DNA from: Capitulum mitella
Taxonomy: Eukaryota; Arthropoda; Thecostraca; Pollicipedomorpha; Pollicipedidae
NCBI GenBank assembly: GCA_030062745.1
Contig: CP099841.1
Coordinates: forward strand, 30,135,398-30,199,397
Direction: 5' to 3'
Length of the DNA stretch: 64,000 nt
Shown piece after piece: positions 1-64,000 of the stretch; positions within the stretch are counted from its first letter, which is position 1, and each line of letters starts with the position of its first letter. Under the pieces are notes generated by a model. The model was not told the origin of the DNA and did not search any database. It saw only the letters and a list, made by a program, of their open reading frames with translations. A program made the position numbers and the translations under genes.

Positions 1-1700
1 AAAATTGCTGCCAGCAGGAGTCGTTCTCCCGTGCTGGCTGAGCCGAGCGGCTTCAATGCCGTTGGCCGTGAGGCGAGAGACCACAGGCCGACACCGACGC
101 CCGTGCAAGGCCGACCTGTCGCCGCCCGCAGGCGGCCAGCCGTCGTAATCAGCGCTCCGTATTACCGTGTCTGCCGTCCCAAGGATGTCTCGCCGGCGAG
201 CTGAGCGCGACGCTTGAAGCCGTCGGAGAGCCCCTCGGCGAGCGCGGGGTGCAACGCTGTTACGGGAGAAACGTTCCGCGAAGAGCGGGCCCTACCTAAA
301 CGCGACCTATGTTGTCCGCAGCGTAACGGCCTCATGCAGAGTGCCAAGGAAAGGCGCACCGTCAGAGCTTTCGAGAGGCGGAAAGAAAGGGGCTGGAGTG
401 CAAAGGTTGAGTACGTGTTCTGTGCGTTATTATCCGATGCAAATCTCTCGCAATCAGACCGACGCCTGGAAATCGGATGACGCATCGCGGACATTACTCA
501 TGGCGTGGATTCGTTTCACTGAGGTTGGCAGAGGGTTCCGTAGAGGTCAGCGGATGAAGCGTGCAATTGCTAACCACCGAGGAGCAATGGTGGATGGGTC
601 CGGGCGTGGGTTAGCCGTAACGACTCCCATGATCTCATTCTGCACTGCATTGCTGGCCAGTTTTGCATGCTCCAGTTTAAAGCCGTGCTCAGCTTTTGCG
701 GAGCTGAACAATGTGGTCGCTCACAAGCGATAAATGGAAAGGGAATTATCATTATTATAGAAAATTATGGCAGGGATGTTCTACGCAGGCGGGATATGTT
801 ACTCTGGGATGAAATGGAACAGAAGAACTTATTTAAGTTCAAAATTCAAATTTAAATGTAAAGAAATTTCATTTATGTGACTATTCACAGATCAACGTTT
901 ATCAACATGTCAAAACCAGCAACTGTTGGGTACTTCATGTTCATGAGTTCAACAAAATCTTCGACTGGATGTTGCTACATTAAAATGCAGTTACGCAGCC
1001 GTACCGAGATGATCTTTGGCGCAAAGAAGTGATTCCCAGCGTTTGCAACACATGGGGCAATTGCAACTTCCTGAACTTTTTGTGCACATTAATTCTTGCC
1101 TAGTAAGTAAGTTCTTGGTTTTTGTTCAGTGCCCCAACTGACCTGGGTTCATTCATTTTTGGAATATTGTACGGTGAAATATTGAGCCGTATTTGCATTA
1201 TTATTACATAATTAGTACGATCCACATTATTAGTAGGCTGTATTAACACAACCCTAAACGCATGGATTCCAAAGATGGTCCGATATTCGAGCTGTCCTAT
1301 TTGTAAGTCGGAAGGACGCCATACCCCGCAACCCGGATTGTCCTTAAAGTCCGAAATCGTTCGATCTTTATTTGCATTCTAAAACCCCTACAGGCCTACA
1401 GGTTAAACTTTCTTCTAACCATTTCAGTAGTGTGAACAAGCATTTGCAAAATTTCTGGAACTATTTGTTTTTTATGCCCATAATAAGTGTGACGTATAGC
1501 AGAGCAACAGGATTGTTTTGCATCCAGTATATGAGGGCAAAACTACTTTTCAGTTAGTCAACAGGAATGCCATGATGGTCATTGGGTTTTATAAAGCGCT
1601 TCGGCTACTGCGGCCATTCCGCAGACAGAAATGTCATTCACTCAGCTTGTGCACCAATGGAATATCGCATAAGTATGTTTTAATATGTTTTAATATGCAC
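1..1700. other. Intergenic, no gene recognised
   Basis: The first ~640 bases are GC-rich and CpG-rich, and short frames stay open on both strands. None resembles a known family, and no splice or start context stands out. From ~640 the sequence turns AT-rich with no coding signal. The start could be the edge of a CpG island or exon belonging to a gene outside the window, but nothing here proves that. Confidence 0.5.
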
Positions 1701-1739
1701 CTTTTAAGCCACGCATAATAAATATGCGTGGCTTAAAAG
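1701..1739. repeat. Perfect 16-bp inverted repeat (hairpin)
   Basis: The left arm CTTTTAAGCCACGCAT (1701-1716) and right arm ATGCGTGGCTTAAAAG (1724-1739) are exact reverse complements around a 7-base loop, AATAAAT. The flanks do not continue the symmetry. It does not match the histone mRNA 3' stem-loop and is too short for a typical miRNA precursor. It may be a foldback relic or a transposon subterminal palindrome. Confidence 0.85.
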
Positions 1740-1825
1740 CCTGTTAAGTGTTTGCGGAGTCGAGAACGCCAGCCGCACATCTTAAATTCCTAATCACCGT
1801 TCATTTTTCGTACCAAACTTGTGGT

Positions 1826-2990
1826 TGATTCTGTTCCGGGGAATCGATTCCGAATCAGACTAAATGCTTGCTGAGTCGACTCTGATTCCAAATGAACGCA
1901 GTTTTCCTGACCAGATCGATTCTGATTCCCCTGAAGATTTAGGGCATTTAAGCAGACACCAGCTTGCGGTGACGTATTTTGCGTAATGTGAATTGAATTG
2001 TAACGCGATGATGCGTTACACTACCGCCCTCTGAGCGTCGATCACTACACGACGTTGGAAGCCTGTTTCGTGACACCTCTGGTGCCAACGGTGGGGAAAC
2101 TGGCAATAATGCATATTGCGTTCTTTTTTAGCCGGCGAAGCCCCCTGAAGTCGGGAACATTCTGGATGGCGTGGGTAGCAAGCGATCATTATCCTACAAA
2201 CGCAGCAGATATCCCGAACTTCGGATCGTCCTCACCCAGCGGGCCCCAGGTGGCCTTGTCAAGTCTAACAGTACCTGGAGTATGTGACCCTGGGGTCGGG
2301 AATAATAGTCCTACGCTTGACGACTGAGCCCCGATGAATCGGCGAGACGGGAGGGGGATCCCTGAGGCAGCGGTGACAAGGCCACTTACATAACGACCTC
2401 GGCTGTCCCCATGTCCGCGCAGCGTCTTCGCCGCTCCCTCATTACATTTATCTCATGGTCGATGTGGCTGACGGGAACTCCGACGGCGACACCGCGAACA
2501 CCAACTGCCTACGTCGCGCGACGCGTTCAAAAGCACTGCACGACTGTTGGTGCCAGCCCTGGTCGGACCGACGCATCAGACGCCTGGCGTCCGTTAGCCG
2601 TCACGATCGAGCCCCTCTCGTCACGCCAGGGTCACGGGGCGGATCAGAAACCGGGCGCCCTGCACCGGCTCGGCCGCGCTCCAGCGGCGTCCGACCGGGG
2701 CGGACGGGGCTTGTTTTCGCCGCGGGCGGCGGCGCGGAAAATAATCAGCTCCGGCGTGGGGGCGGTCGGGCAGAGCCGGGCTCTCGCGACGAACATGACA
2801 CCCCTGATCCCACCAGCAGGTCGCGATTGTGCTTGGTTCTGCATGGAATCGGATGGACACTGAAATGATTCCGTGGTTTATCGCTTCTGTCGTGGATTAG
2901 AACCAGAATCGATTCAGTTCCAGGCCGCAGGAAATCGGAATCAGAACTGAATTCCGTAATAGTTCAAAGAATTCATCGTGAATCGTTTCA
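1826..2990. repeat. Element bounded by GAATC/GATTC-rich ends (copy 1)
   Basis: The segments at about 1826-1935 and 2870-2990 are dense in GAATC, GATTC, AATCGATT and GAATCAG words, many forming short palindromes such as AATCGATT. They enclose ~0.9 kb whose right half (about 2330-2860) is GC-rich. A second locus at 57341-58350 has the same kind of ends at about the same spacing, but its core reads differently. The core has frames open for up to 150 codons on the plus strand (2411-2863) that I do not recognise. I infer a dispersed non-autonomous element; its class and exact ends are unknown. Confidence 0.45.
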
Positions 2991-5900
2991 GTGCACAGTT
3001 TTCGAAGCTCAGAAGTTTTTCGACGACGTATTCACATATTTACTGTTTCTAATTAAAAGGACAACAGATAATTGTTGCTGAATGAATTTTATACCAACCT
3101 AAAAACAGCAAATGTCATGATCACCTTTCTTGTACAAAAAGAACCAAGACCCCATTGCTACAACATTTTAACATTAAGGTTTAAGGTTCAGGCAATAGCC
3201 AGAAACCAATGGTCTGAAATCCTATTCACCGTGAAACCTAACCTGTGCGAAGTGCTCTTGATCCATGAAAAGGACCTTCCGAAAAACGGCAAAATACAGT
3301 GGAAACACGGGCCACGAGTGAAGAAGTGCAGGCTAGCGCGCTGCCGACGTTGTACACGTTCTTGTTGCTCAGCCTGTGCTCTGCTCGCAGATGCGGCAGA
3401 CTGATGGACATCCTTCAACGGAGGCCTTGCGCTCAGCAGGCCGAGGACAGCTGTCCACACGAATCACTGCGTAAGGCTTCACGTCACCACTGGGCATTGT
3501 AGACGAACAGTCCCAAGCCCCTTTTTGCAGCCAAGAGCCGATACCGTGCATCAATAGCGTAAGAAAAATGGGACAAGGGTAGGCCTTCCTCGAGTGAATT
3601 CTAATGTAATCTGCCTCGTCGATTCTAAGCCTGTCGGGAATATCGACACGAATATGTAGGATGCTAGCAAAAAGCTGCTTGCGGGAACGCTAGGAAGATA
3701 CTGATTCAGCCGGAAGCAGAGTTAAGGTCACAGTGAATGCTGTGAGAAGAGTGGGAACATGAAAAGAATAGTTTGCATAAAGATACCCATTGAACAAGCT
3801 CCATTTAATTTGACATTCTGGCCGAAATATGAAACCGCACCAGGTGCATGACAGATCCCAAGCAGCCTATGAAAATTCTCATTACTTGATTCAAGCTTTA
3901 CGAGGGTGCTTCTTTGCCATCCTTCTCCTTTTCATCCTCGCCAGTAAGCGAGGAACTCGTGCAAGCCCCCTGAAATTTTTCGAAAATTACAATGTCTTTC
4001 TATGATGCCAGATGCATCGCATATTTCATGCACTCCTTTACGATTACCGTTACTTCTTCATAGCCTTATGAAGATGCTTCGGTGTCATCCTCTCTCGTAT
4101 CATCCTCACCAGTGAATGAGAAGCTGCTGCCATTCACCTGAAATTTTCTGACACGCTCCCTACAATCCACCACAATTTGCTTGCTTTTCTGTGCGGCTGA
4201 TTTGTGCTTTTTACGCATTTGTTGCATATTTTATGGCATTATCTTTACATATAACACCCATCTAATACGTCACAATTTACAACATTCCTGTCTACCGGTA
4301 TTAAAGCATACCCTAAAACACGACATCTTGCGATCTTTGTAGTCGAGCCGATGGCGCTGATTTTTTAGCGTGTGTGTGTTCTCATTTTGACATGCGAATG
4401 TGTCAAATTGTGTTGTCAAATTGTGTGGTAGTCAGATTGCCACATTTTACATTTCTCATTTTTTATGTGCGTACCATTCCTTGCGTGACAAAGGCCACAG
4501 AATATCTCTTTCTGGTGGATGTGGCCGGCTGTTTGTAAATACAATACAATACATGTCACTGTGAAGACTCTTTCCCAAAGGCATGTCATGGAGAAACAGT
4601 GATGCGACAATCGTACGCAAACCGTAAAAAGCCTTTTAAGAGTTTCATGGTACCAAGTCTTACCCATTCTTATGCCAGGGTGTCATCCATGATGTCCGTT
4701 ACGTCTGCACTTGAGTCCGTATTGGGTTCAATGGCATATTAGGTTACAATCATGAACTGATGTCATGAACCTTTTCTGGCTTATCATTTATAACGAAGGG
4801 GTTTAAGTAACTGGAAACTCTCAATTTCCTGATTGTCTCTATCTATTTCTATTCCATTTCTTTTCCGTTCTACATATCTGATTCAGTCTATGTTCGTCGC
4901 GTCGTTAAAAGTCGTTCTGTCTTCGTAAAAGCGCCTGAACAAGTTTCGTCTCACAAAATCCCATTCAAACCAAGATACATTGGCATAACCTACTTCGCCT
5001 ATACGTTCACTATGCGACTTAGCAAGAGTCAAGCTGCTATTGTCGTTTAACCAAAGACTAAGCTCGTTTTTGCTTCATTGCTAAATCACGTCAAGCTAGG
5101 TTCTTGCGGGGGCAGGGGCACACCAACAATACCTGACCTGTCGAAGGTGGCGAAATGCCAAATTCTCAAGAAGTGTCTTATCTGACGCAATATGCAGCAT
5201 AACGGCAAAAACAGCACGTTGCGAGGCATCTCCCCAGACTAGGTCGATGACATTTCTGAAAGTCAGGTATATCTTTTTTATAGAAGATAGTTTGCTTATT
5301 AGTGCGATTTATCCTGTGGTTGTTGCCTGCTTTGGAAATCTCTGTCGCAACCTTAAACTTTGCTGGCATGTCTTCGTTAAACGCAATATAGATCAGTGAT
5401 CCGACGTCATTCGGTTTCGCAATGTTGCGAGGGGAAGTAGAAATAATCTACAAGTGGCTGCGGAAAGCCCCACGTTCCTGGTTCCTTTTGGTTGTAAGCT
5501 AGTTTCGAAAAACATGGGTTTTGAGAAATCTCCAGAAGTGCGTGGGTTAAACACAAGTCAGTAAGCATTCTAGTAATGCGAACATCCAGAAAGTTCCACA
5601 CACCGACGAACTTAAACTCAATAACTCTGTGTTTTGCATTGGTGAATTTTGTTTCGTATTGCAATGTCAATGGTCAAAATCAAAATCGAATTTCAGTAAG
5701 GAATTCGAGCAGGAATGGAGAACGGTCTTGGTGGAAGCCCGTCTATCATGAAGCAATTGACTGTTAAACAGATGTTTGGATGAAAACCATTTCAGTCAAC
5801 CGTTTATGTCAAAAATCGCAAACGGAACGAACTCTCGCCGCCTCGGCAGCGAAAGGCTGCTGGGACGGCGGACGGCGGCCCTGCCAATTTTACAAAAATG

Positions 5901-6587
5901 GAACATTAATTACAGCTGTCAAATGGGGAAAATGGTTTCAAATGGCTCCGGCTTCACAAATTTATAAACTACGCGCAACCAGATTTCACGCTACATACAT
6001 GAATAACCTCTTAATGCCGTTAGCAAAATTTGACGAGTTCCGTCAAGTCGTTCACGGACTGGGACTACGGCGGAGCACGCTTTCACACAAATACAGCCTG
6101 ACCGTCGGCTGCTGACACCATACTCTTAACCTGCACAATTTCGGATACAATATTTATTTCCGCACCTGCACAAAGATTTTCCACCCGCAATAGATTTTCC
6201 CTCATGTTTGATCGCTATCTGACAGCAGCAGAAGCAAGAACGAAACGACGCGAAGGGACATGACATATCTCCTTCGGTTCATTCGGAGAAAGATCAAAAG
6301 ACCTCCCAAGAAGGGTCTGCATTCCTGCACCCATAAATGGTGCCAGACAGGGCGCCTGTGGCATTACCGCCCGCCTGCATCAACTCTGAGTTGGCCTGCA
6401 CCGTGCCGCCAACACCTGCACGGCCGGCATTATGGGCCTCTGTTTGCGAAGGCTGAGTGGAGAGGCCGTCCGTCTGCGGCCGGCTGCCGCCAGCGGCGGC
6501 GGCGGCGCCGCGGAGTGGGCCTCCCCCGGAGCGTCACGGCCGCTCCACCACCGACCCGACTGACGAACATCCACGCCGTGTGCAGAG
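2991..6587. other. Intergenic, no gene recognised
   Basis: Mostly AT-rich sequence with only short, family-less open frames. A small CGG/GGC-rich run lies near 6490-6512 within a GC-rich stretch (about 6400-6570). I see no transposon ends, RNA gene or conserved domain. Confidence 0.5.
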
Positions 6588-6644
6588 CTCTCTCTCTCCC
6601 TCTTCCCCCTCTCCTTCTCCCTCCCCCTCTCTCTCTCTCTTTTA
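6588..6644 (+). repeat. CT-rich polypyrimidine tract
   Basis: A run of about 57 bases of almost pure C and T, followed immediately by TTTTAG. This superficially resembles a splice acceptor, but no exon can be supported on either side. Best described as simple-sequence DNA. Confidence 0.85.
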
Positions 6645-7329
6645 GCATAGCATATGCATTAAACAACCTTCTTTATACCGGGGGTACATACTGAACGTTA
6701 TATATGTAGTGAATATATATGCATATATATTGCAAATAAGTATATATGGGTACTCAACGTTCCAAGGCAAGAAAATACCTCGGAACTGCAGACACCAACA
6801 TAAACCGGGAAATACAAAAACCTAAATTATTACACGAATGCAAATAAACATAACCTGAGATCATTCATATATTCTGACCCTCCATAATTAAGCGGATGAC
6901 CAGCATTTGCCGATCACACATACGAACAAAGACAGGACACAAACAAAGACAAAGATCGATCTATAGCAGTGCCGCTCTACGCCAAGAAGAAAGGTTTTAA
7001 AGGAGGTATAAAGAAGATTGTCTATTTTCATTATCATGCTTAAAGTCCGGGAGCCTGTCAAGGCCATTTTTTGCTTTATTAAATATGAGTCCCCATCTTC
7101 CCGGCAATCTACTCAGAATCGCAATGAACTGCAGTTTGACAAGCAATTAATGAAAACGACATGGTGAAATCATGATGTGTTTGTAATTCTACATATTTGA
7201 CAAATACGCATTTACAGCAGCATTGCTATCATAACCTCCTCACGTACCCTGTCAGAAACACGTAAAATCCTAATAGCATCAGTCGTGCCGCATGTACCCA
7301 GGAGATTTTAGATTCACCCAAGGCCTCAA
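6645..7329. other. Intergenic, no gene recognised
   Basis: AT-rich with short TA and ATATAT runs near 6700-6750. No coding signal, RNA gene or repeat end is visible. Confidence 0.5.
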
Positions 7330-9134
<1,805 letters not shown>

Positions 9135-10303
9135 TGACCCTATTCCCGCATCGGGGCAGGAGGCTTCAGAAAGTTCCCACCCCTCCGGTTTTACGCTCGT
9201 CACTTCCAGGATTTTTCAATTAGCTTCATGAAACTTAGTCACCATGTCTGTCTATTTCTTGCGCATATGATACCACATTTCAAGAATGTCATTTTGACAA
9301 AAGGTGGAAGCCAGGCCACGTTTTTGGGGGCGCCTCGGGCAGTTTTGGCACTGCTGAAGGTAAGAGAGAAATGGGTGCCAAAAATAGGGTTTTTGCAGCT
9401 AAGACTAGGACATTAAATGAGTGTATGGATAAACAAATGGGCAACAATACACGAATATTTTTTGCTGATCTGAGGTCAGCTCACAAGGCCGTTTCAGGTC
9501 TAATAAAACTCGGGATTAATGTACCTGTTTTTTCATGCATTTTTCAAAATGAAAAATCCGGAACACATTTGGCGCAAGAAAATGTCCTCTGCGTGTATTT
9601 GATTTTCAGTTCGATGTCAGGCCGGGTCACCGAGCTATGACCTAAAATGTGTTATCTCGCACCCTGTATCACGAAGGCCAAAAACAGGACTTTTAGAATC
9701 ATAATCAAATCGAGTAATCAAAGTCGTTTCAAAACCCTGCGCCATAAACCCAAGGTCATCCCATGTCACTCTGAGGTCATTTGACGTAATGCCAGTCAAA
9801 GCTCGTGGGGTGACATGATGAACATGCGACTATGACAGTTTTCCCTTTTCATGCCCCTGGTGACGCCGATGCCAATACCATACAAGCAGTGTATTACGAT
9901 CTGTACTTCTCAAATATAAAATGACTGATAATAGCTAAAAGAGATCCTAAACTTTTCATGTTAACTCAGTTTCCCCCAAAAAAAAAACGTTTCTGCCGTC
10001 TGCCAAGCCCTGTGGAAGCCCATGGCTTTTATCAAAATTCTAAACGTATGGGCCGAACAAAACGTTCCATTGATTGGCTCCCGATTTATGCCGGTTTTAC
10101 CGCAATCGGTCCATAAACACCGGAGTTATAAGGAGCAAAAATACCTCCATATCTACCCTTTAGCAGAGTTTGAAACCTTGTTCAGAAAGATGCCGTTTAG
10201 GTGTTGGCGAATCGGTTTCCATTTCTCGCAACCATCGGACAGGTAGTTCTCGAGATCTCATGGGACAGGAGGTCGAGTAAGCTTCCCAACGTGGGAATGC
10301 ATC
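9135..10303 (-). mobile_element. Diverged copy of 1.2-kb TTAA repeat family (R1)
   Basis: The left boundary reads GACCCTATTCCCGC and the interior follows the reverse-orientation order seen in the better copies: the 'aggat...cttcatgaaactt.gtcac' stretch, then 'gggcaacaatac', then 'ctgaggtca'. It ends with a GTAGTTCTCGAGATCTC block at about 10245-10259. Many substitutions and indels separate it from the copies at 41-53 kb, so it is an old insertion. It has no coding capacity. Confidence 0.75.
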
Positions 10304-12269
10304 CTAATGTTATGAAGACAGGAAGAGGTGTAATAAGCAACTGATCCAGTTTTTCTGGGGGGTGGGGGCATTGGCCGGATCCTTGTTTGTTCCATTAACA
10401 GCGTCTTTATTCGCATAAAATTGTTTGTTACCTAGCGGTGGGGAGTGTAAATACCAAAAACTGGTGGCCAAAAACATTTGAAAAATAAGCACCCTCTACG
10501 CTTATTGGATACCACTGACGAAATGAAAGCAAAAGCTTCGACCGAGAGGTTTTGGGCTGGGCTTCTTAAACTGGTCATATCATATCATACGGGGTTTGTA
10601 AGGGTAAGAGACATCATAGGCGACTTACGAATCATTCAGGATGTGATGGAATATACAATGAAACATAGCTTTCCAATAATCTTTCGTGTATTAGTCATTT
10701 AATCCGCATTTAACCCTACTCCGGGCCGAGAGAGCGAGCAACTTCTGGTCCTTTCCAGTTTTTCTCTCACCATTCGCGGGCTTTTCGGAACTGCTTCACG
10801 AAACTTAGACGGTTTTTTAATATGTTTTTGACAGGCTGTGACAAAATTTCAAAAGTTCATCTGCTCCGAAGGAGGTTCCAGAACACGTATTTGTGCGGCA
10901 TGTTGGAATAATATCGTACTTTCTTGAGATCGAGCACTTCGACCTGGTCATGTACCATTTTGATGTCCTTTATAAAGCCATGGAGAAACGAAATGATCAA
11001 AATATTTATATCCTGCACACTTTCAAGTATTTTAAGAAAAATGTCGTCATTCGTGGATCCAGGCGCCTGGCAAACAGAATGTCTAAATGTTCTCTAATTC
11101 TAAGAATTTATCACTCATTGTAAGTTCATGTGTGGTATACAGACCTGTATCCTAATTTATATGAACAGTTCACCCATATAGACTGCCAAGAGCATTTTTA
11201 GGCATCGTTTTCCAAATGAATATTTCGTCCAAGATGTTCAATGGCCTTACAGATATGTGGATCTGTGAGACTAGTTTTGTTATCTTGACATAGATTACAA
11301 TCAAATGCCATACGTTTCAGCAAAAAAGAAACCACAGGCGGCTCCGGTTAATGTAAAGGGATATTTATTTTTTCTCATTCCTGAGAAAATATGACTCGAT
11401 CCAAGAGATAAAACACAGCAATCACCATGTAATTATTGACACCTGTTTTCTGGTATCTATGTCTGGTTATCTGGTACCTATGAGCACTTGCAAGGTGTAC
11501 ATAATATGGCATACGACGCATTTGGGAGTGATTTCTTGACATTCATAATCTCACCAAATTCAGAATATATAACGAAAAAATGACATTTTCCAAATATATC
11601 CTTTTATATATCCTGGCTACGCCCATGATTCCATTATTTGAAAATTTGATGCGTTTTTGACCCCAAAATTCAAACATAAGCAACAATACTAAATCATGTG
11701 CAAACCGTGTTTGAATATGGTACCCAGTTACCAATAGTTTATCAAGTAGAAAGTTATTCCACGTTTCCTGATAACTAGATCCGCCAATGGGCACTTATCA
11801 TATGCATATAATATGGTACGCGACCTGCAAATGTTTCCAGAGCACAAACGGGCACGCCAAACCCAAAATACGTTTTAGAATGAATTAACATTTTCTAAAT
11901 ACATGTACCCATGTTGTGTCCTGTATGCGTCTATGAAAATAAGAAAGTGTGCCTTTCCCTAATATAAATGATAGATCTATCAACTGTCGGCAGAATGTCA
12001 TGAAGAAGAACAAAATTAGTGCTAGAATGTGGTCACAAAGCAGCTCGTACAGTCAAATCTCTATTTATGCCGTCATTTTGACTCCCAATCTCCTCTTTCT
12101 AAAACGTATTACATTCCTCTTTAGGAATGCGGATGGCGACAGACTATCAAACGCCGTTTTCCGCTAGGAAATCCGACCAATAGTCGTCGATATCGCAGGG
12201 GGAGGTGGTAGAATCCGCCTGCCCACCCCAACATGGAATCTTATGAGCTGGGCAGGAGCACGGATTAGG
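10304..12269. other. Intergenic, no gene recognised
   Basis: AT-rich sequence with only short open frames and no family resemblance. Some further decayed sequence of the LINE that becomes readable at 12.27 kb may lie at its right edge, but I cannot read it. Confidence 0.5.
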
Positions 12270-12608
12270 GTTAGCAGCGCTGAACATCTGTTTTCCGCGC
12301 ATGAGAGCTTTTGGGATTTAGTGATTCATTTGTAAGGTGGATTAAGCTATTTTACAATGATTCCAGCCTGGCAGTTTTGGATATTAGGTTCACATCTGCT
12401 GGCTGATGCCTGAAAGAGAATGGTGCAAGGTTGTCCCATTGCGAGAATGTTATTTAATTTAGCCGATAAGTTATTTGCCATTAAAATTGGGCAATCAGAA
12501 ATGGTAAAAGGCTTGCCGGTTAATAACCTTCCAACAAAGACATCACAATGGGCTCTTTTCTGGTCTGGATATAAATATGCATTAGTCGAAGGTTATAAGA
12601 ATGGGTAG
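12270..12608 (+). pseudogene. LINE reverse transcriptase relic (L1/Tx1-like)
   Basis: Two plus-strand frames together spell a piece of a non-LTR reverse transcriptase. From 12308 one frame reads LLGFSDSFVRWIKLFYNDSS, the block just upstream of the catalytic palm in L1/Tx1-like elements. From ~12420 another frame reads VQGCPIARMLFNLADKLFAI, matching the family's 'RQGCPLSPLLFNLxIExLAI' block. The two are separated by a stop and a frameshift. The FADD-type catalytic block that should follow is not recognisable, and upstream fingers sequence is unreadable. This is a dead 5'- and 3'-truncated fragment. The match is from memory of the family pattern; the clade is tentative. Confidence 0.7.
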
Positions 12609-13285
12609 TTTGAGAAATTCCATTAGAAAACACCAAATTCAAGCAGTGCGCAAGGTAAAAAAATCCAGGCTTAGCTGGACCGAAACTTGCGAGCTAGGCA
12701 ATCTGAATCCAATTGTTGATAGCGTTAAACGCACTAAAAATCTTTGTCAGGGTCATACCCAAGGATTCTGAGCATTACAAAAGGTATAACGGTAACAAAA
12801 AACCTTCTTATATCTGTATGTATACATATTCTTCCTTGTTTAAGAATATGTAATGCTCATTTGTAATCGATCCAGTCGCTGTTAATGAAATACACATGAA
12901 GAACGCATCCTAAAGTTGCAGCCAGAGTACTTTGTCAAAGCATAAGGAATGGCGGGCTTAGAGCAATAAACAAAGGGATATTTCATAGAAATGAAAGTAC
13001 GCGGAAATAAATAAGGGTTCACTCATGCGAGCATTCTATGGACATTTTAAGACCGAATTTCCTCTACTTTCTATAATTCTTCCCATAATTGATTTGTTTA
13101 TCACATTTATTAGACAGTCCCATTTTTAAGATTTATACGTGTATGCAACGCACCAAAAGGGGTAAACGTTTTCGGAAAATGCTAATTCATTCTCCAACAT
13201 ATTTCGAGTCTGACGAGCTTCTCTGTGTTCGGGAAACAATTCTAAATGTGTCACACACCGCATTTATATGGTATATATTACACCG
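12609..13285. other. Intergenic, no gene recognised
   Basis: AT-rich sequence with no open frame of note. It may include decayed LINE sequence continuing from the left, but none is readable. Confidence 0.45.
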
Positions 13286-13295
13286 ATATATATAT

Positions 13296-13343
<48 letters not shown>

Positions 13344-13344
13344 A
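13286..13344. repeat. (TA)n microsatellite
   Basis: TATATA runs with a CGATATAT interruption at the left and a TGTATGTATG tail at the right. Confidence 0.95.
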
Positions 13345-13354
13345 AAATCTCCGA

Positions 13355-13404
13355 GTTCAAAATGTGATGCGCTTATAAGATCATAAGCGCATCACATTTT
13401 GAAC
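13355..13404. repeat. Perfect 22-bp inverted repeat with 6-base loop
   Basis: The left arm (13355-13376, starting GTTCAAAATGTGATGCGC) and right arm (13383-13404, ending GCGCATCACATTTTGAAC) are exact reverse complements. They flank the loop AAGATC. The flanks do not continue the symmetry. It lies 10 bases downstream of the TA/TG array. Possible sources are replication template switching, a transposon subterminal palindrome, or a short stem-loop RNA; nothing decides between them. Confidence 0.9.
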
Positions 13405-14157
13405 CTGCGGGATAGCAAGCGTCATCTCAGGAGACCACGTCGGTTGGCAGAGCAGATCCGTCAATACCTAGGGAAAGACAGAAGTAGCCACGTCTGCAAT
13501 GCAAGGGAAGGCGCGCCCACTCACGGTCATCTGAATAACGCATATTTACGTAAAGCTCACCCGCACAGCTGTTCCAACGGCATTCACCAGATCGGAGCAC
13601 CGAGGGCTGATCCCCACGAGCTGGTCCGCCGTCATGCACATCTATTACTCATGCATAACATCAACCATGCTGAAATCATTTCACTGTCGGCTGGTTCATG
13701 GGTACACATTTGCAAACAGACTCCTGCTGCTGCATGCCGTTGTTGATAACTTGAAGGATTCGAACTGTCCCGTTGATGACACTCCTATGTTATTTTTACG
13801 CTCGTGCATTATTTTTACGTATCTGTGCGAACGCTTCGGAGCGTTATGTTTAGCTGTATTAATCACCACATCAGCCTCACATGTGTCACATGCAGTGGTG
13901 AGAATGTTTTGTTTGGAGTGCCCAGTGCTTCATATGTTGTCCGTTTTCTGAAAGTGATCACGAAATATTTGGCATATGTTAACCGACTGGAAAGAAAAAC
14001 ACTTACATTTCCAGCCTTTAAAGCCTATGCCGGACATAATTATAAGATTTAACATCCTGGACACAAGGTAGAAAACCGAGAAGCGTCGGGATGTGCAAAA
14101 CAGATGACAAAGGTACTGAGCAAACGGAAATTTCAGTTTAACTTTCTAGATTTTTTT
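13405..14157. other. Intergenic, no gene recognised
   Basis: Open frames of up to 115 codons exist (for example plus 13399-13746) but match no family that I know and lack splice context. No repeat ends were seen. Confidence 0.45.
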
Positions 14158-14183
14158 TCCATAGTATGCATAGTATGCAGTAT

Positions 14184-14223
14184 GGAATAGTATGCATACT
14201 ATGCATAGTATGTATACTATTCC
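14184..14223. repeat. 40-bp near-perfect palindrome of TATGCATA units
   Basis: GGAATAGTATGCATACTATG and the following 20 bases form a palindrome with a single mismatched pair (GCATAC against GTATAC). It is embedded in an array of TAGTATGCA words from 14160 to 14234. It probably arose by slippage and inversion in a simple repeat. Confidence 0.85.
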
Positions 14224-14389
14224 ATAGTATGCAGTCCGATTATGTGTGTGTGTATTACTTGTGGTAACAATGACGATGATGAATGATGTTGAAGGTAAAT
14301 GGTGTACGGTGAGAAAAACTGTCATCTGGAGTCATTAATGCTGCTACCAAGCCCCTCAGCAAAAACGAAAAACGTCGGCGGGCGAAAAA

Positions 14390-14416
14390 GGCGTCTCCGT
14401 TGCGGACGGAGACGCC
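14390..14416. repeat. 11-bp GC-rich stem-loop
   Basis: GGCGTCTCCGT (14390-14400) and ACGGAGACGCC (14406-14416) pair exactly around the loop TGCGG, inside a short GC-rich patch (14370-14560) that also has a C10-type run near 14519. No RNA family is recognised. Confidence 0.7.
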
Positions 14417-16158
14417 GACGCCCACCGTGCAGGAAAACAAACGGGCAGCCGCGCCCTGCCCCAACAGCAGAGCCGCTGGTCTCAGCCGTAGTGGCTCAGG
14501 ACGTGCACCGAGCTAGCCCCCCCCCCCCTCAGGTTCCGTCGTACAGCAGAGTTTTTGTGCCAGACATGATATTATGCCTACTGGCGACTTCGCTTGCGCA
14601 GAATCTGAGTTCTTCCGTCGGTCTTGAGTCATGCCATCTGTAGTACTCGTAATATCGCGCACTTTAGTCCGACGGCGTCCGTCACGGAGAGCTTCGACGA
14701 GTCACGCAGCGGCACTGCGAGCTGCCGCGTCACAGGCGCGCCGCGCGCGACGCCCTTTTCATATGGCACAGAGACGGATATGCTTGCCACACGTGGTGCA
14801 CCTGTGACATTCCTACTATTCTAATTTAGCGGCACAGTCAGAAGAGGACCGTACGATACTTTCTCAGCCAACAGCCACTCCGAGAACCCGGGACCGCCTC
14901 ACGATTCCCAGCGGTCTCCTAGACGGCTAATGCAGTTGCAAAACGATATTTTGCTGTTGACAGCGTTTTTCAATGCAGAAACGTCTGAGATTACTGTTTA
15001 GGAATGTAAGCTGGCGCAACAGCTCAGCACGTGTATAAATATTTATATATTAAAGCTGGTCCGCCGGTGCCGCTGAACCAGCCAAGGGAAATGCAGAGCT
15101 AAAATACAGCACCTCAGCCAGCTAACCCACGGGCAACCTTGAATGCTATTTTGCGGGTGTCTCGAGTCTCTTGAGAAATTGGGCGGGTTGTCGCCGTACT
15201 TGGCTGTTGGAACACTGAGGCTGAAACACTGAGCACAGGATCATACTTTGTGAATCTGCTGGTATAGCGGCGACTGCGAAACAACCACCTGTTCAGATGA
15301 CTTTGTCCTGGACATGTACCTTGCCAAACTGCCGAAGAAGCCTGACACATTCGTAACCTTCAGAATACCGACCGCGGCCATCATGGCACCCATGCCATTC
15401 TCCAAGGCATCCGTTCATTGGATCTCCTGCTGCAATGCGGAAACAGATTCGCACGTTTTGCGATGCTTATGGTACCAAATGAAATTAGCTGCGTCCAAAA
15501 ACGTCATCGATGTTGTGCGACTGCAGACACGTTCGACATTATCGAAAAGAATGACGAAGCCTCGGCTCCGCCAAGCTAGGCCATTTGGCAAAACGCCGGA
15601 CTTTGAGAACGAAGCATGCGATTAAATTAGCCAAACGTTAACGGTCAAGGTTGCGCTGCACCTGGCTTGCATGATGCAACAACCACCTGTTAATGGTAAT
15701 GTACATGTGGCATGACATTATTGGGATATCCTGTTGCGACAGCTGCGAACAGCACTCCCGACCCATCTTGTTCCAGAGAGAGCAAGAAATGGGTTAAGAA
15801 CAGACTTCACTATCTGTGAGCCTATGGATGTTTGGTCTATAGTCCTTCACCGTTACAACTTATGAAATATATTGAGCATTTTCCTTGGAATGTCGACTGC
15901 GAACCAAGGAAAATGTGTTATGGTCAGTAAGGGAAAGGCCAGTCGCCACTTAGCATCGACAGTTACGTAATCTGAAGACAAATGACACGTTTCCTTACAA
16001 CGGCGAATGAAAGAGCAAATTATTTACACTGGGTTGTCGTAACACATTGGGAATTCTGCCATATGCCGTCAAACCGAGCAACAGTTTTCTTTGTCATGCA
16101 AAAAACAGCCGATTCGTTTACGCTTATGTGAAAAGCAACTTTGAGCACATACCGTTGA
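14417..16158. other. Intergenic, no gene recognised
   Basis: Mixed composition. Short frames at 14624-14824 and 15314-15625 show no domain. Nothing else could be supported. Confidence 0.45.
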
Positions 16159-16215
<57 letters not shown>

Positions 16216-16220
16216 ATATA
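16159..16220. repeat. (TA)n microsatellite
   Basis: About 60 bases of TA repeats with a TGTATGTA tail at the right end. Confidence 0.95.
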
Positions 16221-16925
16221 CACATTTATAAAGATATGGTTGTTAAAATCGACGGCAGATTCCGCATTAATCATTTCTCTGATACCTTCCATACAACGCG
16301 CGAGTTTTTTGTCTCTTCTGGACGTCTTTGACAAATATAGCCAAAGTAAGTGGGCAAGAATCGCACATTGCATGACGCTTATATTCGACGCTTTGTCGTA
16401 CCCAGTAATCGCGGTCGTGCCTAAGACATTCTAAAAAATGGCGTAATGCAATGATGCTTGTACCAGACCAGAAACTGTTGCCACAGTCATGTTCCCAACT
16501 GAGTGAGCGAATCGGCCGGCTAATGTAAAATTTTGCCAGTACATATCTATATCCTTCGCCCAACGCCCAAGTCCGCTTTGGAGTAAGTCCGAAATTGATC
16601 TTACCAATGATCTTAACGACAACATTCCAGAACCCTGGTGGAGAGACTACTGCCTTTAACTGGCAACGTGCCTGTCCAGCTACTAGAATGGTTCAGAACA
16701 AAAACTTGTTAGAAAATCACTTGGTTTGGTACGCTTTCCCGTTTCTTTCGACGCTTTATAAAGAAGTCCAAGGAGGAATTTGTTTGCTACTCAGGGAAGT
16801 GGCGATACCGGTCAATGAATGCTTATTTCTACTTCATAGTATGCTTACACAACATAAAACAACATAAATTGGAGAATCTGTCGAAAATTATGGAACCATT
16901 TGACATGCGGATGTCCAAAGCTTTA
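16221..16925. other. Intergenic, no gene recognised
   Basis: No domain-bearing frame, RNA gene or clear repeat could be seen in this interval. Confidence 0.45.
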
Positions 16926-17180
16926 AAACCATTGGCCACGTCGATCAAAATTTGGTGTCGAAAAGCACTGTGGCCTTGGGTGTAACCGCCGGATGGAGGG
17001 CTGGGGGGACAAGTCCCCCCTTTCCAACTGTGGCAAAACGGGTTTTTGCCCCCCATCCAAATTTCGATCAGAATGTGGACTTTTTTGCATTTTTGCATTG
17101 AAGAAAAATGAACTTTGGGCCGGAATGTTCATCCGATTCATTTGCCCCCTACCCTCAATTTTCTGAGACGTGGTTATATC
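16926..17180. repeat. Probable dispersed-repeat fragment with G/C-run palindrome
   Basis: It contains the exact palindrome GGGGGGACAAGTCCCCCC (17003-17020, minus its two central bases), followed by GGTTTTTGCCCCCCATCC. Pairs of G-run and C-run words close to each other are typical of the ends of the non-autonomous elements elsewhere in this window, but the flanking sequence does not match the 1.2 kb family. I infer a decayed transposon end. Confidence 0.35.
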
Positions 17181-17783
17181 AAGGCTGTGGCAATAGTTTT
17201 TGTCCCAGTAGTTCATACGCACATACACTATTAATGCACACACTTAACATTACACAGAGTTTCCGGCCATGTTTACATCGTTCAGCTTATACCTTACTTT
17301 TTACTCGGGGGCTGGCTCTCGTACAACCAGGGGGTCCCACGCGCACAACCTGGCGTCTTATGGTTGGGTCCCTTTCGCGGGTAAAAAGAGTCTCGAGGCC
17401 GTCACACGCCGCGTTTTCCGTGTGTCCTGTTTCTCTCAGCACCATCACAGAACCATCAGCAAGGCCAAGTGGATACAGAGTCGGTCACAGCTTGCGGCGC
17501 ATCACAAATTATGAATTGACTCCAAGAAGAGGCATTATTATTTTGCCCCTCACCAGCACTCGACCGTGGGAGAGCCAAACAATGAGGTCGTCCTCGATGG
17601 TCCATTGTGATCCGCAGTTTGGCCTCACAACCTCTATCCACGCCAGGCCATAAATGCCTTGTGCCGTTTTCCCACACCCTGTGGGGTTAAAGGTTTCCGT
17701 GTTAGAAGTCGCCCAGAACGGGCATCACAAGGTCACCTTCCGGTAACGCTGCGAGTCGCTCAGTCTGCCTGGACCAGAGCGGC
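17181..17783. other. Intergenic, no gene recognised
   Basis: A plus-strand frame is open for 181 codons (17108-17653), starting within the preceding repeat fragment. Its translation shows no recognisable domain, signal peptide or conserved pattern, so I do not call it a gene. Confidence 0.45.
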
Positions 17784-18097
17784 GATCTGACGGCTGGACC
17801 AGGGCAACGATCTGACGGCCCAGGACAGGGATCTGACGGCTGGGCAAGGACAAGGATCTGACGACTGTCCAAGGACAGTGCTCTGACGACTGGACCAGGA
17901 CAGGGATCTGACGGCTGTTCAAGGACAGTGATCTGACGGCTGGACCAGGACAGGGATCTGACGGCTGTCCAAGGACAGTGATCTGGCGGCTGTCCAAGGA
18001 CAGTGATCTGACGACTGGACCAGGACAGGGCTGTGACGGTTGTTCAAGGACAATGATCTGACGGCTGGATCAAAACAGTGATCTGACGGCTGGACAG
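17784..18097 (+). repeat. Minisatellite, 25-bp unit, about 12.5 copies
   Basis: Units begin GATCTGACGGCTG and continue either GACCAGGACAGG or TCCAAGGACAGT. The two versions partly alternate, giving a 50-bp higher-order period in the middle of the array. Copy length is 25 bp, with one shorter unit near 17809. Because 25 is not a multiple of 3, each reading frame cycles through all phases and stays open on the minus strand; this is an artefact, not a gene. Confidence 0.92.
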
Positions 18098-19407
18098 CAC
18101 GAGCGCCAATCGAGGACGTCTGGCGTGGGAGCGACAGAACCGATCGGCCGCCAAAACATGGACGGCTTATAAACATAGGGTACTGATGGCTGCTCTTTCT
18201 CACAGTTCTCATCCATCGTCTTCCACTAGGACCTTGTATTGCCTGGGCCGTGGATAGAGCGCCAGACAACACAGTAGGAAATACAGCAAACGCAAAGGTA
18301 AATAAAAGCATTCCATTTAACGAAGCTTTGTTCCCAACACATTATCAGAGAAAAATGAATGGGACAGCGCCATGCTCCGTGCATCCTGGTAACTGCATTA
18401 AAACAAGCATGTTATGGACGAACAAAGCATGAATGGACAAGCAAGCACCCTTCGTTACGTGTCATTTGTCAGTCGCTTCTACGGAATTCTGATCATGATA
18501 TCTGTCCATCGCACAAAGAATATACTTCTCACTGGTAGGCATACAGAATCAGAACAAGAAAGAGGTAAAATGGAATATCTGAAACGAGGCGTTGACCATA
18601 GACCATGGCACAAAAACATGCCATTATCTTAGTATGGGCTCTGATCCAACGTTCCTTCACTTCAACGTCTTCGCACCAAATTTATTTTCTTTTTAAATCA
18701 TGAGCGACACACGTGTACGCACTCATATAAGGACTGCAGACTTCTTGTAGTCTGAAAACTAGGACGAGCAGGATCACGTATAAGTGTGGTCACCGTTCCC
18801 CGGTATTTCCAATGTCGGCTACAATGTAGTACATCTTCGAAGGCCAGCGCAAACCTGGACCTCTTCTCCAAGACAATTAAAATAGGAATAGGAGAAAGGA
18901 CTGTTAATCAATACTCGCACCCCGCGGTTCTAGCGGACCACTATGATGATTTAGGATGTAGCTAAGAAACAAAAGGAGGCGTAATAATAAAGAACGGAAA
19001 GCAATCGTTAACATTTTATTGGCTCAGTTAACCTCATCTTGTACACTTTTATCGAAATTTCAGAACCATTTAAAATCAGATTATTGTCCTATTCTACGTT
19101 AAAAGCAAGACGTTTAAAAATGGCGTTCAAGCCTGTCCCAAATATTGCGCAAATGAGGCACAAACATAACACCAACATGAAATAACATGAAAGACCACAA
19201 AACATGAATTACCCAGTTATTCTCGACAAATGTTACTCAATTATTCGAAAAAACTTCGCTTGCCTGGCCTGAGGTTAAGCTTACTAAGAAGCCATTTTTG
19301 CCATCCTACCAGGAAACGTGATAGATAAGTCGTTTCGTTTTACCGCAAGAGGGACAAAATCTATCACTGCTCTTGCTGAAAGACAAAACGGATTTTTGCG
19401 TAAAGAG
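18098..19407. other. Intergenic, no gene recognised
   Basis: AT-rich sequence with only short open frames and no repeat ends apart from the left edge of the next element. Confidence 0.5.
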
Positions 19408-20621
19408 CCGGAGGGCTAGACGGTATGGCCGATTCCCGGCAGGTGGGGGGGGGGGGATTTGGCACCCCCGAGATCTTGAGAACTACTCGTCCGATTTCAT
19501 CGCAACAAACGACAATCGAGTTTCGACAACACGACAATCGAGTTGCCATGTAGTAAACTAGATTTCTACAAAAAGAAGGCTTCAAAATTTTCAAAAGGAT
19601 GGATAAAGGTGGGCAAAAAAGTCAAAATGGAGGATATTTTTGGCCTTCTTATAATTCACTTATTTATGGACCGCTTTTGATGAAATTGGCATGAATCGAG
19701 AGATTATGGATGGGACTTTTACCATTGGTCCATACATTTGAAATTCATAGGCGTTTACAGGATTTCAAAAATAGGAGGATTGGTTTCCCAACAAATGAAC
19801 GAATGAAAAAGGCAAAATCGCTTTTTTGGCTTCTGTTAGTCATGTTATGTTAAAGAAGTACAAATCGTATTACAATGTTTGTATAATGTTAGCATAGGCG
19901 GTGCCAGAGACATCAAAAAGTCAAGGAACTGTCATGGTCATATGTTCTTCAGATCAACTCTTGACCTATAACCTTAAATGACTTCCAGTGACCCTGGAGT
20001 CACTTGGAATGATCTCATGTGCTTTTAGTATTATCCGTAAACGTTTTTAATCATTTGAATTCCCTCTATTTCAAAAATTCCGTTTCACGACTATTGTGAT
20101 ATACGGTACGCCCACTGACATTTTGGATCATAGCTCCGTGACCCGACCTGATATCAAACTGAAACTCCATTCACAAGTAGAGAGCACCATTCTACGTCAT
20201 ATGTTTTCCGGATTTTGCCTTTCAAAACATAGCGCCGAAATAAATACTATAAAACCAAATTTTGATTTTGACCTTGACCTGACCTTGTAAAGTGGCCTCA
20301 GAGGAACAAAATTGTATTTGTACGTTGCCCAACTATTGAGCTATACATCCATATAAAGTTTTGAGTTTTATCTTAAAAGCGCTGGTTTTGGCAGTCATTT
20401 TTTTACCCTGAACAGGGCCAAAAATGGCCTGAGGTGCCTGCCAAATACGTTGGCTGGCTCCGCCCCTGAACAAAATAGAATTTCACAATTTTGTCACAAT
20501 ACGTAAAGAGAATAGCTAGGAAAAGTTACCAGGTTTAGTGAGGCTGCGTCAAAAAGCCTAGAATTGGCAAACAAAAAACCCAAGGGGGGCGGATTCGGCC
20601 CCTTGCCGGGAATAGGGTTAA
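19408..20621 (+). mobile_element. Copy of 1.2-kb TTAA repeat family (R2)
   Basis: It starts inside the left end at CCGGAGGGCTAGACGG, lacking the usual terminal TTAACCCTATTC. It continues with the G-run block (19440-19455), GAGATCTTGAGAACTACTCG, TTTCATCGCAACAAACG and the family interior. It finishes with a canonical right end, GCCGGGAATAGGGTTAA (TTAA at 20618-20621). Its DR1 nuclear-receptor pair is degraded (TGACCTATAACCTT). It has no coding capacity, so it is non-autonomous. Confidence 0.88.
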
Positions 20622-21267
20622 AGGCGCCATGTATGGTAAAACAACAATGCGACGGCCTTACCATTCATTTCCAGAGGTACATAACGAGGGTATGCCTAAG
20701 CTGATAATATGCACTTTTTGACCTGACATGAGTGACCCAAAATAACCCTTCATTGCCAAGCGGTTCCGGAATGCGCTCGAATTGCGTAAAGTGATGTAAA
20801 AAAGTAAAAATTTATCTCTGGCCTCATCTTTACATCTCTCGACGTTAATGGAATATACACGATTGCTGACTTCACCTGGGTTGATCTAAAGCAGCATTTA
20901 GCATGAGGAATTCTTGAATACGTACAGCTCGTTTTATGGGAAAAGACACGTCCAGAGGCTATTTTGTACGATGGAAACAACCAAACAATAAGCTGATGCA
21001 TAAGGATGCAATATCTGAACCGTGTTCCTCACCTGACCTGCCCTTACCAGACGCACACACTATTCACGACTGTTTTTTTTCAATTAAAATGATTTTCCTG
21101 ATTACGTGACATCTACTTAGTACTAGTGGAACACACCGACCTTTGGCCAGTTTACGTGCACCACATGCCGCTCACCTAGCTCACTCGGCGTGACCCGCTT
21201 TCCTATATACATTAAGTTAACATATTAAACCACAACCCAACGTTCAACAGCTAAACCCTCGCCAAAG
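20622..21267. other. Intergenic, no gene recognised
   Basis: No coding signal or recognisable element between the repeat copy and the TAAGG array. Confidence 0.5.
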
Positions 21268-21552
21268 GCCATTAAAGCTATTAAGGTAAGGCTAGTAAGG
21301 TATAAGGTAAGGTATAAGGTAAGGTAAGGTATAAGGTTATTAAGGTATAAGGTTATTAAGGTATAAGGTAAGATATAATTAATATAAGGTATAAGGTAAG
21401 GTATATATTAAGGTATAAGATGATTAAGGTATAAGGTAAGGTAAGCTTATTAAGGTAAGGCTATTAGGTAGGCTATAAGGTATAAGGTAAGGTATATATT
21501 AAGGTATCAGGTTATTAAGGTATAAGGTAAGGTAAGGTTATTAAGGTAGGGC
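21268..21552 (+). repeat. TAAGG/TATAAGG low-complexity array
   Basis: About 285 bases of irregular words AAGGT, ATAAGGT and ATTAAGGT. The array contains many AGGTAAGG strings, each matching the 5' splice-site consensus AG|GTAAG. It is not a telomeric TTAGG array, because the pentamer on either strand is TAAGG/CCTTA. Probably an expanded short repeat. Confidence 0.85.
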
Positions 21553-21670
21553 TATTCCCCTACGTCCCGGACTATAAAGTGGCTGCCATCCCATTTTCAT
21601 TTTTCGCCTAATAAAGATAGTGCGCGAAGAAAATGAATACGTAGCAACTAGCATCAGTTACTTTCTAATC

Positions 21671-21702
21671 CACAAACACACACACACACACACACACACA
21701 CA
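21671..21702 (+). repeat. (CA)n microsatellite
   Basis: Around 32 bases of CA dinucleotides with one CAAACA interruption at the left. Confidence 0.95.
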
Positions 21703-22141
21703 TGAGGCGGCAGTCTGCCCTGCCCGGTAAAAGTTAACAAAAATGTACCATACCATGGCATGTTCTGTTCGAGTTCCCGCTGACACACGTTTGCATTGCA
21801 ATCGTTCAGATCTGTTCTGAATTAATTCTGTGCGTCCGGTTTGGTTTGTTTCGATTCAATACGGTTTTGAAAAGGTTACTGTGCGACAGCTCAGCTGAGT
21901 TCAGCAGCAGGCGTCGGTCTGCTGCTCGCGTGTTTTGCTCGAGAGCAAGGAGCGAACTGCCCCTGATCCCAAACACAGTCGTGACGTCATATACGCGTGC
22001 AAGCAATCGACCAATTAAGAATACAGTCTGGGTCTCTGTCCAGCTTTGTAGCAACCAATCGTACCAAAGAGATCGCCCTGGTCTCTCCTCGATGCACCTC
22101 CATCTGGCGGCCGACCATGCCCTGCGGCGACAACAGCACTG

Positions 22142-22490
22142 GCCGCCCGCTCGGTCGGCCTGACTGCCCGCTCGGTCGGTCTGACCGCTGGCCACCCGCT
22201 CGGCCGGCCTGACTGCCCGCTCGGTCGGTCTGACCGCTGGCCACCTGCTCGGTCGGCCTGACTGCCCGCTCGGCCGGCCTGACCGCTGGCCACCCGCTCG
22301 GCCGGCCTGACTGCCCGCTCGGTCGGTCTGACCGCTGGCCACCCGCTCGGCCGGCCTGACTGCCCGCTCGGCCGGCCTGACCGCTGACCACCCGCTCGGT
22401 CGGCCTGACTGCCCGCTCGGCCGGCCTGACCGCTGACCACCCGCTCGGTCGGCCTGACTGCCCGCTCGGCCGGCCTGACCGCTGGCCACG
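22142..22490 (+). repeat. Minisatellite, 49-bp unit, about 7 copies
   Basis: Anchor word GCCAC occurs at 22191, 22240, 22289 and 22338, giving an exact 49-bp period. Each unit holds two related half-units built on CCGCTCGGYCGGYCTGAC, so the unit is itself an internal duplication (about 21 + 28 bp). The array is GC-rich. On the minus strand all three frames remain open (up to 240 codons, 21806-22528), translating as repeats rich in Arg, Gly, Ser, Pro and Ala. A period of 49 (1 modulo 3) explains this without selection. There is no start context or signal peptide to support a gene. Confidence 0.92.
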
Positions 22491-24638
22491 ATCGGTTTGG
22501 TCGCGCGGCCGCAGCGTGGACCCGGCACCGACGGTACGAGCTGGATTTACACACAACAGTACCATTCAGACTTAGGTCACCTCAGTCAACGACATGAAGA
22601 GCAGTGATAAAGGCCGCCTGGCTGAAATACCGAAAGAATGCGGAGCATTTGGTGATGTATGATAAGTTATTCAAGTTATTCAAACCACACTGCTGTCAGC
22701 ACTCTACGCCTATTTTTTCGCATTTTCATCAGTCACACAAATTCAGACATCACACAACAAAAGCAACAAACAATAAACAACAGCAAAAACAATCAACTCA
22801 AGAAACATCCCAGAGGCCGGGCCGACAGCTCGTCTCTCACTGTCACCCATTTGCAGAAAATCTCCGGACTAGACCCGTGTTGCGATCCTTGCCCTACTCT
22901 ACCCGCACGATAACAGCTGATGGTCTGAACACGTTGTGACATTAATGCCAAAAATTGTGACACCATACCGCTTCTTAAAACGTTCCGATCAAAACACCAT
23001 CCTCAAGGCAAGGCCTCATGCTCTTCTGGTTCATGATCAATGTGCATTAAAAACTGTAGTTAATCAGCCTCAGTACGCGCGACGTGAGCGTTGCACGTTG
23101 AGACCCGACTTCTATCAAAATAAACGAAACTTGACGTGATACAAACATGTCACCATAATTCGAGATTCCGTGCCAAAGAATGCGCCTCTCAGCTTATGCT
23201 TTGACACAGCTTTACTGTTCCCTTGTTGTTCCTCACAAATGCACTTTTCTGATCATTTTGCTTTCAGAAATGCACTCTAATTCACATCGTATTACACTTC
23301 CCGTGCAAGCCCCAGATAGTTATTTTCCTTTTGTGTTCCCTGAAGCTGCGGTTTACCTGTTGTTCTCAGTTTCAACTTTCGTTGTTCGCTGATCGTGCTT
23401 CGTGATTCTTTCTGAGGAGTCTTATTAAATGTTTGATTGTTCACGTCCTGGAACTGAGTGTTTCCAGTGCCCGGCTGAGTAGCTTTATCTCATGACGACT
23501 GTGCAGTGGAGTGCGAGGTGCGGGTTTACATGACTGCGCATGAAATCCAGATCGGTGTTTTACTGTGTTTTAAACTTCTTTTACAACAAAGGTGCCGGAT
23601 GGCCGTGGTCGTGGGCGTTGCAGTTTCTCACGCCGATTGTGACGAACCTTAAAACCCGGGCGACCACCAAGAATCCAGCCAAGGACTCCTGGTCTCGCAG
23701 GCCTGGTCTGTCAAAGTCACGGATTTTTGCGAGTTTGCCGAAGTTTATTATAGCGTTCGTCTCAAGTGCGAGCCTCACGGGGCAACACCTTGGCAGCGAA
23801 GCTGATGAAATATTTTTGAAATTATCCGTACTTCTACTGGCAGCTATCCCGCTGAGCCAACAGCTCAGCAGCTTATGTCAAAACGGGTGTATGCAAGCAA
23901 TGGATGGGTTGTGCCAGTACCGTGCATACCTCAAAACAAACAGCTTGTCGTCCACTCAATGTGTGCTCACACTCATAATTAGGCATAAGCTTACCTAATA
24001 CGTTTCTCGTGCATAACTCAGCGTGCATCCCACTATGTTTATTTCCCTCCGAGACCGCAGACGTTTACCGAAACTTCATGCAGTCATTTAATCTATGCTT
24101 TATTGCCATGCAAAACTGTGCCATGCCATGAAAAAAATCCAGTTCTGATAATCGCCTGTTTCGGTATTCTGAGTTTCATAATTCGTTAAAAAACTAAAAG
24201 TATTTGATTCCGGTTTGACTCTGGTCAGATGAGCAGAATCATGATCTGGTGGCATTCGTAATTCGTTACATTAGGGTATGCAAGCACCGGGCGTCCCAGA
24301 AATAAAATGTTCTCTATTTAGATTTGAAATAACAGCGCCACCAAATCCACCATGCACCACCTGCTGGTAAATAACACGCTCATGCTAATTTGTCTGACAT
24401 ATGTCTGCCCATTCTCGGTCATGAAGTCGCCAGATAAAACGAATCAGATCTAGGCGATGCAGTTTTACCTGGATACTCAGCCGTTTAAATGAAACGAAAA
24501 TTCATTCTTGCTTTCGGGTTCGCACCACCACATGCATAAGGACTCCAGTTAGCCAGAACGTTTGTGAGGAAAGGAAACATATGCATCCACAGAGCCCACA
24601 GGGGTCAACGGAGATCAATGGCTGCCCGATTGAAACGG
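22491..24638. other. Intergenic, no gene recognised
   Basis: A plus-strand frame of 152 codons at 23540-23998 has a GC content near that of coding sequence but no recognisable domain. Elsewhere only short frames occur. No RNA genes or element ends were seen. Confidence 0.45.
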
Positions 24639-24780
24639 TAAACCCTATTCCCGTACAGAGGGTTTCAAAACCTCCAGTCTCCATTTTTTCTTTGCTGGCC
24701 ATTTCCAGGCTTTCTGAGGCACCTTAACGGCACTTGGTGACTTTCCCTAATTATTCCTTCTACGTGTCAAGTCAGACTGA
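24639..24780 (-). mobile_element. Right-end fragment of 1.2-kb TTAA family (R3)
   Basis: TAAACCCTATTCCCGTACAG at the left is a family terminus. It is followed by the reverse-orientation subterminal sequence (TTTGCTGGCCATTTCCAGGCTTTCTGAGG..CACTTGGTGACTTTCC.TAATTATTCCTTCTACGTGTC in segments) matching the right end of full copies. The rest of the element is absent. It lies ~150 bp upstream of the full copy R4. Confidence 0.7.
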
Positions 24781-24932
24781 AACTGCATATGAACCTTTCT
24801 GCATCCTTGATATCTTACTGAAAAAGAAAGTCACAATGTCAGGCTAGCTAATCTTTCTAAGATGCAGCATTCTAGTGCAATTTAAGACTGATGTTTCCAA
24901 CATCCATGTGTATATTTTGTACACTAGCTAAC

Positions 24933-26163
24933 TTAACCCTGTTCCCGGAGGGCTACACGGTATGGCCGATTCCCGACCCGACAGACAGAGGGGGGGGGGG
25001 GGCGGATTCGGCCCCCCTGAAATCTCGAGAACTACACCACCGATTTCATCGCAACAAACGGCAATCGATTCCCCATAACGTAAACTACACTTAAAAAATT
25101 CAAATTTGGAAGGGGTGGACACAGGGGGCAGGAATATCAAAATGAAGGGTAATTTTGGACTTATTATAACTCCGTTGTTAATGGACCGATTTCCATGAAA
25201 ATGGCATGAATCGAGAGACTATGGATAGGACGTTTACCATTGGTGCACACATTTGAAATTTTGAGAAAAGTCATGGGCGTTCACAGGGTTTCGAAAATAG
25301 GAGAATTAGTTTTTTCAAAAACTGGATTAACAAAAAGGTAAAAGCACCTTTTCGGTTTCGTCTAGTCATGATATGCTAAACAAGTCCAAATCGTGTTACA
25401 AAGGTTGTATAATGTTCGCATAGGCGGTGCCAGGGGCATGAAAAAGGGGGAGCTGTCATGGTCACATGCTCTTCAGATCAACGTGTGACCTTTGACCTTA
25501 AATGACCTTCAGTGACCTTGGGGTGATTTTGAATAATCTCGTGTGTATTTGGCATTATCTGTAAACGTTTTCGACCAGTTGAATTCACTTTACTTCACAA
25601 ATCCCATTTTACGACTATTGTGATATAGGGTACGCGCACTGACATTTTAGGTCATAGCTCCGTGACCCTGACCAGATATCAAGCTGCAATTTGGTACACA
25701 AGTAGAGGGCAACCTTCTACGTCATATACATTCCGAGTTTGGCATTTTGAAAAATGATGCCGAAATTACTACTATAAAACCAAATTTTGAGTTTTGACCT
25801 TGACCTGACCTTGTAAAGTGACCTTAGACGAACAAAATTGCATCGGCATGTTGCCCAACTATTTAGCTTTATATCCGTATAAAGCTTTAAGTTCTATCTT
25901 AAAAACGCTATTTTTGGCAGTCATTTTTCTTTTACCCTGAACAGGGCCAAAAATGGCCTGAGACGCCTCCCAACAACGTTGCCTGGCTCCGCTCCTGAGC
26001 AGAACACAGCTTTAAAATTTTGTCACAATGCGTAGAAATATTAGCTAGGAAAAGTCCCACGTTTCGTGAAGCTGCGTCAACAAGCCTGGAATTGGCAAAC
26101 AAAAAACCCGAGGGAGGGGGGGGGGGCGAATTCATCCCCCCTCCCTGCCGGGAATAGGGTTGA
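24933..26163 (+). mobile_element. Full-length copy of 1.2-kb TTAA family (R4)
   Basis: The left end is TTAACCCTGTTCCCGGAGGG and the right end GCCGGGAATAGGGTTGA, so the flanking tetranucleotide is TTAA on the left and TTGA on the right. The G-run blocks near both ends are expanded. The cluster at 25486-25522 keeps the DR1 TGACCTTTGACCT plus two more TGACCT half-sites. A further run of TGACCT words lies at ~25797-25825. It encodes no protein. Confidence 0.92.
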
Positions 26164-28139
26164 ATCATTTTGAACTGGCAGCCATATGATTATGGTTTCC
26201 AGCCAGCCCATTCGAACTATTTTGAACTCGTTCATTAAGTACACTTATAGGGACAGCAATAGCTATTTTTTCCAGGTACTACATTCTATTTAGTGTTCAA
26301 GTCGGCCCTGAATAAATACATCTTGCACTGCTTTGTCGTTGGAATATCTTGATGTAATAAACATTGAACTTTGCATGGAAATAGCTCAGGAATAACGTTT
26401 CATTGTCTGGCACCTCATAACTTGGGACTGCTGTGGGTGTTTTTTAAATAAATAGTAATATTTATTTCAAAAAAAAATATTTTTTTCTTTTAAAAGTAAG
26501 TTTTAACCGAATGGTTTGCATTCGAGGCTTTGGGTCCCGAGCACATGCCAAGCAGAGCTTGTTGCTTGTACCCTGAACCCACCAACACTTTAGTGCCATT
26601 CCACTTCAACGGGTGATATTTGCTCCGTCCTTTTCGCGAGACAGGACTTCGGAGGATCTTTTTCGTGCTGTGCAATGCTGCGACACGGCCGCCCCGTGCG
26701 AGCTAACCCTCTCTGGTCACTTGCCTGATGAAGGCTTGATAATGTTCTCAAGTCTCGCAATTCCCTTTTTCGGGACTCAAACCCGGTGTTGCAGCAAATG
26801 AGTGCATTTCATGACGGCTATGATTTGCTGTCGCCATGGTAATGCTGAGATCGAATGCTTCCATTGGAATACGTCATCATCTTACCACGGCATCATCATC
26901 ATCATCAATCACGCCATCAGCTTACAACGGCTTTAACGTGATGATGGCTCCATTTGCACCATCACACTGCAGACCCGATGGCATCGCCTCCTGAAGAGCC
27001 GGACGGTGCCAACCCGACCGTCCCGGTGGGATCTGCAACGTACCTGGACAATGACACCAGCAGACGGGTTCCGCACGCATGCGGAAGAGGTAGCCTGTCG
27101 CCCTGACGTCACCAAATGTCGCGGAAGGCCTCCTTGCATGGACTCTGGCATTTCCCGCATTCCAACAGCAACGCCTCTTGTTCCGTGGTGCCGTTATGGG
27201 CCTGCGCTGCGCGGCAGCATTCGTGCCAGGCACTGCCTGGACGGGAACGGCGGGGTGAAACCCCCAGTCCGTGTGCTGAAGAAGCTCAGAGAGCTGATGG
27301 CCTAAGAGCGGCCACCTCTTGTTAGGCACCGCACGGGGTGCTGCTGTCTCATAGCGCTGGCCTGTAACGGCCATAACATGGTTATAACGCGACAACGTCG
27401 TCTAGTGAACGTTTTCATGCACATTTCGTCAATATATGTATCATTCGTGTCCGCTTTTTGTCAGTTACGTTGCTGTACGGCGTATGATATGCACATTCAT
27501 AAAGGAGGACGAATACAAAACTAGGATGTGTAACATGGCAATGCTATCCGTGTTAAATGGATTACTATTACTTATCTCCACTTCTAAAGGGCATGAGTAG
27601 GAAGCAAGTGACGTTCGATATCCAGGAAGGCAACACGAAAGTCAGTCTTGGTAAAATGGACGATTGCAAAGGTGGAGTTGATAATGTCGTCAGCATTACA
27701 AAAGAACGCCTTGCAAACATTACTCGCAACATAGATACTTTTATAACACTGCGTCATGCCCACAAATGGCACGCTTGTGGTGTTTTACCATCACATCCTG
27801 TGACTACAACCAGCAGCCTTCTTATCAAGCCTTTCGTGACGTAAGCTAGCAGTGTAAGATTTGGATGTTTTCCGTCATGTGCCATCTCGTCAACGGTTTG
27901 CCATGTTGCTAGAGTGAGTGCGTTAGTGGGCCGCTGTTCTGTGGTTTGCAAAGACCATCGAGGGCCGCCTGATTTCCAGGTGGACGTCATCTGGCCAGTG
28001 CACGTGTCCGATATGACTCCTCTCGACGTCCTGGTACGGGGACTCCTCAAACGTGTAGTCCAGGGGACTCGCTGACCATCTTGATGAACTGAAGAAAAAA
28101 TCCGGAAAGCAGTTGGAGAAATCGCACCCGAAACGATTT
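26164..28139. other. Intergenic, no gene recognised
   Basis: Contains a short (CAT)n run at about 26890-26906. A GC-richer stretch at 26930-27310 is open on both strands (minus 26922-27395, plus 27006-27305) without a recognisable domain. A 95-codon frame at 27557-27844 is also unassigned. Confidence 0.45.
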
Positions 28140-29050
28140 TTATACCTTGATTTGATGGATTTGGCATGGCTGGAGGGCTAATTAGTGGTACTTTGCTTGA
28201 GAATAAAGAATACTGTTTTTTAACCGAATTAACATGGAAGTTAAACGTCGTTTTTCCTTGTACTGGTCATTCTATACTTAAGAACTACAAACTGTATTAC
28301 AACACTTCATAATCTTGGCAAAGACGGTGCCAGGGGCGTGGAAGGGGCAACTGCCATAGATGTATTTTCATTAGGTTAACTTATGGCCTTTGACCTCAGA
28401 CGGCCTTAAATGATTTGGACATCACATAAAATGGCCTTAAATTCATTCCACAGTGTTTGAAAATGATTCCAGTCATGTGAATCGACCACATCCCTGAATG
28501 TTGTTTTTGGCTGTCGTACACAGGGTAAGCGCGCGAACACTACAGGTCGTGGCTCTGCGAGTTGACCTGATGTCAACCTGAAACGCGACACACAAGCAGA
28601 GAACACTGTCCTAAGTCACATATATTCGGCTTTTTCATTGTCTTCATTTTGAAAATTAGCGCCAACACTATGCATAAAACCAAGTCTTCACTTTTGATCT
28701 TGACCTTACCTTGTAAATTGATCACAGGTCAACACAAATATTTTCTCATGTTTTCCCAGTTATCTGCCCATGCAGTTATTTAAAGTTTTAGGCTCTGTCT
28801 ATTTTTGGTGGCATGTTTCGTGACAGTTTAGCAGTACCAAACATGCCTGAAGTGCTTCCCAAAAACTGGGCCTGGCTTCGTCCCTAAACAAAATCGAAAT
28901 GTGAAAATTTGACAACACGTCGAAAGGCAGACGGTAAAAGTCGTGAATTTCGCAAAGCTGCCCTAAAAATCGCGAAATGACAAGCCAAAAAATGGTGGAG
29001 GGCTTCCTCCTGCCCCCAGCGGGGGAGGGGGGAAAAGCGAATAGGGTCAA
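28140..29050 (+). mobile_element. Diverged, 5'-truncated copy of 1.2-kb TTAA family (R5)
   Basis: It begins mid-element with TTGATTTGATGGATTTGGCATGG, corresponding in order to the 'gatgaaactggcatgaatcg' part of full copies. It keeps landmarks such as GGTGCCAGGGGC (28327-28338), GACCTTACCTTGTAAATTGA (28702-28721) and the right end GCGAATAGGGTCAA. It is heavily substituted, so clearly older than the copies at 41-53 kb. Confidence 0.75.
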
Positions 29051-30799
29051 AATCGTCGATAGGGCACATCTCATGAGATCTAATGGCAACCAGAACCAAA
29101 TGTCATTACGTCATTTGATGTCAACTATAAGGTGACCATGTAACGTAGGAAGATACCATTTAATACCATCTTCTAGCTAAACGAACACGTCACACGCTCG
29201 TTTTTTGTTTCGATGTTCTTTTGCGTCAGATGTGTAAATGATTGGGGGTCGTGACAACTGTGCTTTCGAAAAGTCAAAAGGCGAATAGTGGCCGGCGTCA
29301 TCTCGACGTCCCCCAATAAGAATGCGCGTTGCGGGACGCACAGGTCTTCCCATGAACTCCGAAGGCCAACATACCCACATAGGCCACATCAACCGCCGGC
29401 CGTTCTTCCTCTGACGGCAGACGCTTCCGGGAAATCGCGTCACCGCCACACCCACCCTTGAAAAGACTGGCACAGTGCTCCGGCGGGCGGGGTCTGATGT
29501 GAATCAGCGCTGTTCGCCTCGGGTATTTACGAAATGCCTTCACTGAATGAACTGACGCCCAAGGGCAGGGCTGGGCAGCACTTCATTTACGGTTCATTGG
29601 TTGCCTTGGTGGGCTATCGCGTAGTTCTTACTTTTTGCCGGTGGGCACAAATGGGAAGCTGGCGAAAACGTCCGGTGCCGCCCTTGATAGCGCCGCCGCG
29701 GTACAATGCTTCCGGCATCGTGATAAAGCAGACGTCGTGCTGCAGCAAAATGTCACATCTTGAGGGAGGGGGTCGCCGGCTCTGAAATTGTCCCGAGGTC
29801 GGAAATCTTTCCTCGATCTCAAGTCGTAGTTTTGTGAAAAATAACGGCGGCAGTTTCCATTTAACTCCTATGTAGTCAGATTCCATAAAGAACTAAAAAG
29901 TCGTTGCGGTATTTTAGCCCTTGACTGGTACTTCCTCGATAATCTGACTCACATTTTAAAAGTGTCTTACCTGGCCTAAGTAATATTCAGCTCTGAGTAA
30001 AAGGTCAGTTCAATGCTACGTTTTCTCATGGTCTTCAACGAACATGATAAAAAATGATGGACCTAAATTTTACCTTGCTGCAGAGTTACTTAATTCCTGC
30101 AAAGAATCAATGTAAATATAAAACATGATTCATACCAGTATCATAATCGCGTTTACGACAACAGCTTCACCTGTGACACCTAACAACACTAAAAAAGTGT
30201 CCTTTACCTCAACTGTAAGTCATGCAAGAGGCCTTACGTGCATTGTGAAATGTTCAATGTCTCGCTACTGTTACAGATCTGCAGGTGACGACGTTTTCGT
30301 CCATTCCTCGCCATATTTTACCTCTCTTTGTTTTCGTGCTACGTACTTTTCTGTGGGGCGTCCATGTTATGTAAACAAATGGCGCTTCCGTTCATAGTCA
30401 AGGCCTTATATTTCGTTACGCCACAGATTCCTGAGGCTTCCTCGGTTTTGGTTTTCATCGCGTTATCAAAATTAGTAACAACCGCGCTACAAAAATATGA
30501 GGAAAGTCTTCGCCAAAACACAAACTTACGCAACCATGGCAGAGCCCGGAATCTCAGGTGGGACCTTCTGTAACGTATTTGTAGTGTATGATAAACGAGG
30601 ATCTCCCTTAAAAACTACCTTTCTCGTAATGTTTTTGCACACACAGGCGTGGATACGTTCAGCAGTCGACTGAGGTGTCAGACAGTAGTGTACGATGCAG
30701 ATCAACTTTCGAGTGCCACATTTTTCATGCGTGGGTCTCAGACGACCCGCAGGCAATGACCGACAAAGCCATCTCATGCTTCTACTACGGCAATACTCT
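29051..30799. other. Intergenic, no gene recognised
   Basis: Mixed composition with a mildly GC-rich patch around 29290-29780. Open frames there are family-less. Nothing else seen. Confidence 0.45.
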
Positions 30800-31115
30800 G
30801 CAACAGATCGCTGGATCCTCACGGGATGTGCCGGCCAACAGGCCTGCGCAGTCGCAGGCGCGACCGTGGCTGCAGCAGCGCGCCAGCCGCCGCCCTCCGT
30901 CGCCCTTCGCCGCCTGAGCCGAGCTCCGGCCCGGGCGCCTGCACGTCGCGGCAACGCAGGAAAACGGGCACCAAAGCGGGCCAGGCACAGGACATCAGTC
31001 CTCCGGCCTTGTGTCCCCTCTTCAAGGCCCGCCAACGGCCGCAGGGTTGCAAAATGGGATGCGCTGCCGCTGCCAGCTGTCGAGTAAGAAAGTAAAAGGG
31101 CGCACGAGATGGATC
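30800..31115 (+). promoter_or_regulatory. CpG-rich upstream region of the chitin deacetylase gene
   Basis: GC and CpG content rise sharply ~350 bp before the predicted transcription start and stay high into intron 1. The minus strand is open here for 169 codons (30526-31035), with no recognisable protein, so a divergent gene is not supported. I infer a promoter-proximal CpG-rich region. Confidence 0.45.
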
Positions 31116-31127
31116 CAAGATGGCGGC
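31116..31127 (+). promoter_or_regulatory. YY1/TISU-type element with short upstream ORF
   Basis: CAAGATGGCGGC is an exact match to the TISU consensus SAASATGGCGGC, which is also a YY1-type site. Its ATG (31120) opens a five-codon reading frame that terminates at the TAA inside the TATTTAAG motif. If transcription starts upstream of it, this would be a minimal upstream ORF. If it starts ~30 bases downstream of the TATA-like motif, the element is purely a promoter site. Confidence 0.6.
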
Positions 31128-31130
31128 CGG

Positions 31131-31138
31131 TATTTAAG
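31131..31138 (+). promoter_or_regulatory. TATA-like box of the chitin deacetylase gene
   Basis: TATTTAAG in an otherwise GC-rich context, 46 bases before the start codon. It predicts transcription initiation near 31160-31164 and a 5' leader of only about 13-17 bases. The initiator itself is not a clear consensus match. Confidence 0.6.
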
Positions 31139-31176
31139 GCGGCCGGCCGCTCGAGGCTGCCTAGTCTGCCGCCGCC

Positions 31177-31219
31177 ATGCGAGCCGCCGCGTGCATCCTA
31201 GTGCTGTTGGCCTGCGCCG
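31177..31219 (+). CDS. Chitin deacetylase exon 1 (coding part)
   Basis: Encodes 14 residues of the signal peptide, [14 protein letters not shown], and ends in phase 1 at the donor G|GTAAGT. The high GC of the leader fits the CpG-rich promoter. Confidence 0.85.
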
Positions 31220-32136
31220 GTAAGTGTGGGCGCGGCCCGGTGTCGGTCGGTGACCCAGATCGAGGCGCCGATGGCAGTGGAGCGCGGCCGGGCCGACCCG
31301 TGACCTGGTGACGGCCCGCCGGTGCCGGCTCGCCGGCGCCGGCCCGGCCCGCGATCTGGGTCAGTGAGACAGTGCGGCCCGGCCGAGCCGACGGTGGCCA
31401 CTTTTTGGGGCGGCCGTCGCCCGGCGCCGCGGCCGGCTCTCGAGCGGTGCAGCCTCGGCGGCCCGGACACTGTCCCTGCCCGCTCGTCTCCGCTGCAAAC
31501 GGCTACCCGGGCGAACGGGAGCACCCGCCCCGGCCCCAGTTCTCTGAGGCCCGCCCCTGTCGTGAACACCGGCGATTTCGAGTGTTGTCAAAACCGAACC
31601 TAAAAACAGCTGTTCTGAAAAGGAACTGATTTCCTTCGTTGGGTGCGGATTCCTTTCCCAGCCTTTCCTGAACTGAAAGGAAACTTCCCGCATTGCTGTT
31701 GGCATGCAAGCCGTTAAAATATTACCAGCCGTGATCCTCATAATGTAATGCACATTTTCACATTGAAACGTTAATTTCATTGTCCCTGTTCGACTTTATC
31801 TGAATTTTTTCGTCCATGAATTATTCGGATGGAACAGCTGTGTGACATGATAGACATTGTGCCTACACCTTACTTAACTTTAGAATTAGTTTGGGCTTGT
31901 TTGTCTTACCACCATTTTGATCCTTGCAGACAACGCAGTGTAACGCTATGATGTCTAAATTGTTTTAGGTATGCCCCATAAATGTCACTGAAAGCCCGCT
32001 ATTCCTTCTTGTGTCTGGTTTGAAACATACGATTACATCCTCTGGCGTTTTTCTGCCTATCTTTGCAAGTCATGCGCGAATTTACTTTCTACCATTTTGC
32101 TGTTATATATGTACATATATAAAGAGCTTTCCATTG

Positions 32137-32190
<54 letters not shown>

Positions 32191-32232
32191 CCCATTTTGT
32201 ATATCTTGATTTGAATATTTGCTTATAAACAT

Positions 32233-32283
<51 letters not shown>

Positions 32284-35187
32284 ATACATATTACGACGCC
32301 CATTCAAAATGCTGATGTGGACAGCTATTTGTATTGTCCAGTGCGTCGGCACACCATTAACCGCCCTGTTTCTAGAGAATATCCGGACCGGCCAAAGCCA
32401 CGGGCCAGACAGAACGAACCACTCCGTTCCACTGTCTTCACGGGTATGCACTGTCTGATTTACGCTGTCTCCCCAGCTCACGCGAACCGCGTGAAGCGCC
32501 AGGACACCGAGGAGTCCCAGGAGGACATCATCAAGAGCATCTGCCAGGGCAAGGGCCCCGGAGAATGGTTCCGGCTGGTGGCGGGCCCGCAGGCCTGCAG
32601 GGACGTGGTCCAGTGCACCTCGGCGGTAAGATGGCGTCACGGCGCGCAGATAGCATCGGGGATGCGGTCGGCCCGGCGGCCGGCGCGCCCCGCGCAGCCG
32701 ACCGCGGCCGCGCGCCGGTAAAAGTGGCTCGCCGGCCGGACCCGCCACCGCCGCCGCCGCCGCCGAGGGAAAGGAGGTGGCCCGTCGGCGGCGGCGCCCC
32801 GTCCCCGCGCGCGGCCGCCTGCCCGAGAGAGCGCCACCCCCGGTTCGCGTCGCGACCGGCTCGAAAGCCGCGGAACGGGCTCCGCGAGCACGGCGTCGAG
32901 CGCGCCGTCGGTCGGGCCGGCCAGGGGGCTGTCATCGTTACCGGAACTGGTAACGAGCCGACATTGCGAAAGGAAACCGCACGGAACGAAAGCGATCCAG
33001 AACGCGTGAAAACCAGCTCTGGGAAATCATGCTTACCGAGCACTGACAGCGCAGAGGGATACTGGTTACGTCTGAGTCGAGATTAACGTTACCCATCCCT
33101 CCATGGCGAGGTCTTGCAGGTGAAACTTGTGGTTTATTTGCCAAAAATGGCACCAATGATGCTAAGTGGAAGAAGCCCTCCTATATTTGCTGGCATTTGT
33201 ACGTAAAACGATGGCCGGCTTTCTCATGTCATGGGAGGAAGACATACACGCCGCCGCGGTTTTCTGAGTGAGGCAAAGTGACTCTGAATTGCCGAAGTGT
33301 GGGGTGCGGCAAAATTATGGTTGTTGACCGCAACTAAAACAATGGTATAATCCAGATGTGTGAACAGGCAGTTCCGCGTCAGACATTACTGGATATCGAT
33401 GTCACGACCAATACGAAACACGTAAAGCGTTCTCCATGTCCACGGCAACTATCCATCATGTCCACGATCCACGGGGTGTGAGTTCATGTACTCCCTCGCC
33501 GCAGATGTCGGCATCTGTGACCATGTTGGAGAACAGCGCCATCATGATTTGTTGACCGATCTGTCAGTGCTCGACGTCCGGTGGCAGAAGCTCGGTTGCT
33601 GGCTCGGCTCTGACAGCAGCCGTCGCCTCCTTCAGGGTCTGCAGAAGATCCGGTGCCCGCAAGGCCTGGTGTTCGACCTGGAGAAGCAGACGTGCGACTG
33701 GAGGGCTGAGGTCAAAAACTGCCACCTCGAGGCCCGGCCCAAGCTGGCGAAGCCGCTGCTGGTCACCGAGGAGCCCATCTGCGACAATGACGGCGAGCTG
33801 GCCTGCGCCGACATGACCTGCATCCAGCGCCCGTTGTTCTGCGACGGCACGCCCGACTGCAACGACGGCTCCGACGAGAACTCCTGCGGTGAGTAGGCGA
33901 CTGTGATGTGTGCCGCGACGTTTCTGTGGTCTGTCGGTCAACAGCAGCCTGGGGTCTCTCCTGTGAGACTGCCACCGTTCCGTCCGAGACAGCGGAGACG
34001 GCGACCGTCTGACGACCGGCTGGCGCTCCGTTTCAGACATGGACAGCGACCCCAACCGGGCGCCGCCGTGCGACGTCGAGAAATGCCAGCTGCCGAACTG
34101 CTTCTGCTCCGAGGACGGGACTACCGTGCCGGGCAACCTGGACCCGCAGAACGTGCCGCAGATGGTCATGATCACCTTCAACGGCGCCATCAACAACAAC
34201 AACATCGACCTGTTCGACGAGCTGTTCAGCCCGGAGCGCGTCAATCCCAACGGCTGCCCGATCAAGGGCACCTTCTTCGTGTCGCACAAGTACACCAACT
34301 ACACGGCCGTCCAGGACCTGCACAACCGCGGCCACGAGATCGCCGTCTTCTCCGTCACGCAGAACGACACGGCCAACTTCTGGAGCAACGCCAGCCAAGA
34401 GGAGTGGGCCAAGGAGATGGCCGGCCAGCGCTTCATCATCGAAAAGTTCGCCTCTATCAGGGACAGCTCCGTGGTCGGCATGCGGACGCCCTACCTGCGC
34501 GTGGGCGGCAACAACCAGTTCTTCATGATGGACGAGCAGAAGTTCCTGTACGACTCGACCATCACTGCCCCGCTGAGCGACATCCCCATCTGGCCGTACA
34601 CCCTGCTCAACCAGATGCCGCACACCTGTCACGGCAACGCCCAGAAGTGCCCCACGCGGGCCTTCCCCGTCTGGGAGATGGTGATGAACGAGCTGGACCG
34701 GCGCGAGGACCCCAGCGTGGACGACGACCTGCCCGGCTGCGCCCAGGTCGACTCGTGCTCCAACATCCGCACTGGCGAGCAGTTCTACAACTTCCTCAAC
34801 CACAATTTCGACCGCCACTACCTGACCAACCGCGCGCCGCTCAGTCTCAACTTCCACTCGGCCTGGCTGAAGAAGGACGACTTCCTCGATTACCTGCTGT
34901 ACTGGATTGAGGAGATCCAGGAGACGTTCCCCGACACCTACTTCGTGACCATGACACAGGTCATCGAATGGATGCAAAGTCCTCTCACCACTGCCGACAC
35001 TCAGACGTTCGAGCTTTGGAAGACCAAGTGCGACGAGCCCATCGGCTTCCCCTGCATCAAGCCGGGCGGCAACAACTGTGCCCTGCACGCCGACGAGATC
35101 CAGGGCACGTTCAACATGCAGACCTGCCAGAGATGCCCAGCCAACTTCCCCTGGCTGAGCGATCCGGCTGGCGAGGGCTTCCTGTAA
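31177..35187 (+). CDS. Secreted chitin deacetylase-like protein, group I (serpentine/vermiform type), catalytic motifs altered
   Basis: Four exons joined at 31177-31219, 32477-32625, 33636-33888 and 34037-35187 give 531 residues without interruption; all introns are GT-AG. The start has a GCCGCC context and an in-frame TAG 15 bases upstream. Residues 1-17 are a signal peptide ending AHA. A six-cysteine peritrophin-A chitin-binding domain follows (Cys37, 55, 61, 71, 84, 93), then an LDL-receptor class A domain (Cys113-148, with the acidic DGSDE calcium motif), then a CE4 polysaccharide deacetylase domain (about 185-470) and a Cys-rich tail ending [12 protein letters not shown]. This order and tail are typical of arthropod group I enzymes, which act on cuticular and tracheal chitin outside the cell. 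Motif 1 is TFNG (195-198), not TFDD, and motif 2 is FSVTQ (253-257), not HSxTH. This removes the catalytic base and all three metal ligands. Motif 3 (RTPYL, 298-302), the YDST block and His422 remain. I infer a catalytically inactive chitin-binding paralogue. Confidence 0.93.
32141..32184. repeat. (TA)n microsatellite in intron 1, first
   Basis: About 44 bases of TA repeat. Confidence 0.95.
32233..32280. repeat. (TA)n microsatellite in intron 1, second
   Basis: About 48 bases of TA repeat, 48 bases downstream of the first. The two self-complementary arrays could pair with each other in the transcript. Confidence 0.95.
32477..32625 (+). CDS. Chitin deacetylase exon 2
   Basis: 149 bases, entered in phase 1 and left in phase 0 at GCG|GTAAGA. 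Encodes the end of the signal peptide (AHA), a basic RVKR stretch that might be a proprotein cleavage site, and the first half of the chitin-binding domain with Cys37, Cys55 and Cys61. Confidence 0.9.
32626..33635 (+). other. Intron 2 of the chitin deacetylase gene
   Basis: Donor GTAAGA, acceptor TCGCCTCCTTCAG. The first 300 bases are very GC-rich, with a short GCC/CCG run at about 32742-32765; the remainder is ordinary. Open frames across the GC-rich part (for example plus 32565-33086) are compositional. Some insect group I genes have alternative exons, but none can be recognised here. Confidence 0.85.
33636..33888 (+). CDS. Chitin deacetylase exon 3
   Basis: 253 bases, from phase 0 to phase 1 at G|GTGAGT. 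Completes the chitin-binding domain (Cys71, Cys84, Cys93), then a linker of ~20 residues and the entire LDL-receptor class A domain ending at Cys148. Exon borders thus follow the domain borders. Confidence 0.92.
33889..34036 (+). other. Intron 3 of the chitin deacetylase gene
   Basis: 148 bases, donor GTGAGT, acceptor CTCCGTTTCAG. The shortest intron of the gene, with nothing notable inside. Confidence 0.9.
34037..35187 (+). CDS. Chitin deacetylase exon 4 (deacetylase domain)
   Basis: 1151 bases encoding residues 149-531 and the stop TAA, so the whole CE4 domain lies in one exon. Its altered motif 1 codons are AAC GGC (34180-34185), and the altered motif 2 codons are TTC (34348-34350) and CAG (34360-34362). 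Asn-X-Ser/Thr sequons occur at residues 236, 258 and 266. Long frames on the opposite strand (up to 396 codons) are shadows of its GC-rich third positions. Confidence 0.95.
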
Positions 35188-35600
35188 ATTTGCCGCCTGC
35201 CGCGGCATCGTTACTTTCCACACTTTCGAGGGCAGCCGCCAAATAAGCAGGAACCCTTTGTTTTAGCGAACGCGCTCGCGCTCGTGGCCCCTTCCGTATC
35301 CCTCTGGTGTTCGGGATGTTGTTAGGCTGCGCCAGTAATCGCGCTAAGACGCTAGGCCCCGGGCGCCGGCTCCTCGCGGGCAGAGATGGCAGCCGGTCTC
35401 CTGAACGTCGGACTTTGTTGATGTGTTGTTGCCGAGTACAAAAGTGCAGCGAGGAGGGAGGTCTGTTTGACTCTGTTTGGCAACGCCGTAGCCCGACCCA
35501 GCTGTGATCGCGACCACGTGATTTCTTGTCCGTATCTTGTATACTTGCGGTTGATGTGTTTTGTACATCAAGTAATAAAGGAAAAACTTTACGTATGGTA
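35188..35600 (+). other. Predicted 3' untranslated region
   Basis: Runs from the stop codon to just past the poly(A) signal. The exact cleavage position is inferred. Confidence 0.65.
35574..35579 (+). terminator. Poly(A) signal AATAAA
   Basis: Canonical hexamer 387 bases after the stop codon and the first one on this strand in the 3' region. Cleavage is expected 10-30 bases downstream. Confidence 0.75.
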
Positions 35601-37127
35601 GTCTTCGAACATAATTTGAGCAGATTCTTAGGGAGCAAGAAGGATCTGCCCATTTAGGCTATCGCTGTGTTCGGAGTGTCTGACTGACGCTGAGAAAACT
35701 TTACTTAGCTTCGCAACAAAAGAAATTGATTGCAGAAAAACACCAGGCCAATGTGAACATTAAAAATGCTACGTGGCCCTCGTTACTCTAGAGGAAGCTT
35801 ACTCTCGACGCAGTTAGCACCACAGTTTTCATCTCAGATTTTTTTTCAGAGGGATTCACTTTTACATACAGACTCCAAGAAACACCAAAAGACGTCTTCA
35901 CCATAAGACATCAAAAAATTTGAGAAAACGACGACAAACCGAGCTGTCAAGTCTAAAGGAATTCAGATCTTAAAATACGGTTGCAGTCAGTAAATCCATT
36001 TACACTATCATAGTACTACTACCAATTTTTATTTGTTTCTCTTTAATTTCCGTTCTCATGCACTTATGATTGTGGTGTCACCTAGGCGAACAAATCCGAC
36101 GTACCCCATCCAGCCGGCAACCACCAGCTGTTCGAATATCTTATTTCTTCGTCGTCGCAATGCAAACCAAGATCCCAGACGAGACGCAATGTACAGGATG
36201 TCAGAAGACGCAGTAAACAAGACACAAGCCACACAACACAATCAATAAGCGTTTGGGCTGCGAAAGGTCGAATCTAGTTTTACGTTTGTAATATGTGCTG
36301 TCAAATTTCTTTTCGTACACCATTTTTGTGTTTAAACTCTTTCTTTCTTGTATCAGACTTCACACTTGGTTCTTTAAACCGAATCATGGCATCCAGGGAA
36401 GCGTCAGAACGGCTGCAACGACCTACCAAAGATTGTTTTCGCCGTATGCATATTTCCTACATCTCATCTTCCATTTCCATGGCTAGTCGACTTAATCGTG
36501 CTTAAAGGCTTGTCTGTTATTTTTCCTCATGGTATTTCATTTACCAAGCGCTTAATAGTTTTGGTTTGAGAATGCAAATACGTAATAAATATGGCATATG
36601 ACATCACAGTTAAGCTATGAAGAGTTCGATCAGAACGCCAGACGGGCCGAACGTGATGGGAGTGAAATATGTATAGTATGCAGGTTTTGGTCACGGAGAA
36701 ACGGAAACAGGAATCCAGGTAAAACAAACAATGGTTGAAGAACGTCGAAAAATCACAGAACACACAGCAAGTGACGTGAGCATTGCCACCACACATGACC
36801 TAGGTTGCGGCAAGGGTTTGATCTTTCGTCCATCGCAACGCGACAGTGGTTGTAAATAACCAGTTTTACTGAGGAGAAACTTATGGTCAAACTGACGCAC
36901 ATCACTAGCGTTCAAGGTGAGCACCAGGACAATAGCTATTACAGCCACGTTTGCCACACCTTTGAGCAGCAAAACCCATCGTGCTTCAAATTCATCAAAC
37001 GAAAGAACATTTCACATAATGCAAGACAAGGTTATCTGGTCCAAATATCATTACAGAATATGGGAACAATCACTTGTTATGTTTTTTGCTTACGTACAAT
37101 TGCATCCCCAGGACACTAGGGCTACAA
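35601..37127. other. Intergenic, no gene recognised
   Basis: AT-rich with short open frames only. No repeat ends, RNA genes or domains were seen. Confidence 0.5.
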
Positions 37128-38300
37128 TTATTATCCCCGCTCCCGGACCCAGAACGCTAGGACGCATTCCCGTCCGGCGAGAGGTTTATTACCCCCCCCC
37201 TCCCCTAAGATCACGACAACTTTCCGTCCAATTTCTTAAAAAAAGGTAATCGATTCACGATGGAGTAAACCTTATTTTGTTACAAAAAGAGATTTTAACA
37301 ATGTCGTCAAGGGTGGATATAGGGCGGCCAAAAAGTAAAACAAGCATATTTTCGCTTCTCATAACTCCGATGTTTATGAATCGATTGTGATGAACTGGCA
37401 AGAACCGAGGGCAAATTGATGGGACTTTTCATTTGACTCACAAAGAGAACTTGAAAAGAGCCTCAGGCGTTCCCAGTGTTCGGAAAATGGGAGCTTCATA
37501 GATTTTGTGATTGAATGGACATAAAAGTTAAAAATCTTTTTGGCTTGTGCTAGTCGTTTCACACTTAAGAACAAAAGATCGTATTAAACTGCGTATGTGT
37601 TGACACATGCGGTTACCCGGGTATGAAAAAGGGGTAAGTGCCATGGTCGCAAATTTCTTATATTAACCTATCGCCTTTGACTTCAAATGACCTCATATGA
37701 CCTAAGTCACATATGATAACCATGCGCTTATTTCATAGCTTTGAAAATGATTCGAACCATATTAATTGGCTTTAGTCCTGAATGTCTTGCTCATGGCTGT
37801 GGTGATCCAGGGTACGCGCGCAAAAACTTTAGACCAAAGCTGCGTGACCCGACCTGATTTCGATATGAAACTCGGAACACAAGCAGAAGAAAGTGCGCTG
37901 CATCATAAATGCCCCGTTCTTCATCAGAATTCCATAACAACTAGTGATAAAACAAAATTTTTACTTTTAACTTTCACCTGACCTTGCGAAATGACCTCAG
38001 TTCATTTCAGCTATTTTTCATCTTTGTTCAGCTGTCTATGTATATATTGCCGCGGCATTTCAAGTTTTATTCTCAAAGTCTGACAGACATTTTTCTTCTG
38101 CGTGCAATAACAACCAAAATGGCTTGAGGTGCCTTCTAAAAACCTGGCCTAGACTCGCCCCTGGGGAACGCAAAATTACGAAAATCTAAAGGAAAAGGAA
38201 TGGTAAGAAAATTTCAAGTTTCGTGAAACTGCTCATAAAGCCACTGAAAACAAAAGACGCTGGGAGGCCTCCGAAGCCACCCTGGCAGGCAAAGCCAGCG
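37128..38300 (+). mobile_element. Diverged copy of 1.2-kb TTAA family (R6)
   Basis: Family landmarks appear in the right order but heavily substituted: a degraded left end with a C-run block (37191-37206), CATAACTCCGATGTTTATG (37360-37378), TTTGACTTCAAATGACC, GCTGCGTGACCCGACCTGAT (37839-37858), CACCTGACCTTGCGAAATGA and GGCTTGAGGTGCC. The right end is barely recognisable. An old insertion, like R1 and R5. Confidence 0.7.
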
Positions 38301-41128
38301 TCACTCCGGGCGTTTTTTCGCTCGTTGCTCATCCCGTGAGTTATTGAGGTGGCGTGTCTCCCATTTTGCTTCCTGGAACAGCTCCAGAACTACAAAACAC
38401 AACGTTATCTACCTCCCCACCACCGTAACGACAAAACGATTAGAGCTCCAGTTTGAATGACTGCCCATTTGGTGACTGACCAGGTCACCAGAGATCAGTT
38501 TGTATTACGTTACAACGTGAATCAAAGATTCGGTTCCCAAATACTGTTTCGACTCCCGTAGTTATCTGCGTTTTTCTTGGGACATGGACATCAGTGTTAA
38601 AAGATACTGATCGGGAACGGCACAAAGGCTAAGCAGATGGTCAGCAAAGTCATCCGTGACCTAAAATGAAATCAACAACGGTCATTTATTACCTTGCCAT
38701 GCAGTCGATTTAGAGTGTTTTCTGGCACAAGTGATACAAGGCCATTTTGGTTGATGTCAAAAATACCATTGTTTTTAGCCTGTAACAAGTACACGCTGGC
38801 AATATGCAACATATCAGAGGTCAGCCCATGATATCATCTCGCCTTGTGACCTTAAAGTAACCTTGGGTTGCATTCTGCAACACAAATGACCTGGAGCGGA
38901 AGAAGACGTTCATTTTGACACTGTACATTGCCAGTTTGGGATTTACTGTTCTGTTAACCTTCGCCGGGCTGTGGGCTCAACAGAACCCCCGTCGATTTCG
39001 AGAATTATGAGGGTCATAAAAACGGTCACTGCAAAAGACCTGGAAAGACTGCAGAAAGTACCTGATAAAGTTTTTGCAGTCAGGTCAATGTTAACCCCAT
39101 CCAATACAGCCGATGCCCCCCCTCCCCCTGTTCTTCGTACGCTGACCAATAACGACTACTTTGATCTATCTGGAAACTGATGTAAGTGACTTTCAAACCT
39201 TTTGACGTATCCCCTGAAAATTCGAAGTCAGTACCTTGTCAAATAACTGAGCTGTTAACTCCCTGAATTAGATGCTGCGCATTACTGTGCACAGCAAAAA
39301 ATACCTGCGCATTATTCACCATCAAGTGTACTTCAAGTGTGTCCAGATGAAACTACGCATCTTAAAAACTTCGGCTTAATGACAGCAGGAAATAGATCCA
39401 GTTGTCTCATATGAACAACGCTGAGTCGGCCTTTTTTGGATTTTGTTGGTATTCTGGCAGCATTGAAATATTACGAAAGACAAACGCTGCAAAATGGCAA
39501 TTCATTGTTCGTGCAAATCGCCGCCAAAGGTCTTGGTAAATGACAGCGACTTTGGTCCAGAACATCAGAAATGACCTACATGGCATGAACAATTGATATA
39601 AACTACACGATATGGACAACTGATATAAAACGCATGAAATAAACAATATACATAAACTATATATGAGCTCATGTGAGATAAAAAACATTGGGGAAAATTG
39701 TGTCGGCTGTATAAAAAACAATGAATGATTAATTGGACTCCTAATGAACCTTGTTCAATTAAGACAGCCACAAATCATCCTGATGTTTACCTGTGATGTA
39801 GCCTTTAACCCCAAAAATAAGCTCGAGGTTCCAAAGTGGTTAAAAAAGTGGTTATATTCATGGTTAAAACATCGAGGACAATCGAGTGGCGTTTGATTTC
39901 CCCAAATTGGTCGAATGGATGTCGAATTATGGCGTGCAGGTCTCCAACGCCCCACCCGTCAAGTGGAAAGCGGTGGCATACCCCAGAACGTGCCGGGTAA
40001 GCAAATCCATATGACGCTCTTAAGTGTGTTTCTCAAGTTTTTTTGAAGCCGTAAGTTACAATATTCACGTCAGTTAACGCGTCTTAAACTTAATCAATAC
40101 GCAGTTATTGTTTAATCCACCACGGACTGACGGCGGGGCATATATTGCTCCCTTGGAGAATTTTGCGATATTTCCGAAACTATCGATGACATAGACTTGA
40201 AACTTTCGGTGCCTTTTTACATCAAATCCACGCACTCTTGGATAAGAATAATTAAAAAAACCAATGCAAGACCTCAGAAGAATGACGCCAGATAGGAGAT
40301 GCTGTCTGCGACTGTTCATGTCCTATGCGAATGTACTTGTTATTTTCTGGTGCACATGAGCTGAAAACGATGGCATGCTATAAGACGGAGTCATGATGTT
40401 ACGGAAGATCATGACTTGACATGACATGACATGAAGAAAGAAGAAGAATATAACACAGCACCGACCTCGTACTAGGTCATCAGCGGTCCAGTCTATTTGT
40501 TCTTACGCAGCAACGATTTATGTCAGAACACGAGTTACAACAGACATTTCAAAATTGTGTGGAGTTTTTTCGAAACCTCCTAATTAAGAGTTATCGATCG
40601 ACGTTCCGTTTGCTCAGATCGGTCCAGTAGTTTATGAGGCATGTGCCACATAGTACTAACGGCATCTGACCTTGATATGTGACTTGAACCGCAAAGAAAA
40701 CATTTGTAAAAGTTATACACATGACACGTTTAAAGCGCTCTTAGTACCTTTTATAACATGCAACTGTCATGCAGCGGCATCTGATATGGTCCTGGCGATT
40801 TTTGAAAAAGTAACATCTTTAGACTTGGTCTTGACCTGTGATCTTTACTGGCCAAAGCTTAATGTGTTTTATATCCGGGAATTCCACAATATGGGGCTGT
40901 CGATTGGCATTCAGATCATTCCAGTCCCCTGAATGGCTCAAGATATATTGGGAAAAAAATATTTGCTCACATGCAAAGGCGTGATGCAAAACGCCACAGT
41001 CCATGGCGGGTTCATGTGACGTCACCGTACACTTGTGTTACTTCATGGTTCATATTTCCAAAGCCTAGTTGAAATAAGCATTTCCGTTGAACGTGCCCTG
41101 ATCTTCATTCGTCCTACCAAAGCGAAAC
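38301..41128. other. Intergenic, no gene recognised; scattered nuclear-receptor half-sites
   Basis: No coding signal. Scattered TGACCT/AGGTCA and close variants occur (for example near 38818, 38849, 40667 and 40834), suggesting further decayed repeats of a similar type that I cannot delimit. Confidence 0.45.
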
Positions 41129-42348
41129 TTAACCCTATTCCCGGAGGCCTAGACGGTATGGTCGATTCCCGGCAGGGGGGGGGCGGATTCGGCCCCCCCC
41201 CTGAGATCTCGAGAACTACTTGTCCGATTTCATCGCAACAAACGGAAATCGATTTGCCGTGACGTGAACTACATTTTTGTACAAAGAAATTCTCAAAATT
41301 TTGAAATGTGTGGATACAGGGGGGCAAAAATGTCAAAATGGGGGGGTACTTTTGGACCTCTTATAACTCCGTCGTTTATGGACCGATTTCAATGAAACTG
41401 GCATGAATCGAGAGATTATGGATAGGATTTTTACCATGGGTACACAAATCTGAAATTTTGAGAAAATTCATGGGCGTTCAAAGGGTTTCAAAAATAGGAG
41501 GATTAATTTTCCAACAACTGAATGAACAAAAAAGGCAAAAGCACTTTTTTGGCTTCTGCTAGTCATGTTATACTAAAGAAGTACAAATCGTATTGCAATG
41601 TTGGTATAATGCTAGCATAGGCGGTGCCAGGGACATGAAAAAGGGGGAACTGTCATGGTCACACGTTCTTCAGATCAACTTGTGACCTTTGACCTTAAAT
41701 GACCTCCAGTGACCTTGGGGTCACCTTGAATGATCTCGTTTGCTTTTGATACTATCTGTAAACGTTTTCAATCATTTGAATTCACTCTATTTCAAAAATT
41801 TCATTTTATGGCTATTGCGATATAAGGTACGCGCACTGACATTTTAGGTCATAGCTCCGTGACCCGACCTGATATGAAGCAAAAACGCGGTACACAAGTA
41901 AAGGGTACCTTTCTACGTCACGCATATTCCGGGTTTGGCATTTGAAAAAATGGCGCCGAAATTATAGCGAAAAAAATAATTTTGACTTTTGACCTTCACC
42001 TGACCTTGTAAAGTGACCTCAGATGGACAAAATTTTGTGTGCACATTGCCTAACTATTTGACTATACATCCATATAAAGTTTTAAGTTCTAGCTTTAAAA
42101 CTCTGTTTTTGGCAGACATTTTCCTTTTACCCTGAACATGGCCAAAAATGGCCTGAGGTTCCTCCCAAAAACGTTGCCTGGCTCCGCTCCTGAGCAAAGT
42201 AGAATTTTGAAATTTTGTCACAGCGCGTAGAAAGGATAGCTAGGAAAAGTCACCAAGTTTCGTGAAGCTGCGTCAAAAAGCCTGGAATTGGTAAGCAAAA
42301 AACCCGAGGGGGGGCGGATTCCGCCCCCCCCGCCGGGAATAGGGTTAA
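41129..42348 (+). mobile_element. Full-length copy of 1.2-kb TTAA family (R7)
   Basis: Flanked by TTAA on both sides (41129-41132 and 42345-42348). The left end reads TTAACCCTATTCCCGG; the right end read backwards is identical for 16 bases. Next to each end sits a G-run/C-run palindrome around GCGGATTCGGCC or its variant. The left end contains an extra ~20-base segment (AGGCCTAGACGGTATGGTCG) followed by a second ATTCCCGG. The interior has TGACCTTTGACCT at 41683 with TGACCT at 41699, 41709 and more near 41990-42018. No frame encodes a transposase, so it must be non-autonomous. Confidence 0.95.
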
Positions 42349-42496
42349 AAGCCTAGAATAACCAAGGACTAGGGCAGACGAATCAAGCAATACACGAGTA
42401 AACTGTCAGAACAAAAGTGTCTCTAGGTAAAATAATTGTACTGCCCTATATGAAACCGCTTCATGAAATAAAAGCCACGCCGCGACGTACAATCAT
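42349..42496. other. Spacer between two direct element copies
   Basis: About 150 bases of unique-looking sequence separating R7 from R8. Confidence 0.6.
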
Positions 42497-43712
42497 TTAA
42501 CCCTATTCCCGTAGGGCTAGACAGTATGGTCGATTTCCGGCAGGGGGAGGGGCGGATTCGGCCCCCCCCCCGAGATCTCGAGAACTACTTGTCCGATTTC
42601 ATCGCAACAAACGGAAATCGATTTGCCGTGACGTGAACTACATTTTTGTACAAAGAAATTCTCAAAATTTTGAAATGTGTGGATATAGGGGGACAAGAAT
42701 GTCGAAATGGGGGGTACTTTTGGACTTCTTATAACTTCGTTGTTTTTCGACCGATTTCAATGAAACTGGCATGAATCGAGCGACTATGGATAGGGCTTTT
42801 ACCATGGGTACATAAATCTGAAATTTTGAGAAGATTCATGGGCGTTCACAGGGTTTCAAAAATAGGAGGATTAGTTGTCTAACAACTGAATGAACAAAAG
42901 AGGCAAAAACACTTTTTTTGGCTTCTGCTAGTCATGTTATACTAAAGAAGTACAAATCGCATTACAATGTTTGTATAATGCTAACATAGGCGGTGCCAGG
43001 GACATGAAAAAGGGGGAACTGTCATGGTCACATGTTCTTCAGATCAACTTATGACCTTTGACCTTAAATGACCTCCAGTGACCTTGGGGTCACTTGGAAT
43101 GATCTCATGTGCATTGAATATTATCTGTAAACGTTTTCAATCATTTGAATTCACTCTATTTTAAAAATTTCATTTTATGGCTTTGCGACATAGGTTACGC
43201 GCACTGACATTTTAGGTCATAGCTCCGTGACCCGACCTGATATCAAGATGGAACTTGGTACACAAGTAGAGGGCACCCTTTTACGTCATATGTATTCCGA
43301 GTTTGGCATTTGAAAAATGGCGCCGAGATTATTGCAAAAAAATATTTTTGACTTTTGGCCTTGACCTGACCTTGTACAATGACCTCAGATAACCAAAATG
43401 ACATCTGCTCATTGCCCAACCATTTAGTTATACATACATATAAAGTTTTAAGTTCTATCTTAAAAACTCTGTTTTTGGCAGACATTTTCCTCTTACCCTG
43501 AACATGGCCAAAAATGGCCTGAGATGCTTCCCAAAAACATTACCTGGCTCCGCCCCCGAGCAAAACAGAATTTCAAAATTTTGTCACGGCGCGTAAAAAG
43601 AATAGCTAGGAAAAGTGACCAAGTTTCGTAAAGCTGCGTTAAGAAGCCTGGAATTGGCAAGGAAAAAACCCGAGGGGGGCGGATTCAGCCCCCCTGCCGG
43701 GAATAGTGTTAA
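42497..43712 (+). mobile_element. Full-length copy of 1.2-kb TTAA family (R8)
   Basis: TTAA at 42497-42500 and 43709-43712. Same orientation as R7, and identical to it over a stretch of more than 100 bases near the left end (from GAGATCTCGAGAACTACTTG through the TGTACAAAGAAATTC region). The right terminus carries one change (GAATAGTGTTAA). The DR1 cluster is at 43062-43092 and another TGACCT run at about 43360-43385. Confidence 0.95.
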
Positions 43713-44535
43713 AGGCAGCAATGAATCATCTCTGAGATGGGGCTACTCGGGGCCAAAAAATGTCGGCGCTTGATTATCCGGCCCTGTTCGTGGGGCCGCC
43801 GCGGCTTCTGGGCCGCGGCCTGATCCCGTGACCGCTGGAACGGGGCCGCTGATGAAACAATCTGCGCCTCGCCAATCACTGCCGCCAGCCAGCCCTGAGC
43901 TGACGTTCGGCATGTCCGGTCGGCTTGGCACCGCTCGGGCGAAAATGACAGCTACTTCGACAAGATGAAAGAGAAGTAAGATTAAGTTCCTTCTTGATTT
44001 TTACAATGTGCGCTCTTGACAGTTCCGGTTTCTTCTTGATAACACATTTGCATCGCAGCAAGCATTCAAATTCTTTCTCTTAATCCAAATGGCTTGCTAC
44101 TGCGACGTGGGGATCTGAACTGAGCAGAGCCTATTGCACACATTCCGAACCCACATCCGATCACGCAATGCCATGCCGTGTGCTGTCGAAATCGGTCCGG
44201 TAGACCGGCAGATCTCATAGGACAGGAGGAAGGGGGCGAATCGTCATGAATTTCAAGAGGAAGACACCGCATTAAATTAGGCTCAGCTACGTGACGACGG
44301 AGAAGCGGCTACAACTGACTACACTCTCCCGGTTGGTAACGTCCCCAGGTTGCGTGCAGTCCGGGGCGCAGAGCGTCCGGCCGGGGCGGTCTTTGTCGAG
44401 AGCGTTACCAGGTGATCACTGGTGCCGGCGCTGGGGTGCTCCTCCCGCAAGCCGCAGTCACTCTGGCCGCGCAGGACGTCCGCCGTCGGCCCGCACTTCA
44501 CCCTCTGCAGTGGGCCACCGCCCGCCGCGGCGCTT
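43713..44535. other. Intergenic, with a possible fragment of the 1.2-kb family
   Basis: A short stretch at about 44188-44245 (GAAATCGGTCCGGTAGACCG, then CAGATCTCATAGGACAGGAG) resembles the left-end region of the family in reverse orientation, as also seen at the right edge of R1. GC-rich sequence at 44330-44535 may be the start of the LINE relic that follows. Confidence 0.45.
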
Positions 44536-45210
44536 CAGACTGATATTGAGGAGCTGGAGCTACACTGCCAGCACGCTACGCGTCACTGCCTTTCAGGCCC
44601 AATCGTTGTAATGGGTGACCGGAACTGAAACTTGCTCGCCACTCATCCCAACGACGGTAAAATCAGACAGATGGAAATATTTCATTCTCTGAAAAGAAAC
44701 GATGTCACTCCTCGTTCCCAACTTCTCTCCAAACTCCAACCTTAGAGCAATAAAACCTCCTGTTTCTTCTCGTATCTCTCTGGTCACACCCAGTCTTATT
44801 GCCTCATCTCCCCATCTGGCAACAGACTCCCGTCTCCCGTTCTGTTCCTCACACCATGGGGCTGATAATGTTCCATCCTTAGTACTCTGACGTTCATCGT
44901 CTTTTCCAACGACCTCAGCATGCACGCGCCGGACGTTCATATGGCTCAGTACGCTGACGACAACCAATTCCTATCCTCAACCCTGCGTCTCTCATCCACC
45001 ACATGGAAGCCACTTTGTCCTTCTCAGCCTCTCAGTTTCATGGACATGGCCTCAGACTTAACGAATTACATTTAACTATCTCCGGGGCACTAAACAGAAT
45101 ACCCGGACTCTCTCTCCTGTCAGCGTCCGGGTCGGTGTCTGCCCTATCCAGCGCCAAAAACCCGGAAGTCATTGCTGAGTCATTTAAACTGGGGCACAGA
45201 CGTCCATGAA
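44536..45210 (+). pseudogene. LINE relic: endonuclease and reverse transcriptase pieces (L2/CR1-like)
   Basis: Plus-strand frames contain, in order: SGPIVVMGDRN (44596-44628), resembling the GDFN motif of the endonuclease domain; FFSYLSGHTQSYC (about 44763-44801), like the block before the palm; ADNVPSLVL (about 44852-44878), like the GVPQGSVLGP block but degraded; FIVFSNDLSM and AQYADDNQF (44893-44970), the catalytic YADD motif; and RIPGLSLLSASGSVSALSSA (from 45099), the block following the palm in L2/CR1-type elements. They lie in different frames with intervening stops. The endonuclease and RT pieces are far closer than in an intact element, so an internal deletion has occurred. No intact protein is possible. 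Confidence 0.8.
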
Positions 45211-46442
45211 TTTGGTGTGGATATGCACACCAGATGGATATTTGGTGTGGGTCTCCTGATCGATCTTGGCCACCAGAGCCACCGCCTTTCCGGCATCACG
45301 TTCCCTGCTCACTACCATCCACGAATTGGTCAGCTTACGCGTCAGATGTTGCATTTCTGTGCGCAGTAACTGATCAGATCAAAATGACGTCTGGGTCCTC
45401 AAAACGACTGATTTTGTGACACGAACTGCCTCCGGCACCAGAAGCTTGTCACAAAAGTTCTGAAAATGGCGCACGAGGCCCACCGGACTCTTGCCAGCGA
45501 AGTAATCTCCAGCACCGGCTACTGCGTTCCCCGCCACCCATGCGGCGGTCGGTCAGCGATCTTTCGCTAAGCTTGGCGGCCGCGAGGTACAGCAAGCTGC
45601 CGGTGGCGGTGACGCGGCTCAGCCTGGACGGGCTCAGGAAAGCACTAAAGGTTCGCAATGTGGCGCGAATATGCCGCTTGTTCCCTTACTTACAAGGCGA
45701 ATCCAATGATGGAAGTCTGGACTCGTCTCGTCACCGACGAGACGCGAGGCGTCAGGTCCATGGCAAATTTTTATCATTGGAAGAGCTCATGCATTGATTT
45801 ATCATGCTGCTCAACAGCTAAATGTGCTTTACATTATGCTTAACATTACGTCAAACATAAATGCTTTACATTATGTTAAACGATGTTTGTCAAAATAATG
45901 TTCACGTGGTGGATCAAAATAAAGCATTTTTGCAAGTGTGAGTACCACTTATCCCGCATACAAAACTAATATGGCGTTTGACACCAATGTCTGATATGCA
46001 CGTTTGACCTCTGATGACCTGCCCTTCCTCTACACTAAAATTAGGTCACTGACACGAGCATTTATAGAAGAAACATGTAACACAACAATGCAATGCCGAA
46101 TTTCCACGAAATAAAATGTATTGCTCGATATGGTTAAAAACACGACATGGCCTTCACAAAAAGGTCACAGATTACAGCCCATTGCGTGAAAAATTATGAA
46201 TATTTGACTTAAGGTGTACAAATGCTCAGAACTCAGTTACAGCAGTCAGCGCCCCATCTTCCGCCACTAACAGGTTATTCAAGAAAACCGCTGGATGGTC
46301 CTAAAACGACCCCCACCCCGGCCGGGCGAGGTTGAAAAAGAAATCGAAGCAGACCGCCTTGATGTTCTTTCTGCAGTTTCTGAAAAACAAAACACGTTGT
46401 TGTATATTGGTATGTTGTATATTTATCAATGTTAACACGCGC
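45211..46442. other. Intergenic, no gene recognised
   Basis: The left edge may hold further LINE 3' sequence. A small GC-rich patch lies around 45450-45650. TGACCT half-sites occur near 46005-46020. Nothing else can be supported. Confidence 0.45.
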
Positions 46443-46749
46443 GCTGGAAGGGGGCACGTTTGTGCCCCTCGCCTGTTTTTCTTAAAAATATCGAGAACGA
46501 ATCGAAGCTGCTCTCTGCTACCTTGTGATATTTATGGCAATTCAACAGCTCGTCGATTGACGACAAAAAACGTAAATCGGCCCGAAATTTTTGAAGTCAG
46601 AAGCATTTGAAATCAAGCAAACCTAACGAAGATAACGGCTGTCGCTGACAAAGGGGAACTTTGCGATGGAACTAGTGTTCTACGTAAGATTACCGTTTCC
46701 GACCTCATTCGGGCATAACTGATGGATGTACCAAGACCAGAGCCAGGGC

Positions 46750-47035
46750 CAGTGAGGATCAAGGTCACCAAAGATCAAGGCGAACCAGCTTGTGACGTGA
46801 TCCAGATTTGCTTTGCAACATGTCTGTTTGTATGGAATGTGCATTCAAAGACCCTAATAAAAACACGTTCGTGCGCACTGGTACGTGTACATATACCATG
46901 TTAGTGAAGTTTAAGGTCATCAAAGGTCAAGGTTAAATATCTTGCAACTTGCTTCAGATTTGCTTTGTAAGATGTCGATCCCTATGAAATATGCACTCAA
47001 AGACCCCAATTAAAACAAGTTTTGCAGACTGATGC
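46750..47035 (+). repeat. Direct duplication, two diverged copies of about 130 bp
   Basis: AAGGTCACCAAAGATCAAGG (from ~46761) through CATTCAAAGACCCTAATAAA is repeated as AAGGTCATCAAAGGTCAAGG (from 46913) through CACTCAAAGACCCCAATTAA. Both contain AGATTTGCTTTG. In the second copy the AGGTCATCAAAGGTCA pair is a direct repeat of half-sites with a 4-base gap. Confidence 0.75.
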
Positions 47036-47041
47036 AGGCTG

Positions 47042-47043
<2 letters not shown>

Positions 47044-47132
<89 letters not shown>
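47044..47132 (+). repeat. Compound (TA)n(GT)n microsatellite
   Basis: TA repeats to 47100, then GT repeats to 47132. Confidence 0.97.
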
Positions 47133-47137
<5 letters not shown>

Positions 47138-47784
47138 TTTCGCGTTTTATAACAATAAAATCAAGAAATTGGGTTCATTCTAACGAAATAACTTCAGCAC
47201 AAACAGTTGATATGAAACTCAGTTTGGGTTGAATACTTCATTCAAGGTCAATGACCTCTCTTCATTTCTTTTGACCCTGCGGAGGTCAGTAAACGCTCAA
47301 AGTGATCTATCGAGGTTGGCTATCTCCACTGAATATACGTTACAAGGTGCGTTTAGCGCCCGTATTTACACTCAAGTTACCCCAGTATCCCATGTTGCTC
47401 GAAAGTTCATTTGCAAAAAATGAAAAAGTGACGCCATAGGGTAATGACCTGACATGACCTGAATCTGAAATCTTCATTCTAGACGTCAAATGAATAAAAA
47501 TTGTATTCCACATTTCAAGGCTCCAACACCCTCTCTTTTCCCGTTTCATTCGAAAAGCCGCACGGAATGGCCGAGAGTCCGAAATTGACTTTTTGACCCC
47601 ATTTCATCCCGAAGACATTGATCTAGGGTCACAAAAACTACACATGACGTAACTCTTTATAGCCCTACCCTATCCTTAAAATGTCATGTCCATAGCCTTT
47701 TACTTTTCTGAGATCGGAGAGGGGCACTTTTGTGCTCCCCCTTACGCTGCGCGTTAGTGCGAAACCCCCTTCCACTGCGCGTGT

Positions 47785-48105
47785 TAATGCACAAATGTTG
47801 AAGGTCGGTGCATGACTGCACATTGCGGAATACATTGAGTTTCTGATTTCCTACACTTTTCTGAAAAAGGACGGCGAGAAAATTTCTGTCGATTTTTTTT
47901 TAATCCATACCTTGCATTACACATAGCCATTTTGAAGATAAAGGAACCAAGTAGTTAAATCAAACAGCCGTGACGGCTCAATGATCTTTCAGGTCAGTGA
48001 ATTGTCTGTGATCACTTCTACTGACCATGATGAGATTTTTTCACGGGCAAAGGAAGGTGAACACGTGCCCTATGGAACATGGTCTCTCAGTCACGTAGTA
48101 ACCGA
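47785..48105 (+). repeat. Dispersed repeat, copy 1 (pair with 53195-53510)
   Basis: Shares a run of landmarks with 53195-53510 in the same order and orientation: ATGTTG then AGGTCG, GGACGGCGAGAAAA, TGCATTACA, CATTTTGAA, CAAACAGCC, ATGA and AGGTCA, CACTTCTACTGACCATGA, and GAACACGTGCC. Noncoding and diverged. Confidence 0.75.
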
Positions 48106-50053
48106 TTCATCATGCAACCCAAGAACTGAATTTACTTTTTTCGATATTTTTTCACAGCCAATGTGAAAGTATTCAGTCAATACACTGTATTTTCTTCAGT
48201 CCGCATACCGATGAAGTAACATGGAAATGGAACCGCTTGACCTAGGTCTAGATTATTTAGACAGCTTTGAGCCCTGATGCGAGATACATGGCAGGCTTTT
48301 GGAGACAGACAATTTAAAGAGGAGGAAACAGACTATCGTTTCGTACATTAATGACAACCAATCAAGGTGAATGAAACTAAGAATACTCTCCAACATAAGA
48401 AAAGCTCGCTTATTTCTTGACTAAAAAGGAGCTACAGTGCCCATGAAAGAAATCGAGCCACACCATCTCAACCAGGCTGCGACAATGGGGTGATTAACCG
48501 CCCCGTCCCCCTGAGGTTTTTTACGGACTGCGAGAGAACGAACAAACGCAGCGCCACGAAATTTTGTGTACCTTTTGCTTGATCATTTTTACATCCTGCA
48601 GCCAAGTTTTGACCTCAGGTCGAGTGAAGCATTTGACCTAGGTCAGGTCAAGTGGACTTATATCCAAAAACGTTTAGTGCCCTGTAACTTTTTTGAGAAA
48701 TGATATTACAATAAAACTTTGACGGATTAGAGACTGGTAGATGCAATAAACCTGCTACCTCAAATTTTTCGGAACCTTCCGAGTCATTGACCTAAGGTTA
48801 AGCCCACTGTCAAGAAATGTCTTCGTTTGGTCGGAAACTGACAATATTTTTGGGGAAAATTTTGAGTGTGAGATGATGCAGACATCCAATGACTGTCATT
48901 GGGCAAAGTATCAATGACCTCCAACCAGTGACTTAGTCAGGTCCCCAATAACTGTTATGAGCCAAAATGTACCACAGCCAAAATCGGCGATGAATGGCTT
49001 GGAACGCACAGAAAACGGCAGAACTGGATCCCACAGCTGCGAATTACACCAAAAAGTTCAAGAAGTCTTAAAAATTGCATATTCTGGGAATAAACAGGTT
49101 TTTGCGAAAAAAGCTCGCCAAGTACGTAGACTAATAACAGCTGAATTGTTCCAAGGTTTAAACACGAATAGCCACCACAAGAACTACTGGCATTGAGGCA
49201 CACCACTTGTCAAGGTCTTTGAGGCCAAAACAACGGAACGCTGAAATTAGTTCCAGCTGATTCTATTCCGTGTTCGGCACTGGCGCCGGCAATGCAGCAG
49301 CGCGAATATCGCTGTGTGTTTAACTCAACATTTCCGCGTTTACATTGAGCAAATAAGGGAAATTTGACGTACATCGGCATCTGCGGACTTAAACCTGCTC
49401 ATTGATGCCTTTTTACTTCGATTTTACTAATCACAGCCCTTGAGACCCAGGCCACTTCTAGGTTCCATGTAGTCAGCTATACGAAAACATATATAGGCGT
49501 AAATGGCTTACGCATTATCCAAAATTAAAATGAGGCCACTCTCAAGATTTCCTGGTCAAGAGCTTTCCAACGGTGTGCTTATTTATATTGTGTAGTAAAC
49601 CGTTCACGAGCTGGAGGGCGGTTCATCCCCCCCCCCCGCATTTGGGCGTCCATGGTGCTGACTGCCAGGCGGGCGCGGGCAATTTTTCAAAGACGCAGAG
49701 CGCGAAAATGGCGGTTAATTAAAGTCAGGCTCCGTGAATGCCATTTAGTACTCTGCAGAACGATATTATTGTCAACACAGCTATGGTGCAAAAGTTACCA
49801 AGTCTGTGTTTTTTCCTCTCCCGGTCTTCAACAGTTACAAAAATGAAAATCCTTAAGGGACATGGCAAGGGCAATTGGCTTGACCGAGTGTAGCCACTAA
49901 ATCTTGATGATCAAGAGACGACGTGGAAAAAGGGCTTGTTTTGTCTGCATTCACCAGAGGCTTTAACTTCAACAACGTGGTGGCTATTTAACATGGCATT
50001 TGGACTGCGACATCGACGAGAATCATTGCAAATGCGACGGGATGATGTGACGC
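48106..50053. other. Intergenic, no gene recognised; half-site-rich
   Basis: Around 48610-48650 there is a dense set of half-sites including TGACCTAGGTCAGGTCA. G-run/C-run words at ~48490-48515 and 49612-49640 suggest further decayed element ends, but I cannot define one. The frame at 48957-49196 is unassigned. Confidence 0.45.
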
Positions 50054-51271
50054 TTAACCCTATTCCCGGAGGGCTAGACGGTATGGCCGATTCCCGGCAG
50101 GGGGGGGGGCGTATTCGGCCCCCTGAGATCTCGAGAACTACTTGTCCGATTTCATCGCAACAAACGGCAATCGATTTGCCGTGACGGGAACTACATTTTT
50201 ATACAAAGACATTTTCAAAATTTTGAAATTTGTGGATACAGGGGGGCAAAAATGTCAAAATAGGGGGTACTTTTGGACTTCGTATAACTCCGTTGTTTAT
50301 CGACCGATTTTGATGAAACTGGCATGAATCGAGAGATTATGGATAGGGCTTTTACCATGGGTACACAAATCTGAAATTTTGAGAAAATTCATGGGCGTCC
50401 ACAGGGTTTCAAAAATAGGAGGATTAGTTTTCTAACAACTGGATGAACAAAAGAGGCAAACACCTTTTTTGGCTTCTGCTAGTCATGTTATACTAAAGAA
50501 GTACAAATCGCATTACAATGTTTGTGTAATGTTAGCATAGGCGGTGCCAGGGACATGAAAAAGGGGGAACTGTCATGGTCACACGTTTCTCAGATCAACT
50601 TGTGACCTTTGACCTTAAGTGACCTCCAGTGACCTTGGGGTCACTTGGAACGATCTCCTATGCATTTAATATTATCTTTAAACGTTTTCAATCATTTGAA
50701 TTCACTCTATTTCAAAAATTTCATGTTATGGCTATTGCGATATAGGGTAAACGTACTGACATTTTAGGTCATAGCTCCGTGACCCGATCTGATATCAAGC
50801 TGAAACTTGGTACACAAGTAGAAGGCACCCTTCTACGTCATATATATTCCGGGTTTGGCATTTGAAAAAACGGCGCCGAAATTATTATGAAAAAACAAAT
50901 TTTGACTTTTGACCTTGAGCTGACTTTGTAAAATGACCTCAGGTAAACAAAATTACATCTGCATATGGCCCAACTATTTAGCTATACATCCATATAAAGT
51001 TTTAAGTTCTAGCTTTAAAACTCTATTTTTGGCAGACATTTACCTTTTACCCTGAACATGGCCAAAAATGGCATGCGGTGCCTCCCAAAAACGTTGCCTG
51101 GCTCCGCCCCTGAGTAAAGTAGAATTTTGAAATTTTGTCACGGCACGTAGAAAGAATAGCTAGGAAAAGTCACCAAGTTTCGTGAAGCTGCGTTAAAAAG
51201 CCTGGAATTGGCAAGCAAAAAACCAGAGGGGGGGCCGATTCCGCCCCCCCCCCTGCCGGGAATAGGGTTAA
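50054..51271 (+). mobile_element. Full-length copy of 1.2-kb TTAA family (R9)
   Basis: TTAA on both sides (50054-50057 and 51268-51271). The left end is TTAACCCTATTCCCGGAGGG and the right end TGCCGGGAATAGGGTTAA. G-run blocks near both ends. The half-site cluster TGACCTTTGACCTTAAGTGA with further TGACCT words lies at 50603-50636. Non-autonomous. It faces R10 across a 604-bp spacer. Confidence 0.95.
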
Positions 51272-51875
51272 GGATGAGAGCGGAACCGAGTACCCGGAAC
51301 TCATTGAACGACTCATTAAAGCACACCAGGGTGATGCCTTCAAGGTGGGGTGCAGAAGTTCTGCCCCAGACTGTGGGCAAATGATAAAAGGTCGTGCTGT
51401 GCAGTGGAGGTATACAAAGCGATGGGACGCAACAAACCAGCGAGAACAAAACAGACGATTTCAGATTAATCCTGGCAATCAAACACACAAGAAGAAGTAA
51501 AGATGGGTCATAGTTTAAAAAGGCGTCGATTGGTGAAAAAACTTAAGCAATTTTATGTCAATAGCGGCAAAGCAGGCCGGATTTCAAGAACGTTTTGTGA
51601 ACCACAGCGGAAGAAAAAGAGCAGTAAAACGGCAGATAGTTGGCAGACATAACCCCAGCATATTGTTCAGTTAACTGGCCGCAAAAATCAGTTCTTCAAG
51701 AAACAGGTATCTTGCTGTCATGCAATGATGTAGACACTCATATACCGAAGGAAAATGCCAGGGCAGTGCTGCAGCCAAATGAAATCCAAAAACACCGGCT
51801 CAGAGAGCCATCCACGTCAGGAGAGACGTGGAGGAACCTTCCATCGTGAGTGCTGGCGCTGTAATTAATCCATGG
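51272..51875. other. Spacer between inverted element copies R9 and R10
   Basis: 604 bases that do not belong to the repeat family. A 69-codon plus frame (51640-51849) and a minus frame at the left edge have no recognisable domain. It would be the loop if R9 and R10 paired. Confidence 0.5.
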
Positions 51876-53087
51876 TTGAATCCCATTCCCGGTAGGGGGT
51901 TGAATCCGCCCCCCGTCGGATTTTTTGCTTGCAATTTCAGGCTTTTTGACGCAGCTTCACGAAACTTGGTGACATTTGCTAGCCATTCTTTCTACGTATT
52001 GTGCCAAAATTTCGAAGTTTTTTTTTATTAGTGACGGAGCCAGGCAACATTTTTGAGAGGCACCTCAGGCCATTTTTGGCCATGTTGAGGGTAAAAAGAA
52101 AATGACTGCCAAAACTAGCGTTTTTAAGATAGAACTTAAACCTTTATATGGATGTATAGCTTAATAGTTGGGCAACGTACAAAAACAATTTTATTTATCT
52201 GAGGTCACTTTACAAGGTCAGGTCAAGGTCAGAAGTTAACATTTGATTTTATAGTAATAATTTCGGCGCTATTTTTTGAAAAGCCAAACCCAGAAAACAT
52301 GTCACGTAGAATGGTGTTATCTATATGTGTATCAAGTTTCAACTAGATATGTGGTCGGGTTACGGAACTATGGCCTAAAATGTTACTTCGCCATAATATC
52401 ACAATAGTCGTAAAATGGAATTTTTGAAATAGAGTGAATTTAGGTGGTTAAAAAAATGTTAAACGATAATACTGAATGCACACGAGAACATTCCAAGTGA
52501 CTCCAAGGTAGCTGGAGGTCATTTAAGGTCAAAGGTCATAAGCTGATCTGAAGAACATGTGACCATGACAGTTCCCCTTTTTCATGTCCCTGGCACCGCC
52601 TATGTTAGCATTATACAAACGTTGTAATGCGATTTGTACTTCTTTAGCATAACATGACTAGCAGAAGCCAAAAAAGTGCTTTTGCCTCTTTTGTTCATTC
52701 AGTTGTTAGAAAACTAATCCTCCTATTTTTGAAACCTTGTGAACACCCATGAATTTTCTCAAAATTTTAGATTTAAGTACCCATGATAAAAGCCCTATCC
52801 ATAATCTCTCGATTCATGTCAGTTTCACTGAAATCGTTCGATAAAGAACGAAGTTATAAGAAGTCCAAAAGTACCCCCCATTTCGACATTCTTGTCACCC
52901 TGTATCCACACATTTCAAAATTTTGAACATTTCTTTGTATAAAAATGTAGTTCACGTCACGGCAAATCGATTGCCGTTTGTTGCGATGAAATCGGACGAG
53001 TAGTTCTCGAGATCTCGGGAGGGGGCCGAATCCGCCCCCCTTGCCGGGAATCGGCCATACCCTCTAGCCCTCCGGGAATGGGGTTGA
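51876..53087 (-). mobile_element. Full-length copy of 1.2-kb TTAA family (R10)
   Basis: Reverse orientation. Both outer boundaries read TTGA rather than TTAA (51876-51879 and 53084-53087), and the left terminus has small indels (TTGAATCCCATTCCCGG). The half-site cluster appears as GGAGGTCATTTAAGGTCAAA followed by GGTCA at 52514-52538. Interior order is otherwise that of R7-R9. Confidence 0.93.
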
Positions 53088-53194
53088 CAACTGCACGGTT
53101 AATATCACATACACACATGACAAAAGCTCACCACTTTCGTAGATTTGTCGAAGTGGTCTGATCACTTTCGGGGCTGATATGTTGCACATTTGTC

Positions 53195-53510
53195 CATGTT
53201 GATGCGCGAATGTTGCAGGTCGATGTACGTTTCGTACATAAGCAACGGAATCCCACGCTTTCAGGAAAAAAGGAACGGCGAAAACATATTCGTTAAGTTT
53301 TTGTATTCATGTATTGCATTACATAAAGTCATTTTGAAAATCAAAGAAGCAACTAGTTAAACAAACAGCCAATAACCCAATGACGGTTCATTGATTTATG
53401 AGGTCATTGAACAGCCCATGGTCACTTCTCTACCGACCATGACGAAATTTGTTCCTGAGCAGCAGAAGATGAACACGTGCCGTATGGATCATCATCTCTC
53501 AGTTGCATAA
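53195..53510 (+). repeat. Dispersed repeat, copy 2 (pair with 47785-48105)
   Basis: Same landmark order as copy 1, including GGAACGGCGAAAAC, CATTTTGAAAATCAAAGAAG, CAAACAGCC, GGTCACTTCTCTACCGACCATGACG and GAACACGTGCC. It starts ~100 bp beyond R10. Confidence 0.75.
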
Positions 53511-54614
53511 TAATGTGTATTTCTGGTCGTCTGGTATCTAACTGTTTGACTCTGACACAGAAAACCACTGTTTTGTGGAATGTCCGCACACAGCCTACAC
53601 GACTCGCAACAGCCTTACCAGAACCGGGAGACCAGCGATTTACTGCTGGTCACTGCTGGTCGCACAATGGAAGTCCCTCCAATGGCACGCTGTTCCACTG
53701 CTCTTGTGACACGTCATTCTTACGATTTCGACGACACAGGGCACTTTGCGTACGTGATCACCGTGCATCTTCCAAAATTCTTCAAAGGTCGGACAAATTA
53801 TTTTCCATTATTACATGTCCTATTGGCCTAATCTCGTCCGATTTCGAGCAGGATGACAGGCAGCTGGACACTATCCACAAAGTTCGTCCAGTCTTCTTCC
53901 ACTACTGAACTGAAGGTGACGTATCGATCAGCTTCATAGTAAAGGGAATTTAAGATTTAAGTACTTAAGACCAGTTGAAGTAACTACGGCACAGACGTCT
54001 TTAGTTTCTCTGGCAATTAGCACTGACAGTAAAGACTTCACAGAAGTCATTACTTAAAATACATTCATTTCAAATTTTACCTCCTTTCTCTTCTTACTTT
54101 TTTCTACCTCATAATTTTGCACGATTATCTTTCTGCCAGGAACGTTTTAATTCATTGTTTTCGTTAGCAGTGTGTGTAACAAAGCTGCACTCGTACCGGA
54201 ACTTATTTTTCTCTATGTTCTCTCAAGATTTTTCATCATGTGGAACATGACATAAACGTCGAATCTGGCTAATGCGCAAAATATTGGGCCAAGGAAACTA
54301 GGTCCGAAAGACAACTATCTGAAACGAACAAATGACATTCGCCTTCGTAACAGCCCGCATATTTTGCAAGCTGTTTAGCTTACTCTGTTATGGCAAGCAG
54401 GTACACCACAGAAAGTTGTTTCTAAACAAATGAGACATCAGACTGTTTCGGACATGTAATGCGGACATGTAATATCCCCATTTGCTGGTAGGTCCGAACA
54501 CTTCTCGAGGAGTACACGTTGATTGCTGGGTACGGACCGGGCTCTCGGGGAGGCTCGCATTCCCCAAACACCGGCAGCCATGCGTTACATGCGCGCTCTA
54601 TAAATGTAACGTAC

Positions 54615-54616
<2 letters not shown>
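53511..54616. other. Intergenic, no gene recognised
   Basis: A 143-codon plus frame at 53477-53908 has no recognisable domain. The rest is AT-rich. Confidence 0.45.

Positions 54617-54663
<47 letters not shown>
54617..54663. repeat. (TA)n microsatellite with direct flanking repeats
   Basis: About 46 bases of TA repeat, bordered by TAACGTACATTTA on the left and TAACGTACATTCA on the right, a near-perfect 13-base direct repeat. Confidence 0.93.
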
Positions 54664-54666
<3 letters not shown>

Positions 54667-57340
54667 ACGTACATTCATAAACGCTCTGTGCATGTCCGAC
54701 AGGTAGTGGCCTGCCAGCTTAAAGTTGCAGGCTTGGTGCTAGTCCTCAACGGTTTCACCTCGGCGACAAGTGTATCCTCAAAATGGATTGTCACTCACTG
54801 GTGCATTGATATTTAATGTATGCATGCATGAATATTCCATTAATTGACGCTTTGTATCAATGATCTCGATAGTATGTGCGCTTCAATGCGCCAAGCTTCA
54901 ACGTTTCGCACAAAACCCAAGTTCTAGTAAATTGCATTTTTTGCCCATTTTTCCAAAACCATATCTCGCAGAATGGCCGCATGAGCCGCGGAGTATGCGC
55001 ACCCGGGAAGCCGACACGCCTGACGGGGGGCGGGAGTGCCTGACTGTCGAGGCTGGGTGCATCGGCCGTGACAGATACGCGGCGGTGCAGGACCATCCCC
55101 TGCGCTCTCCCGAGACTCCAAGGTCTCTCGCAGGCGAGGCAGGGCCGGGCAGGACTCGTAGAGGAACCCTCCTTGGCCCACCGGTTACTAGCAAGCTCCC
55201 TGCATTCATATCGCCTGCATCTGGATAGGAGATCGGCATTTCGGCGGGCCGATGACCGCTTCTGGCCCGGCCGTGATGCAACTGTCATTTGCATATCTGC
55301 ATTATCAGCGCCGCTCTGGCTGCTGAGTTGGCCGGCTGATTGATGCTGGGCTCGGGTAATGCGGCAGCAGGCTCGAGTCCGCCCGCTCAGCCGGTCCAAT
55401 CACAATCCGTCACGTCTGGGACGAAGACACGCCAATAAATGGTGTAACGTACACACAACGCGATTCGGCCATTACAGGCTGTAGCAGAGTCCTAACTGCC
55501 TGCGTGATAGTTGAACTAGTGACGACATCCCTCGTGCCAGTTTTTCTCGCGAGTCAGTCGCGGAGAAAATCTTCTTAGTCAAACTTTCATTCACTTCAGT
55601 CGTTCACCAAACACCTATACTGGCACCCACACTGTATAAAGATCCTTCCACTATGCTTTCAAAACCACTATTGTCTGCGTGACGACGAGCGGGGCGCTAT
55701 CTATACTCCCTACAAACGGAAACGATCTCGGCCAGGAGGTACAAAATTGACGTGATGTCATCCAATGAGAACCGGTAACGTCATCAAGCAAGGGGCATAA
55801 ACCGGTGATGTGAGGAGTTCTAGACCAATGAGAGTTGGCGGCATCGTACAGCGAAACCGGTCATTGATCTGCATTGTTTGTCGCTTGCGCTACACTTTTT
55901 CATGCGAAGTATCGAGTCACATTACTGGTAAAGAATGTCATTACGCGCAACACTCCCATTGTTGAAAGTGAGAAGACCTTGGCGATCCCAGACGTCTTTG
56001 TCTGGGATGTCGGACTCGACCTTGAACGGCTCAGCAGTGGGACCGTTCTACAGATGGAGATATTTATAGAAATTTTTTAGGATTCTATTTCAGACTACTT
56101 TAGAACCGAATAATTTTTTGGGTTAGGAACATAATTTTGTTCCGCAGGCACTTCGCATATTTTCACGGCTTGCCATTTTTCATTTAATATTTTCTGTCGC
56201 CATCCAAACGTTTCGCTTTGGAGATGAATTCAGTATGAGTCCTTGCTAAGCAGAGCTTGTTGCAAGACATCTGAAACCTAAACATGCATGTAAAAAGACG
56301 AATTACAGTATTTACGGAATGGTTCGCTAAAGAAGGCGTTGAAGCCAAACGTCGAATAACGATTCCACTTGCATGCAAACTCGGACACTGAGCACAAGGC
56401 GTTGCGCAGCCATATATTGCGGCGGGGATGACGACGAGCCTTTATGGACCCGTTGAACACTGTCCAAATGCTATGCTCTGGGTAAGTGAATACAAAGACA
56501 TAAGGGAATAACGTGAACTGTATTCGGTCAGCACGCAAATACGATTTTATTTGCCAAAGTACCTTTATTTGCACAAACCAGCTCGGCACTGACTGGGATA
56601 TTTCGCCAACCGCCGGTTACTTGGGGCGATATTTTTGCTCGCCCCTTCCCTCCCCCCTCTATCTCGAGATCTATTAGTTTGGACGACTTCGGCGAGCCAA
56701 ACAGCAATTGATAGCCCGTCACTCTAAGTGCCCAGATATCTTCCATTTGTTGACCTCAGTGTCACCGATCATAAATCAGGTTTCAGTCCTAAAAGCGACT
56801 TTATTCAACGCATTAGAAGGGCAAAAATGGCGAGAACTGGCTACATGTAGTGTTAAATAAAACAGTTCTGCATGACGAACGATGCTTTTGCAAAAAGTGA
56901 CCCTCGATCAACCTAGTCCATCAGATTAAATTAGGTCATCACCTTTGACCTTTCATATGTTTTTTTATGTATAATTTCACGAGAAACTCAAAACATGGTA
57001 TTTCATTTTCTGCAGTCACAAATCTTTGATCGATAAGACTACATATGTCTCAGAGAACATGCTAAATCGATCTGCACCAAGTTAGCCACTGACCGATAAC
57101 CTCATTTCAGGTCACGTCTGACTTGAATGACCTGCTGATTGGTTCTGTCATTCCTGATGAGCATCTTACATTCCATATCAAAGGAAAATATAGATGCCGG
57201 AATCCTCACAGTACCTAAAAATCGGGTCTATGCTTCGGCTAATGGCGTCCTATGACTTGCCCTATGGTGACCTAAGGAAACATGTTTTTTTGCCCACGGT
57301 GGCTGTGCTGTCAACGTAAGGGCAGCCTTGCAAGCCATTC
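54664..57340. other. Intergenic, no gene recognised
   Basis: A GC-richer patch at ~54970-55400 stays open on both strands without a recognisable domain. At 56930-57145 AGGTCA/TGACCT half-sites cluster again (for example AGGTCATCACCTTTGACCTT). Confidence 0.45.
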
Positions 57341-58350
57341 AGAACAGAATCAGAATCGATTCTGATTCTACGACTCTTTTCGCGAATCAGAATCGCAGTC
57401 GTTCCCCTTTATGACTACTAAAAATCAGAATCAAAATTAGAATCACCTTTAGGGCCTCGAATTAAAATCAGATCGATTCAAAAAGACGTTCGGAATCAAT
57501 TCCATGAAGAATACCAGGTACTGACTGATTTACACGATTTGTTACATGATTACTCAATTGCACGATCGAACGGATCAAAGTAAAAGATCAAAGTCCGTGC
57601 AATAAGCAATGCTTAGCGTGGACTCTGATCCCAAAGCATCCTAGTGAACCATTCGGATCAAATTTATAAAAGAATGCTGCTTTGCATGCATGCTTTGTTT
57701 ACCTAATAGATGAACCCACTTATCATCAATGTTTATAAAAAAATAGCCATTGTGTCATCAGCACTGAGAGTAAAACTAAATCACAAAAGAAATAAAAAAG
57801 TTATAATGATAACGTGATGGAGAGCGACATATTTCCATTACTGCTGCCATGACAATGTGTGCATTACGCATCCTTAGCAGGCCAGAAATGCCTATGGTCA
57901 GAGTTTACCTTAATTTTAGCTTAGCTTTACAATTTTACGTTCATATTCTTGAGAAATGGGACAGGCAACCTATCCCGAGACGCAGCTTCAAACCCACACT
58001 TTGGGCATGATTTTTTCACTTTTGTGACTGGAGGCCACAAAAGATGGACATCCCGTCATCCAGAAAAATGTGATAATAGACTACGTTGCATAAGCAATGA
58101 GCAGCAGCAGTAGGATGCACGCCGCCAACACTTAGTATAGTCGTCGTCACACGTGACATGATTAATGTAAGCAGCGGGAGGCAGTGAGGAAAAACTTAAA
58201 TGTAAATCGTCGGAATCTGATCAGTTCCCCGAAGTTAACAATGGTCTTTGCATTTGAATCGAATCGATTCTGTTTTCCAATGTGAATCAGAACCAGAACC
58301 AAACTCGCCTTCTTTGGCTGTAAAGCAGAACCGAACCGATTTCCAGTTTA
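57341..58350. repeat. Element bounded by GAATC/GATTC-rich ends (copy 2)
   Basis: Ends at 57341-57510 and 58210-58350 are packed with AATCAGAATCGATTCTGATT-type words. The AT-rich core between them differs from the GC-rich core of the locus at 1826-2990, which suggests either old divergence or ends that mobilise unrelated cores. Confidence 0.45.
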
Positions 58351-58399
58351 TCGAAGCGGTTTCACGTTTGCGCATACGGGTACTGAAAATGTCTTGTCG

Positions 58400-59480
58400 T
58401 TAGCGTTTGTTGCTCGGACGGTATGCAGCAAAAAACAACGGGGAGGCGAAAACAGCTCGTAAAACAGTAATCCCAGTAACTCGAGCCTTAAAGGGGCAAA
58501 CGTGTGAGGAGAGCGATATACACGGCAAGCTGCAGTACGTGAAAAGAGGCGCCTGCGCAAAAACAAAACCATTCGGGGCCCGTCTGTTTCCGTTAGGGAC
58601 GTCGGAGCCGGCAGCCGGGCTCGCGTTTCAACAGCGTGGCCAGCGGACGGCGCGGCGAGAGGGTGCGCGGAGCCGGCGCCGGTTCACGGTCCGTTCGGCC
58701 ACACTCGGCCACGAGTATCGGCGCACGGATCTTGTCGACGCTGTGGCGAAACCTGCCCGCCTGGCCCAGTGAAAGGTGACAGATCTAGGGGGCAGAGCGC
58801 GGCCTTGACGTGCAGTGCGACTGGGCGCGGGCCGCGTGGCCAACTGACCCGGAGAGGAGCGCTCGTCTCCACCCCTGGCGTGAGCTTCGGCCACGCCGCT
58901 TCAGCATTGTCCACCTCCGGGCGGCGGCCACGATTGTGACGTCAGCGGCGGCTGAGACAATGCGTCTGGCGTAGCCGGTGCCGTATTGTGGCCATTAGGG
59001 CGAGAAGCTGGCAAGTCCGGTGAATTCGCAACCGTCTCTCGGCCCACTTGCCTTGAACCGGTCCGCTCTGTAACGAAACCTTTCGTCGACGTCCTCCGCT
59101 GGAAACACGGATTCGCCCGGGGCCCCAGTTACGGGCAGCGCGGCAGCCATGGGCTCCCGAACAGTCTCGAGACCTCTCGCGCACGGGGTCCAGGACGCCT
59201 CGAGAGTCCGTGATGAGGCACGCACAGCGCCGTTCCACGAACCTGTGTTGGTCGCCGCCCGGAGCCGAGGGGCCTCCCAAGGCCACAGGCCGTTCAGAGT
59301 GGCCCGGCCTGAGTGGGGACGGGGCGGCTCACAGAGGCCGCCGCCGCCGGCCAGGTGGGCCTCGTCGGCCCCGTGGAACGCCTGGCACTGCCGCCCGCCG
59401 ACGCCGCCGTCCGAGGCTGCGGCAGGCGGCCGGGGGACAGGCATGCCGGCGACCCTAGCAAGCCCTGCAGGCCTCTGAGG
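58400..59480. other. GC-rich, CpG-rich island without a recognised gene
   Basis: Composition changes abruptly at both sides. Frames stay open on both strands (for example minus 58995-59486 and plus 58407-58772), but none shows a domain, signal peptide or codon pattern that I recognise. It could be the promoter/first-exon region of a gene extending beyond what is readable, or a noncoding CpG island. Confidence 0.4.
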
Positions 59481-60584
59481 GTTCAAACGTGAGCCCTCTA
59501 ACGGCGCATAACATGAAATTACCCGAAAACTTCTGCCATCCTAGCAACCTAACAAAAGATCCCTTACTGCTATTTCCATTATCATTTTGTACAATAACAT
59601 CCAAACAGGAATACCCCGCCCATTCGACACAGCGTATACAAAAATAGAACACCTCCAGCCACTCACTCACTTACAGACAGAGAAACAGCGGGACCAAACA
59701 AACTATAGGATGACAAAGCTCTCCGTTTTAATGAGAAAAATATACAATCACTGGAATACGTAACGAAGAGTTTTTTTCTTACTGTGCCTGAAAATGAGAA
59801 TTAGCCCTTAACTTCTAGCTACACCGACTAAACACTTGATGACGACTCTCTCCAGCGCATGGTAAACTGAGCAACGTGCTCATGCACAGGATAGGTTAGT
59901 TGTCTGTGTAGCAAGTATACTGAGAGCGAATGTTGTCTTTCGTGAACAATCAAAAATAACCTAAAACAATCCAAATATTGAAATGGATTAAGTATCAAGC
60001 GCATAGAAACAAAGAGTTTCTCTGCTTTCTCCCAAACAAATACGTCATTCCATTATAGTATGGACCTGAAGCTGCAATGACGGTCTTTTTCATAGGAAAC
60101 TTAAAATTAAGGGAATGAAGCTAACCGGTTCTGATAACATTCTTGCCCTCAACGGAGAAAAAATGAATGATGCGATTTACTCGTCTTCTCTTCAGGGAAA
60201 CAGGTCTTCGTGTCAGATGTTTCCCAGTCTATCACAAGCTACTGGAACTCATCACAGCAACAGTTCCCAGCAGAGCTGCCATGATACGATTACTCATGGA
60301 ACCATTCGTCGGCGTAACCATTCGTCGACTTTGACTAAGTAGTGAATACATAGAGTCGAAGAGTTTTTCTGTATTTGGTGCTCAAAACAAGACACATGTG
60401 CCAAAACCAATCACATCAAATAACATTCAAAATCTGCACAGAACACTGCGTTGAGGTGATGTGTTACCACTGAGTACTGATAACATGAGAAATCAAAGCT
60501 TTCTCAAGTGTTCAGTTAAACTGAAGCAAAATAACACGTGGTCTTAGTGAGGTCATAGACTACCCAAAATGACGAACACTATTG
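59481..60584. other. Intergenic, no gene recognised
   Basis: AT-rich; the 75-codon plus frame at 60115-60342 has no recognisable domain. Confidence 0.5.
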
Positions 60585-60683
60585 TCCTCCCTCTCTCTCC
60601 TTCCCTCTCTCTGTTTCCCTTTCTCTTCCTTTCTCTCTCATCATTTTCCCTCTCTCGCTCTCTTCTCCCTCTCTCTTCCTTTC
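60585..60683 (+). repeat. CT-rich polypyrimidine tract
   Basis: About 100 bases of CT-rich sequence with a few G and A interruptions. Confidence 0.9.
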
Positions 60684-62929
60684 ATACGGAAATATATACA
60701 CAAATCGCTACGCCGCGAGCATAGAAACAGCCTCTCGTCAAGGCCTGCTACGTAACACTGGTCGATCATGACAGGTTCCGGAACGACGCAGGTGAAGGCC
60801 AGGGGGGCCTCTGCGTCTTCTTTCTCACTATATTATTCATTCGCGTACGAAAAACAAAGGTCACGCAGTGGCTCACTTCCGCGTCAAACGGTCGACGCCG
60901 AGCCTCGATACCGGTCATCAGAGGAAAACACGTGTTCGTGTGAGGCCATTTGAAATACGACAGAGCCACCGGAAACGGCATCTGGCAAATGTGCATGGCT
61001 GTCAGAGGTGGTCATGGCGCAAATGCTCACTGCAAACGTTACAATCAAGATAAGCACATTTATCACTGAAATGATTTTTATTTAGATACTGCAGTTAACG
61101 ATTCGCTCCCTATGCAAACTTGGCTGCGCAGAAGTAGAGTTATGCAAAGGATTCACAGAACTAATGTTTTACCCACACTTCATTCCCACACACACTCGTT
61201 TAGGAGTTCCAGACAGAATCTCGGGATCCCTTTTCCCCTCCAGTCCCACGACCTAATGCAGCTACAGAAATGTCAATGACACCCCTCAGAAGTTTGTAAA
61301 CTTTTTGGCAACTTAAACGCACCTTCGACGAACCAACATGAGTATCTCGAGGCCATGAGGTTCAACAAGATTGCGCCATTCCAATTCATAGAAGTCAATC
61401 ATCCTTTTTGTTTCGTGTCTGCCAGAAACAAATTTTGAAGTTTTGTGGGTACCAGGCACTTCGTAAAGGCTTGGTCTGGCAACGTCACATCCAACGTCTA
61501 GTAAACCAGCAACTGATCGAGCGCCGAGACGGCTCGAACACGTCTTGTAGACGGGCACTCTACCAACAGTTCATCCAAACGAGATTCAAGTGCACTATCC
61601 AAGACGACGATATGACTGTTTAAAATAGCGCATCGGGCGCCCTCCAAATGTGCTTACGACCATAAAAATCCTCTTGAAAAGGAGCAAAAAAAACAAGCTT
61701 AGCAAAACAGCAACTTAAGCTAGAACTTGAGGTTGAAAAGTTGCTCGCCCTGACATAGGACATAAGGGAGCCTCATCCTCGATGCCGTTAATGGTCGACT
61801 AAGCTCAGGTGGAAAACAGGAAACATCCCACGCATGCATAGAGGTACGAAAATGAAACCAACCATGCAGGATCTCGTGCACAATTTTACGTAATTCTAGC
61901 ATACCAGCAGAATCCCAGATCCCTCAGTCTATGTCAGGTCATGTCATGTCACGTTATTTTGTGCCAGTTTAGGAGATGTGGAAAAGTGCATGAGTTTCAA
62001 CCGAGATATACACTCATCCTCTTATACATCGCATGAAATGAATGGTGAACCAAATGAACTGTTATTTTCTCCGGATGCCGTCTCTTTATAATAGCCAGAC
62101 CTTCAGGTTCGGTTCCCCCAGGCCCCAGAGGCCAAAATGATCTTACCCGATCATGATTTGCCATTCAGCAAGAGTATCGCACAGTTTTATCTTTCTGTAA
62201 ATCCGCCAACCGCAGAATCCAACGCAATATCCGTCAGAATAAGAAAAAAAACTGTTCTCAGTAAGATTGAGATGAACAGACCAACTATTTTTCCTTCTGA
62301 ATTTCCTTTTAAAGAAATAAGGAATTTTCAATTTACAAATGAATTTCCTCCGATACCTAAAGGCTTCCACCTCCATCCCGGAAGCGCACGACTTGTGAAC
62401 GCAAGTTGCTCGGCCCACCATTTCTGACTGATATTTTGTGAAGTTTAACGTTTGCGCTTCTCGAACGGACGCTGCTTTATTCACATTTTATCAGAGATGA
62501 TGGTCAGTGGATGTATCAGAAAACATTAGGTCAACGTTTATGTCATCATTCCAGTGTTATATTTCTCTTTTATCGATTCCGTCGCAGGCTGAGGCTTCCA
62601 GACCACATTCAGTGCAAACCTCGTCTATGAACAGAGAATGTTATGTTTATAAACATGCTCACAGCAGGAAATACAGCGTCAGCGCAATTTGTTCCATACT
62701 CTTAACATGTTCGCTGTTCATTCTAAATCAAACATGAAGATGCTGGTCTGTTTGCAGAATTTGCCATGAGTAATCTGATGAGGAACACTCTTATGCTAGA
62801 ACTGTGACTCAACACACCAGCTGCATGGCAGATGATTGCATATAATGAAGTCAGCACTGCTCAGTCGTTCACTGTCATACGTGTACCTCAATGCGGACCA
62901 GACAGCGTAAGTTTTACTCTACCACAGAC
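60684..62929. other. Intergenic, no gene recognised
   Basis: Short frames at 61313-61623 (both strands) and 62137-62427 are unassigned. No repeat ends or RNA genes were seen. Confidence 0.45.
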
Positions 62930-63085
62930 GGAGCCAACGGGGACCTGGGGGCCCGGTCCCCCCTAAGGCCCGATTTTTTTTTTTTTTTTTGAAAACCATT
63001 GCACATCGACTTCCCAGCAGACAGTTTTCGTACGATTTCACTTCGCACTGAGCCCCCTTAAGAAAATCCTGGCCGCGCCCCTGTG
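62930..63085. repeat. Dispersed-element fragment
   Basis: ACGGAGCCAACGGGGACCTG, a GGGCCCGGTCCCCCC palindrome-like block, a T18 run, and then AAATCCTGGCCGCGCCCCTG. The first and last parts resemble each other read backwards (GGAGCCAACGGGG against CCTGGCCGCGCCCC), a layout often seen at the ends of non-autonomous elements in marine invertebrates. Weak but distinctive. Confidence 0.4.
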
Positions 63086-63870
63086 CGCTACCATCCCTTT
63101 CATGCATGTTTTTGAAGCTTTGCTGCGATCTAGCTCAGCAATCTGTCGGGTGGCATCTCACCAGTGAGTCACCGCGCATCACGGACGGGACTTTACGAAC
63201 CGCCCTGCCAGTCACGTAGAACGCCAAATTAGTGGTACTGGAGGTGCTCACCACTAGACTGAACTCTGGCGTCAATATCGCTATTTTTTGTGGTGAGTTT
63301 CCGCCTTAGATACAAATAGCTCTCGTTCAAGGTCACATAGCAGGTATTTTAAGAGGCGATTATCATACGCGACTGCTACACACAGTCCAGGAGCAGACAT
63401 CAAAAAGACAAGAATTCTGCATGAGGGCGTAGCGGAAATATCTATGACTTTTCCCACTTGTTTGACAGAGTGCCAGGTTTATCTAAGACTATTCACCTGA
63501 AGGATGTCAGAAACTGTTTAGCGGCCGGCTGCGAATTGTTTTGTTCCGATAGCTAAAATGCACATGCGTATAACACTAACAAGACATAAATGCTTGACTC
63601 TAGGTTCACTGAAATAAAAGCGATCTTCCTCGGGTTAATCATAATGATTAACTGACTCGGAGGTAATGTCGAAAATAAACACATTTTGTACGAAACAAAC
63701 AAACTTCAACCTTTTCCGGAAACTGCAAGGTTGCTAATGTAAAGATATATGCATCGATGCAACCTACTCATCAGCCAGCATTATGTCCTCTTTATTGTTT
63801 GTTTATCGCAAACACAGGAAACAGGAAACACGAAAAAAGGAACCACGGGACCATGGGCTCCATTCTTCAG
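63086..63870. other. Intergenic, no gene recognised
   Basis: No open frame of note, domain or repeat end. Confidence 0.5.
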
Positions 63871-63896
63871 TTTTAGCATGGACCACCATGCTAAAA
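63871..63896. repeat. Perfect 11-bp inverted repeat
   Basis: TTTTAGCATGG and CCATGCTAAAA pair exactly around the loop ACCA. No function is assigned. Confidence 0.75.
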
Positions 63897-64000
63897 TTGT
63901 ATGTATGTTGTATAAAGACGCATGAAAAACATCGTCTCAAAATATGTTGTATGTTGCTGTCAAAACTTGCCCTTCAAATTTTCATGCGGCTTTGGCTGCG

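What the first reader, a model, noticed from the sequence alone, without database searches (positions are those of the whole stretch)
34037..35187. Intact group I chitin deacetylase with the catalytic base and metal ligands replaced
The gene reads through 531 codons with clean splice sites, intact chitin-binding and LDLa domains and a well-kept C-terminal tail. However, motif 1 is TFNG (residues 195-198) instead of TFDD, and motif 2 is FSVTQ (253-257) instead of HSxTH. In CE4 enzymes the first Asp is the base, and the second Asp plus two His hold the metal. Losing all four while keeping RTPYL, WPYT and the motif 5 His suggests loss of catalysis with the fold retained. The protein may be a chitin-binding or matrix-organising pseudoenzyme. 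I do not know whether inactive group I members are already described in this lineage.
Basis: partly seen in the sequence, partly recalled or inferred. Interest (0 to 1): 0.82.

Follow-up and report, generated by a model that had tools for sequence, protein, structure and literature searches.

The report
Chitin deacetylase without catalytic residues
A complete gene for a cuticle-type chitin-modifying enzyme, in what looks like a barnacle genome, has lost the residues needed for catalysis yet is still protected by selection, as is its duplicate, so it probably now works as a chitin-organising protein rather than as an enzyme.

Summary
Confirmed. Exons 31177-31219, 32477-32625, 33636-33888 and 34037-35187 encode 531 aa: signal peptide, CBM14, LDLa and a CE4 domain 65% identical to solved Bombyx CDA1. 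BmCDA1's base D205 and zinc ligands D206, H261 and H265 align with N197, G198, F253 and Q257. tblastn finds no second motif exon in the window. Three protein queries find the same nine CDA loci in this genome (477 Mb, 16 contigs, barnacle-like). Four are CDA1-like, two tandem pairs on C3 and C2, and all four lack the base and all three ligands; the window's duplicate reads TFNG/FSITQ. Another pair (C4/C5) keeps the base but lacks at least two ligands. Three loci (two CDA2-like) are intact. The duplicates have dN/dS 0.070 in the deacetylase domain (2dlnL 128 against neutrality) and dS about 1, near the published barnacle genome-duplication peak, so the loss probably predates that duplication (published as over 247 Myr ago). 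This supports an old, selected CDA1 pseudoenzyme, probably a non-catalytic chitin-matrix scaffold (function inferred). Dead CE4 proteins are known; I found no report of one in group I, in open-access papers only.

The parts
31177..31219 (+). Exon 1: start codon and signal peptide ([14 protein letters not shown]...)
   Evidence: GT donor follows; frame closes with exon 2; A2 has the same exon length
32477..32625 (+). Exon 2: end of signal region and first half of the CBM14 chitin-binding domain
   Evidence: AG acceptor and GT donor; CBM_14 match
33636..33888 (+). Exon 3: second half of CBM14 and the LDLa domain
32542..33722 (+). CBM14 (Peritrophin-A) domain, residues 37-93, interrupted by intron 2
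   Evidence: PF01607 E 2.8e-10, profile 1-53 of 53
33789..33887 (+). LDLa domain, residues 116-148, [13 protein letters not shown] cluster intact
   Evidence: PF00057 E 1.9e-8
34037..35187 (+). Exon 4: complete CE4 deacetylase-like domain, C-terminal tail and stop codon
   Evidence: aligned to 5ZNS chain residues 1-378, E 1.3e-176
34174..34185 (+). Motif 1, TFNG (195-198): base D205 to N (AAC), zinc ligand D206 to G (GGC)
   Evidence: codons; alignment; BmCDA1 roles from PMC6463723
34348..34362 (+). Motif 2, FSVTQ (253-257): zinc ligands H261 to F (TTC) and H265 to Q (CAG)
34483..34497 (+). Motif 3, RTPYL (298-302): Arg306 equivalent kept
34741..34755 (+). Motif 4 equivalent, AQVDS (384-388; BmCDA1 AMVDS)
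34849..34857 (+). Motif 5 equivalent, NFH (420-422): His kept, preceding Tyr to Asn
35574..35579 (+). AATAAA, possible polyadenylation signal
   Evidence: string match only

Best explanation
The gene is an intact CDA1 (serpentine-type, group I) orthologue that has lost zinc-dependent deacetylation but kept its fold, secretion signal, CBM14 and LDLa. Shown: all four catalytic and metal residues are replaced; the same replacements (N, G, F, Q) are kept in its duplicate on C2; the domain is constrained after duplication. Inferred: the loss happened before the barnacle genome duplication. Inferred from insect CDA1 biology: the secreted protein binds chitin through CBM14 and docks on the CPAP3/Obstructor-A scaffold as BmCDA1 and Serp do. 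It would act as a non-catalytic organiser, or as a placeholder that limits or positions the intact CDA2-like enzymes.
For: Residue mapping onto the solved BmCDA1. With molting fluid BmCDA1 activity was raised relative to BmCDA1 alone and to the D205S mutant, and CPAP3-A1 raised its activity and pulled it down (PMC6463723 section 9). A2 on C2 is 87% identical with the same four replacements. dN/dS in the deacetylase domain is 0.070 (2dlnL 128.1 against 1), lower than in the chitin-binding part (0.128). By blastn exons 2-4 align between A and A2 but the introns do not. dS is 1.02 for A/A2 and 0.86 for B/B2, against published paralogue Ks peaks of 0.8 and 1 in two barnacles (PMC11331182 passages). 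Tree: A, A2 and BmCDA1 form a clade (94.7/91, and 97.1/95 without the four catalytic columns). 62 of 124 CDA1-specific columns are kept in A, against 42 in B and 17 in D.
Against: The loss of single ligands is tolerated in some relatives: MurNAc deacetylases lack the metal Asp (PMC5855634), and Caenorhabditis PDAs have motif 2 NSISH while worm extracts deacetylate chitin, though the bands were not assigned to these proteins (PMC3396651 passages). BmCDA1 itself shows no detectable activity alone. The CDA1 clade rests on one CDA1 from outside this genome. dS of the other two pairs (2.9 and 3.9) is far above that of A/A2, so the dating is not uniform. The simpler NG86 ratio is higher (0.33 in the domain). 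Scaffold function is carried over from insects, not tested here.
Confidence: 0.72

Rival explanations
1. The protein has taken on a different catalytic or binding chemistry: the remodelled pocket (N, G, F, Q with Arg, Asp and motif 5 His kept) binds or turns over a ligand without the classical zinc triad.
For: The deacetylase domain is more constrained than the chitin-binding part (0.070 against 0.128), and the replacements are identical in A and A2. The motif 3 Arg and motif 5 His are kept.
Against: Neither motif 1 Asp nor either motif 2 His remains; the replacements include Phe and Gly, which cannot hold a metal by their side chains. B and B2 lost the motif 5 His too.
Confidence: 0.12
2. It is a decaying pseudogene in an early stage.
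For: Several conserved positions are changed (10 of 85).
Against: Open frame and clean splice sites in both copies; dN/dS 0.070 with 2dlnL 128; four loci share the pattern.
Confidence: 0.03
3. It is a residual or conditional deacetylase that uses an unusual metal site or an accessory protein to restore catalysis.
For: BmCDA1 needs CPAP3-A1 or molting fluid for activity; relatives tolerate loss of single ligands.
Against: All three ligands and the base are gone. The closest described case, ECU11_0510, lacks the base and both ligand His, has no metal in its structure and is reported inactive (PMC5855634, PMC10967932 passages).
Confidence: 0.08
4. An alternative exon or RNA editing restores the active site in some transcripts.
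For: CDA2-like loci here each show two motif-1 exons that look alternative, as reported for CDA2 in insects (PMC9632012 passage).
Against: tblastn over the whole window finds no second motif exon. The next CDA exons downstream on C3 belong to B, itself altered. A-to-I editing could change Asn197 to Asp but not Gly198, Phe253 or Gln257 back (codons).
Confidence: 0.05

Closest known systems
Bombyx mori CDA1 (PDB 5ZNS/5ZNT), group I, Drosophila Serpentine type
   Same: Domain order CBM14-LDLa-CE4; 65% identity over the deacetylase domain; motif 3 RxPYL, VDS of motif 4 and His of motif 5 kept
   Different: D205, D206, H261 and H265 replaced by N, G, F and Q; motif 5 Tyr to Asn; C-terminal tail partly divergent
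ECU11_0510 (PDB 2VYO), Encephalitozoon CE4 pseudoenzyme
   Same: Lacks base Asp and metal His; described as without metal and inactive (passages)
   Different: Microsporidian; also lost the motif 3 Arg, which is kept here
BA0150 (PDB 4M1B), bacterial NodB-fold pseudoenzyme
   Same: No metal coordination, fold kept (passages)
   Different: Peptidoglycan-deacetylase lineage, not chitin CDA1
Insect group V CDAs lacking motif 4/5 residues
   Same: One paper hypothesises inactivity from substituted motif residues (PMC11719712 passage)
   Different: Motifs 1-3 kept there; no CBM14 or LDLa; and another paper finds group V BmCDA8 active (PMC6463723 passage)
Imaginal disc growth factors (inactive GH18 chitinase-like proteins)
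   Same: Works-like parallel only: non-enzymatic relatives of a chitin enzyme suggested to maintain the cuticle matrix (PMC4738247 passages)
   Different: Unrelated family

Membership tests
Arthropod group I CDA, CDA1 subgroup (by descent) | Signal peptide, one CBM14, one LDLa, one CE4 domain in this order | tested here: met
   signal peptide judged by eye; CE4 by alignment to 5ZNS, below the PF01522 cut-off
Arthropod group I CDA, CDA1 subgroup (by descent) | Clusters with a known CDA1 rather than CDA2 or other CDAs | tested here: met
   A+A2+BmCDA1: 94.7/91, and 97.1/95 without catalytic columns; 65% identity to BmCDA1, 52% to B and B2, 34-44% to C, D, D2, E, E2 and BmCDA8. Only one CDA1 from outside the genome; B with BmCDA1 instead is not rejected (AU 0.056, 0.066)
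[quoted passage not shown]
   TFNG and FSVTQ
Active CE4 deacetylase | Catalytic base Asp and Asp-His-His metal triad | tested here: not met
   with roles from PMC6463723
Active CE4 deacetylase | Chitin deacetylase activity and bound zinc | not testable with these tools
   needs recombinant protein
CE4 pseudoenzyme (works like ECU11_0510, BA0150) | CE4 fold by homology with base and metal ligands lost | tested here: met
   fold inferred from 65% identity, not modelled
CE4 pseudoenzyme (works like ECU11_0510, BA0150) | No metal in the structure, no activity | not testable with these tools
Retained ohnologue pair of the barnacle genome duplication | Paired location on two chromosomes with conserved neighbours and dS at the duplication peak | tested here: inconclusive
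   A-B order kept on C3 and C2; dS 1.02 and 0.86 against published 0.8-1; the CDA2-like pair is also on C2/C3 but has dS 2.9; no neighbour gene other than B was recognised in the 99 kb of C3 and 40 kb of C2 compared; species not named

The most novel reading that the evidence does not exclude
Barnacles abandoned CDA1-type chitin deacetylation: all CDA1-like genes became structural pseudoenzymes before their genome duplication, the dead copies were then doubled and kept, and deacetylation was left to CDA2-like enzymes, with the dead CDA1 proteins recruited into shell, cuticle or adhesive matrix.
Probability: 0.35. Interest if true: 0.75.

Novelty: new variant of a known kind. Interest (0 to 1): 0.6.

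Why it matters
Group I CDAs are required for chitin fibre order and viability in insects (PMC9632012 passages), but whether deacetylation itself or a structural role matters most is, as far as I know, unsettled; BmCDA1 alone shows no detectable activity and needs a chitin-binding partner. A lineage that lost CDA1 catalysis and still conserves the protein is a natural separation-of-function experiment. It also warns that proteins annotated as chitin deacetylases in barnacle shell and adhesive proteomes may not be enzymes.

Tried and rejected
Alternative exon restoring the motifs: not found in the window. Sequencing error or single decayed copy: rejected, four loci share the losses. Neutral decay: rejected by the codon model; the simpler NG86 count gave 0.33 in the domain, 0.51 in the N-terminal part and 0.40 overall, still below 1, but it underestimates dS because GC3 is 0.93. 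YN00 failed with a math error for every pair.

One common loss for A and B: the full alignment does not reject A+B together (AU 0.093); without the four catalytic columns it does (0.006). B with BmCDA1 is not rejected in either (0.056, 0.066). So two independent losses is the better reading, but with 11 sequences long-branch effects or conversion between the tandem genes remain possible; G at 206, F at 216, G at 234 and F at 261 are shared by A and B.

Splice models. In C, D and E an intron cuts motif 2, so its last residue depends on the acceptor chosen. For C the good acceptor gives HSITH. For E and E2 the BmCDA1 query gives HSVSH and HSISH, while queries A and C chose other acceptors without the His; the model with His was kept and re-run. 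For D, one search gave three readings (YSITA, and YSITH through an extra small exon, twice) and one with a plain acceptor (YSITS), which was used; for D2 the readings are NSITQ and NSITS. So the second His is surely absent only in D2; loss of D206 and H261 in D and D2 does not depend on this. In one search B2 was read in a wrong frame; repaired before any count was used. The E model has a doubtful insert (IGETLP), and D2 ends early; both stayed in the tree, and the D2 count of 20 changed columns includes 5 gaps. The tree and codon tests use the deacetylase domain only, except the A/A2 N-terminal row.

No match in IMG/VR to six peptide patterns. No other eukaryote genomes were on hand, so orthologues in other barnacles or crustaceans could not be checked. 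A PF01522 search alone listed only four CDA2-like matches and would have missed the window gene. The literature negative rests on searches of an open-access library; for 16, 50 and 84 only part of the papers found was listed (25 of 71, 10 of 18, 25 of 822). Subscription papers, among them insect CDA surveys, were not read.

Full report
What is there. The window carries one four-exon gene on the + strand: 31177-31219, 32477-32625, 33636-33888, 34037-35187, all introns GT-AG, 531 codons. It encodes a signal peptide (by eye), CBM14 (full profile, E 2.8e-10), LDLa (E 1.9e-8) and a CE4 domain that aligns end to end with the solved silkworm CDA1 (5ZNS, E 1.3e-176). No other gene was recognised in the 64 kb by reading the list of open frames of 90 codons or more, which were not run against a family library. 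Rfam found no RNA family at gathering threshold.

The active site. In BmCDA1 D205 is the base, and D206, H261 and H265 hold zinc (PMC6463723, passages and section 9 read). The window protein has N197, G198, F253 and Q257 there. Arg298 (motif 3), VDS of motif 4 and His422 (motif 5) are kept. Starting from GAC and CAC codons the changes need at least five base substitutions, two of them for His to Phe (inferred from the codons). Of 85 columns invariant in five proteins with intact motifs, 10 differ in the window protein and all four catalytic columns are among them.

The rest of the genome. The window lies on contig C3 of a 477 Mb assembly in 16 contigs. Three protein queries (window domain, BmCDA8, the CDA2-like E2) point to the same nine CDA loci, apart from weak single hits on C7 (E 1.0), C2:34.37M (0.36) and C13 (0.47). 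The tool scores only its best candidates, so distant genes such as group IV could be missed. A (window, C3:30.17M) and A2 (C2:34.83M), 87% identical, read TFNG with FSVTQ and FSITQ. B (C3:30.21M) and B2 (C2:34.85M), the next CDA genes downstream of A and A2, read TFTG and TFHG with FSITN, and lost the motif 5 His and the motif 4 Asp as well. D (C4) and D2 (C5) read ALDG and AMDG and have Tyr and Asn for the first motif 2 His: base kept, at least two ligands gone; the fifth motif 2 residue of D depends on the splice model. C (C2:26.25M), E (C2:2.43M) and E2 (C3:10.38M) are intact, TFDD with HSxxH, again with the last His across an intron; E and E2 are CDA2-like and each show two motif-1 exons. 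So 4 of 4 CDA1-like loci, and 6 of 9 loci in all, have lost metal ligands. All six altered proteins have Gly at BmCDA1 position 234 and all five intact ones Ala, which may be a structural companion of losing the metal.

Descent. A and A2 join BmCDA1 (94.7/91; 97.1/95 without the catalytic columns), with B and B2 next. Joining A with B is not rejected with all columns (AU 0.093) but is rejected without the catalytic columns (0.006); joining B with BmCDA1 is not rejected (0.056, 0.066). So A and B may have lost catalysis separately. This rests on 11 sequences, only one of them a CDA1 from elsewhere.

Selection and age. Codon-model dN/dS: A/A2 deacetylase domain 0.070 (dN 0.071, dS 1.02, 2dlnL 128.1 against 1), A/A2 N-terminal part 0.128 (2dlnL 54.1), B/B2 0.048, D/D2 0.027, intact E/E2 0.028. 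The altered pairs A and B are thus somewhat less constrained than the intact pair, but far from neutral. NG86 gives higher ratios (0.33 for the A/A2 domain, 0.15 for E/E2), GC3 being 0.93 in A. By blastn exons 2-4 align between A and A2; introns do not. The A-B order is kept on C3 and C2. A published barnacle study (passages read, PMC11331182) reports a genome duplication older than 247 million years with paralogue Ks peaks of 0.8 and 1; dS of A/A2 and B/B2 fits. Against this, E/E2 and D/D2 have dS of 2.9 and 3.9, so ages are not uniform; codon bias or saturation may explain it.

How it most likely works. Shown: catalytic and metal residues gone, the domain constrained, both chitin-binding and LDLa domains intact. 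Inferred: secretion, chitin binding by CBM14, and attachment to the CPAP3-A1/Obstructor-A scaffold, which in Drosophila is described as forming a complex with Serp, Verm and Knk and localising Serp and Verm (PMC4738247 passages) and which pulls down and activates BmCDA1 (PMC6463723 section 9). A non-catalytic CDA1 in that place could order chitin or set where CDA2 acts. Three CDAs each were reported in the plates of A. amphitrite (PMC11293433 passage) and in the adhesive of P. pollicipes (PMC8371367 passage); whether these are A- or B-type proteins is unknown.

What is known. CE4 pseudoenzymes are known: ECU11_0510 and BA0150 (PMC5855634, PMC10967932 passages). Insect group V members have been hypothesised to be inactive (PMC11719712 passage), although group V BmCDA8 was active in another study. 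A crustacean review gives TFDD and HSWSHP as the crustacean motifs (PMC8002005 passage). I recall, from no call, that insect group III CDA4 proteins also depart from motifs 1 and 2, and D and D2 resemble them; two papers seen here say instead that all silkworm CDAs, and all four Sogatella CDAs, carry the five motifs (PMC6480692, PMC8325873 passages). So altered arthropod CDAs as such may or may not be new. I found no inactive group I CDA in nine searches on this topic (the tenth was on barnacle genomes), within an open-access library and partly capped listings.

Verdict. New here are the altered duplicate and tandem neighbours, the codon test and the relative dating.

Noticed in passing
L007 (C3:30208028) and L008 (C2:34853071), about 39 kb and 28 kb from A and A2: CDA1-like neighbours with TFTG/TFHG, FSITN and no motif 5 His: more degraded in the active site, yet dN/dS 0.048.
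   Followed up: yes
L043 (C4:12.488M) and L044 (C5:27.006M), minus strand: A further CDA pair keeps the base Asp but lacks at least two of three zinc ligands (ALDG/AMDG; Tyr or Asn for the first motif 2 His); resembles, from memory, insect group III CDA4.
   Followed up: partly
BmCDA1 position 234 in the domain alignment: Gly in all six altered proteins, Ala in all five intact ones, in the strand before FFV/FYV; possible structural companion of metal loss.
   Followed up: no
window about 19417-20621, 24997-26169, 41150-42348, 42518-43712, 50075-51275, 51879-53066: Dispersed repeat of about 1.2 kb, several copies in the window and one on C2 downstream of B2; probably a mobile element, not examined.
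   Followed up: no
C3 about 30211.2-30213.3 kb (downstream of B) and C2 about 34860.2-34861.6 kb (downstream of B2): A run of 70-85% matches in inverted orientation beyond the B genes on both chromosomes; conserved element, gene piece or repeat, not resolved. One more 0.3 kb match of unclear nature links window 10756-11060 to the A2 stretch.
   Followed up: no
window 22139-22489: About seven copies of a 49-base GC-rich tandem repeat, 95% matches.
   Followed up: no
window 34039-35187 and L006: Pfam PF01522 misses its own cut-off on the window domain (20.3 against 23.1 bits) and is not reported for the C2 copy, so family scans would overlook these proteins.
   Followed up: partly
L058 and L059 (C9:11.822-11.828M): Two matches 5 kb apart to a barnacle cement protein query recalled from memory (E 6.9e-9 and 5.4e-7), supporting a barnacle origin.
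   Followed up: partly
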